From Mesaphorura yosii (taxonomy: Eukaryota; Arthropoda; Collembola; Poduromorpha; Tullbergiidae): a stretch of 64,000 nt of DNA. Shown here piece by piece: positions 1 to 64,000 of the stretch (position 1 is the first letter of the stretch; each line of letters opens with the position of its first letter). A program made the position numbers and the translations under genes. Below the pieces are notes generated by a model. That model did no database searches. It was not told the origin of the DNA and was given only the letters and a program-made list of their open reading frames with translations. Where the stretch lies: NCBI GenBank assembly GCA_009869945.1, contig WIXG01000044.1, forward strand, positions 1-64,000, read 5' to 3'.

Positions 1-896
1 GTAGCACGTTGCAATTTTTTTTGGCGAGAACAGTCCACGAATTATGCGCAAAATTAAAAAAGTTATTTCATACTTTTTATCGCGCCTCACCAAAGGAAGA
101 CCTTTTCTCTAGGAATATATTTTTTTCTTTCCTGGGCTTTGCTTTGAATGCGTGCACGGCTTGTGTAAAGTTTTACTGTTTTTTCCAATCATTTTCGCCT
201 TTGCTGTACTCGCCTGACTCCGCGCATGTCGAAATGCATATTCTAAAAATGATCGAACTCAAATGACAGCCCATTTAAACGGTCGAAAGTTTTAGTATGG
301 CTCATTGCCTATTGCCTTTATATCAACAAAAAGTGACAACCTTTTCAAATCACGTCTATCAGACGCATCAAAAACGAATTAACTTATTTCGGTATTACCA
401 ATTTTGTGCATTTATGAAATAAATAAACGGAGTCGCAGACCCAAAAACCTGAAACATGCGTTTTGAACTCGACTGACTCGTCTCGGACCGGTGCGGTGTA
501 TCGAAAAAGATAGCAGATAGCACCACAAAACAATAACAATAATTCAAAGCAGTAATCCATCATGACATGCCAGTGATCGGGATGGCAGTCGGCAGTTGGC
601 AGTGAAGATGAGCCCGGAAACTTGTTAGAAACGTTACAAGACAAATGATTTTCATTTACACGTGAACCCACGCCAGCCATGAATTGCTTGTGAAGATGCT
701 CGTTCTTCGTACTTCGTTCACATTTCACACGAGCTCGTCTGCTCCACTGAAGAAGCGTGACCGACGCCGCAAAGTTATTGGGTTGGAGTGTCCAGCCTTA
801 GCCGTAGTCATTATCATTAGGAAACTAAAACTTTCTCATGCAGGATGCAGCAGCTCAGCTCAGCAGATAAGACTAAAGACTATACAAGTTTCTAAC
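1..896. other. Intronic sequence, last intron of the GABA-B receptor gene
   Basis: This is the sequence beyond the last receptor exon found in the window (897-961, minus). That exon ends with AG followed by a GTTAGA donor, so the gene must continue leftwards. I looked on the minus strand for the expected C-terminal coiled-coil exon and found none with a usable frame. Open frames here look like chance. The stretch is therefore intron, with the remaining exon(s) probably off the left edge. Confidence 0.6.
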
Positions 897-3800
897 CTTC
901 GTGTATTGAATTCAATCTTGAGGCCCAAACTTTCCACAACCGGATCACCGACGTTGCTTTTCTTAACTATGGCGTGAATCTGAAAAGTGGAAGCCATACA
1001 TCATCGTCGATGCTCAAAGATAAAAGACACAAAGACTACAACACAGAATACAACAGATGACAGGCGTATTGTGTTCTGCGTAATGCTTACCTTTGGAAGA
1101 AACAAAAGACACAGAGTCATCGTGGTGGATGTGAGTATCAGCGTGGTCACGCAGAGAAAGGAGATGGTCACACGCTCCGAGATGAGGTTCACGAGTGAGA
1201 CGGCCAGCACGCTGGTCAGCACAACAATATAAACACAGATCCCAATGTATTTTGAATCGTTAAGCGCCTGGATTTTGACATTTCTGTTGAAGGGAAAGAA
1301 AACGCACCGCAGAAGCGGCAAATCAGCATCCACATTCGACAAACAAATGAAGTGGCCAACAGCACATATAATAGAAAGCTCCTGCTGCTGCTGGCAAGTT
1401 ACCTGGTTTCCCATGCCATATACAGCCCAACGACGAGAAGCAGGCCCTTGTAGCCATACAAAATGCTTAACCAAACATGGCCTTGCTCAGAAAGACAAAC
1501 CTCAATCTAGGAATACATGGAATTTACATTACTCTCTGGAGTTCAAGTCTTTATAATTGGGTAATCTTCGCTGCGCTCGCATCAAATACTCACTTGATTC
1601 TGGTAAACAACCGATCTGTCCTTCGGATCAATTTCCAGGGTCAGATTTTGTAGTTTGCGATGCATTGGATCAAACGCACTCCACGACGACACGATCACAC
1701 AATCGATGACGAGCAGGGCGAGGATCAAGGTCACGAGTTGCCGGTCTTTCAGCAGCTATGGGCAAAGGAGTGATAAATGATAGTAGAATGCCAAAGGATC
1801 TTTAAATCCAAGCGCCGTGCCTTACCCGGTTTTTGACCACTCCAGCGCAGCTTCGTGTAAAAATACGATGAACACGATACGTTTTCGCAAACATGGCACC
1901 AAAGGAAAGGGAAAAGCCAGTCGAGAGAAGATAGGCACGAATCTACCCCGAAAACACTATCTTGTGATATCGCATGCATGTAGAAATGAGGAAATTAATT
2001 AATTACAATTACTTACCGCACACATGTAATCAAAGCGTTCGAGGTCAGGTTCTGAGCCAAAATCAGACCCGAGTAAAATCACAGCCAAATACGCAAAGAT
2101 GCATCCGAATATGACGATATTGTTCAATTTGGGGCTGGACAGCTTAATATACCTATTAGCACAACAACATACACAATAAAGATCATGTAATTTGTAACGA
2201 ACCTCGTTTAGTACTCTCTTATCACCAAGAAATACGGATTTGTGAAAGAAGTCTAACTTTCAAGCGAGGCTTTAATATATAATCATGGAAAGTGCGATGG
2301 GTTTGCTTGAGATGGCTGAATTTTACATTTCTAATTCTGCAACTCAAAATCGCAATCGCATTGTCGTCGGAATTTTGATTTGTGCGCTGTGTACTGAGCA
2401 AACATTCATAAAATTATTTTGAAATTGAATTTTATATATAGCTATCAGGAATTTTTCTTCCAATTACTTAAGAAGCGTCGCTGTCACTGCTTGTTTCAAG
2501 TGCAAGTTCAACAAAATCATATTTGCGTCAGTCAACATGATTGTGCCGTGCGATTTCGTCTTCGATTGCCGTCGCTGTTGCTCTTTCTTCCAGTTTTTAC
2601 TTCCACATTCACATCAACAATCAACGACGTTGTCAGACCAGATTTAATCTCATCATGGGAAACCTCGACGGAATTTGCCATTGCCGCTAAGCTAAAGCGG
2701 TTGCAGTTGATTTGGAACTCACTCGGCGGCCGGCCAGGCCAGTCGGCATTCAGCACGATTTTATCTTCCAGTTCCTTAAACTGGTGTTTGACGAAGCCGG
2801 ATTCTGACAAGGCGGATATCGCATCACAGCTCACAGGTGTAATTGTAATTCTACACTCAAGAGGCAGCTGACAGAAGCGTAAAAGGAAAAATATGGCTGG
2901 AGCTTGGAACTGGACAGCAGGCTAGCATACTCTTGTGTATTGTTTACTTCAACAATACCGAAATCAAGAGGACTACAAAAGAAATCTCGGAAACCGTAAA
3001 GCAATACTTGCAGAGAATCAGATTAGATTAGGTATCACAAAGAGCAGGGCAGCGGCAGCGGCAGCAGGCAACAACGATATCACAGGAGAAAGTAAAAAAT
3101 AAAAATGATCGAAGCTTGGGTTTGGCAAGTTTGTGGTTGGTTCGTACTTGAGCTTACGATTGTACAGGTTGAAAGACAGGAAACCAAGAGCCATCAGAAT
3201 ACCAGCTGTAGCAACTATCGCCACGATTATGTATAGTGAATTTTCTACTTGGATTATTTTGAAACGAAATTCTCCTGAAAGAAAGAAAGCAGCACAGTTG
3301 TTTGAATTGAAATATATGTTGAAATGAGTAAAATGTTATTACGTCTCGCAATTGGAACTTGATTACGAAGCCAGCGGACGGGCGTGCAGGCGCTACAATT
3401 GAACTGTAAGTAGGACTCGTGTGGAAAATACAGCCCGACCTGTTTCATTTCGCCACCTGCACGCATAAAGTAGATTCATCGATTCACGGATCGGAACAGA
3501 ACAGAATTCGTGGTTGTTTCATGGCAAGGCGCATGGCGGGCCTATTTTAATAACTCACCAATAATTTGCATGAAGGATGTTACACCAATGCGATCTGGAC
3601 CGGAAAATGAAACTGGACCCTGCAAAATGCAAAAGATGCACAAAGCACAATGCACAAATGTAGTGCGTAATATTAATTATTGCTTGCTTCAGAAATGCGG
3701 ACATGGGAAATCTACGGGAAAACGCACCGAAATTCCGGCAAAGACCAGCTGGCTTAACTCTTCCATCAACTTATTCGAGAAATTGGTATCATTATATTCG

Positions 3801-6800
3801 AAAGACTCGAGGCTAATATTGTGGCGTTCGTGAACACTTTTGAGGGCGAGGGCGAGACTCCAGACTGCATCGTACGTTTCTGGTGCGAAGGGGCTCTCTG
3901 GAAGTTTTCTTCTATAAAATTTGGCTCGGAAGTTTGATGCTTTCTAAAGGGGTAGGAAAATGATAGACTTCAATCACATGCACTCTTCTTGCATAATGCA
4001 TCGTGATCAAAATTACTAAATTACCATTCCAGATATTGAAGTCATGTTGCTGATAAGAAAGTTGTGTCGATCAATGACCAGTGCGTACTCAATAACCTGT
4101 TCTAATTCTTTTGGACTACAGTTAAGGATTTGGTTCGGTTGGTTTTCATTATTATCAGATTGGAGAAAAGGCAACGCTTGCTCCTGGTCCTGATGTGACG
4201 TGGTTTTATAGGAATAATTCCCACTTTCTTCGGACCGAACACTTGGCTCACTTTCTCGTCTTCCACGCTGACCCTGGTTAACGTTACCATTCGCATTCGG
4301 GCTTGCATAAGCAGAGTAAAAATAGTAAGGCTCCGAAGGTGACAGCCACCAGCTTGTCTCCGGCTTTCCAATCAGAATCCAGACGTATTCACTGCCAAAC
4401 ATCCCGAGACGCTTCACCTGCTCAGAGTATTACAACAAAATTGTACAACACTCCTAAAATTGTGTGGAAACAATACTGATCCAACTGTTGTAACCTCTTA
4501 TCTATTTTTCACTCACCTCACAAAATATTTGAGGCGCCACATCCGATCCAAAACTAGCGATGATTATTCGGGAGTCTAAATCCTATCATCGCAGGAGGAA
4601 AGAAAGACGATAACACGATAAACATGATAGATAAGCAGTAAAATAAGGAAAAGAGCTACATCAGCTACATAAAAATGTGGGATTAAATTTTGCAGGCAAG
4701 TTTGAAGGCAATAAGTTCAAGAAAAGTTCCACTTTAGCATCAGTGACAGTGACGCCTTTAAATAATTACATTACACCACCACAAATCGGCGCTTGAAGAA
4801 AGGTGAATGGTCTTGTTCCTCGTATAAGTCATAAGTGTCTAAAATCCACCTCTGTATGATCAATTCAAAGTTAATTTTTTGTTTTAATGCCCACTAAGCT
4901 ATTTTCATTAAATTGAAGCATGGGCGTTCCCTCCGCTGCGCTGCTGAATCAAGCCAAAGCCAAACGAATATGCGAATACTGCTTTGGCGATTGACGAACG
5001 CGGACGCTTCAGAGCACCGCATTCAATAAATATTCTTCATTGCCATTATCGTTTACCATCGGAACAATAAACATTCATTTACACTTCAGCAAAGCGACAG
5101 CGCTGCTGTTTCACACTAGTTTAGGAGTTTAGGTAAGAGCCCTCCTTCGAAGGTATTGTAGAGAATGGGTTCATAAATTCCGACTGGCCATAAATTTGAA
5201 TTGCATTAATAAAATGAATTGTTATTCGCTCGAACTGCTCGCCTTAGCCGCAAGCGCAATGCATTGCACATTGGCATTCTTACCTTCATATCTTGAAGCT
5301 GATCTCGGAGATCTGATAACGAAAATGTGAGCGTTGCTTTGCACGTCACATTCGCCTTTTCCAATTCACTGAGCAAATAATTGGCTGGCTGGAAACAGAA
5401 AACGAAAAGAAAGCGAGTTTACATTATTCATTTTCTTAGCAACTTGGAAGTGAATTCTGTCTCATATGCTGCTCTGTTAAAATGAAATGATTTTACTCAC
5501 CAGCGTGAACTTATTCTCATTGAGAGTGAAAAAGGTGACTGTGTCCCAATTGAAGTGATGAATGAGTGCAATAATGGCTTCATTATGCGAACTCGCCGTT
5601 GAGACAGTGCGGAAAAATAAGGGAAATTCCTTTCGATCTGAGAGTGATGGAGACGTCGACCCAAATGAGATCTGAGGAAACGCAACGAGAAAGTCGTCTC
5701 AATTTCAGTTGAAGGTTATTAATTGAGGCTCATCGAGAGTTAATCCAGCAATTTTTCTGCAATCAATTCTGCTGGCGACCATCAGGAAATGCCGCCGCAG
5801 GAATCCTGGCAGGCGAATTGAACCTTCCTGAATTACACCTTAAAATTTTGAATTTCCTGCATCCTGCTTCAAATTGACTGTTTTGCTTAAGCAAAAGCAG
5901 CGGGTCTCCGTCTCCTGAAGTTTGGAGTCCGTATGTCATATTCTATTTTTTGATTAATGAGACACGGATGATAAAGTTGTTTCATGTCAAGTCGGCCGCC
6001 AGACCGCCGACAGGAAGGATGAACTCATTCAAGTATGATTAACTCAACAAGAAGAGACAAAAAGAAAAAATGGATATTCGTCAAGACCGAGCCCACACGA
6101 AGCCCATGCTATGCTATGAAATATGCTCATCATCTCTCGCGCCGCGACCCGCACCAGTGCGATGCGATGACAACCAGCCAGCCGTGCGTGCTGTGACATA
6201 AAATTGTATTATTCAACCACTCTCCTATCACCTGAGCTCAAAATCTGTATTTATATTTTATATTATGCATTACATTATAGATTCTGAAGCAGCAGTGGCA
6301 GTCGCAGAGTGGCAAGTCGTCGTTGCGGCTTTATCTTGAGTAATGATCAGCAGATGAACATGATAAATGTGCCCACCTCAATTTCAGAGACTGTTGCCCG
6401 AATTGTCGGGTTTAAATTACTTTTACCTCTATAAAAAATGAATTTCTGACAACTAGATCGTTTTTGAAATTTAAAGGAAATCCGGCAACATCAGCCTCAG
6501 CCGTGAGCTGATTGATCCGATGACATCGTGAAACACTCATGCCTGTTGAATGAGCGGCCGCTTACTGAATTCATTATTTCGCTAATTAAGATCTTTTACG
6601 CTCAGGTACAACATATTCATCTCAAACAAGGTTGTCTCGTTGAGAGTTCGCATTTTGTACTAGATTGAAGATGACGAAAATTGAAGTTAGTCTCATCTGC
6701 CTGAGCTTGGAAAAATGTTCCCACACCGTCGTTCTTTTTGTCATCTAATCGATTTCCTGCTCAATGATTCCCTTCTCTTCTTGCAGCTTCCGTGTGCGCA

Positions 6801-9800
6801 AATCTCGTGCTAAACAAAATGGGCACAGTCGATAAGTCAGTTGCCAATCTAGTGCAGGGCAGCAAAGGCATACTGACTTGAACGTGTCCGTTGTCCACCG
6901 CAGCCAAAGGGCGATAAAATCTTTGTACGCAAATGCACCATTGTCTCGTCTCGATTTTGCGGTCTTGGCGATTTTTATTGTCGATTTTATAATGTCCACA
7001 GTCATGATGCAACGGTGCTTCGTGCTTACATTGCAAAAATCCATGATGCTTGATGCTCGTCTTTACTTTTTACTCTTTGCAAATCTCGGGCGAGCTGTAA
7101 GCTGTCTGTCGATCAGAGTTCCATCCTCGCATTCAATTCATGCATGCAGCGCAGCGTAGTACAAAAGAAGAACGCACTGAAATTCAGTTCAGAGCGTTAT
7201 ACAAATTAGATTTCTCCGCTGCAACGCGATACTCGACGCGGCAGCGTCAACGCCAAGTTCATGAATGGTAATGCGATACGCGATATGCGAACACGACGCG
7301 ACATGACATAAGGCGTAAGTAAAAAGCAGCAATCAGAAATCGGTCGTATCGTCAGTCGTGACTCACGAGTCGCTCTTTCAATATTTTCATGGAGCTTAAG
7401 GAATATTATGCCGGATTTACTTTTACTTTTACAGTTCAATCTGAATAAATGGAGCAAAACTGTTCTGCGATCTGCCGTCTCACAGTCTGACGCTGGAATA
7501 GCTTGGAAATAATCTCTTTGGGACCTCCAGACTCTATTCTAAATAAATACGTCGTGACGCGACGAGCCTGTATCGCGTGTTCATGATGACTTCGACTCCC
7601 GCATGACGATAATGAAAAAGGCGATGGCGATGACGATTCGACGACATATTTTTGCCTTAGAGCAATACGCGATACGCGATTCGCAAAACGTGGGCGATGA
7701 ATATGCGAAATGGATTTCAAATATTAACTTTGAATTTGACTTTTGTGAGCTGATAAAAGCATGCCTACACGAGTAATCAGAAACAAGTGTATAAACACAC
7801 GACAGAAACTTACTTGCACCATATTCCAATACGGGACGACCCTCGCCAGCGGTTCCGTCACTTCCGAGCAGGCTGTTCCGACGAGTGAGATGATTTTCTT
7901 GTCCTTGTTTGCATACAGTGCGTGGAAGAAGGCATCGACTCCGACCCCGGCGTCACACTGCATGCATGCGAAATCAAACGAAAAATGTTTAAGTACAGTA
8001 AATCAATGATCATGATCGGGTCGTGATCAGTGTCTTCTTCGTCTTGCCATTGCCGTCGTCGTGCGGATGTGGAGACTTTCAGTCAGCGGGTCTCATAATT
8101 GTATTCTTACTTTTACTCGGCCGGGCCTGGCCTGGCTGCTGAATTCAATTTATTCCCGAGAAGCCGAAGCCGTAATAGTAACCGTAATGAATGTCACATT
8201 TGCGAACATCTGCAAGGCGATAAGAATCCCGGTCGGCCGTATAAAGTCAAAATGCATATTCCCATGAAATTGATATTGTGTTTTGTGTCTGTGCTCGCAT
8301 TGTGTGGAAAGTCATCGAGTCGCATCGCAGTGCAGTGAAAGAGTGAAAGTGAGTGAATAGTGAAAGTGAAATAGAAATTGAGTTCAACAGAATTTCAGTA
8401 CGGCAAGGCCCTGGTTGGCTCCTTCACGCATGCAAATGCAAATGCTACCGCCGAGATCACTGATTTGACTTTGACTTGACTCAGGGTGTGTGTAACTACT
8501 AGCACGATGGGAATCACAAAGTCAATTTTTATTTAAATGCAATATACATAAACAATATTCGTTTCCTAGAGCGATGATAAGGAGCTTCAGCGTCGGCTTC
8601 GAAACCATGAACTCTGGTGCCGTACCGTGGCATGTCCGTGCTCTGCTATGATTCCGGGAAGTGAATCACTTGTTCACTGTTCGCTGTTCACTGGGCCAAG
8701 GGTTAAGGATTCTATTCACCAATTCACTCGATTTATTGATGTAGAAATGAGTACATCTACGATCAACCAGCGGAAACCTACGAGTATCTGCCGGATTCCT
8801 GTTCTCGTGCTTCGTGCAGCACAGCGAATTATGAAAGCTTACTTAACACAGTAGCGGCAATGTTGAGTGATGCACCCAAACGCGATACGTCTAATTATAA
8901 AACTATATTAAGGCAAGGCAAGCAGGAGAAAGTCGAGACTCGATACATGAAAGAAAGCCAGACGACTAGATCGCCATGATCATCACGGCACGAGAGTTTT
9001 CTTTACTTTTTTCGTCTTTCTTGTTTTGCGTTTCTCGTGACTCACGACTGGAAAAATCATTTGATCATTGATCTCATGACTGAATTTTTACAGCATCAAC
9101 GTACGACGCAAGACGCGTCTGTCGGCCGTAAAAATCGATTTGGAATGCGACTGCGAATGCTATCATGAACATAATGCTGTCGTAATGTTACGTCGAAACT
9201 CGTGAAAGTCGGCCGGATCTATTTTGAGACACCACTGCGACTGGCAACGGCGACTGATGACTGTCGTGTCATCATCGATGCGATGCGAGCGAGATGAGCC
9301 ACATTTGTCCTTGTAAGGTTTTTTTTTAATTACGTGAGCATAATTAAAGCCTGAGCTGAGCACAACATTCGGAAATTTCGGATAGGCCCATGATTGCGAC
9401 TGGCGAGTTTTTGGCCGAGATGAGATCGAGAATCGAAATCACTCGATACTTCGCATCGAAGAATCAGGCCGTTGCGCTGTATTGTGCTGCAGTCAAACTG
9501 TAAAGCCGAATGGTCGAAGATTTTCACAGCGCCTTACCAAACCACCTTCCAAGGTTTGCAGAGTTAAAAACTTGGTTTCAACATTTGCAATGATACTTTG
9601 GTTCTTTTTAATCTGTTCTAACTTCCGAACTTTGTGTAATTGGATTTCTAACTCTACTGCAGCCGGATCAGTGCCTGATTATTATTTTGTACTCAGTACT
9701 CAGGCTCGTGAAAGATTACTCATGCACTCGTAATCAGAATCGCCTTCTTGCTTCTTAATGCTCGCAATTGTCAATATTCGCTCAGAACACTCAGAAGTCA

Positions 9801-12134
9801 GGGTCGGTTGGGCAATGACACGTTTGATTATAGAACAAATTATGAATAAATGATGAATGTGGTCCAGCAGAACGCAGAAATGGCTATGGCACGGTACGCA
9901 CGGACGAAATGGCGGAGTCAGTCAGAGACAGACTAGGGAATTATCTTCCTTTCCTGCTCATATGACTGACTGACGGACTATGATTGTGTCTGACATTTGA
10001 TGCCGATGATGGCTATGATGTGTAAATATTTACAGTTCCGCATCGGTTTCCTGGCTTAATTGCCTGCGAAATGTCTTAACACTCGAAACAGCTCGAGCTC
10101 TCAAGGCAGTACGCAAGACGAAGACAAAAACACAAGATCAAGTTCCTAAACCATAGCATCAGTATTTTGATATCAGTGAGATGAACGAATGACAGCAAGA
10201 CAAACGTCCATTTGTACGTCGTAACGCAGGTTGTTTGCAGTGCTACGTGGAACACGAACGACTTGGCTCAGAAAACTTCAGAACTTGCACGCGTTGAATG
10301 TGGAAATCTCGCGTAAATGAAAGACTTTTTATACTGAGGCTGGTCACATCTTCTTGACTCACGGACGGACTCGAATTAAATTATGAATATCAAATTCCCT
10401 GACAGAAGACTCTTCTGATTAGATTCATCAACGGCCTGCCAACGGAATCAGTGCTCTCATCCTTTTGTCATTACAAAATTGGTCTTTCATTCGTCATTCC
10501 ATGAATTTTATCTTTGTGGTCATATCTGTCAGACTCAGTGAGTATTCAGCAGATTTGTGGGTTTTACGTCATTCTCTCGAACTCGAGCCACTCTCAAGTC
10601 ATGACTCCATCGCTCCGTTACTGTTACTGTGTGACTGTGATTAGTTTGAACAATTCGGGAGAGAGAGGCGAGTCAGCGGGAGGTGGACGAATCATAACAT
10701 TAAGGATTAAGGTATTAGCTATTACTTTCACTCGCTCGCCTAGTGCGCTCAGCGTCTGTCGTCAATGCAATGCGGTGCGGTAGCTAAACTATTCCTTAAT
10801 ATCTCTTAATCTCGCTATCGCCAAGCAGGAGTGACTTGTGGATTGCGGTTGTATGTAAAATACGCGACGAGTTCTCCTGGTTTAAGTTCTAACTTGGAGT
10901 TGGACTCCTGCTTACAAACATAATTGGCAATTTCCTGTTATTACAGTCGGTATGAATCATCACTGAAGACAGGTAAAGTGAGCAGTGCGTGAGTCGTCTC
11001 AGTCTCGATTCTGAACTTTGAAAGCTTGGATTTGGTATCATTGTGAAGTAATTTCAATTTGATGAGAGCCTGCTCCTGGCTCCTAGTCTAGTTTTGCTTC
11101 GGTTTGGAAGTTGGAAGCACTCATATTTTATTGAATCAAGTCAACATTTAATGCGACGTAATGCATGCGTGCACTGAATTATGATTTCTCGTGACTCTTG
11201 CCTGGCTTTAGCCTCGATCCAACTCCTGGAATTGTAATTTGATTTTAATTTTTGGTCATGATTTACGTTTTACGTACTCAAAGTGGATGTGAATTTGGTT
11301 CTCTCCTGTCGACCTCACGAGACTGAAGAGAAGGGAAGAGACAAGAACGAAGAACATGAGCAGACCAGAGTAATAGAATCTAATAAAATGTGACTCCTAC
11401 TTAAATGAAAATATATGGATTTCGTAACCCACAAAGACGAATGTTGTGATTGCGTCAAAGTCAACCATATATTTGCATATGATACTATTTGATTCTCATC
11501 GTACCGGAGTATTTGTCTTGTGACAGGAAATTGCACGTGAAGTGATCACTTGTTCATGTTTTCCAATACCTGGCGCGTCCTTTGCATTGCGCTTTCTCAC
11601 CTGCGTATCATTCGTTTGGAGGACCAGCTGGTAGTTTTTTAGGATTTTTCTCCTGTTGATGTCACTGATCGCCATCTCCGCAGCATATTTCTCACTTTTC
11701 CCGTGCGCCCTCGACGTGCCATTCTCCGTAAGTTCGAATAATCCGAGAACATGCAGCGTTTTGGTTTTGTTTCTAGCAATCGCATTCGTACCGGCGTTGG
11801 CAGCACTGATTTTGGAATTGCTTTGATTAACACGTGCTGTACTTGCGTGTTTAGGCTGTGCTGGCACTCTGAACGTAGAATTGAGCAAATTATTCCTCTT
11901 GCTGTACGCCGGAGTCGTGTGATTGAGATTAGCAAGAGCAACTGCTTGATTGCCACTGCCACTGCCATTGCCTCGAGTCACAGTCACTAAGCTGCTGCTG
12001 CTGTCACTGTCATTTGAGCCTAATTTAAATGGATTGCCTGCAGACGGAGTCGCCTGCCAGCTTGCACTTAGGAGAAATGTAATTGATACGAATTTAATAA
12101 TTATTGTGCTCTGGAGCTTATAAAATGCAATCAT
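897..12134 (-). CDS. GABA-B-R3: GABA-B receptor, type-3-like subunit (class C GPCR), C-terminus incomplete
   Basis: Metabotropic GABA receptor subunit: an extracellular Venus-flytrap domain joined to a seven-helix G-protein-coupled domain in the plasma membrane. Exons, in gene order: 11601-12134, 7814-7957, 5501-5671, 5284-5388, 4517-4582, 4025-4417, 3728-3943, 3559-3619, 3343-3456, 3148-3274, 2017-2152, 1826-1942, 1594-1755, 1403-1506, 1091-1283, 897-961. All phases agree and give 902 residues so far. The start has a signal peptide (about 1-28), then a Ser/Asn-rich linker. The flytrap domain carries CDAGVGVDAFF, ACSEVTEPLARVVPYWN, SFGSTSPSLSDRKEFP and ISGPVSFSGPDRIG. The first helix is near residues 615-637, followed by IKLSSPKLNN and FAKTYRVHRIF. 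The tail DPVVESLGLKIEFNTRR is typical of arthropod R3. Exon 6 holds a roughly 50-residue polar insertion. Vertebrate GABBR1/2 are less similar. Identification is firm; the subtype is inferred. Confidence 0.95.
5672..7813. other. Intron 2 of the GABA-B receptor gene
   Basis: A 2.1-kb intron between the exon ending in VVPYWNMVQ and the exon starting ISFGSTSP. Both junctions are phase 0 with GT and AG ends. I see no exon, RNA gene or mobile element inside it. Open frames here are short and composition-driven. Confidence 0.75.
7958..11600. other. Intron 1 of the GABA-B receptor gene
   Basis: A 3.6-kb intron separating the signal-peptide exon (ending NDTQ) from the exon starting CDAGVGVD. The protein joins without a gap relative to the family, so no coding exon should be missing. 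First introns of this kind often hold regulatory elements, but I can name none from the sequence. Confidence 0.7.
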
Positions 12135-14268
12135 GTCAGTAGAACTCGAGGAGAAGAAAGACAGACAGTTTCAGTTTCAGCACTCAACGAAATGTCAGAA
12201 CGTCAGAATCAGGCAGAGATCAGGAATCAGCATCGCTGTGCTGTCGCTGATATGTTTACAATATCCAAACTTCCAAACTGATGCGTGATGCGCCACGTCA
12301 CTGTCACTACAAATCAGCATCAGCACCGCACCGGCCGAGTCGAGTCATGTTTCGTGTACACGTGAATATTGAAGCCGATTTGTGTCTAACTTCAGTTTAT
12401 GTACGCTAGAATACGGGAGAGTGAGAGCTGGGCTGCTGGAGAAATGAGACAAGCCTCACCAGACTCGAAAGAAATCGCAACACTTGAAGCTTGGCTCGTT
12501 GGGGTTGGTTTGGTTCTACTTTCTACTTTTACTCGACTCTACGTGCTAACAACATGGTTCGAGTCAACGCGTCGTCCGCCGTCGTGTCGCTCGCGTGTCT
12601 GAAGCGAATTACATAATAATGCTCATTGTTCCTGCTTACTGCAAGAAGATATTGGCGTGGCGTTTGTCTGCTATCTTCCTGTGAGGCGGTGTGTTCGTAG
12701 GAGAAAGTCAGTCACACACATCATTATAATAATATGATTTTATGCATCCATATTATTGCTGGTTCCGGAAAATAGCTCCAGGGGAAAATAAAATGAAATA
12801 TTTTATTGTTATGTTATGATGATGGCAATCAGAGTAATGGTAATGGCAATGGCACTATTTTCATAATAGCGATAGCAAGACTTCACCTTCACCCTTAAAA
12901 GCTGACGCTCCATGCCATAACGAGTTCACTTTCACCTGTTGAAGACTTGTTACTCGTTACGTTCGATTGCTTCTTGCGATTACGGCCACGATCGGGGAAA
13001 CTTTTCTGGTGACGGTTGCAAATTGCACGATGATCTTCATATTCATATTGCATTCACCGTTAAGTTATATCCCTGTGGTATTTTGTTAGTAGTAGTCAGT
13101 AGTCGCACGGAAAATAGAACCGATGATAGAGCACCTCAGCTGCGAACGCAATTTTTCGCATTAAATCACGCCAAAAATTGTATCTTCAAATTCCTCTGAG
13201 AAAACGAGACGACCCAATCCATGAACCTTTGCAGCTACTTTTTTTTTACCGGAGAAATAATGCAACTTTCAAAGGCGTTGATCATTTCGCGTTTCGTAGC
13301 TGAGCCCTTTTTAGCTGTCAATGTCAATTCAGAACTTCATAGTTGAGTAGACAATAAAAACTAAATAAGCCACATATTCGATGAAGGGTCGGGCCTGTCC
13401 AGTGCTCCAGCACAGCGGTTTGTGGTCCGGCAATGACCAGCCACTGCCGCATAAGACAGGAAGACCATAAGTCGAGCCCTGTTGGGACTCAACTCAACTC
13501 AGGCAAGGGAGGGCAGTGTTTTAGTTTTAAGACAACTTAAGAGGCTCGCCCGAAAGTAATTCCATGTAATATCCTCATTCTGGCTTAATTACCCACTGCA
13601 CTGATACCAGAATACAATGCGAGGCTGTGCGCTGACTGTAGCTTGGCCGGAGGACATTTACAATGGCCACAATGGCAATTTGGGAATTGCCCACTGAACT
13701 CATGAACGTAAAGCTTAAAGAAAGCTGTTTTTATTGAAATTCTTTATTTTCAGTTGTATTGTGATTGCAAGTCATGAACCACGCAAAGATGACGAGGCCA
13801 TAGAGGACCACCGCACCAGACAACAGTAATAGTAATTAAGATCATGAGATTGTAGTGCAGCGCAAGTGGTGAAAGTGCATGAACCAAGACTCCACACTTG
13901 AGATTGAAAAGATATGCTCATCTGCTGGCAACGGGACTGGACTCTGGACAAAAGTCACTGGATACTTCGAACTTCGCCACTGTGCACTTGTGCTCTTGAC
14001 GAGTGCATGCTGAATCTATGGAAACTTACCCAAGTAAGTTGTCTGGAATCTGGGGGGTCACGATACTGCATTGGAAGAGGGCGAACCTGAACATAATTCC
14101 GTGTTCAAGACTATCAGGAATGAAGATCTCGTCACAAATCTCGAAAGCCAGAAGGAATGAGAAAATCTTGTATTGCTCAAACCGCCGCCACTGAGATCTT
14201 CGAAAAATTCATATCAAGTGGTACCTGGAACTCAGTTAAAATGGGAGTATTGTGCTCTTTTCTTTAGG
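12135..14268. promoter_or_regulatory. Divergent intergenic region between the GABA-B receptor and DNAJB13
   Basis: 2.1 kb between the start codons of two genes pointing away from each other, so it should carry both promoters and 5' untranslated exons. A good acceptor (pyrimidine tract then TTTAG) lies immediately before the DNAJB13 start codon. This suggests that the DNAJB13 5' leader is spliced and its first exon lies within this region. No coding sequence was recognised. Confidence 0.5.
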
Positions 14269-15885
14269 ATGGGTCTGAATTACTATCACGTGCTTTTCAT
14301 CACCAAAGATGCTTCCGAAGCCGAAATTAAGCAGGCGTAAGTCCTAGTCGGTGAATCATAATCATCGAAGGAGCCTAAAACCTAATGCCATTCGTTAATA
14401 ATGGCCATCCGTCTCAATCAATGCGAATGACAACGCGCAATGATATTTTTTCTAATCAGTTACAAGAAAATGGCATTACTTCATCATCCTAAACGCCACC
14501 GAGTCGAGCGACCACTGACACCAACGCACCGCCTTCTAGAGCAGGTCATTCGTGAACAAAAGCATCGAATGAACTCGATTCAGATGTTCCATAGTGTTGG
14601 AGAAGCGTACGACGTGCTTGGTGACGAGTTGCGTCGTGCAATTTATGACACGTATGGAGAGCGTGGACTCAAAGAGGGACTTCCGTCTCCGAATGGGTTC
14701 ATCGCGCCGTATTCGTACCACGGAAACCCCAATCGAACATTCAGGTAAGTGTATTTTGGTCAGGTTGCTAGACAGCTGAGTGAAGTCCTTAATCTTGTAC
14801 CATTTTAAGAGAATTCTTTGGAACTGACAATCCGTTTGCTGCTATCATGCAAAGTTCTTATGTGCCGGTTGATTTCTTCGCTGGTTCGGAAGATAACGGA
14901 TTCAAGGCAAAAGATGTGAGATATCCTTTCTGGCTTCAAGCGCTTGTACGTTAGTTTTTTATTGTGCCAACTGATTAGGCTCCAAAATTTCGCAATATCG
15001 ATGTCACTCTCAACGAGCTCTACACTGGATGCCTGAAGAAGGTTATGATTTCCAAGATGGTAATGTCCCCAGATGGCAGTGCACAGATTCCAGTTGATAA
15101 AGTACTGACGATGACAATTCAACCTGGCACTCCGGACGGCGCGATGTTTACTTTCCCGAGCGAAGGAGATCAAGGGCCCAACGTTCAGCCAGGTAAATAA
15201 ATTGACGACTAAACCAAAATAACCAAAATTCCATTAATTTGCGCCCGCCTTTATTCCGTTTATTCAGCTGACCTCACGTTCACGGTCCGAACTCTCAAGC
15301 ACCCGGTTTACACGCGCGAAGGTGACAATCTGGTTTACAACACATCCGCGACCCTTTGCCAGGCACTCACCGGTCTCATTTTACCAATCCACACATTGGA
15401 CGGTCGTCATTTCAACGTTGCTAATGTGCACATCATCCATCCTGGCTACGAGAAGATCATTCCAAACGAAGGAATGCCAATTTATAGCGAAGGAGGTGCG
15501 ATAACTTGAATAATTAGTGCGTAAAAAGTAAGAGATAATTTACACAGCTTCCATTGCCGTCTGCCATTTTTCAGGAAACCGGAAGGGGAACTTGATCATT
15601 CGATTCTCGCTCCAGTACCCACATACATTGACTCAAGCACAAAAGAAGATTGCAAAGAACGCACTTGACTGTCGGAAAGAGGATGAGGATGAAGATGAAG
15701 ACGAGACGCAGCAATCGAAAAGTGGCGAAAGGAAAGCGAAAGATGCGTACCACAAGCGCGAGCCAAAGACGATGATTCTCCCGGAAGGTTGCTTCTGTCC
15801 ACCACCACAATTTCAACAGTCACTTGAGGCGGAACGCAAACAGAATGTCGCATTCAGCCAGAACCAAATTCAGCTGAAACAGTGA
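14269..15885 (+). CDS. DNAJB13: DnaJ homolog subfamily B member 13 (radial spoke / sperm flagellum co-chaperone-like protein)
   Basis: Type II DnaJ protein known as an axonemal radial-spoke component of motile cilia and sperm tails. Exons: 14269-14336, 14460-14744, 14810-14915, 14979-15192, 15268-15495, 15575-15885, all GT-AG with matching phases. The N-terminus MGLNYYHVL opens a J domain whose HPD catalytic motif reads HPK; the human protein has HPL there. The loop before GEAYDVL is about 22 residues longer than in human. EFFGTDNPF follows, then the two substrate-binding beta domains, with ELYTGCLKKVMISK, FPSEGDQGPNVQPAD and HPGYEKIIPNEGMP all as in the family. After the usual end (QAQKKIAKNAL) there is an extra tail of about 80 residues with a Glu/Asp run. 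Neighbours IFT140 and IFT81 are also ciliary. Identification is firm. Confidence 0.95.
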
Positions 15886-16374
15886 ATGCCTGAAGCCAAG
15901 AGTGATTAACTAGTCATGTAATTTGTAATCAAGTGTCATTGGCTGAAATTTTCGTGTACCAAGTAAATGTGACAATATGAATGAATAAACGACTCATGAT
16001 TCATGATTAAAGGTTTCTAGAAAGCCAAGAAAGCCTTTTTACTCTCTCTCTAACATTCAGTGTAATGTGCATACAGCGCATAGCTGATGGAGTCTTTAGT
16101 GAAAGTACAAGCGTGAGCGTGGAAGAAGTCGCGACGTAGTGCATCTGATTGGCTGTGCTATGTTGCCTGACCACGCACGTGTGGGGACGGCGACTCTCAT
16201 GACAACTTTGACATAACAAATGGGTAGGATGAAAACATATGCGAGTCTGTGTAAAACTCTTTACCACAGCCACGTTTCAGTCACCGTGATCAATTTTAAC
16301 AGAACCATTGGGTCCAGTCAAGCCTTTATTATTGTCGTCCTGTTAATTGTTCACCATTCTCGAAGCACAGCACA
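15886..16374. other. Short intergenic region between DNAJB13 and IFT140
   Basis: 490 bp between the DNAJB13 stop and the IFT140 start, both on the plus strand. It must hold the 3' end of the first and the promoter of the second. An AATAAA lies about 100 bp after the DNAJB13 stop. I looked for an RFX X-box, expected for a ciliary gene, and found no convincing match by eye. Confidence 0.6.
15984..15989 (+). other. Polyadenylation signal AATAAA of DNAJB13
   Basis: Canonical hexamer 98 nt downstream of the DNAJB13 stop codon on the same strand, the expected place for its 3' end. Confidence 0.6.
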
Positions 16375-19300
16375 ATGACACTCTATTTCGAGAAGAAGCT
16401 CCAGTTTCCACCATCGGCACAGCTGGGCAATCGCATCTACTCCGACATACTCTGGCATCCAATCCATCCACTCCTGGCCATATCAGCGTTTGATGATAAG
16501 AAGGGCGGTCTGATATCTGTATACGATCATGAGGTAAGCTAAGCTCATTCTTGGTGCCAACACCTTTCTATAACGATTCCGTATCTTTCATGCAGAAAGA
16601 GGAAACAATCGACATCGACGCTACACCAAAGCGTGACATTCAAGTCCTGAGCACCTCCTGGCATCCCGTGCAGCGATACTTGGCGATTGGGTACGAAACA
16701 GGTGAAGTCATGGTTTGGAACCACGACGAGAATGAAACATTCGAAGGGTCGAAGTCACATCACAGCGCCGTGACCATTGTCCGATGGAGCGCAGACGGAT
16801 CCACTCTGCTCTCGACGGACACGATGGGCTCGCTTGTGCTTTGGACGTGCAATAGGCAAGGTCACATTCAAGACAGGCTGCACCAAGACTTTAATGACCC
16901 TGTAACGCAACTCGTTGCGCTGCCACTTAAGGACAACACTAGCGAAATGTAAGTTGACTGCCAATAAGTCAATTCAGTATTCCTATTCTAAATCCTCAGC
17001 TTGCTAAAAGTTACGTTCGTGCGTTCCCTGCTTCCAGAAAGGAAAGTGTCGAAAATTTGGAACGTTCGCTGGGCAAGATGACTTCTTGGCGGCCAAAGAC
17101 GGCTGCTAAGCGAGTGGGCACCGCAGCCACGATGTCCAGCCGTCGCCAAAGTCGCAGTCAACAACTTCAGTCTCGAAGGCGTGGCTCACGCATGCCGATT
17201 GACTCATTCGAAGATGACGACCAAGACAACAGTCAAGCCGAGTATATGGACGACCGCGTTAACGAGGTGGCCTTTGATGATGCTGAAGACGAGGATGAAG
17301 TCGGTCGTGATCGTGATCGCGGGCGTCGAGCGAGTCAAAGGTCACAGCAGCACTTGCCATCGTCCAACACAAGTACAAAGGCAGGCAAGGAGTCCGGCGA
17401 TGCAAAGAGTTGTTTTTACGCTGGGCTCATGAGCGGAGCGATATTTTACCTGAAGGACAACGGCTCCAGTGAAGAAGTGCTCACAGCTGGCTCTTCGATC
17501 AAGCATCTTCTCCTAAAGGAGTCCCTCGATGTGCTGATTGTGATGACGGAAGCCTTCATAATGGGACAGTTTAAGATTGACTCTATGGGCGCACTTCATG
17601 AAATGAACAAGGCAAGTGCGAAGCATGATGGTTTAGAAAAATTGTATGTTAATTAAACTAGACATTGTACTTCGGCAGGTTAAACTGAGTGGAATGGGCG
17701 ACATTCGAATTTCATGGGTTGGGCCCAACACGATTGCTGTGCTGAGCAAAGAGCTTTCAATCCGGCTTTGGGATCTAGAATCGAATGAAAACAGCGTACT
17801 AGAAGCTGATCAGGGCCTTTCGTACACGCCAGATGAAATATTCTCGTCAGTCGATTACCAGAACAATACCGGTACTGACTTACTAATACTAATCACCCTA
17901 AGCTATCACTGATCAAACCTCAAGTGATACCGTGGTCTATTTTGCAGGTGTTCTGGCCTGCTGCACGAATAAGGGTAAGCTTATCATGTGGAAAGAGAAT
18001 CCAACGCTGGGCTTGGCCAAGCAAAACAGTTACAATTACGAAGACGAGATTATCAGTGATGAAAGTAACAATTGGTTCTGGTACAACTCCACAATCACAT
18101 CGTCAACTTCGCAAACGAAGGAAATTCAGTGGTCTCAATCGGTCGCCGGTACAGTTGCCGTGAATGGAGTGCGGGACATTTATGTTCTGACCGAGCACGA
18201 ACTTGTCGCAGTGCACAATGATAAGGTACGTCGTTTAAATTCATAATGAAAAGAACACAGAGCATTTGATTGCTAAACTGTTTTATGATCTTAAAATAAA
18301 ATAGATCAGCGTAGTCCAAACGCAGCAGAACCAGGCCACCGTGTCAATCTTGACGTATCAACCTCGACCAGTGCGACAGAGCCTGGCCGAACGACTCAAA
18401 CCACAGAATCCTGATGATGCAGCGACGATGTTGGAGTACAAAATGTTTCTTGCGGAAATGAACTCCGATGAAGAAAAACCACCGAACAGAACGCCAGTCA
18501 ATTTTGTTACGTTCAACATCACGACTGAAATACAAATCAAGAATTTCGTGGTCAGCCCGAATTTTCTCTGCATTTGGAGCGGCCAGGATGTCGAAGTCTA
18601 CGAGATTTCGACGGATCCTAATGACCACTACAGAATTATTGGCAAGTTGACGTTGCATTTTATACGAAAATCTTGAGCAGAATCGTTGCTTGAACCTGAC
18701 TTGCCTATTTCCATTAAATCAGGGACATTCAAGGACAAGTGCGTCTCTCTCTGCCTTTTCGAGCAATCGCTTTACATCCTGGAAACTGAGCACGTGCAAA
18801 TTCGGACGTTTCAAGGAACTCTGAAGCAAACGCTAACATTTCTCAGTGCGGAAGGTTCGCCCATTTCCCTCACTCATGCAGGCGAGTACATCACCGTAGC
18901 CACGATGCTGGGCTACATTAAACTCTGGCACATCGGTCAACGTGAAGCGAAAGTGCATGCAACGTCCCCAAACTTGACGGACAAGCTGGAGGACTTTGGC
19001 GAGGTGATTTTGGTGAGGAATAGCCACGATGGGAGTAAAGTCGCGTTCACCGTTGCACAGGTATGAGGAATGCACCACACGTCATGAATTAACTTCTCTT
19101 AAGTGTCGTTATTTTCTTTCTTTTTCCAGAAAACTTTAATGACACCAGACTCCCGTTTCTTCGTGTGGGACTTGCAAAACGAGACGATCACGATGATTGC
19201 CTTCCCCGGCCAGTTTATTACCCAACTTTATTGGGACTTGGAGAGCAACACGTTTCTCGCACTGGAACTGAAGGCGATGTCGGAGGAAATCTTGGCGCAA

Positions 19301-22300
19301 AGCAATTCGGCGGTTTACAGCGAGAACTCAAAGTTGGTGTACGGAAGCAATGAATTCGACAAGACTTCGCAAATCGATGGCGAAGAAGGTGATGGCGATG
19401 TCGATGTCGATCGAGGTACGGCGGAGGTCACGAGCGTGCGCGGGCGTGCGCGTGAAATGGGCCAGGGCGATACGCCAACGGCCACACGGGAAACGTCAGC
19501 GGCTGGCATGTTTGAAGTTGAAGACTCACCCCCAAAACCAGAGAACCAATTTGCGACAGTATTTCATACGAAGGAACGCGGAATCGTTGTCCATTCGAAA
19601 ACGAAGCGTGACGTCGAAACGCTGCTGATGGGACTCGAAGTTCCACATTTGGTTCTGCTGGAGGGCAAAGGAGGCCTTGCCGAAGATGTCAGCAGTGGAA
19701 GTGGAAAGCCCGGAAAGCGAAAGGTTTTGGTCACAAAATCTGCTTTGCATGAGTCATTTACATTTACACTGGGACACTGGCGTGATTTACTTGATCAATG
19801 ATTTTGTGCGCACAGAAAAGCGGCTCCGCCCGGCGAGCCAATGTCCAACTGCAAGCAGCCAAGATTGTCAAGAAAATCATCCAGGACTTTGACGAGTTGG
19901 ACGACCCCGACCAGAATTCAGTTGCGAAGAACGCGCTGACGCAGTACGTCTACCATTGCGTACTGGGCGAGGATGACAAGGCGCTGAATGTGCTACGACC
20001 AATCACCACGTAAGACACACATCCCGCCACCGCACCGTAGAAATGTCATAAAATGTCAAATGCGAAGGACGTCCTTTGAGTTTGTTGCGTAATGCGTATT
20101 TATGTCTTCTGTCGGGTCCAGGGAATCACTCTGGATTCAAATGGCGAAACGCTGTGTGACCACAAAGCGAATTGACATTGCTCTAAACTGTTTCGCCCAC
20201 ATGAAAGACGCGCGTGGTGCGCTTGCGATCCAGCGGATCCAGAATCAGGAGCCGGGACAGGAAGACGTTCACCTCGCGAGGCTTGCTTTACATCTCAACA
20301 TGAACGTACGGAAATACTGAAAGAACAAACTGTGCTTGAAAGCTGTTATTTTTGCCTAAGCTTCACTTTTAAAACGGCGCGGTGTACACTTTTCTTGTAG
20401 GAAAAAGCCTTCGAGCTCTACCAGAAAGCAGGGCGCTACGATATTCTCGTCAACCTCTACAAATGGGGCTCAATGTGGGACCAGGCCATCGCCATTTGTG
20501 AGAAGCACCTACGAATCCAACTTCGGACAACGTACTACGAGTACGCAAAGTACCTGGAGGAAGAGGAGATGATTGATGAAGCCATCGAAATGTATGAAAA
20601 GTCAGACACGTTCCGAACGGAGGTTCCGAGGCTCCTTGCTGAAAGTAATGTGGAAAAACTGGAAAAATACGTGCTGGAGAAGAAGGACAGGTAAAATCAG
20701 ACGCTTCAGAAGCACGAAAATTTAATATTTGTGATACTTAACAAATGCGTGGAAAACGATATAATTTTCAGGGAGCTTTACAAATGGTGGGCACAATACT
20801 TGGAAAGTGGAAACGATCTCGAGTCTGCGCTTCACTACTACGAAATGGCGGATGATTGGCTCTCGCTCGTCCGCCTCCTCTGCTTCACTGGCCAGATTGA
20901 GAAGGCGGTTGCAATTGCGGAGCGCGTGGATGACAAGGCGTCCGCGTACCATTTGGCGAGGGCATTTGAAGACGTGCAGGACGCACAAAAATCTATTCAC
21001 TTTTACACAAAGGCGCAGGCGTACGGAAGTGGAATTCGTGTGTGCAAAGACTTTCTGCTCGATGACAATCTCTGGAGCCTTGCGCTTCTCGCGGATCCAA
21101 TCGAGCAAGCAGATGCAGCCAAATATTTTGAAACGAAGGACGAGCCTGATTTCGATCGTGCAATCAGGCTGTATCATAAAAGTGGCTATGGGGCCAAGGC
21201 TTTGGATTTGGCATTTGCGTAAGCGAACACTGGACCAGAAGAAACTGCTTCACAAATTACGAATTAAAGTTTTGTTAATGACTTTTCTATTTCTTATAGA
21301 ACTCAAGAGTATGGAGCTCTGCAGTCAATCGTACACGACTTGATACAGAACGAAGATCAGCGAATCGACCCTGAGCTTTTGAAACGTTGTGGCGATTTCT
21401 TCATTGCAAACAAGGAGTATGAACGTGCACTGGATACGTTGGCCGCTGCTAAACGGGTTCGTGACCTATCCTTCTATTGTGACGCACACGTGAAAAGGGC
21501 ACGATGTCAATGTATTTGGTGTATTCGTATTCATTTCAGTACGTTGAAGCAATGGAAATGTGTGTTCAGTATAACCTGCACATCTCTGAGGAAATGGCTG
21601 AGAGATTGACAGCCCCGAAGGGCGGCGAGATCGATGAGGCGACAAGGCTGACAATGTTATTGAAAATGGGCGAATGTTGCATGCACCAGGGTAGCTATCT
21701 GTTGGCTGCTAGGAAGTTCACGGAAGGTGGTGATAAGGCAAGGCTGACGACTGACGAGTTGGACTATAAAATAGAAAACAAAACTTTAACACTTGGCTCT
21801 GTTCTTGTTCTTTCAGATTCAAGCCATCAAGGCCCTTCTCAAGTCTGGCGACACGAATCGGGTAATTTACTACGCGAAAAGGTGCAAAGAACGAGAAATC
21901 TATCTGATAGCCGCGCACTACTTGCAAACTACCGATTTAAAAGCCAACCCGAAAGTTATTGATACGATAGTCCAGTTCTATACAAATGCAAAAACGCCCG
22001 AGTCCATCATCTCATTTTATGAGTCATGCGCGCAAGCAAGTGCGGAGGAGGTTGACTACCCAGCAAGTCTGGAGCACTTGAAGGCAGCTGAGAAAATAAC
22101 GCGAGAACTGTATGAAGCCAACAGCACTGGCGAGCCCACTCTGGACCTTCGTTCTTTACAAGGCCGTCTGCAGGTCATTAAAGAAAAGATTGGCTACGTG
22201 GAAAAGTTTCTGACTGTGCAAAAGTGAGTGCAGAATCTTCCACAGCATATACTGTGCAGATTCCCTGATTGCATGTTTATCTTGTCGCTGCGTTGCAGGA

Positions 22301-22828
22301 TGTTAATATCGAAGAACAACGCAGTCTCCGAACTCATCCCGCAGTTGCTTGAAGATCCAAACGTTGAGATAAGTGTCCGTCGTGGTGACATTTACGCTTT
22401 GCTGGTGGAAACATTTACTTCGTTGGGTCAGTACGATAAGGCAGTGGAGGCAATTGATGAAATGAAGTCAGTGTTATCCCACAACCCGATTAAATATTTC
22501 AAAGGAGACACGTTGCAGGTGAGTTGCTGCACAAGCAAAGGAATCTCAGAGAATATAAGTCTCGTTAATAAATTGTGATTTGTGACACTTAATTTCCCTG
22601 TAGATTCTTCAAAAAGAAGTTGGAACTCAAAAACTGGGACTCGGTCGGTATTCCGGGAAGTCAAAATCAAAGGACTCTCAAGAAGGGTTCTTGGTTTCCG
22701 GCGATGACGAGCAAGTGGAGGACGACGAGGAGGAAGTCGATGATGAAGAAGAAGCAGAAAGTCAAGATGATGTGGGCCATTATCTAGAAATTGAAGATCC
22801 AGACGAAGAGGGAAGTGAGGAAGAATGA
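16375..22828 (+). CDS. IFT140: Intraflagellar transport protein 140 homolog (IFT-A complex)
   Basis: IFT-A core subunit for retrograde intraflagellar transport and entry of membrane proteins into cilia. Exons: 16375-16533, 16596-16948, 17038-17611, 17679-17871, 17948-18225, 18305-18641, 18723-19060, 19130-19723, 19816-20009, 20122-20305, 20401-20690, 20772-21218, 21300-21456, 21540-21737, 21817-22223, 22299-22518, 22604-22828; 1715 residues against about 1460 in human. WD40 propellers form the first half (SWHPVQRYLAIGYETGEV, VQIRTFQGTLKQ). TPR-like repeats form the second (LYKWWAQYLESGNDLESALH, MHQGSYLLAARKF, IKALLKSGDTNRVI). The C-terminus is acidic, as in human. Extra length comes mainly from an Arg/Ser- and Asp/Glu-rich insertion in exon 3 and a low-complexity stretch in exon 8. 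Introns 3, 6 and 14 are GC-AG; the exon 8 donor (AAG then GTTTTG) is weak. Identification is firm. Confidence 0.96.
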
Positions 22829-22886
22829 GAGACGTTATCCGCTCCTAGGTCCAATAGGTTGTAATACACGATTAAAGGAGCTAGAA

Positions 22887-23204
22887 ATGACAGAATATTT
22901 TACTTTTTTGAGTTTTAATAAAAAGAATTTACATGCTAACTGCTTACTTCTCACAAGATCATTCGCCCAGCGTAGCCTGCCGCTTGAGCTTCGACGACAA
23001 AGAGAAACTGCTGCGGAAGTGTACAAACAGGCACTGCGGAATGTGCAGACATTTTCGAATGATTTGTGCAGGAAAGTTAAAGTAACATTCGTGTACGCAG
23101 AAAACGAACCAAATAATAAAAATTGCTTAAGAAGGATTTTGGAAGTCCGGCGATATTCAGGCAAGTCCCAAACGCGTAAATTTGACTCTACAAGAGCGTA
23201 TTAA
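22887..23204 (+). CDS. Small ORF, possible LYR-motif-like mitochondrial protein
   Basis: An uninterrupted 105-residue frame starting 58 bp after the IFT140 stop on the same strand. The centre, from RRQRETAAEVYKQALRNVQ onward, faintly resembles LYR-motif proteins: a V-Y-K stands where L-Y-R is usual, and a basic helix and acidic stretch (AENEPNNK) follow. The N-terminal 30 residues are basic and hydrophobic, compatible with a mitochondrial presequence. Against it, an AATAAA at 22917-22922 inside the frame could be the IFT140 poly(A) site, and the key LYR residues are not conserved. It could equally be IFT140 3' untranslated sequence with a chance frame. Low confidence. Confidence 0.3.
   Translation: MTEYFTFLSFNKKNLHANCLLLTRSFAQRSLPLELRRQRETAAEVYKQALRNVQTFSNDLCRKVKVTFVYAENEPNNKNCLRRILEVRRYSGKSQTRKFDSTRAY
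22917..22922 (+). other. Candidate polyadenylation signal AATAAA of IFT140
   Basis: Canonical hexamer 89 nt after the IFT140 stop codon. A weaker ATTAAA precedes it at 22871-22876. It lies inside the small downstream ORF, so the two readings compete. Confidence 0.5.
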
Positions 23205-23554
23205 TCTTCTTATACGTCATTGTAGTTAACTCGATACATTTCTATTCAAACGGCTTGCAGCACGATATGTGTATATCGTATATGTAATGGGCTTAATTGT
23301 TCATTAATGTCATTAAACAACTGAAGCAAGCAGTGCATATGCAGTGGGCTGTTAAGGTTGAATGACCAAGTGCATGATGGCAGTATTCCAGACCCGAATT
23401 AATTAATCAATACAATATACGATTGACACCCAAGTGTTTACATGTCTTCGTAAGGAATCTGCGAGAGTCTTGAATGTCATTGAATATTTCTGGTAAATGC
23501 ACTAATGGTAAACCTGCAGCAAAGGTTCGTAGCATTTGCTTAGGTTTACGCAAA

Positions 23555-24465
23555 ATGCTTAACGTTTCATTTCACATTTCAGTGATTGATATCGTTGGGT
23601 TGTGCCTGCTCCTCCAAGTTGTGACTGCCATCGTGCCAAATTGCGATGATCCTGCGACCGCCGATGCGAACGAATACTTGGAGGCTACGAAATCGTCTGG
23701 GAGACCGGTAAACCTTTTCTACGCGCCAAAAGGTACGACACACGCGAACAGCGCAACAACGCGCCGAAGTTTCATTCTTGGCATCATTGATTAGCTTATT
23801 GACAAAACAAAGCCAATCAAGCAGTGACAATGTTATTTTATTGTTGATTTCGAAAGGTGAATTCTGTGAGCCGGAACAACCAAACGAATCCATCGAGGCA
23901 AAATTCTATGAGCCTTCTGATCCTGATCAAATTGAGGCAAAAAGAAATCAAGAAATGGCAGCCAATATGATTGCTCTCGAATTTGAAGTGTTTGGGAAAG
24001 TCCAGGGTAAGTTTTTACCAATTACCCACAGAATTCACTGTGTGTGCCGACTAATGCACTTCCTTTACTTTTCGTAGGCGTCTTCTTCAGGAAGGTAAGA
24101 TAGTATAAATTCATTGTAATGTGATCGTATCGTTACATATGATAAATGATGAATCTTTGGTTATGCAGTACACAGTAAACAAAGGGAAAGAGCTTGGACT
24201 TCGTGGCTGGTGTCAAAACACACTTCAGGGAACTGTCGTTGGGGAAGTGGAAGGATCGCCATCAAAGGTCAATCAAATGTGAGCGCCCAATGGAATTTAT
24301 CAACGAAGCTTCTAGGCCACTTTATTTCCAAATTCCAAATTATCTTTCAGGAAAGAATGGTTGGCCAAAGTTGGTAGTCCAAAATCGCAGATCACGAGAG
24401 CTGAATTTCGGAATGAAAGAAGAATTGAGAAACATTATTACGATAGCTTCGATGTTCGGAAGTAG
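23555..24465 (+). CDS. ACYP: Acylphosphatase with N-terminal signal peptide and extension
   Basis: Acylphosphatase hydrolyses the carboxyl-phosphate bond of acyl phosphates. Exons: 23555-23732, 23857-24006, 24078-24094, 24169-24278, 24351-24465, phases matching, 189 residues. Both family signatures are present: GKVQGVFFR with the phosphate-binding Arg, and GWCQNTLQG with the catalytic Asn. The third exon is only 17 nt and encodes most of the active-site loop. The catalytic domain occupies the last 100 or so residues. Before it lie a hydrophobic leader (GLCLLLQVVTA) and about 60 acidic residues with two Cys, absent from the usual ~98-residue cytosolic enzyme. An internal Met (MAANMIALEF) would give exactly that short form. 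An alternative first exon, 23474-23492 spliced to 23583, also keeps frame and leader. Converges with IFT81. Enzyme identity firm; secretion inferred. Confidence 0.88.
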
Positions 24466-24731
24466 ATTTTTGTAAAGGCAGGATTATCATTTAATCAAGA
24501 TCAGTAAACTGTACCTAGATCTCAAAGCCTGTTTCTGTTAATCGACGAAGTTGTAATGTGATCGAGCCAGTCAGTAAAGTATCCTTAGCCGACCTTCAAG
24601 TTGTATTATCATCATTAATTAACTCGCGTTTAGAAGAACTCCATTGTTTCGTTGTTGTCGTAATCGTAATCTGTGCTTTCAAGGAGCAAGTAATCGGAAG
24701 ATTCCTGATTGGGACGATGAGTCTGAAAAGC

Positions 24732-27427
24732 TTACGGCTGAAGACTGCCATTGGACAGGTTCCTTTTCCATTGTAATAACCTACAGTAAAACAATAGATC
24801 TGGGATTACGATAGAAACAATAGATTACGATTCATCTAGGGCTCCAAGAACTACTTATCTTACGTAACGACATTTCCCCAAAGTTGCCTTTGCTGATTAG
24901 AGCGTGCCAGAATTTGGCCCAATTCAGCTAGTTCGTTTTCCAACTGCATTTGAATCCGTTCTTGCTCCAGTATTTTGATAGTCAGCTTCGCCCTATCATG
25001 CGACAAAGTTAATAAGACTTGCGTCCACGCCCGGTCACGTTCTTAATCCATTGCAAATTACCTGAAGCCATGAAAGGACAAACTCTGGCTGACCTTCTCC
25101 TCCGTCACTCGAAAGCGTGTCACATTCAGTTGTGCCAGCAGACATTTAAGCTGGACAAGCTTGAATTGGTTCGTTTCCCATTCCTTTTTCAGGCGTTCAA
25201 TTTTCTAAGAGCGAGTAAACATCAAAGCCTTTTAATACTTTCGAGACGCGTGGTTTAAGCATTGATCAATCTTTTAGTTTTCTTAAAAGACTTAAAACGG
25301 TGCTGGCCATAGTGTCAATTGTTTCTTTGCTTACAGATTGGAGTTCTCGGTTCCCAGATTCCAGAGATAGGCAAAATGCATCAAAATTCTTTTTATTCTC
25401 ATCCCGATTCATTTGAAGCAGAATTTCTTCCTGTCTGGCTTGCTTTACATCTGAACTCAAATAAGAAGCAATTGATTTGTAACGTAACGAGTTCTTATCT
25501 TAATCCAAAGTGATGTCGATAGTCGATTACTATTTAAAAGCGGTTCCAGACCCTCCTTCTTGGCTTTCACCGTCTGCATCAGTTTCTTAACATTCTTTAT
25601 CATTTCATACAGATACTCCTTCTCGTCAAAATCTGGACTGGAGTACTTTCCAAATCCAAGCACTTTCGCAGAATCCCCGTAAAATCGGCTCAGGCCGAGT
25701 TGTATTTCCAAATCTTCCTGCATACGCCCAGAGAACCGAGGATTTAATTAAACTGGATGAGATTTCCAGATTCCACATCGTCTTGAAGGCATGACTTACG
25801 AGTTCCTTTTCGGTCTCTCTCCACTGCCCATCAACAATAAATCTCGTCGACGATAAAATTCCAGTCTCTTTTTTAAGCATGCTAAATTCCACTTGTAATT
25901 GGGTACAGTATTCATCCTTCTTCTGGACATACTCGTCGTACGTGCAGCAATCTTGCTCCAACTGCGAGGCAATCGAACGTTTCTCGTTCCGTTCGCCTAA
26001 CGTGTACCGAATATGTGACCTCATCGAAGAAAGTCTTTCAATTGCAGGATCCAACTGGTCTCGAAGACCCATCTTCTTGCGCTGAAGGGCATTCGCCTTT
26101 TGTCGCAAGGAAAGAAGCTCTTCGCTTGAATTCTTGATTCGCTTTCGGTTCTGAGCTTCCGCAATTTGGTCGCCGATCTTGCGAACCTTCTCTTTAAGCC
26201 CATTTATGTGCTGATTACTTGCTGGCGGTTTTTCATCGACGAGTTCGAGCGCATGAATCTTTCGCCGCAGAAAAACATACTCGTCTGGGCCCCTTTCGTG
26301 GATTAGTGTCCGGAGTCTATTGTTCTCTTCAATTGCATTGTCCAGCAACTCCTGCCCAGTTTCAACGAGGTTGCTCGTGTTGCATGCTTCCATGTACATA
26401 TTATGAAATTCGATCTTCTGGCTTTCCGTCTCCGCATAAATTCTTTCTTCATTTCTCTCTTCATCGGCCAGCTCCACGGCTTTTAATTCGGCAAGACGCA
26501 CGTCGTGCACGGACTTCAACATGAAAGGAGTTTGTCCGTTCTCATTCATCTGTAAAACAGTTGTTTTAACGCTGACTAAATTTTCGAGGTAATGATTCAA
26601 ATTACCCGGAACATCATCCCATCCAATTTCCGCTGAATGCATTCAATGTCGTGTTCCATAGTCTGCATATCCGTCAAATGGGCGGAAGCGGAGTTGGCGT
26701 TTCCTTGTAATTTCAAGTACTGCTTATGAATAGCCTTGAATTCGTCCAAGAGAGCTTCGTACTGCGAGCAAGAAATAGAGGAAATCACTTCAAAACGCTT
26801 GCCAAGTCACTCATATCATTCGCGCAGGCCGTGATATACTGGCCATACCTTTTGGTAAGTACTTTCAACTTCGCCATCCGCCCACCAATCTTCGTCCGGA
26901 ATTGGAATTCTCACCAGATACTTTGCCAAGTACGCCCGAATCTTCAAGTCTTCCTTTCTGCTCAGAAGCCACCCCATGACTGGTACGAGGAAATCCGGAT
27001 CACCGTTCAAGATCCCATCGCGAATAATGTGCCTGATCGAGAAGCAAACGTAAAATCAGTTGCTGGTCAACCGGAGGAGAATGCGTTAGATAAGGGCGAA
27101 TCAAATAATCACTCACGGATCGCCATGAGGCGATTGATACTTGAGCACGCGGAGGAATTCCAGTACGCGAGTCAACGTGGTCTCCTCATCCTCCCTAGAT
27201 GGGTCGAACTTTCCCTGATCTGGGTCAATCTCCGCCATAATTAATGAGAACAACTGTAAAACAAGAAGATTGCACAGATTAGATTTCTACTTACAGCAAG
27301 AGCAAAAGCGTACTTGAATCATTTCGGCACAGCTCAAATTGCCGAAGGATGCCACGGTGAAGTCCAGATTGAATGGTGCCTGTGCCAGCTCGTTGCAGAG
27401 GAATTTTTCAATACTAGTTTCCGCCAT
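24732..27427 (-). CDS. IFT81: Intraflagellar transport protein 81 homolog (IFT-B complex)
   Basis: IFT-B subunit that, with IFT74, binds tubulin for anterograde transport in cilia. Exons in gene order: 27314-27427, 27117-27253, 26849-27032, 26606-26761, 25800-26549, 25531-25717, 25335-25450, 25062-25204, 24864-24992, 24732-24780; all phases agree, giving 654 residues against 676 in human. Residues 1 to about 130 form the calponin-homology-like tubulin-binding domain, with GDPDFLVPVMGWLLSRKEDL and IRAYLAKYLVRIPIP, the family's most recognisable stretch. The remainder is predicted coiled coil rich in Glu, Lys, Arg and Leu, with SYLSS-free spacing matching human once an 80-nt intron (25451-25530) is removed. 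The 3' end faces the acylphosphatase gene across 266 bp. The start is divergent from TPRKB. Identification is firm. Confidence 0.94.
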
Positions 27428-27975
27428 GCTAAGTTTAGACTAATTATGATTGCGACGAATAACTTGATATTTAACCTGGGTGTTCTTCAGCCGAACGCAA
27501 CATCTGGAGAACGCTCTCTTCATTTCAAGCAAAAAATCTTAATGACGAATCGTCGTCGTCCTTTGCTGTAACTTCATAATTTCTATGGACGTTGGGGCCG
27601 AAGCTCTCGAATTTCGACCTTCGATTATTTAAACTGCTTAGGTTGGACTGCTTGATCAAAGAGATCGAATTCTCGAATTGATTGGCGATTCATGGTTTCA
27701 GTAGTTTCAGTCGTCGATACGATGGTATGACCAAAAAAAAAGAACAAAGAACCCACAATTCTCGTTGTTTGCTTTCTCGTTGAACTTTTATACTACAATA
27801 ATTTGAGCGATGATTCAATTTTATTTTGGCATGTGTTGAGTTGAACGAGTTGAGCGTTGAACCGGATTTTAATATTGCAAATTCGTAGATATAATTCGAA
27901 AATTAACTAAATCTGCACGACTCCGCTGAAGAAATTGTGTTGCTGTTACATTGAGTTTTGCTTTTTCGGTAAATC
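27428..27975. promoter_or_regulatory. Bidirectional promoter region between IFT81 and TPRKB
   Basis: 548 bp between the start codons of two genes on opposite strands. The short spacing makes a shared promoter likely. No TATA box or clear RFX X-box was found by eye. A poly-A run lies near 27729. Confidence 0.55.
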
Positions 27976-28658
27976 ATGGACCTGGAACCACAGTTGAAAG
28001 GAAAATACGCGACGTATTTATTCAGGAATGTTAAGAATACTGCGGACTTGCGGAAGAAGATATTTGCGGAGAACATTCCAGTGGTGCTCCTACAACCCAA
28101 ATTGGTAAGTTCCACTCCGACTGCATCGGTTGTCCCTTTTCCAGTTACCTTGTTGGTAAGTTCAATTCTGAATGTACCGATTTGATCTTGCAGATCGTAG
28201 ACGATTTCCAAGTGCAAATGGCTGCGTTCAAAGCTGAATCCAACCTTCATCAGCAAAGAATGTCGACAAAGACATTACAGACAGAAATAATTTACTGCCT
28301 GAGTCCATCTAAGCATGTGAGTCGCCCGCTTTTTAAATACATCTGTTTTATGAAGACATGAACTAACATTACTTACCGTCACGTGCTACAGATAACGGAA
28401 TCATTGAAGCTATTCAGCGCTACAAATGTCGATACAGATTTGCTTGTCGTTGCTGAACCCAAAGTGTTCGATTCCTTCAAAGACTTGATCCAAGGAACAG
28501 AAGCTGACATGACTGAATTAAGTAGTGTGACCGACACCAAAGCAGTTATAGATTTATACCAAGTAACGCCCGAAGAGCTCACCAAATCAGCCCTGGTGGA
28601 TTCCATCGTGTCTAGAATGGCCGCAAAGGAGCATTATTCCATAACCTCTGGAAGCTAA
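27976..28658 (+). CDS. TPRKB: TPRKB / Cgi121 homolog, EKC/KEOPS complex subunit
   Basis: Small subunit of the KEOPS complex, which makes the t6A modification on tRNAs that read ANN codons; it binds the kinase PRPK/Bud32 and helps recruit tRNA. Exons: 27976-28104, 28194-28316, 28392-28658, all phase 0, giving 172 residues against 175 in human. Visible family features are the N-terminal LFRNVKNTADLRKKI, the middle segment IIYCLSPSKHITESLK with FSATNVDTDLLVV, and the C-terminal YQVTPEELTKSALVDSIVSR. The length and exon layout suit an intact gene. It is transcribed away from IFT81. Intron 1 contains a second copy of its own donor 51 nt downstream, in frame. Identification is firm. Confidence 0.92.
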
Positions 28659-31600
28659 GATTGTTCAGCTGGTTTTGTGAAATAAGACAGACATTTTGCT
28701 GAACTGTTAATTGTCATTGCACGCAATTTCGCAGTAAAATTCTTCAACATTGAAATTCATCCGCAATAGCAATTCCAGGCCGTACTTCTCGCAATGTAAT
28801 TGCATCTGCAATTTATTGCTAAGGACATTAATCTCAGGACAGGCGCACTGCTTAGAACGAGCAATATTAATACGAACAATGGAAAATATCCTTCACATTA
28901 ATTTCTGTCATTTATTTTACGCTCCTGGGTATCCGGCACTTGGCATCGACTCACTGACTCACACGCACCCGTCTTTTGCTGTATTCATTTATCTTTAGAA
29001 TGACCATCATTTCCACACATGCTTCTCCTTTTCGATGAAATATCTTCCTCATTTTTACAAGGCTGAGGCGTGTCGGCGTAGGCTGTCAGTCGTACTTCCG
29101 CTACCTGGCGTGTTCTCTTCCATACACTCTCTTCGAACTTAGAGTTCTGCTATGCTATGTCTGATCATTCGTGGTGAAGGCGAAGGCACTTGAGCATTGA
29201 TTTTAATTACATTCTCAACCACAATGACACCCACGCACGGACGTCGGACAGTTCGAGTCTTTCATTTGGACTAGAAATAGCACCAATTTGACGTTGACGT
29301 GCTCATTGAAATCAAGTCGTCAAGCGGGGCAGTGGCAATCGACAGCTATTGGCCAACATCTGTCTCAATAATCTGCGAGTGCGTGTTGTGAGAAGTGCGG
29401 AGCGTGAACAAACTAAGGCAGCTTCATTAGAAAGAAGTCGAAGTCGAACGCGGCAATGGCAATAACTCATGCGAGGCAATATTCCAGTTCCAATGCGACC
29501 CGAAGCCAAAGCGAAGGAATCTGTTTTAGTACAGCAGAATCAACCACTCTGCTCTGCCAAGGCCATTCTTCTGGAAGAACGGGCATTTAAGTTGCTTAAT
29601 ATGCAAATGCAGTAAAGTGCAAGCACCCAGCACCGAGTACAATTGACAAAAGGAAAAGTGAAATAATGGGTCCAGTGTTTTCCTTTTTCCGTTTCAGCTT
29701 CGCTTCAGCAGAGAGCCTGTTCATAAAGCACGCTTGAGTGCTTGACTGACTACTCGACTCACATATTTGACAGACGGGCGAGGATTTCTTTAATTAAGCC
29801 GAGACTCGCCATGGGCATCGCATGGAGCATGGAAATTAAGTCACGTCACGATGGACAAACTCACAAACTCACAAGCTTTCGTGGTTCCGTTCGCCCATTA
29901 GCAAAGTCCAATTTATATTTTCACTTTTACTTCACGCTTCACAATGAACAATGTGCACTTTCCAAGCACACAACTCAACACTTCTCCAGAATTTGCCGAT
30001 TTGTCTTCGTAGTACATTGTAATCGGGAAATTTACATGCGAACGAACAATTTTCACTTTGGAGTGCCCTCATTTTCTGGTTTGGTTTGGTTTTAGGTTCG
30101 ATTTCACATTCCAGAATTCTAGTCGTCGCTTGTCACTCGTCGCCCGCGCCCGTCGCACTCGAAATCATGAATATGACTGCGCCTGGATCAATAAACTTGA
30201 AATAATGCTTTCGAAATACATTATTGCCCAACCACTCGATGAAATCGACGGTTCATAGATTCATACACGTTCTCGTGTTTGTGCTGGCTGGCTGGCTGTT
30301 TAAAGTATGCATTAGTCTTGCAAGCACTTATCTTGTCGTCATTACTTACTTTATATGCTTCTACGGTACGGAAATTTCAATGCTGGAGTTCTTCTGTCTT
30401 GCCACTGTCTTGCTGGTAATGGGAATAAGAAGTCTTACATTTTACTCAAGTATTTTATGTTCCAGAAGAAGCAAGATGATGATTTTATGATGTAGCGCCT
30501 GTAAAAGCCGTTAAACGCAGTGCTTCGATCGCCTTGAAAAGGAAAGCCACTTTCTTACTTATGTTTTACATAAACTTTCACGATGAAATACAGCCGAGTG
30601 GCTGGCTCATCTTTCTCTTATCGGCATTTAATGGCACTGCCATTGGCATTGGATCTTGTAATTCATGTCTTAAAAGCAGCAGAGACGCAGAGAGCAGAAG
30701 CAATCGCTACATTAGCCGGCTTAACATAGCCGAGGTCCAAGTCGAAAAGATTGCTTCTAGTAACTTGTCTTTTTATAACTTAATTCAAACTGACATTTTC
30801 TTTTACTTTAGCATGGCTAAGCTAAGCTACGCTGCATTTTTACATCGTGTTACGTCGCTGATCGTTAAAAGCACTTGTGACAAGGAATTATTTTATGGCC
30901 AAACCTGCACACGACGCTACAAATGCTGCAAAAGGATCGGCTTTGTTAGCACATCCCACATTCGATGTCTGTTTCAAGATATAAATTCGCACAACAGCAA
31001 GTTGCAAGCGGCATATTTGCTGAAAGTGAATGAATGAAAGTGGCTCGCCTTCGCCTCGGAAAGCTTCCAAGAACAACAATTCGAAGTGCAGTGCAGAACA
31101 ATGAAAGCAGCTAATTAGTGCTTTTACGACTGGGCCACAATTCGCCATGCCACGCCACAGCGCAGAGGCTCAGTTCACATTTTAAGTATGATTAATCTTC
31201 TGCAGGGACTTTTTACGACTGCAACTGCGACCCAACACGACTCGTATCGTACCTCGTTCGCTGTGTGTACAAGCAAAAATTAACTTCCGCAATTCCCAAG
31301 CAAGCAAAAGTCACATGCGTGCAAATACTTGCTATTTAGATCAGCATTGTGTCTTTTTCTGCACTGCACTGCAGCTTTTTACAAACTCGCGACGTTGTAA
31401 ACTGAAAACTAGTTGAGATTATAAAATAAGTCAATCCCCTGTGACATGATTTAGAGTTTAGTTTTGTGTAACCGAGTCATCGTCACCGGGTCATTGTTGG
31501 AGTCGGAGATGCAGTTGGATTTGGACCTGAAATGAAAGTTTTCGTAGCGTTTATTGCTATTTGCTATTGCTTTGTCTGTCCTCTGCTGTAAAACTTTCTC

Positions 31601-33062
31601 CGGTACTCGCTAGAACTTCAGCGCACCAGCGTACAATGGAAACAAAACTTAAACTCTTGTAACTTGGATACTTGACTGGACTGAAATGAAACTTTTAAAA
31701 CCTCTTCATCTCGTTTCCTGGCCTAGCTTGGCCTCGATCCCGGAAATGCTCCATTCAAAAAGGACGGAAGAATTTATGCCTTCATCGCGTCGTGTCGCTT
31801 CTTTTGTGTTGTCCCGTCCAGCAGCGTAAGAATAAAGAAATCCTTTCAGCAACTGTCAACAATAGAAGTTCGATTATTAAAACGATGACTCGACCTTTAT
31901 GACTTTACTTTACGTTTACGTTTACGTGAAAACTTGACTTGACTGCTTGACATTTCAGATTAGACTCGCCGACGTCGTGCATTGTTCAACATCAACTTTG
32001 GCAAATGGCAAACGAATCAGTTATCAGTAAAGTAATCCGGCCAGTAAGTCTTAAGAGTTCGAATTCTAAAGGAGAGGGATTATTGACTTGAATGGAATTG
32101 GAATGCCAGGAATTTGTCGTCGACACGAAAGGAAAGATTACAAAGTGCTACCGGAATTCTTGCGTGATTGATGGACCTTGAAGATTTTAATTACGCGTTG
32201 ACTTTCACCTTTCACTGACTTCACATCGGAGCAGCAGAGGGAAGTGCAGCAGAGCGTGAAGCAAAGCCAAATTCCTGTCTTATTTCACTCCGGAGCATCT
32301 CTGGAACTCAGAAATCAACTTAGATGTCTTCTGCACTGCAATCTACACCTTGCAAACGCCAAATCCAATTTACTCCGCTTGACTTGCATGAGCTGAGAAC
32401 CTACCTTCTGTGTACGGATTATTTTCACGTGAATAAATTTGTCTAATCCGATTTCGGAAGATAGGAGACATTTGATCCCTAGGGCTGAGCAACTTGTAAG
32501 AAATGTTTGCTGAAGATCATTTCTTCTTAACGATTTTTACGGCATTAATAGATTACTTTGAAAGAAGTCGGGAAAGGTTACATTCAAATCAGACAATTTC
32601 TAATCTAATCAATGCATGGCCTAAGTCGACAGTCTTCTTAATAATTTCTACGATTGTCATTGCTTGGAGGGTTGAATTCTCTTGTTGAGAAGTTTACCAC
32701 GAAATCCGAGCCATTGGAGTTAAAGAATTTACTATTAAAAAGATTTAAATCGATTTACGCCAATTGTAAAGAATTTTTTTTACCTTGAAAAGTTACGGTT
32801 GAACATAAAAGTTTGGTGGGTTGAGTCACCATTTTAACGCGCATTTTAATTTTTACATGCAAAGACCACCACCAAACTCTGCTTCTAAAACAAATTGTGG
32901 GTACGAGTAATATGAGTACCCAACCAACTTTCTACCAAATTCTTCCCTTTCATTACCCAAAATTAATTTTAATAACAAGGCGCAACACCACACCACGACC
33001 ACCGACATCATGAAATACGTGATATACTATGTAAGACCACCACCGTGCCTGACGCCTGATTC

Positions 33063-33077
33063 CGCGGCGGCGGCGGC
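33063..33077. repeat. CGG-type trinucleotide run
   Basis: A short GC-rich run of CGG/GGC triplets in otherwise AT-rich gene-free DNA. Confidence 0.7.
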
Positions 33078-33147
33078 TCGTGAGCCTTTTAATAAAGCTA
33101 ATGGAGTGGCACACGAAGGGTTGTTTGCAGTTTGGAGATTATTCCCT

Positions 33148-33174
33148 TGCCTGCCTGCCTGCCTGCTTGCTTGC
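33148..33174. repeat. (TGCC)n/(TGCT)n microsatellite
   Basis: Tetranucleotide tract of TGCC units decaying into TGCT units, within the gene-free region. Confidence 0.8.
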
Positions 33175-36100
33175 ACAACTTGTTAAATTGAATCTTTAAT
33201 TTAAGGCTTTCGGCCGGATCGTTTTTTTATCGGAGCAAGCCATCAAAGTTTAATCATCAAGTGTGGCTTCGCGTGGCGTCGTGGTAGCATGCGATACGCC
33301 GCCAAAAACAAGAACATTAATTTCATTTCGAGTTACAAGCAGTAATTTAATCCCCGCGCCTGCATTGCAAGTTTTATGCCATGTTTTCTACACTTTATGG
33401 GGTTTCAAATGAACTTTCTTGACATGCGACTAGAAACTCGAAGCGGTCGTACGCAGGCAGACACGCAACAAATCTATAAAATCAAACGAAAACGAACAAC
33501 TTAGACAAACGGTGATGGCAATAAATTCGGGTCGTTTTCTCGTTCTCGTTTTCCTTCTTCGTTAACCCTATGCGTACATTTTACGAGTGCGAATACAAAT
33601 TTTATGGTTTCCTGGTTCCTGAACGGTATTTAATTCAGGTTGTAAACCCAGTAAAATGAAAACAAGAATTCGAAATGTGAATTGGAAGGAAACAGAATCG
33701 GGTTACGTGATTACAGGTTGGCGTTCGTGTTTTAATTTATAAGAATTCCTGAGTAATTTTTGGAATGCAGCGAAAGGGAACCACGCAGAAACAGAAACAG
33801 GAAGGTGGTAATTGATTTATAAGAAAGGTGTGCTTTTAATTTGTATGAAGCGAATTATTTACAAGCAAAATACGAAATTCGAATTCCAGCAAGCAAAATC
33901 AACGACTTTGCACTTAAATCAGGTCAGAATTTAAAATTTTACCCAAGCCCAGACTCCTGACAGTAATTCATGCACGAAGACCCGCTCTCTGTCCCCAGCT
34001 CGACTCGTAGCAGATAATTTAACTGATTTAACATTTATATCATGCGCTAAGACAGTTTCACAGCGTCGTATATCTCGTGACCTGACTTTTATTTCCGCAA
34101 GAGTTAAATTCGCTTGTACCTTGTAAATGCCGCGACCTTTCTTGTTTTACAACTTTAACTCTTCTTTTTGCTTCTTTTCGCTCGGTTCTTGAATGTAATG
34201 TAATGTAATCTGTTCCAAATTGTAATTGTGTCTGCTCTGCTCGCTTCTCGCGCGCGTGGCGAGTTCAGCCCGAGTCAAGCCAGACCAAGCAGAAGCGGTA
34301 ATAATGTGATAATGTTAATGTTACCATATTTTATGTCTGTCGACTCGAACAAGACATTTTTACAACTTTACACTTTCTTCGCAAGCAAGCCACAGACGCG
34401 ACGCAGCGAAAGAAATATATTACGACACCAGGAGCCAAAAGTTAAGTAAGAAGGCGCACTCGGAGTAAATAAGATATGAATAAAGTTAATGTGACTTTTA
34501 TGAAGCGCGATGCGCGAAAAAGGCGCGTGAAGGTGTAACCTCGAACGGAATTGCGATTTGCAATGAACCGCCACCACGACGACAGAGAATGCATTGCATT
34601 GCAAGAGAGTTGCTTAATCTAATTTCTCGTGGAATTAGTTTTTGTATTCCCTTGCCGTGGTCGTGGTCGTGTTTCAAGCTAGAGGTAATTTATTACTGTG
34701 GCGTGCCCGTGTGCAGTGCAGAAAACGAAGGAGACAACGGTTTGGTTGTGGCGTAGAGCAGCCGATTTTTTCACAATGCTCGAGTCTCATAATTGCATTG
34801 AATTTTTCTAATTAAGTCCTTCACTTACATTCTGCACCGTGTAATGGAAATAGTTAAATGGAAGTAGAGGCACCGCCTGTGGAAAACGCGAATCTGAATC
34901 TTTGCTGCGAGTTTTGAACTGTCGACAAGAAAACTTCCAACAGTGATCGAAACTAAATGAAGTTGTATTAAATTTTATAGTTTCTTTTCCGGCAGGACGA
35001 GATTTTTAACATGAAGAACTCAGACGCTGAGAATCAAAATGGACCTTTAGGGCGATTTTTGTAAGGAAGAACTAATTGAAAAATTCAGATGGAGCTGGGA
35101 GAGTTGATGGCACGCAAGATTGAGCCGTTTAGCCTTTGGCGATGTAAGAGTAAAACGACTGGAGGAATCAATATTTTTTATTAATAATAGTAACAATGTT
35201 GTGGTTAGGTCTTAAACCATCATCGGAATTTCTCTCGTGGGTGTATCAATTTCCAATTTCGTAAGAAGTAGTAAGTGCGAAACGAAAACCCGATTCTATT
35301 TCGTATTCTACAGAGTGCTTTGCTGTGCCATTCTGCTATTTCACTGACAACTCCACTGCTTGTAAAAGTAAATTGAATTCGAGTTCGAAATAGTTCAAGC
35401 TATTTGTGGTATATTTTGTATTTCTATTTTGCTGTGTCCTTTGAATTTGCATCTCCTTTAAGTTTCTAAATAGGAAAAGTAAACTAGCACGACGACCAGA
35501 AGAGCTATTGAAAAAGTTTGAAATGTAATGGATTCTGTTTCTGCGTCGCGCGTCGCGTCAGGGCACAAAGAATGCATGCCTGGAGACAAAGAGACAAAGC
35601 ACCATCATGCCACGTAAAATACAGCGAACCAGCAGACAACCGAAACGGCCAGGAATCACGAATGCGAATCGACGCACCGCTAGAAAGGTTCACTGGATTC
35701 ACTGCGACTGGCGGTTTCAAGTTATAAATGGAACGCTCCTCCGACTTCGACGAGATGACTCAACTAACTCGACTCAAACTTCGAATAGGAACAACTTGAA
35801 ACTGTCTTGAAAGTTATCCACGATATTCTGTACTTGTCAACATAAATAATGGCGACGGTGAACCTGCATTCTGCGGTGAGAGAAAAGATGCATAACAAGA
35901 TGAAAGATGCATAGACGATAGACAACATGCAACTAACTGCATTAATCTAATGAAAACGGAAGAAAACCGAAAACTGCATGAAGACGAAAAATGTTGGAAT
36001 CCTGGTCCTTTTCCATGTTTTCGACAATTTGCTCAAGTTAGCGAGCATGCCATGCCAGAAGAATTATTACCCACTGCCAACGTGCCAACTTTCACGACTT

Positions 36101-39100
36101 GAATTGAATTCCGAGAAAGGCGTCTTTTCTCTTCTGTTCTCGCTTTGAATTAATCTCGAAATCAATAGCCAGCATGAAAATGAAAATGACTAAGCGATAT
36201 TTTATCATGATGACAGTTAATAGATTTTCGCAATCTGAGTCCGGGCGCGTTCATGGTTCATGTTTTGTGTTGGCCGTAGCTGCGTACAGTAAAACGCGGT
36301 AAGAAATGTTACCGGAAATAAAAGTGTACACGTTTCATTGTGAACACAAACACGAACACGCATAGTAATAATAGACCGCCGGGCATTGAACGCTTTCGCT
36401 TTCACTTTGCTTTCTTTTCTCGGCTAGACTAGACTTTTATTACAATAGTTGTAAAACTATTACACTCTAATTTAGTTTTTATCAAGAACCTTAATCATGC
36501 ATGAGTGACAAGCGCGAGTGATGTAGTGCCAGGCTGAAGAGAAGAAAACCGGCATTATTGTCATAATATTAGCTTTTTATTACGATGCAAGAACAGCACG
36601 CGCGCGCGTTTATGTTTATGGAAGAAAGGCACACGCAATAAATCTATAATAAAGCATGCCATGCTGATTTTGCTGATGCCAGCGAGCGAAAGCGAGAAAT
36701 TGCAACAAAGCTAGCCAAAGCTGATGCCTGGGGCAAGGAACACGCGGCCTTTTCCCATCAATGTGGATTATTTCCATTAATTTGCATGTGTATTACGAAA
36801 TACACGATACACTTTGTAACTTGTAAAGTGGATGGTATTAAAACCTTAATTGGAATTCCATTCAAAGCTGAAAGTAAGAGCTGACGGCAAAAGCTTTCCA
36901 TTTTCGCCATCGCCATTTTGCAAAGTGAGCCGTGGATGCAAATTATCATTACGAATCGCGATGTGAATTTGTTAATTTTTTGATATTACAAATTACAATA
37001 GTAATGAAGACACGCTACGCTGCAAGAACAGAAACAGAACGAAACAGAGAAGAGTCGTGTCATGTTAATCTTTTACAACGCATACTCAACTTGCACACAG
37101 CCAAAGTCAAATTCAAATCCAAGCCACAGGCCCACAAAACATAAGGACAGGGCCCGGATTGCTATGCCGAAATGAAATACAACATAACTGCACATTCCAA
37201 TGATATAAGTTTCAATTTATTTGATTTATGCAGACATAAATTGTCATAAGAATTTCCTACATTTCAAAATATGCACGACATAATGTACTCGCACTTGTGG
37301 AGCGCCGCGCCGAGGCGGAATTTATTCGTGGGACGTGCTTCCACAATGCATTGGGTTCGAGATTCGAGTATCGGGTTAGGAAATAAATTACAATATTCGT
37401 TGGTCTACTCGACCAAGCAAGCGTCCGTCGAATCGAGAATCGCCAATCGCGAATACATCATTTCGTGCTTACTCGCTGCTTGCTGCTCGCTCATTCAAAA
37501 CTCATTTTCTCCTCTGGTCGACTGCACGAAACTGGACGGGACGGGACTACTGCTACTGCACTTAAACATTTCGTTTCGCATTTCATTCTCATATATTATA
37601 TTCGTACTTATTGTAAATTGTGCTTCACGATCCACTAAATCATATCGAAAACAATATCGAGCACGAGCTCGAGCGCGGTTGACCGGAGGCCATTTTCCGC
37701 TGCGGCTGCGTGGGTTCGGTCGGCTCGCTAGTGCTTGGTGCTTGGTACTTGGTGCATGACTGACTGGCTAGCGATCTAATTATTTATAGATCAATTGCGC
37801 ATTCGGCATTTCGTTAGCTCTTTCATTGAATATGAACCACTTTTCCTGCGCTCTTCGCCCGGACTGCGAGTTACAAGCTGGAAGTGATAGAAGATTTGCA
37901 GAAGTGGGGCACAAACTAGATTTATTGATTGAAGCTCGTACTCGCGCTCGTTTCAATCAACAAGAAAGATAGCAGATCACGTTTTCCTTTTCATTGGTCT
38001 CTCGTTGTAGTCAAGCTGGAAAGGCAAACACAAAACACAAATGCAAAGTGGGCTGATGCCAATCATGCCAATAAACACAGGCACAACAATGCAAGCGAGA
38101 AATCCGCAAACAGAAGGCGCAACACGGCCATGAAATAAATATCGAACGAAAAAGAAAACGAATTCATAATGCAAAATACAAAATTTAAATATAAAATTTA
38201 AGAAATGTACAAAAGATAGAATACAAGAATTTTGAATTTGCAAAACAATTTTTTGCTGAACATTGAACCTCTTATTTGTAAAAATATTGGAATATTTCCA
38301 TGTTTCTTTATTCAGCCTCAGGATTTAAGTTCATCGCTCCGCGTCATCATTTCATTCGACTGCGGGCCTGCCGCATTTTGTTTTGAAAAACTGAACTTAT
38401 TTTAGGTGTTTTTCATACTGCGTAAACGTTTAAGCGCAATTTGAATAAATTCGCAATTCGCACGACGGTTGGACGAATTCTTGAAGCACGTATGCCAACC
38501 GATTTCTTCTTCATTTCGATATCGATGGTTGTTGTGAGCCGAAGTGAAAGTAGTGCGAAAAGTAATACATATTGGATTCAGTCTTTCAGTCATATTTAGG
38601 TATCTCGCGGTTTGGCTCTGCCAGCATGCAATGCGGGGCTCGGGTTTGTAATTAAAGTAAAGCTACGCGAAAGCAAAAGCCAAAGTTTCTTTTCTGCGAG
38701 AAGCGAGAGGCTTTGTGGGCAAGAATCTTTTGATTGCAAACCAATTGTAAGAAAACCCAGAAGCCAAAACCCACAATCCACAAAAATCCTTCTTGGCGTT
38801 GGCGTGCTGAAGCTACAAATGAAGCGTCTATAAAGCTTTGAGCTACGACTACGACCGCCGACTTCCACATCGGCTTGCCAATTTCTTAAGAAGCAGAAGA
38901 GAGCCAAGTAAAGTATACCATGTAAAAAGCAATATGTCAAACATAAGCTAAGCCACGACACTGCCGCGGCTCGATACTTTAATTAATCCAATCATACATC
39001 TTGTAATTGTGTACACGAGAAAAATGACAAGACGAGAGGGATTAAGGCATTAGTCCTCATGACATGCCACGGACACTGCGAATACGCTAACGCTCCACGC

Positions 39101-39689
39101 AAAGCGTTGTTCGTTGTTGGCGAACTCATTTTAATCATTTCATGACATGGCTCCTGGAACCAAGACTCAATTTCTATTCTCTGTTCTTAATTCTTCGTTT
39201 CTGGCGTTGTTGGCATCGGTGCTTCGGCTTTCGACTTTATTCCATACGTGACTAGCTAGGCTTGGCGTGTATTGTTGCCAAAGTCTTTGAAGTCATAATT
39301 CTGGCGATGCGTGAATACGAATGCGGTTGCGATATGCGATGGGCGAATACACGGCTTAGAGCAGTTTGTCAATTCCAATTCGAAGATTAAGAGAATCCAT
39401 TTCGATTTTCACGAAGGCGAACTGCGGGCATATGGCGTATCATGATCATTGCACAGCACAGCACATCAATCGAGTTGATTTCTTTATCAAATCAACCGTG
39501 TACGGTAAAGAAGAATATTTCTGACGCAGGAAAAGAAGCCTTCTTAGTGTTCATAGTCTCTCAGTACCTTTCTTAATTTACTGCGCCCGGGTTTGACAAG
39601 AACTCGCGAATCGTGGATTCATAAGGAAATGTGGGTAACGTGCCATTCCGTGCAAACAAAAGACATGAAGAAAGCCGAAGAAGAAGCAG

Positions 39690-39708
39690 AATGAATGAAT
39701 GAATGAAA
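39690..39708. repeat. (GAAT)n microsatellite
   Basis: Short tetranucleotide tract of AATG units in the gene-free region. Confidence 0.75.
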
Positions 39709-41357
39709 TGAATTCGTAGTCGCAATCACATTGTACTCTCTTTCTCCACTTGAATTTGATGATTTTGTCGTAATTCAGCGCACCAGCACATACGCTGGCT
39801 GGCTAAACCCTTTTACCCAATAAAAAGCGGCAAAGTAAATAAAAATGAGGATCAAGCAAGCCAGCAGCCGAACCAGCCTGAGCCCTCTTGGTCTTACGAG
39901 TGGCGGACTGAATGGGATTTTAGTGTAAATGGGCACGAAGGAGCAGCAACGAACAAGTGAGCAGCAGACAGTCAGCCAGCCATTATTATGAAAGATGAGG
40001 AGCATCAATCCTGCATGCTGCCACGGAGAAAGCAGCAAGGGAAAGCACTGCTTTAAAACTTACGGCCCCGTGTTTACTTTGTTGAGAGTTTATTGCCAAG
40101 AAATGAGTTTCTGCACGCCTGCCTTCTTGTGCCTCACCCAGCAAGTGAGTACTGCATCTGACTTTCATCAACCCGGCGTATTTGATGCATGAATAAATTT
40201 ATAAAAAGGCAAAATTGAAATGAATCCAGTTTCCAGACGAAACTGTCTAGTCTTCGACCAAGCCAAGTTTTTATTAATATAGGTTTAAACGCAGCGGCAG
40301 CGTCTGTGATGCTTCACTTAATTGCTTTTCGGCGTGCGCGTGTTGTGACGTGTTCGTTCCAGGATTCCAGGCGTGGGCGAAGTCTTCAATTTCTTGGGGC
40401 TGTTGCTGTGTGCTGTGCCGATTAGACCAAGCAAGTAGGCGGTGTCGGATTGGAATCTCTCGGATCTTCAAAAATTGAACGGCGAACGGGAAATTTGCAT
40501 AAAAAATATTGCGCATCTCATTACCGTTTACGGGATTGGGAATCTTTGCTACACGCTTGTGTGTTGGTGCGCTGGAGATAAAACTTATGCATACAAAGTT
40601 TTACATTTTAGATTCATCTGTGGAATCGCTGAGCTGAACTGAGTTAGAAGCTGGGGCTGAAGATTCCGGAGTAGCGTCACGTTTTCAGAATAATTTAGAA
40701 CTTACATGAATTCCTTTGACCTGTTTACAATGCTGATGCCTGGACCGATGAGGGTGAATTCTGTATTCGAGTGGTTTACTGCGAATTACTGCCTTCCAGT
40801 ACCACCGTCACCACTTCATTTACAAGTGTTAGGAAATTAGAAACCCACAATTACGACGGTAGAGCTTATCAAACTTACGAGAATCAGGTGACAGCAGGTT
40901 TTATTAATGCTCCGTAAATAAACGTTTGTGGACTAACTACAATAACAGTACTGACTCAGCCTTTTTAACTATCTTTAATATCGTAACATATTTGTAATTA
41001 ATGAAAAGATATCAAACAGCGTTCAAAGAACGAACGGCCGTATTTTGTGTCAAAACTGAAATGTGTACCAAACAACTCAAATCTGATTCGAATTTTTGTA
41101 AATCTGATTCATATGAAACTCGTACATAAAAGTTACATCCATGTTGCCGCTGTTACTGCAAAATATTTCCAAGTAATTCTTAAAAATAAACATTTTCTTA
41201 TTGCACTCACACTCGCATTTATATTGTATTATTGTATTTTGAAATATGCACTGGTTTCAGATATGACAACATTGATATCGTAATTGTACTCGTTATCACT
41301 CACTAACTGCTTGCCACTCACCAGGGCCACGTCAAGAATACCACGACTAATTAGAAA

Positions 41358-44300
41358 TTACGTACTGCAGTTATAAAATCTTAAATCTTCCATCGAATAC
41401 GAGTAGGATCGTCTCATTTGTTGATTATGAAGCGTACCAGTACCGATACCTGTCCAGGTGCCGCAGGACTCTGCCGGGCGAAAAGAGTACATGCTCGTCG
41501 TCGTTCGTCTGTGAACACCGCCACCGCCTCCACCGTAGCCGTAACCGTAACTGGCGCCGATGCCCGTGCAGCTAACGCCGGTTCCTCTGGAGTAATCATG
41601 GTACAACGACTTTCTTCCGCTTCCGGCAGCACTACGCGAACTCCCGCTCCTGTGAGCATTCGCATACTTTCTGGCAGCGGGTTGCCAGTCGTACAAGAGC
41701 GGGTCATCTGGGTCTCGATCCGCTGTGTCATCACGAAACAAGTCGGCGACGGGCTCCGTCAATCCATCTTCGCACTCCCTGCAAATGCAAATACAAACAC
41801 AGAATAAGAAAGAAGAAAGTTTATTCAATGCGTAATGTAAATCGTATCGAACTCGGATATCAAAATCGGAGAACAGGACGGAAGACGAGACGGAGACGCG
41901 CACTGACCCAAATACGCGAATACGAGTGGGTAGAGTATTTTACTTACAAACTCGTATTTTACATCTACATGCTACTACAAGCTTTGAATTGTTTGCAGTT
42001 TAGGGGAGCAGTCCCTGACTACAAATCGTGAACTCGGGCGGAACTGTCAGAAGTTTAGGACAGGAAATGGCCGCGTGAGCGCTTATCTCCCGGGCCAAGT
42101 TTTGAGTGATGCACGATAAATTATTATTCTCGGTGCATGATCTTGTCACAAGCAAAGTTTGGAGTACAAAAGAGGAAAAGATGAGATCAAGCCTGCCTGA
42201 CTGCCAATCCGCCGTGTTTGGTGAAAGTCGAGTGCTTTGTGCTTGCCATGCCATGCTTTTCTAAGCCTTGTACAACAACAATGTAAATGGCCAACGTAAA
42301 CCGTAATAGTAATCGTAAAGAAGTGATATGAATACGGAAAAGGAATGTGTCCGCCTGCCTCCGTCACGCCATGCCATGCCATGAATAAATGAACACATGA
42401 ACACGCTCGGCGCTCGCTCACGTTTCACGTGCGAGACTCGAGTAAACAAAAGGAATCTGAATCTGATCCTGCTTAGAACAAAAGCAAAGCGGCAGGTTTC
42501 TCATTTCTCATTTCACGATAAACACAAACACAATAAAAGAATTGAGCTACGTGCTGGTGATAAGCTTTCTGCGTGAAAGAATGTGAATACGAATGCGAAA
42601 TCGGCCGGCCGGCCAAGTCGGAAACAGCAGAAGCTCAGCAGAAACACAAAAGCACAATCAGCACACAATGTACAGTGTCTAAACTGTTACACAATGCACA
42701 GTGCGGAAGGGTAGTAAAGATTATTATTGCCAATGCCATTGCGTAACAGCGTAACATGCCGGCTAATGCAGCCAGCGTGTAGTGCTCTTGAGAACGTGAG
42801 TCTTCGTAAATAGTTCCCAAGCCGCCATTTAACAACGGCAACTGCGAGTTATTCGGTAGTATTTTATCTGGTAACCTAATTTAAATTCAAAGAACTCAGC
42901 ACAAGCAAGGTAGCGCAGTGCCCTGCACTGAAACAAAAGCTGGCGCTGCCGGGTCGCCACTTTATTAAGAATTTTCATCACGTTTTACAACTACGACGGC
43001 GGCAGTCTGTGCCGTCGTGTGTCGTACTTGTGAAAAATGTGTTTCGCTTTTCTCCTTTTGTGTCTGGGCCGCAGCCGCACTTGTACTATAGTCTCTTTAG
43101 CCAGTTGGGTCCATTTTGCATGTCGACGAGACGCGCAGAAGATGAGCGAAACGTGCGGAGTACGCAGCCAACCGGAAAGGAAAGCAGATGAGGTCAATTT
43201 ATTATTAAACGTGATTAGGTGCTTGTGTGCATGCTCAATCGCTGTTCGCTAACGACTAAATGCCTTTCCACATGGCAGAGCCTGCAGAACAGGGACTTGA
43301 TTCAATAAGTTGCATTCTACGACTCGCATGCATGCTTGAAATTTCATCGTGGGTTATTTTCTCATTTCCTAAATTCTTATAAATTAGATTAGCATGACAG
43401 AGACGAACGATACAGTGCACAGCACAGGTTGAGCTGGCTTATGAGTTAAATGGCACACAATCTGGCCACGTCTCCGTGTGCAAGCTGCTAAATGCTGAAT
43501 GCTAAATACCAAATCTACAAATCCTCTTGTTCTTCTTGTCTTCCAGCGCTTGTTCTGCTATGCTGTCTCTTCACAGTCAGAAGAGGAAAATCAATATTTT
43601 GTGAGAAAACTTGTGAGATTAACAACGCGTATTCACATTAGTCGCCCACGTATTCGTTATTCGTTACATTGTGTTGCATGCTGGAATGGGTCTCACGTAT
43701 TCATTTCGCATTTCTCCATTCGCACTCGCCATTTGCATGTTTCATGTTTCAGTTCTTAATCTGCCCGGAGAACATTGTTAAGATGGGGAAGGAAACATCT
43801 GCTGCATGTGCGTGGCTGAGTCTAGTGCTGCTCATTTTAAATGGTTTAATTATTGCGGCACGGCAGCAGGCAGAGCCTTTGTCTTTGTCTTCCTGTAGAG
43901 AATTCGAACGAATTCAGGTCAGAATTCGTATTCGTACTCGTACGTTTCGTACGTGCGTCTTTCACGAATCGCGAGACGATTCTCGTAACTCGTAATTCGT
44001 AATTCCCGTTACTGATTGAGAAGCGTATTGAAATTTTCTCCTTTCTCTCAGCTTAAGTCTGAAAGCCTTTTAGACTTCCCACTCTACTTCATTAGGCCCA
44101 CTGAACAACTTAATTTAAAGCCCGGAAATTTAATTCCGATTGAGATATTTCAATTTTTAATGAATTTCAAGCGCAACCGGAATTAATTCTGACTTTTGAG
44201 ATCAAAATTCCATTACGAACGTATGCATGTACGGTCCTGCTGTTAATATTGACGGAAATTTACTTACAGGTGCTGAAACTGCTTCTCTTTAGAGCCCGTG

Positions 44301-47300
44301 CCCGTCGCCAGCGAGAACCATTTGACGCTCGTCCAAATAATAAGCACAAACGCAAAGTTCAGACAGCATGTGATTGCAATCACGATAAGAACGTCGTCCG
44401 TTTTGTAGCAAATCGTGTCGATGCCTTCCTTTATGATGGACTTCTTTGTCGCCGTCGTCGTAGGCGTCGCGTGACTGTGGCTGAGGCCAAAGCCGCCGCC
44501 GCCAGCAGAGCTGCCGTTGCCATTTCCATTGCCTTTCTGCTGCAAATTCGGGTTTGTATCGACGGAAGTATTCACAATTCGGTTATTGGGCGAAGCCAAA
44601 AATATATTGTCGTCCACTTCTTCGCCGTCCTCATCGCGATTCTCGTCACTGTCGTTAATATTATTCAGGTCATCCACAGAAAACGAGTTTGGGACACTAA
44701 CTTTCACTATTTTCACTGTATCACTTTTCGCCCTCGCCCTCGTGTGGCCGTGTGAGTTTGTATTTGTGTTTGTGTTACTGTGACTGGGCCCGTGTCCATA
44801 ATGATCTCCACCATCCGTGTAGTAATTCCTGGAGTGTTTGCGTTCGCCAGGGACGACTGCACGAAATATAAATGATGATGGGGATGATGGATCTTTCCCG
44901 TCTTCGTTAGCAGTACGAGTGCCGGTGTTGGACGACGGCTCCTCATCGGACCAATTCATTATAGATTTCCCGGTCGCGGCTTCATCGATCTCTGCTGCTG
45001 CTCGCCCTTCGCCTGCTTCTTCTTCTTCATCATTATCACCTTCATCTTCATCTTCATCATCATTATCAATCTCGTCCTCATCAGCGTAAGATTTCCAGTC
45101 AATTGTATTTTTGTTTCTGAAACTGGTCAGTTTCTCTCTGAAGTTTATAAACACGTCGTCGCCGTCGCTGTCTTCTGCGTCGATCCTCCGCGTGGCTGCT
45201 GTTGTGGTCGTGCTCATCGTTGGCGCGGACACGGCCACAGCTGGGAAAGGAACTGAGATCGGATGCTGATGCTGCTGAGGCGGTGGCGGAGGCTGTCGAG
45301 CCTCGACAATCTTCGCGTTTGGGCCGAGCATCATTCGCAGCACGACATCGCCTTCAAGGCCTCCATCATTCTCAAGCTTCTTCATGGCGTGTCTAATTTT
45401 ATGGAAATCTGAAGTGACAGACGTCATGCCTGGGCCCGGGCCTGAGCCTGAGCCGCCTGGCAATTTACCCGGGGAACCAATTACACCGGCATAATTTCTG
45501 CCATTGTTATTGCCATTTCCATTACTGTTCCTAACATTATGGTTATTACTCGTGGGCTCGTAGTACTGCTGCTCATTGCCGCCTGTATTCGCAGCACCGT
45601 CACCACCATCATTAAAAGTAGAACTCAACACAAAGTTTTCATTCTTAACATTATTATTATTGCCATCCATTACATTACCAGCACTAAAGGTACTTGGGAT
45701 CGCTCTTCGTTCACTTTCTCGCCTATCACCGCCGTTCACACTTCCTGTATTCGCTCCGGCTGCAGCACGCTTCATTCGATGACTTTCAAAAGTTGGGCTT
45801 TCTTCTGCATGTGCGTGTGAGTTCGCGTGTGACGAGGAAGAAATTGCATTCACATTCGTACCAGCACCAGAAGAAGATTTATGTGCTCTCGTTACAGTTC
45901 CCGTCGCTGGCACTGCAACTTGATGTTCATCATCTTCAAATTTTCCCAAATGTACTAAATTGATATTAGAATTCACACTTGTAAAAAGTTTTATAATTTG
46001 ACTTCCAAAATAAGTTAAAAAGTTTGTTCGTTCTGCGGTCTTCGTGGCCGCGGCCGAGGTTGGTTTCTTGTTCTTCACATTGTTCGCGTGGCTCGGTATT
46101 CTGGCCGTGTACGCTGCGGCCTTGCTTTCTTCTAATGGCCCGACTCCGTCTGCATTTTCACTTGGAACTTGGACTCGAGCCGAAGCTTGTCTCTGATAAT
46201 TAAGTTGCGGATCCTCTGAAAGTGGTTCGCTGCTGCTTTTGCTGCTGTCAGGTTCGTAATTTGTGCTGAGCGGGCTACCTGCAATAAATTAGAAGAAACA
46301 GAAACATGAGGCTGATTGCTAAACAGATAAGAGTAAAGATAATTCAAAGAGATTGGGCAAACTTCGCGTACGCTACGCATTATCGACGCCGCCATCGGGC
46401 CATCGTCCGTCCGAGTCGAGTACAAAAATTAGAATCGAATTTTCACGAAGCCTCGCAACGCCAATGAAATTGTTGACCAAAATTCATAAGATCAGTTTTC
46501 AAACTTCAAGTTTCGTGTTGTACATTCCTGATTATGGTTGGATGGGCATAGGCAAACACGTACTTACGAAATGATAACGATAAGTTTCCTTATTGATGTT
46601 ACATCCTGTAATTATCACACCACAACGCTAACTCAGTCCACCACTGCCCGCATGTATGTTTCTGGCGGCCTGCCTGCCAAGTTCTTAATTTCCCGTACGC
46701 GTACCACAGCAAACCGTATGAGAAGAAAGAAAGAGAAAGCAAAAAATCCGCTATTCACTATCCACAAAACCGCATGCTCCTAATGCACTCTCCCGCGGGC
46801 CGAAGGCATCATTTGCTTTATGGGAATCGCGAATCGCCGTGTTATTTATAGAGCCTTCTTCCTGCAGTAGCTTTCTTTCCGTTTGCTGTAATACTCAATC
46901 TCTTAATGCACTCTTGCGTTCATATTATTATTGATCATCATTAGTCGCGGGCCCGCAAGCAATGCCAGCTTGTCTGTCTGCCTGCCGACCGCAAGTGCTT
47001 CTGCGGCCGTGAGCGAAAGAAAGTATTGAGGAAGAAAGAAATTATTGCTAATGGATGAGCAACATTAAGGAAAGAGTCTCATGGCGAGCCAGGAGCCAGA
47101 CGAAATCCAAGACGAAGACCGGGTCCTAAGATTTGTATGGATACAAAATCTTTCTGTGGTATCAGAATAAGTGCTATTACCGAGCTTATTTATCCGGTGA
47201 AAGCAACAATAGCAAGACTAATACCCACACCCGCAGTATATTTCGGGCCAGATTCTTGTTAGTAGTTCTTGTAACGCTAACGCGACGGTTCCTTCCGAGG

Positions 47301-50300
47301 TTTCATTCATTAAAAATGTGCATTAAGTAAATTAAGGACAATGGGCGTGCTATTCTTAATCTTATTTAATGATGCGGCAAGTTCTTTAAGTAATCCAACG
47401 AACGACTATTCGAATTTTAACCAGTTAAATGGATTTTCCAAACAACTCAAGTCCGGTTGTGAAATGTGCAAGAAAATCTTTTACTATTTACGCGTATTTG
47501 ACCTTTTTTCACCATCCAATGCATCGTGACTTTTAATTTCCTTCAATTAAACAGCCTTAAATAAACATTTGTTTAAATACCATTAATTTTCGCGTTGAGG
47601 CATTGGAATTCGTTAAAACGACAATTACACAATTTAAATTCGCATTTAGCATTCTAGCATGGCTCGAAAATAACTGTAATTATTTATTTCCAAAAGCAAG
47701 CTCTGCAAGAGAATAAAAGCTCGGTTGGACGTAATTCAATTTTACTTTACATGTTAAAATATTGCTTGGTACAAAGCACACAACGTAGACGAGCTTAATT
47801 TGAATTTACGAATATGGTTGCCAAATGCCAATGGCAGCAGCAATCATTGTGCATGAATTAAATTGGAGCGACCGTCTGACGCGACGGACGGACGTGGACA
47901 AGAAGGAGGCAAACAACGGAAAACAAGACAGCAGACAAAGACACGAAGAACATTAAGAACAGTTGCATATCGTGTATTCGAATTGAAGTGGACTGAGGAG
48001 GTACTGACGAGTCCCGCCGCATGCACGTGCGGTGTGTCGTTCCATCATTCGTCACAAAAAGCAGAAGTATGAAGCGCGAAAGAAGTTTTTAACTTAGCTG
48101 GGGAAAGCAAGGTGCTCGTCAAGTCGAGAAAGAAGTGACTGTCACCATTAACTATTAACTGCTTGCTTCATTGTGGTTTCTTCGAGCGCATTCTTATTCA
48201 TCAATGATTAATAGTGCAACTGGTAAACACGCTTTGGTATGTGCAATGCAATATTGTTTTTCTCTCTCGAATTCGCGAATCGCGGCTCACAATTCGCGAC
48301 TCGAGACTTGCTAGCTGCTCGTAACATTACAATAGAAAACACATTGCAAGACCACGCGGGAGAAAAAACAATATTCTAAAGAGCTTTTCCTTATTACGTT
48401 TAATTGCCATCAACCTAAATTTCAAAAGTATGTAAATTCGCTATTCGTTTCTGGCTGCTTTCTACTTTCTTCTGGTTCTCTGATTCGTGCGGCTGTCTGG
48501 CTGCCTGGCCTTCGGCCGTGCTAAGAACAAGAAAGTCTTATTACGGCTGCAAGCAATTGGAATTGGACGGGATTCAGAATAATTTCTTCATTTATACAAA
48601 GTAGTACAGTAAGAAAAAGTTTGTCAATACGCTGCCGCTGTCGCTGCGTTAATTTCAAATTTGTTGGAGTGTGGGCAATGCGAATGCGAATTTACAAATG
48701 AAAGAGATCCAGCAAGGCAAGGAGAAACCGTTCTTAATGCATTTTCATAGTCCTCTCAATTCAATGATCATGATCACGACTTTATTCAGTGATCTGCTAG
48801 TGCTAGACTTGTCTAAAAGTCTTATACGTAATATGCTTAATGGAAAAAGTACATTTCATTCAAGCAGCAGCCAAGTCCATGCCCAAGGAAAACTGAGCCA
48901 TTATCGAAAGATTCATTTTTTAACTTACTCAGACAGTCGTGTTCGTTTTCGTAGTCGTATGCAATAAGATTACGAATTACGAGCGTCTCACGTACAAATT
49001 CAATCAAGCGTAAAAACAAGGCTAATGCGACGCGCGCGCGTGATGCTCGAAAATGAAAATGGAGACGTGGAAAACACTGAAATGATTTTTATGTACGACA
49101 CAACGCGAATGCAATGTCGAATGTGAATTCGAATTCGATTCAATAAATTTTCTGCAAAACATTTAACACTACGCCGAGCTTCTGCTTTCTCATGAGCTTT
49201 AGGTGGTAAATATTACAATATAAATTGCCGGCTAAACTTTTCAGTAGTCTTTCAGTTGGACAGGCTCGGATAATAAATTATGGGCGCATAAAGTCAAGTG
49301 ACACGCGTTTTAAAGTCGAGCAGGCGGGCAGGCACAGTTTAAGAATTTCCATTTCCAGAAGTATTTACCTTTATTTTGCCTTTTGCGGGCCTGGCCGAGT
49401 CTTCAAGTCACCGTCACACGTGCTTTACGACGATGGCCAGCCACGACGCAGGGAGACAGGCATTACATTACCATTACTATTGCTATTACATTGTAGCAGG
49501 CACAAGAGTTATTTATTGTTATGTGCACACATAAAATATATAACCTCTTATTTTGGACACATGAGCCCATACTTTTCCTTTTGTGTGCGCTTATTGTCTG
49601 GTGATTTCGAATTCCGTTGTGAAATTCACTAGTAAATTCAAGGAGCAACCAAGAACTCAGAAATAGCAGGCTTTTTAACATTTATTTGCTTCATTTTATG
49701 GTGATGGTGATGATTTACCGTGGGGTGGCGAGGTGAGGCCTGCCTGGCGTGATCGACGTGATGTGATGCGATACAAGTACAATACAAAACGGTCTTTATT
49801 GTGGTCAATCCAAACTTCACTTTCTATTTTATTCTACACAATACCAACGGCGTGCTGCGTATAACTTCGATTCTGGTTCGGACATTTCGGGTTTCTGGTC
49901 AGTTAAATGAAAATGTCTCTGGTCAAAGAGATTGGTAAATCCTTTGAACAAATTCAATTATTATTACTCATAAAAATGAGGCTGGGCGAATCGTGAGCTC
50001 GAGTCTGCAAAAGTTTCAAATTACAAGCGTTACATTACCGCATGGCCATTTCACAGCAAAAAAGCACAGTATGACACGGCTCTGAGGCCGGTTTGACCGA
50101 CTTTCACTTTACTCGTGCCGTGCGTCTACTTCGTTTTTTACCTGGCCGGATAGCCACCCGGCCAAATCGAGGAATAAAAAACTCCTGAAGCCAGTCCAGG
50201 CGGCCGAAGCCAAAGTCTGCGCCTGAGCCTTATTGCACAATTGTCGTTTCGTCTCTCATTCCGTTAAGCCGTACTGGAATTTATTGCTTTCACTTTACCT

Positions 50301-53300
50301 TTTTCTATTATTGTCGTGCTCCCGTGCTCGCTGCCGTACTGCCAAGTACTACAAGTTAACTTTACTTTTCAACTTTTTTATTTCGTTGTCGCTTGAATTC
50401 TGGAGTTCGTTCCAGACTTCGTTTTATTCGTTCAGGTACGCCTGCCGCCCGCCATCGCCACGGTCGCCCGCGTCGTGCCTGCCGTTGCATTGCACCACGC
50501 GGAGTTTTACCAGGAATTTCACTTGTCGTTTGTCTTATAACACTCGTAATAGCATTACGGATATGACTCATGAGTTTATTAACAACATAAAAAATGATCC
50601 AGATAAGTTTTTATATTTTTCTGCCAACGCAATAGCAAGGCAATGCCTTGAAAACCTGAATTACGCTGCTGTTGACGATAATATCTGTCATATATTATTC
50701 GGGCAAGCGGGCTGGAGCAGCGGTGCAATGCAATGCAGCAGCGTCTTGCTTGCACGTGGACCATGTGCCATCCATGCCTCCAACTCTGACTTATGATTTT
50801 GAGTTTGCTACCAGGTTCACAAGTTCCAAAGCTCAAATGGCACGCCTCGGCTTCGACTTCGATACTGACTTTAGCAAGTACAATATTAAGAAGTTTCTCA
50901 AGGCTGCGTCACTTGTCGTCTTCATTCATATATTTTATGACTTATGCAAGTGGCAAGTAGGCTACGTTTGAGAAAAAAAGTTTCCATGGACCCCAATGCC
51001 TGTGGCCGAGGCAAAGCGTCGGTCGTGTGTCTTTAACAATTGTAATGCAGGCAGGCGGACACCCGCACCCGTGTTATGAAAGTTTTTGACAGTAAAGGCC
51101 AAAAGAGTCGTCGCTTTTCAGTGTATGAAAACAATTTTTCTTACACAACGAGAAGACAATCTGGCGTGGGTCTGCGTAACTTGGCGTACCGTTTCCTTAT
51201 TTCTTACGCGACGCCGAGGCAGTCGCGGCCTTTGCCTTTGCCATCCCATGCCGAATGCAATATTAATGTGATATAAGAGGCCACATAAACTACTGCTCGA
51301 GTACTGTACGCAAGGTCGCACATAATCTATCTTCCACAAATCCAATTCTTTACATGCCATCTGCCTGCATGGACATTTCACATTTTTGATCTCGGATCTC
51401 GCTTTCTCCTTTAAGTCTTTTCTCTTCCTGTCCAGGCACAAGCCACGACCACAGCACGGTCGAGGATCGCGGTATTTACTCTCTTTTATTAGTTTGACCA
51501 AAATGAGAACCAGAACCAGAACCAGCACGAAGTATTTCAACCACAAAACAACCCACACAATAACTGGCACAAGTACTAGGCCGTTTGAAGCAAGCAACTA
51601 AGAAAGCAGCATGCGGCAAGGGACACGTGAAAACAGAATTTCGGACGGAGAGCGAAGACCATACACCAGTGAAAGAAAATCCGGAGCAAATATTTGCTTT
51701 GATTTCCTTTCATATAACTGCATGACCATTCACAATTCGTAATCGTGCTGGAAATCTGCCTGGACGAAGAAGTGCCGCACTCTGGGTACTGGATGCCAAA
51801 GAACTCTGGGTACTTAAGTTGACTAACCTGCGCCTGAATTAACCTTGTAAGCCTAAATAAAACTTAATTTCGAACTGTGTCCTTCTTAAGTACAGCTACT
51901 ATGCAGAAACTGACAACATAACATGATAGCAAAGCGAAATTTTCAAAGAGTAAATGGTCTTTCTTCTTCTTTGTCTACGCCAACTGCTAATTACAGAAGC
52001 ATTTCCATGATTCTGTGTTTAGCTTAGCTTGGTTGCGAAGCGCCGTATTAATGTCCAGATTCTTCATTATTCGACACATTTGTGCCGAAACCGAAGAGAA
52101 AACGCCAGTTTGTCCATAAATGGACCATTAAGAATTCGACCTCAAAAGAAGAAAGGATCGCACTGCATCAAGACAAATGTCAGAATGCAAAGTAGAAAAT
52201 ACAGAAAAGAAGTTGCCAGTGGCAAGTAGTTTACTGTTACTGGTACATTTATCATTGAATTAGTAGGATCATAGGAACGTACGCCTCTCGCCTACACAAA
52301 ACACAATGCAACTGGATACAACGACCAGGATGAAATCTACCGCCTGCCGCAGCTCGACCCGCAATCGCTATGGCAATATATACAGTACAAACCAGCAGAA
52401 CAGAGACAGAAACAAGAATAGATGAAGAAGATGAGGATGGGGATTTACAATTGAAGCAGATTCAGAAAATTCAGATGTATTGTATTACACTGAATGCATT
52501 TGCATCTGTTATTAACCAGCCAGCCAGCTACACAGAGTAATAAGAGTTAGAGACGAAACAGAGATCAATTCATTACTAAATGTCAAGGTCGTATAATCGG
52601 AGCTAAAATCTCTATTTGAAAGCCTATTTAATTCTACTTTATGCATTAAAACGAAATCGTAGCCTAATTGTAAGTTCGGCCTTCTGCCTGAGAATTTATG
52701 ACTACAAAAAGCCAATTTACGAGTTCCTGTTTCCATTGGGACCCAAGCGACCTGCGATCAAGCCGCTCCGGCGCAAGCACTCATATTTAATACTAATGTG
52801 AATGAAAGCGCAAAGGCAAGGCAAAGTAAAGAGAAAGTGAAGTACGGCACTGGAACGGCGTGCCGCGTGCCTGGCCTGAAATGCTGCGCTGTTAATAATA
52901 ATGCTGATTTTTCATTCTTAGGCTTAAAAACTTCTTTCATCAGATTAAAAAGAAAGCGGAGAGGTCCATTTTGCCTTTGCTCGTATACTTAGTCAGAGCA
53001 TTCCGTTCATAAAGAAAAGCGCACAGCACATAATGGATTATGGCATAATTACATGGGACATAGGAAAAGCATGACACGGCACGCGTATTCGTATTCATAA
53101 CTGAAGCATTTTAGTATTTTACAGCGCTGTGCTGTTTCGCTGTGCCGTTGATTCTATTTCATAATTGAAGACATCATTAAGAAACAAAATACTTTGCTTG
53201 CTAGGCGCATGGCCCAACGCAACATGAAGCTGGGTCCTGAATACATGAGTCGCGAACCCGCGTGAACACTGAGTAAAGAGTCTCCCATTATAATTTCATA

Positions 53301-55284
53301 AGTTTATACAATTACACGCAGCTCCGGTTTGCTAGAGCGTTGCCTTGCATTGCTATCGCCATTCGCCGCCATTGTGCTTTCGTGGTGTTTGTAGACGTGT
53401 GCCGTCCTGCTGTGCAGAAGTTCTAAGAAACAGTTGATGAAATAAATTTTTAAGGATGCGACGCGACGCTACGCGAGCAAATAATTAAAAAAATCAGAGC
53501 ACTACAAATAGCGACGCAAAGCACCACGACGAAGACAGCAAGGCGAATGTCCTGAGCCTACTTTCCATTGCCATTTTTCATTTAAAAATTAAAACTTTTG
53601 CCCATACATTGAATCCTGTGCAATGCAATTCAAATTACTTGCACGGCATTTTGCAAGGCACGCACGGCAAGGCGGAAAAGTGTACGACGACCAGCCAGTC
53701 TGGAATGGAGAGGAATTCGCGGAATTTAAAGCAAAGTAACGACAGGGCGATGAACGAGAACGAGTGGGCAGACGATAGAACTCAGACTCAAAGCCTCTCT
53801 GCCTCTGGTGTGCGATCCTTGCTCGTTAGTTGTATCCAAGCCAAGTCAAGCCAAACACGACGCCGATGCACGGATGAATTCATGAAGTATGAAGCTTGAA
53901 GCAAACGATTGAATTCATTACATGGAGATTTATTTAATGAATCTGCTGTTTTTTGCTGCTGCTTGTACTGTTATTTGCTTTCACCGCATCGCTCGTGCTG
54001 CTTTGCAGTGCAGCAGCATCGTCTTAAAAATCAATTTGACTTTATTTGAATCCAGCTCATTGTTTTCCACGCCACGCTTGCGTTCGACTTGCATTTGCCG
54101 GCATACTCGCACGCTCGCGGTGCTTGGAAAACTCAATTTAAAACCTGCTGCATTATTACGTGGGATGGAATTTCATGTTTGGATTCGAGGAGGAAATAGA
54201 ATCGTTTTTACAAGCCCGTTATACTGTGGTCAGGCCACACCAGCAGCAGCAACATAGCAAGCAAGTTACACTCTTTCAATTTAGAATCTGGATCAGTGTG
54301 GCAGTGGCAGTGGCGATCGTGATCTCCTATTACAAGTACTTACCGTGCCTCTGGTGAACTGAACTGTTCGCTATACAGTGTTTTGAGTTCTGACTGAACT
54401 GGTGCAAACTTTTGATTAAAATAAAAGAAAGGATCGAGGTTGCTCTGGGAGGATCATTCAAAGATACAACGAAGAACGAACGCACTGGTGGTCATATATA
54501 ATATTTACTCTCAGCCCAGACAGACTGTCCAGGCTCGGACGGAGTCCAGAGAAGATACAACAGAAACAGCAGCTTTCGTTTTCACTTTCGTACTTGAACT
54601 GTGTGAGAAAGGAAATTACTCAATGACAAAAGAAGGGAATTGGGAATTGGTCCAAACTGGACTAGACTGGTGTGCTGGCTGGCTGAAGTGGCCGTGAGCT
54701 GCGAACAATAGCGAGAGGCAGCAAATATGCTGTGCCATTGAACTGGTTGCGTGATTTTGCGTTTTGCGTTGCTTTTTTTTTATCTCAGCTGGACACTGGC
54801 ACTGACTGGACGTATTGTCCAGTAAGAAGACATTTACACTGGGACGTTGGACCAGACAGGACAAGAAGAAAGAGAAGAGAGCAGTATCAGCATGGGACTT
54901 ACCTCTCTGCTGTGTTGAAGCTGAGTCTGGGTTATCATTACGATTATTAGAACTGACATCAACTGATGATGAACCTTGCACTTGTATCTGTCGTATCTGC
55001 CACTGTTGCTCTGGTGCGAGATGATCAGTTCGGCTCTCCACTTCGGCATTGGTGAGAAAAATCAATGCGATACTCACGATTGTTGCGAACGTGAAGAGGC
55101 CGACAATTTGACCTGCTGAACTAAATTGACTCATTTCGACTGACGGTGACGCTTCTTTGCTGCTCTTATTTTCCGTGTAGTGTTCCTTCAAGATTTCCAC
55201 AATGTACGAAATCACTTTAAAACTCTGGCACTTTTTCCGTCTCCGTATGCTGCTGCTCGTGCTGGCGTTTTCTGGCGTGGACAT
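41358..55284 (-). CDS. Large two-pass membrane protein of unknown family
   Basis: I do not recognise this gene. Three exons join in perfect phase with strong GT-AG sites: 54903-55284, 44268-46278, 41358-41778. They encode 937 residues. Residues 60-79 form a hydrophobic segment (GLFTFATIVSIALIFL) after a basic N-terminus, so a signal anchor is likely. Residues 757-776 form a second one (VLIVIAITCCLNFAFVLIIW). The roughly 680 residues between are low-complexity: Asn/Gly/Ser-rich, a long Asp/Glu run, a poly-Pro patch and one more ordered patch (FHKIRHAMKKLENDGG). The 160-residue tail is Ser/Gly/Tyr-rich and ends YSMEDLRFYNCST. With both segments spanning, the termini share one side and the acidic loop faces the other. 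Intron 1 is 8.6 kb and intron 2 is 2.5 kb. The frame over 2 kb without a stop supports coding. Function unknown. Confidence 0.8.
41779..44267. other. Intron 2 of the orphan two-pass membrane protein gene
   Basis: 2.5-kb intron with a CCT/GTAAGT donor and a TTTGCAG/GG acceptor on the minus strand, phase 2. It contains locally repetitive words (for example repeated ATTCGTA/TCGTAC elements around 43920-44010). No exon or RNA gene was recognised. Confidence 0.75.
46279..54902. other. Intron 1 of the orphan two-pass membrane protein gene
   Basis: 8.6-kb intron. The donor is AGAG/GTAAGT at 54902 and the acceptor TTATTGCAG/G at 46279, minus strand, phase 1. Codon completion across the junction gives Gly and keeps the frame open. 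No nested gene was recognised; frames up to 187 codons look like chance. Confidence 0.75.
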
Positions 55285-58200
55285 AGATTCTTGTCTCGTG
55301 TTTTAGTCTGACCTTTCTCTTCTTGTAGCGTAGCAAACTCGAAAGCGAAAGTGTAAAGAATTCGATTCCAGATATCCAATTTAAGTGTTCAACACTTGCT
55401 CACTTGACGCTTTGCTGCCTGCTGCCTCGGTCCTAGCCAGTAAATAATGAAATTACCAGCCGGGGTATAGGAAACATGATCCACAGAAGAGCAGCAGAAG
55501 ATCTCTTAAGTTGTCAGACCGGACGACGAAGAAGGGCAGCACAGCGGAAGCGGAGAGGGAACGATAATTTCTGGCTGTCTGGCGAGCGACGCCTCAGATT
55601 GTGTAATGAATTACCACGACTTTCCTCGACGACAGCGGCGAAGGCTCCTGACTCCTGAAACGTGAAATCAAGTCGATAAAGTATCCATTAAAATGTTTGG
55701 ATGTGATTTTAACGGCTACAAGGCAAAGCCAAGTGTCCTTTCAAGCTGGCAGAATCGAATCTAATACAAAATCCTGTTATAGTTGTTTAGTGTGTACGTT
55801 GATGGATTATGGGATCACTTACTTTCACGTTAGTTATGGTAGGATTGACGAGAAATCTAGCAAAACGAATACAAAATGTCGATACTGGCCGTTCGCTACA
55901 TCGTAGTGGCTTGGATTTAGTTCGGTTCCAAAATTGAACTGAACACCAAACGCCAAACACCATACATGATTTTAATGGATTACTGTTTCGATCGTTTAGT
56001 TGAGTATTCAGCAGTTTTGGAATCGGCCTATCAATCAATCGGCCCGGCCGTCCACTGCAGTGCAGTGAAAACTTTAACGTTTAACGTTCAGTTGTTTTGT
56101 TCGTGCCTCATATTTTCGTTATTTAGAGCCACGGCCCTGTCCACGGCCAAAGAGAATGAGCTGCCGACTGCCATTGCCATCACTCATTCTTCTTGCAAAG
56201 TACGGAATCGCAGCATGCAGTCCGGCACCAGGGAGGCCCAGTTCGCCAATCCGTTCGGCTACTCAGAATTCAGCCTACCAAAGCCTGCTTCTATTGGAGA
56301 ATTGAATTCATGCTGAGCCTTTCACAGTACATGTGTTCGTTTGGAATTTAGGAAACGATTAGGCACAACACAATTACATAATGTAAAAAACTTGGATTTT
56401 GAAACACATTACCTGCATGAATGGAATGCTTGTACGTAATTTTCCTGATTCTAGTAACTGGCGTCACGTCGGAAGATAAACTTACTTCAAGATTTGAAAT
56501 AAGTAGATCGATCACAATTCGTCATTCTAAGAATTGCTCGCCTACCTTAACAGGATGCGCTGATACCTGACATAATTGCTATCAATCGGACAACTGCCCA
56601 GCAGAGCCAAGTGCAGTGTGTATGACAAGAAGCCGGATTGCTTACACGGATGATGATAAGAAGCACACGGCGACGACACGCGTGCAAAGATTCGGACTTG
56701 ACTTGGCTTCAATTTCCGCTAGCAGCAGGTGGGGCTGACGATGACAGATGAGTATTAATTATGATAATGAAGCGAGTCAAAGCCACGATCGCGGTCGAAC
56801 ACTTGTGGAATGTGGAATGAGTCTCTCACGTCTTGCCGTTCTTGTCCTTGTGTTATCAGATTAGCCAGGAATTAATTTATTACAGAAATCTGTCATCCAC
56901 GCTCAAACGCCTAGAGAGCGGTGTACTAAGCCTACATCCATATGAAGCGATTACATGAATCTTTTCTCAACTTGCAAACGACACGCAGTAATCTCGTCTT
57001 CTTTTCCTGGTTCTTATCACCAAGTGTTAAGTATTTGGTTTCGGTATTGGAATCACTGCAACTACATTATTGATAGCTCTTTGTCTAAAATCTTGGAGTC
57101 TCGCTAGTGAATAACTGAATACAAGAGTAAATGTCAACAAAACACTCGACTTCATTTGACGTCTGTTTACTTGCTTTTACTTCCACTTGCATTTGCTCGT
57201 CGTGTGAGAAATGAGCTGAAGACTTCATTCACTTTCACAACACGATCAAGAGACTAATGACTAAGAAGTTTAGTGACTTGGGTGGTGTGGTGAGATTGGT
57301 GTCGGGCGACGGGGTTCGAGATGAGTTTGTAGCGTGAATGTGAATGAAAGTAAATGCAAAAGTTTCAGAGACGCGGTGTGATGTGGCGCGGTGCACTCCC
57401 GATGAAAGAATGCTGGCTTAGAATGGAAAGCCGACTCTTTTTCAACCACGGGCACAGGACACGGAATGCTTGTGCTCGCTTTCCCTTTTCTCCTCAACTG
57501 CCCGCGCCCGCCTGGACTGGAGTCAACTTCATGCCTGTCGGTCTGTTTACGTTGTACAGATTACAGTTACACAATGCCAGGCTGATGCTATGCTAATTCG
57601 CATGCCTGCCTGCGTGCCTGCCATGACCAAAGGGTTTAAATATCTTCAGGTACTTTTCCCATACCAAGAATGCGAACTGGAACTCAACTGTCCGTCTTGC
57701 CTGGTCTCTGAGACTTACCTTGCCTTGCCTGCCTTGTCATGCGAAAATCTTTGTCTGAAATATTAATGATTTTTAATAATTTATTTTCTCGCAAGCCATT
57801 TGACTAGCCGAATCGTTCGTTTTGTGAGAATGAAAAGTTTGACTCCTTTATGGCACGGACAATGATACTAATGCTAAGCCCATTGTTTGCAGTTTGCAAA
57901 TTTCAAATGCCTTCTTTCATGTATGGAATGGAATGGGTGAATAAAGCAAACGCACAAATCTGCATCGAATCTGTGCTGACGCTGGTGCTGCGTCGTAAAT
58001 GATAAATAGAAAAATGCAGACAGACAGACAGGGATTTGTGTGGCTAAGTAGATCATGACATGGCTCATGGGAGAGCGGGCAGGGCAGGGCGCTCGGCGCA
58101 GTAATAGGAACAAAAAATTCAAGTCGCAAGGCAGGCTGGCTCATCCTTATCTTATTTCACACATGCAGATTCAGTAATTCAGTACAAAGTACGAAGTAAG

Positions 58201-58460
58201 TGAAGAATGCCATGCATTACATATTTGATATCCAGCCAGCGTCTGGCAGGACAAGAAAGGCGGGGAGGCCGGCAGAAGATACGTTACAAAATAACGCTTA
58301 TGTCTGTGGAGAAAAGAGTTCAATTTTCCCGACATTCCAGCGGCCTGGCCTGTTCTCTTGTGCTGATGGCTGGTGTGGCCTCCTGACTAATCGTAAGTGA
58401 TATAAATTGGTTTGGGCTTTGACTTGACTTGACTTCGCTTGGGCGTTCTGAGCAATGAAC

Positions 58461-58482
58461 AGTCGTAGTCGTAGTCGTAGTC
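58461..58482. repeat. (GTAGTC)n short tandem repeat
   Basis: Between three and four copies of the hexamer GTAGTC in the intergenic region. Confidence 0.8.
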
Positions 58483-59080
58483 ATCTGGTGAAATCTCTTT
58501 TTTATTTCGCACTCACAACTTCGCATCGCAGAACATAGAAGAATCACTCGAAAGAGAGTGAATGTTTGGAATGCACAATGGCATAATAGCAGAGCGCGTA
58601 TAAAATGAATTTCTTGCGAATACGAATGTGAATACGAATGTAATACGACGTATTATGTCTTGTGAATAGTGAACCGAGAATAGTGTTACATTACACAACG
58701 ACAATGCACGCACGCATTCTTATTCGTATTCACATTTCACATTGTTCGCGGAATTTCACGTAAATAAAATATCAAGACATACTTTACATTGCACATAAAA
58801 TGTCATTTATTAGGGTATTACCGCATTATGTGATGCATCTTGCGTTTGCATTTGCATGAAACGCAGTCGTGGAGTTACGTGAACTTTGTAAACTGGATTT
58901 TCGAGATCCGTGGCCTTTGCTCGGTCTCGAAAGACGCAAATATTAATCTTATTCGGTTATGCCATTAATTTGCGGGTAAATTGAAGCATAATATTTGCAA
59001 TGTAGTGCCAAATTCTTTCAGTACACAAGATTCATTATTCAAGGAGCATGATCGTGGGGTTATATGTCACGAGTTTCACA

Positions 59081-59480
59081 GACGCGACTCCGAACTACTC
59101 CCGGTCCGAATGGTCGTTAGGTCCGACTGTACTTGAGTCCGAAAGTCACAAGTCCAAACCGAAGTGCAAGAGTCCGTAGATGTAAATGTATCCTCGTGTG
59201 GTTTTGACTCCTCTCGTCCTTTAAACCGACGGTGAAATACTTCCAGCGTTATGGATCTAACTTTCAATCAACACAACATGCAAGAACCGTCTTCACATAT
59301 TTCATGGAGGTTTTAAGCTAATTTTAACTTTCATAATAAAATGACTAACGATTTCTCGAATTTAATAACTTGTGTAGTTGGACTCGGACTGTTCAACTTC
59401 GGTTTGGACTTGTGACTTTCGGACTCAAGTACAGTCGGACCTAACGACCATTCGGACTGGGAGTAGTTCGGAGTCGTGTC
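59081..59480. repeat. Long inverted repeat (two 96-bp arms, 208-bp spacer)
   Basis: Arm 59081-59176 and the reverse complement of 59385-59480 agree at about 90 of 96 positions. The arms start GACGCGACTCCGAAC and GACACGACTCCGAAC. The word GTCCGA recurs several times inside each arm, so the arms are themselves built from a degenerate short repeat. The 208-bp spacer shows no reading frame of note. The layout fits a foldback or MITE-like nonautonomous element or a hairpin-forming locus. No target-site duplication is obvious. No transposase lies nearby. Confidence 0.85.
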
Positions 59481-60143
59481 TATCGGACTCCTGACGGTAC
59501 ACCGATCATGGTTTGGCTTGGCGTAACCGAGTAATAGAATTCTGTCATCCAATTTCTCTTTTCAAATCCCATTTTATGAGCTGTCTCACTTGCAGCTGCT
59601 TGAATCTGTGTCAAGAATATGCGCGTCTCGCGCCTTCGTCTTCGGCGGTGTTGGTTTTGAATGACAAAGAGGAGAAAGTGCGAAGAAAATGTTCGAAACG
59701 CAAAACTGTATTGGAGGCACGACTAACAAGGGTTAAAGCAGTAGCAAAAGCGAAAGCGAAAGAAAGACAAACCCAAGAAAGAACGCCAGCGCGAGGCCAA
59801 ATGATTCAACTCACATCGGGCAGGCAGGTTGGCTTGCGAATTTGGTGAATGTGAACGAAAGCAATGGCGTGAGACAGGCGTGAGTTACATTAAATCAAAT
59901 TCTGTGAAGTGGAACAAAGACAATTCCGTGTCGGGCCGTATCGCAGTTCGCATGTGTGCATACTTCACGTTCACGCGTACGCAGTACAAAAATGTGGAAC
60001 AGATATCAGCGCAGAGGAAAACGGAAGCTGTCACGAGTCACACCTTCCAGAAAACGAAACCCACCCGATTCACATTTTCACATTTACACGTTAGAAATGT
60101 ACATATTTGAATTAAATTACCTGTCTCGCGTGTGCAGTGTTCG

Positions 60144-60160
60144 CATACATACATACATAC
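60144..60160. repeat. (CATA)n microsatellite
   Basis: Four CATA units in intergenic DNA. Confidence 0.75.
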
Positions 60161-61209
60161 AGAATTAAATAATACAAGCACAAGTGAAGGCAAAATTCGA
60201 AACCAGAACCAGACTCCCGTCATGTCATCGAGAAACGAAAAATTTGAGAATCAGCAGCACCGCACGAGAATTCCTCGCTGGCGTTGGGTAAATATTTGAA
60301 GAGTGCCAACGCCAAAGCAAAGCAGGGCCAGGCCGGGGCGAAGGCGAGGCTGACGTAACTTTTGGGGAAGTGGATTTTTGTTTTATCTTTTAAATTGAAA
60401 ATTGCAAAGTGGGGCACAGCGACAGGGCGCGACATGGGCACAGAATGGAAATGTGCCTACGACTTCCAGTTTGTTGTCGGTTGTCGTGTCCTGTTTCATA
60501 TTTTATTCAGACAATCTTAAACAATGAACGACAAATCAAGCCATCGACGCAGGAGCGCAATTGGCAATTCTTTTCGTAAAGTTTGCATTTCGGCTTCGGC
60601 GACTTGTGTCCTTGCATTGCAATATTTACGTGACGAATTGATCGTTTTCGTTCTTCGTTTTCTTCGTGGCCTGACTGTTATGGTGTGGTTGTGGTTCGCT
60701 TCAAAGTACACATTTATTATTTGGTTTAGAACTGAATGCCTACATACAGTGTCGGCTGGCACCTTCACGTCGAATTCGCCATCGCCTGGCGTTATTTGTG
60801 CGAGTGTTTGTTTGATCAGCCGAGCTTACAAAAATAAATTGAAGCTTTTTGATGCCTGGCCTGCTTTCTCCATGCAACAGCAGCGGCAATCGTGCCGTGC
60901 GCGAGAGATTCACAAAATACACAGCAAACAACGAAGACCCGAAGCCAAATTGTAAATACAACAGCATCAAACCCCAAACTGGCTCGAGGCTTGACTTTTT
61001 GTTATTTGGTTACATTTTTATATTTCATGCAGTACAGGCTTACTTTTACTTTGTGTGTATTTCCCCAGAGTGCGTTTTTCTAACACTTTGCGACTTTGAC
61101 TGTGACTCGAAAGTGTCCATGTAAGAGACCAGAAACTGCGTCTGCGTCGTACGTCTCGAATTCTTATTCATTATTCAGAGTTCACACTTATAAATACGTA
61201 ATTATCATT

Positions 61210-62916
61210 TCACGGACCATGAAACCACTGCTTTTTGCTGTTTTCCTGGTTGCCCATCTCATCCCGCGATCCTCGAAGGCTCCAGTCACCCGACTGTCGG
61301 TGCCAGGATCCGAATTTTGCCAGATTGCTCATCGTAGCCGTGGCCGTGGTCGGGGTGTTGATGTGTGGTTGTCTACTCGTGCTGCTTAATCGTTCCGCGT
61401 ATTCCTGCTGTCCAGCAGAAATTCGTCGGTACATGAAATCTGTGCTGCGATCTTCACGGACGTGAACCAGGGAGACGTTTGAATCCTTTCGTGCTGCTGG
61501 AATTAAGAAGCTGCCGGATCCAAGACAGTCGTCATTCATGAAGAAACTCAGGCCGTACTGTCGGTGCTCCTGCTCTTGCTCGTTCGCTGTGGGGCTGTAA
61601 TGCTGCTGCAGCAGCAACTGTTTGACTTGCTCGGAGGACGTGCTTTTGCTGAGCGGGCGGCTGTAGTGCACAATTTCATCATCGTCATCTTCTGGCGTCA
61701 GGGGCTGCAGGGTCTGGTTCTTATCGTTATCACGGGTTGAGCCTACCGCCGCCGGCTTGGATCTCGAATTTTTCCTCTTGAACGGCACGTTTTCGATCAA
61801 CTCATCTGACGAGTAGCGTCTTTCAAGCTCTGTGAATTTCTTTCGCCCGTGCCCGCGTCTCCTCCGCTTTCGCTCATCTTCGTCATCATCCTTCGAAGTA
61901 CAGTATTTGTGCACCAACCACAGGCAGCAGACGTAGGGGCACGTCACGAATACGATTGTGTTGTACGCCAGAAGCTGCCAGGGGCTGAATCTCTCTACCG
62001 TCGGCTTTCTCGTGATTGGATTCACCGGCAATCCATCCACGTACACCACCGTCAGATTTGAGTACTGCTTCTCGTAGTATTTGACCAGTTTTCGCGGTTG
62101 ATTGTAAAAGTATCCCAGGCCCACTTTGGCAATCGAATTTTGTTCACAGCATTCGCAGCCGCAGCACGAGTAGCATCGACAGCACAGTCCAATTAGTCCT
62201 TTGCAGAACCCGAGCAGGAACAGGAAGAGCAGAAAGATGATGACGACCATGACGGGATGAGCCGCGGCTGATTGGATAAGTGTGCCAGCTCCGTACTCTG
62301 AATTCAACTTGTCCAGCATCCTGCCGTCGATACCAGCAGCTGCTGAATCTTGGCTGCTAAGCCGGTGGCAGCGAAGCGAGTCTTTGGCGCATGTGCACTC
62401 GCAATTCAGGTAGCAAATGCACGTGTCACTCGGAGAGAGCAGAATTTGGCGCATTGCGATGATTTCACGGTCGGAATTGAGGACGACCATGGAGCACCAA
62501 GTTCTTTCTACCAGTTTCGCCCGACCACGACTTCCAATCTGCACTCTGAACCTAAAGCCTTGAACCCTCTGCGCGTGGATCGTCTTGGGTTTTGAGTTGA
62601 GGTGACCTCCGGCGTTGGCCGAGGCCACGAATGGCGGGCAGTCGAATATTTGCACTCGAAACGGGCCGGATGTGAAGCCCGTATTCGCCACCTCCACGAC
62701 AAGCTTGCCGTGCGTGGAGCTCGAGTCCGCGATGACTGATAGTATCATTGCTCGCCAATGGCTTTCCTGAAATTTCTTTTCGATTGATCATTCAGTTAAT
62801 TAATTATATGCATGTCGTAATTCATAAAGAGTACTGTTGCTTACGTCTTCAGCGGAAATCGTGCAGAAGAAGCTTGTCAGAGTTACGAGCTGCAGGACAC
62901 AAAGTCTCGGGAACAT
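61210..62916 (-). CDS. HAP2/GCS1-like membrane protein containing only the C-terminal part of the fusogen
   Basis: Two exons, 62845-62916 and 61210-62766, with a 78-nt intron in phase 0, encode 542 residues. Exon 1 encodes a signal-peptide-like leader (MFPRLCVLQLVTLTSFFC). Residues 40-130 resemble HAP2 domain III: HGKLVVEVANTGF, a paired Cys at 67 and 115, and SKPKTI. Then comes a Cys-rich stem with CICYLNCECTC and an AAAGI stretch, as I recall for animal HAP2 stems. A membrane segment spans about 196-218, followed at once by a dense Cys cluster suited to palmitoylation. A second hydrophobic stretch lies near 289-309. The charged tail of over 200 residues has Arg and Asp/Glu runs. HAP2 domains I and II, including the fusion loop, are absent here. 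Either this is a derived short protein, or exon 1 is wrong and more exons lie off the right edge. Family assignment moderate. Confidence 0.6.
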
Positions 62917-64000
62917 TTCACTTCCATTTAATATTTAATGATATTGTGGATTACTCGTCAATGCAAAATATTTTCTGCAATCGGCAATTTCTTTTGATTT
63001 ATCCTGCCAATGAAATCTATCAAAACCAACTTATTTCAACCAACGAAAACACACACTTCAGCAACCTTATTCAAGTCTTTCAATACATTCTTAAAATCCC
63101 AAAATCTTATGGGCGCTAAGTCGTGGCATAGCAACTTTTCATAAGCTCTCATGAGTCGCGAAGGAGTTGAGCAAAAATCTAGCCGTCACAGTTTCCTCAC
63201 GGTGCGGTAGCCCAGACCAATTAATTCATTGGAATTGAAAAGTTTGGCAGTTGATTTGTTAATTTTGAAATGCTATAAATTCGAGAGCATTCTCGCCCAG
63301 CATTCTTTATGCAGCGTATCGGTGATGAGCCGAAACTAACCATTAAACTACCCTTCCGGACACGTGGATTTATGACTCAACAGTGACAGTGAACGCGTAA
63401 GCGCCTCACGAAACTTGAAAGCACTCAAAGAATTGAAAGAAAGAATATTTTCAGCTCCAGTTTACCTGTCATTCTTTTAGTACAGTTCATGCTTTGCGTT
63501 CGAGCTTGGTTGACAAATGCCAAATGCCAAATGCTAATAGAAATATTCCGCTCTAAATTCATGGCATCACACCAAAGCAAAGCTGCAGTTTTGACTGACT
63601 GACAGGCGTGGCAGTGGCAGGCGAAATAGAAGTCAGCATCCGCGTTTATGCATTTGAATTGAGATGACAAAAATTCAAAACACGTTGACAAGATTTCAAA
63701 AATATTGCGTCTGTGTTCTGTGAAATAGTGAAATCTGTCAACTGTCAGATTTGCCATTTGCGCTGACATAAAATAGTCAAATGGAATTATATCAAAGGAA
63801 AAGCAGTCGCCAGCGACGGTGACTGACACATCCAAAGTGCATTGTCAGTCTGTTTAATTTCGACCCGAGCTTCGTGTATTTTCCTGGTTTCGCAGCGGTC
63901 GTTCGTTGAATCCTGTAAAAATCCCAATCTGGATTCATTCTATTCCGCTCCGCTGCAAATCAGCCGTTGCTTACCTTGTCGCTGCTGCATCGCATCTCTT
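62917..64000. other. Right-edge region upstream of the HAP2-like gene
   Basis: No convincing coding exon. On the minus strand a strong donor (ACAAG followed by GTAAGC) sits at 63974-63975, followed downstream by two possible acceptors. This could be the end of an exon that starts beyond the window, either of a neighbouring gene or of a longer HAP2 transcript. A 136-codon minus-strand frame at 63425-63835 has no family features. Confidence 0.4.

What the first reader, a model, noticed from the sequence alone, without database searches (positions are those of the whole stretch)
61210..62916. Short HAP2/GCS1-like protein with its own signal peptide but no fusion-loop domains
The sequence shows a leader exon joined in phase 0, by a typical 78-nt intron, to an exon that appears to enter HAP2 domain III partway through. 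It continues through the Cys-rich stem, membrane segment and long tail. HAP2 is a class II gamete fusogen whose fusion loop lies in domain II; domains I and II are missing here. If real, this is a secreted-pathway membrane protein derived from a fusogen that could not fuse membranes by the known mechanism. It might act as a partner, decoy or regulator at gametes.
Basis: partly seen in the sequence, partly recalled or inferred. Interest (0 to 1): 0.75.

Follow-up and report, generated by a model that had tools for sequence, protein, structure and literature searches.

The report
Gamete fusogen remnant lacking fusion domains
An arthropod genome carries what looks like an intact gene for the membrane-proximal third of the gamete-fusion protein HAP2, with its own secretion signal but without the part that inserts into the partner membrane, so if it still serves in gametes it must work differently from known HAP2.

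Summary
On the minus strand a 24-codon signal-peptide-like leader (62845-62916), a 78-nt GT-AG intron and a 518-codon exon (61210-62766) encode a HAP2-type domain III, Cys-rich stem, membrane segment, Cys cluster and long tail. Trimmed domain III matches PF10699 at E 1.3e-5, but under the curated cut-off (24.5 of 27.4 bits), and untrimmed it does not match. The best Foldseek hit in the PDB is P. berghei HAP2 domain 3, E 1.5e-3. The exon holds nearly all of domain III. Domains I-II were not detected between the leader and the next gene at 67264, and PF10699 finds only this locus in the assembly (no eukaryotic positive control). The genome is an arthropod's. Caveats: no transcripts, no relatives, and published notes that Drosophila and Apis HAP2 lack the pfam10699 motif, so signature-less arthropod HAP2s have precedent. 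Best reading: a real, HAP2-derived, non-fusogenic membrane protein, perhaps a gamete-surface docking or adhesion factor; that function is inferred.

The parts
62845..62916 (-). leader exon, 24 codons from ATG, signal-peptide-like
   Evidence: translation; chance estimate; hydrophobic core (Kyte-Doolittle 1.93 over 12 residues) with a basic residue before it; no trained signal-peptide program was run
62767..62844 (-). 78-nt GT-AG intron, phase 0
61210..62766 (-). main exon, 518 codons plus TGA stop
   Evidence: coding-window density 0.13-0.16 against 0.008-0.018 in upstream and background stretches (20-codon windows)
62422..62754 (-). HAP2-type domain III (Ig-like; predicted strands from residue 5 of the exon)
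   Evidence: PF10699 positions 381-470, E 1.3e-5, 24.5 bits, under the cut-off; Foldseek top hit 7lr3; Cys codons 43 and 91 align with the domain III cysteines of three solved HAP2s
62368..62424 (-). Cys-rich stem (C-x-C-x3-C-x-C-x-C-x6-C)
   Evidence: direct reading of the translation
62188..62268 (-). transmembrane segment
   Evidence: Kyte-Doolittle 19-residue maximum 2.8
62146..62205 (-). juxtamembrane Cys cluster (9 Cys in 20 residues)
61213..62145 (-). long tail, about 310 residues
   Evidence: no Pfam match over cut-off
61900..61980 (-). second hydrophobic, Cys-containing stretch in the tail, followed by an acidic then strongly basic run
   Evidence: Kyte-Doolittle 19-residue up to 1.6 in the printed windows

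Best explanation
This is an intact gene for a short HAP2-derived type I membrane protein: signal peptide, nearly complete domain III, Cys-rich stem, membrane anchor, Cys-rich juxtamembrane segment and long tail. Domains I and II, and with them the fusion loops, are gone, so it cannot act as a class II fusogen by the known route. Shown by computation: the open exon structure, the domain III relationship, the membrane segment, and the lack of a detectable domain I-II nearby or elsewhere in the assembly. Inferred: loss by deletion of the exons between the signal-peptide exon and the domain III exon; retention under selection; and function. The mechanism I think most likely is a non-fusogenic surface protein of the germ line, in which the tail and Cys cluster place the protein at a membrane site and domain III, an Ig-like module that can fold alone, serves as a docking or adhesion surface for a partner. 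For that mechanism by itself I give about one chance in three.
For: Trimmed domain III matches PF10699 381-470 at E 1.3e-5 and the domain III to juxtamembrane stretch at 2.2e-5; the own-genome PF10699 search gives this as its only match. Of 1245 Foldseek matches (50 shown) ranks 1, 2 and 4 are P. berghei HAP2 domain 3, rank 10 P. falciparum HAP2 domain 3 and rank 20 Arabidopsis HAP2. The two domain III cysteines align; PMC9259645 calls the strand C-F disulfide invariant (passage). Intact 518-codon exon with coding-type codon use. Signal-peptide-like leader rare by chance. No PF10699 match in 62.77-67.40 kb on either strand or in 70-90 kb on the minus strand; another minus-strand gene lies from 67264 upwards. 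Domain 3 of P. berghei HAP2 was expressed and crystallised as a fragment in complex with Fabs (PMC8806182, passages). Changes in the tail or its Cys or basic residues affect localisation or function of HAP2 in several species (PMC8777248, passages).
Against: The Pfam score is under the curated cut-off, and the untrimmed ORF or exon gives no PF10699 hit. phmmer of the ORF against the PDB finds no HAP2. The structure model is single-sequence and weak (pLDDT 54.6, pTM 0.52) and no Foldseek E-value is below 0.001, with glycoside hydrolases close behind. hhalign against a three-sequence domain III profile is weak (probability 13%, E 0.0021; a tail control gave 0.48). The leader has no coding-type codon use. 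On the tail as a placing device: in Arabidopsis one study found the C-terminal sequence dispensable (PMC3013147, passage), another found its positive charge needed (PMC2841615, abstract). No expression and no relatives, so neither selection nor a gamete role is tested.
Confidence: 0.5

Rival explanations
1. The gene is a full-length HAP2 in life: domains I-II were lost from the assembly (collapsed or misjoined inside the 78-nt intron), or lie in exons too divergent or too small to be seen, or on another contig.
For: Arthropod HAP2-related genes are called divergent (PMC2766252, whole text); Drosophila and Apis HAP2 are said to lack pfam10699 (PMC6089408, figure legend passage), so profile silence is weaker evidence in arthropods. 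The assembly is fragmented (1127 contigs). The genome search with one recalled plant domain I-II peptide was empty but has no positive control, and neither has the PF10699 search in a eukaryote. In the first codon-window run the upstream minus strand scored above its background (0.0049 against 0.0016 and 0.0025), though far below exon 2 (0.10-0.16).
Against: No unknown bases in 60-90 kb. The intron has a typical length and a leader that reads as a first exon. In the later codon-window run the upstream minus strand (0.0079, 20-codon windows) is below all four background stretches (0.0096-0.0178); with 30-codon windows it is 0.0033 against 0.0029-0.0111; the gene itself is at 0.11-0.16. In three other solved HAP2s the domain I-II motif peptide scored higher against the plant sequence than domain III did (28.7, 28.3, 22.7 against 24.4, 27.3, 12.6 bits), so a counterpart as conserved as this domain III should have shown, if arthropods follow that pattern.
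Confidence: 0.2
2. A remnant of a HAP2 gene that lost its working half recently and is now decaying, with no function.
For: Steele and Dana infer repeated losses of HAP2 in arthropods (PMC2766252, whole text). Disrupting the HAP2-GCS1 motif drastically reduced function in Arabidopsis, and its deletion showed it vital in P. berghei (PMC3013147, passages), so such a piece could not do the old job.
Against: 518 codons without a stop, coding-type codon use and high third-position GC (0.64-0.65 against 0.40 overall upstream); an intact signal-peptide-like leader with good splice sites would be a coincidence in a decaying piece.
Confidence: 0.15
3. A membrane-tethered inhibitor: domain III plus stem binds the trimer core of another class II fusogen and blocks fold-back, as exogenous domain III and stem fragments do for viral fusogens.
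For: Exogenous domain III and stem fragments inhibit class II viral fusion (PMC4945073, passages, which cites Liao and Kielian 2005). The retained ectodomain is domain III plus stem.
Against: No full-length HAP2 target was found in the genome (with the limits stated); PMC4945073 found no cross-inhibition of an unrelated fusogen (passage).
Confidence: 0.08
4. Not HAP2: an unrelated Ig-like, Cys-rich membrane protein that resembles domain III by chance.
For: Score below the Pfam cut-off; glycoside-hydrolase domains score close behind in Foldseek; negative phmmer; weak hhalign.
Against: Profile and fold search agree on the same domain of the same family, out of 24736 Pfam models and 350,542 PDB chains, with the order domain III, stem, membrane segment, Cys cluster as in HAP2.
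Confidence: 0.07

Closest known systems
HAP2/GCS1 gamete fusogens (Arabidopsis, Chlamydomonas, Plasmodium, Tetrahymena; also cnidarians, sponges)
   Same: domain III with the two strand C/F cysteines, stem, main membrane anchor, Cys-rich juxtamembrane segment (in many orthologues, PMC8777248), tail of very variable length
   Different: no domain I, no domain II, no fusion loops, no motif segment (profile 269-322)
HAP2-related proteins of arthropods (Tribolium, Pediculus, Apis per PMC2766252; D. melanogaster and Apis per PMC6089408)
   Same: divergent, arthropod; the Drosophila and Apis proteins are reported to lack pfam10699
   Different: Tribolium has the domain II fusion-loop region with a 66-residue insertion (PMC6089408, passage); Pediculus is said to have almost no tail (PMC8777248, passage). 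Whether the Drosophila and Apis proteins are domain III-only could not be checked: Liu 2015 is not held, and CG34027, a Drosophila gene name that I recall for it, is in 0 papers held
HgrB of Dictyostelium
   Same: a reduced HAP2 relative with signal peptide and membrane segment; needed for sexual cell fusion (PMC4910948, abstract and passages)
   Different: keeps the HAP2-GCS1 motif, the part missing here, and works beside a full HAP2 (HgrA)
Exogenous class II domain III and stem inhibitors
   Same: same protein segment
   Different: laboratory fragments of viral proteins (PMC4945073, passages); no natural gene

Membership tests
HAP2/GCS1 (fusogen) | domain III of the HAP2 type | tested here: met
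   supported by profile and fold, though the score is under the Pfam cut-off
HAP2/GCS1 (fusogen) | pfam10699 motif / domain I-II core (profile about 1-370, motif at 269-322) | tested here: not met
   a strongly diverged version elsewhere in the genome is not excluded
HAP2/GCS1 (fusogen) | hydrophobic fusion loops at the tip of domain II | tested here: not met
   domain II absent from the gene model
HAP2/GCS1 (fusogen) | signal peptide and C-terminal membrane anchor with tail | tested here: met
   by hydropathy only
HAP2/GCS1 (fusogen) | expression in gametes and need for gamete fusion | not testable with these tools
   no expression data
HAP2/GCS1 (fusogen) | Pfam curated score cut-off for PF10699 | tested here: not met
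   24.5 bits against 27.4
class II domain III/stem inhibitor | a cognate class II fusogen in the same organism | tested here: inconclusive
   none found by PF10699 or paralogue search; sensitivity for divergent arthropod domain I-II unknown

The most novel reading that the evidence does not exclude
Domain III-only HAP2s are a lasting arthropod form: the HAP2s reported without pfam10699 in Drosophila and Apis and this gene would be the same thing, so the membrane-proximal half of the ancient fusogen has a separate, selected role at gametes after the fusion machine itself was lost.
Probability: 0.3. Interest if true: 0.78.

Novelty: new variant of a known kind. Interest (0 to 1): 0.55.

Why it matters
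How arthropods, and bilaterians in general, fuse sperm and egg without a recognisable HAP2 is open. A HAP2 that keeps only domain III, stem, anchor and tail would separate the fusion activity of the ancient fusogen from whatever else it does at the gamete surface, and would give a direct test of that second role in an animal.

Tried and rejected
Upstream domain I-II exons: not found by three-frame Pfam scans of both strands from 62.77 to 67.40 kb, of the minus strand at 70-90 kb, or by codon-window counts. 67.4-70.0 kb was scanned only in the reading frame of the neighbouring gene. A first codon-window run with a partly different training set put the upstream minus strand (0.0049) above its background (0.0016, 0.0025; that stretch had also supplied the background model) but far below exon 2 (0.10-0.16). 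Start of translation at the internal ATG of exon 2 (no signal peptide): possible, judged less likely given the leader. Paralogues: none beyond a chance-level hit. Relatives in prokaryote and viral collections: none (65 and 22 pattern matches, none confirmed). Genome search with a recalled plant domain I-II peptide: empty, no positive control. PF10699 at E 10 also rings in one of 14 control genomes, Bacillus subtilis, a chance-level match. No tRNA in 60-70 kb, no Rfam match in the window. 18S identification of the species did not complete. Insect or not: 4 PBP_GOBP matches, E 1.8e-5 to 4.4e-4, and no 7tm_6 match (no positive control) lean to a non-insect arthropod; not settled. Whether a domain III-only HAP2 is in print: the listings of my ten paper searches (several capped, for instance 15 of 147, 10 of 1,773, 12 of 294 and 30 of 63 papers shown) held no title or abstract start that says so; subscription papers, Liu 2015 among them, are not held. 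What I saw of papers: PMC2766252 whole text; PMC6089408, PMC8777248, PMC9259645, PMC8806182, PMC4945073, PMC3013147 and PMC6117098 passages; PMC4910948 abstract and passages; PMC2841615 abstract and outline; all others only as search listings.

Full report
What is there. On the minus strand a leader of 24 codons (62845-62916) joins in phase 0, through a 78-nt GTAAGC...TTTCAG intron, to an exon of 518 codons ending in TGA at 61210. The protein has 543 residues: a hydrophobic leader, a region predicted to be mostly beta, a Cys-rich stem, a strong membrane segment (Kyte-Doolittle 2.8 over 19 residues), nine Cys within 20 residues, and a tail of about 310 residues with a second, weaker hydrophobic stretch. 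Five introns of a neighbouring gene have anchor gaps of 68-83 nt (5 of 5 examined), so the intron length is ordinary.

Is the leader real? In the 4.5 kb upstream of the exon, 2 leaders of 15-45 codons end in phase 0 at a GTRAG donor, and only this one has a signal-peptide-like core. In 75 kb of other sequence from the window (37.5 kb, both strands; it may contain real genes) none reaches its hydrophobicity and two reach a laxer limit. That makes a chance placement within 150 nt unlikely, about 0.4% or less. Codon use does not support it, but the piece is short. No trained signal-peptide program was available.

Is it HAP2? Scanned whole, the ORF or exon gives no PF10699 match, and phmmer against the PDB finds no HAP2. 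Trimmed to the ectodomain it matches PF10699 positions 381-470 at E 1.3e-5 with 24.5 bits, under the curated cut-off of 27.4. Searching the whole genome in six frames, PF10699 rings at this place only (22.8 bits, E 8.9e-4), even at E 10. A recalled Arabidopsis domain III, checked against the solved chain 5ow3, maps to 371-477 of the same profile, so the matched part is domain III. An AlphaFold2 model from the single sequence is weak (pLDDT 54.6, pTM 0.52) but nearly all beta, with a first strand at residues 5-13 of the exon. Foldseek against 350,542 PDB chains puts P. berghei HAP2 domain 3 first, second and fourth (E 1.5e-3 to 4.6e-3), P. falciparum HAP2 domain 3 tenth and Arabidopsis HAP2 twentieth of 1245 matches; none is below 0.001, and glycoside hydrolases are interspersed. 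In a four-sequence alignment seven columns are invariant, two of them cysteines; the disulfide between strands C and F of domain III is described as invariant (PMC9259645, passage) and conserved (PMC8806182, passage). A three-sequence hhalign comparison is weak (probability 13%, E 0.0021; tail control 0.48). Taking these together I hold domain III as about 90% likely.

Where does the exon enter? The profile match starts at 381 while the Arabidopsis stretch starts at 371, and the exon has 14 residues before the match, including a predicted strand.

Are domains I and II missing? The contig is 330,776 bases long, so I fetched 60-90 kb (no unknown bases). Two overlapping minus-strand frames, 67264-71034 and 70860-73166, the second with a NACHT domain, make up what I take as one neighbouring gene. 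Between it and the leader, three-frame Pfam scans on both strands give nothing; 70-90 kb on the minus strand gives no HAP2 match. Codon-window density on the upstream minus strand is 34 of 4288 windows of 20 codons (0.8%), against 0.96-1.8% in four background stretches and 13-16% in exon 2; with 30-codon windows it is 0.33% against 0.29-1.1% and 11-16%. An earlier run put it at 0.49% against 0.16-0.25% in one background stretch. Against the plant reference, the domain I-II motif peptide scored higher than domain III in three other solved HAP2s (6dbs, Chlamydomonas by recall, 28.7 and 24.4 bits; 5ow4, 28.3 and 27.3; 7s0k, 22.7 and 12.6), so a counterpart as well kept as this domain III should have been seen. 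The limit of that argument is important: in arthropods pfam10699 is reported absent from Drosophila and Apis HAP2 (PMC6089408, legend passage; PMC8777248, passage on Drosophila), so a full but very divergent domain I-II cannot be excluded elsewhere in the assembly, and reads are needed to exclude an assembly loss inside the intron.

Whose genome? 93.0 Mb in 1127 contigs, with 66 chitin_bind_4 matches (a lower bound) and TTAGG arrays on 5 contigs (21 overlapping pattern matches): an arthropod, by what I know of that cuticle domain and telomere. Four PBP_GOBP matches and no 7tm_6 match (without a positive control) hint at a non-insect. The species was not identified.

How it most likely works. 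HAP2 needs domain II to insert into the partner membrane; disrupting the HAP2-GCS1 motif drastically reduces function in Arabidopsis and its deletion shows it vital in P. berghei (PMC3013147, passages). A protein without domains I-II therefore cannot be a class II fusogen by the known route. What is left is an Ig-like module that can fold alone (P. berghei domain 3 was expressed and crystallised as a fragment with Fabs, PMC8806182, passages), on a stem, anchor and tail of the kind that affects HAP2 localisation or function in several species (PMC8777248, passages; PMC2841615, abstract), although PMC3013147 found the Arabidopsis C-terminal sequence dispensable. I infer a surface docking or adhesion protein of the germ line, at roughly one chance in three. 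The tethered-inhibitor idea has a precedent in viral domain III and stem inhibitors (PMC4945073, passages) but no target found here. How it arose is also inferred: deletion of the exons between a signal-peptide exon and an exon starting at domain III would give just this gene.

Comparison and novelty. It is HAP2-derived, but it fails defining features of the HAP2 fusogen (domain I-II, fusion loops, curated score), so I do not file it as a HAP2 fusogen. Reduced relatives exist: HgrB of Dictyostelium keeps the motif instead and is needed for sexual cell fusion beside a full HAP2 (PMC4910948, abstract and passages). The Drosophila and Apis proteins may turn out to be the same kind as this one; I could not see their sequences. 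New variant of a known kind is the fair label.

Noticed in passing
contig C44:67264-73166, beyond the window (L002:7264-10000 and L003:1-3166, minus strand): Two long overlapping open frames, one with a NACHT domain (E 7.5e-14) and a weak NLRC4_HD2-like match, the other with a sub-threshold LRR and a hydrophobic C-terminus: an NLR-like gene, which by recall is unexpected in an arthropod.
   Followed up: partly
window 61900-61980 (-): A second hydrophobic, Cys-containing stretch in the tail, followed by an acidic and then a strongly basic run; it could be a second membrane-associated segment and would change the topology of the tail.
   Followed up: no
window 16533-22224 (+): Exons of an IFT140-like ciliary gene; the frame at 16533-16949 matches the IFT140 first beta-propeller, E 1.5e-30; the later exons were only read by eye.
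   Followed up: partly
window 44270-46288 (-): A 673-residue open frame, by eye rich in Ser, Asn and Gly, with no Pfam match at E 0.01.
   Followed up: no
window 25629-26642 (-): A 338-residue open frame, coiled-coil by eye, that from recall resembles IFT74; Pfam gives only a sub-threshold ATG16 match.
   Followed up: no
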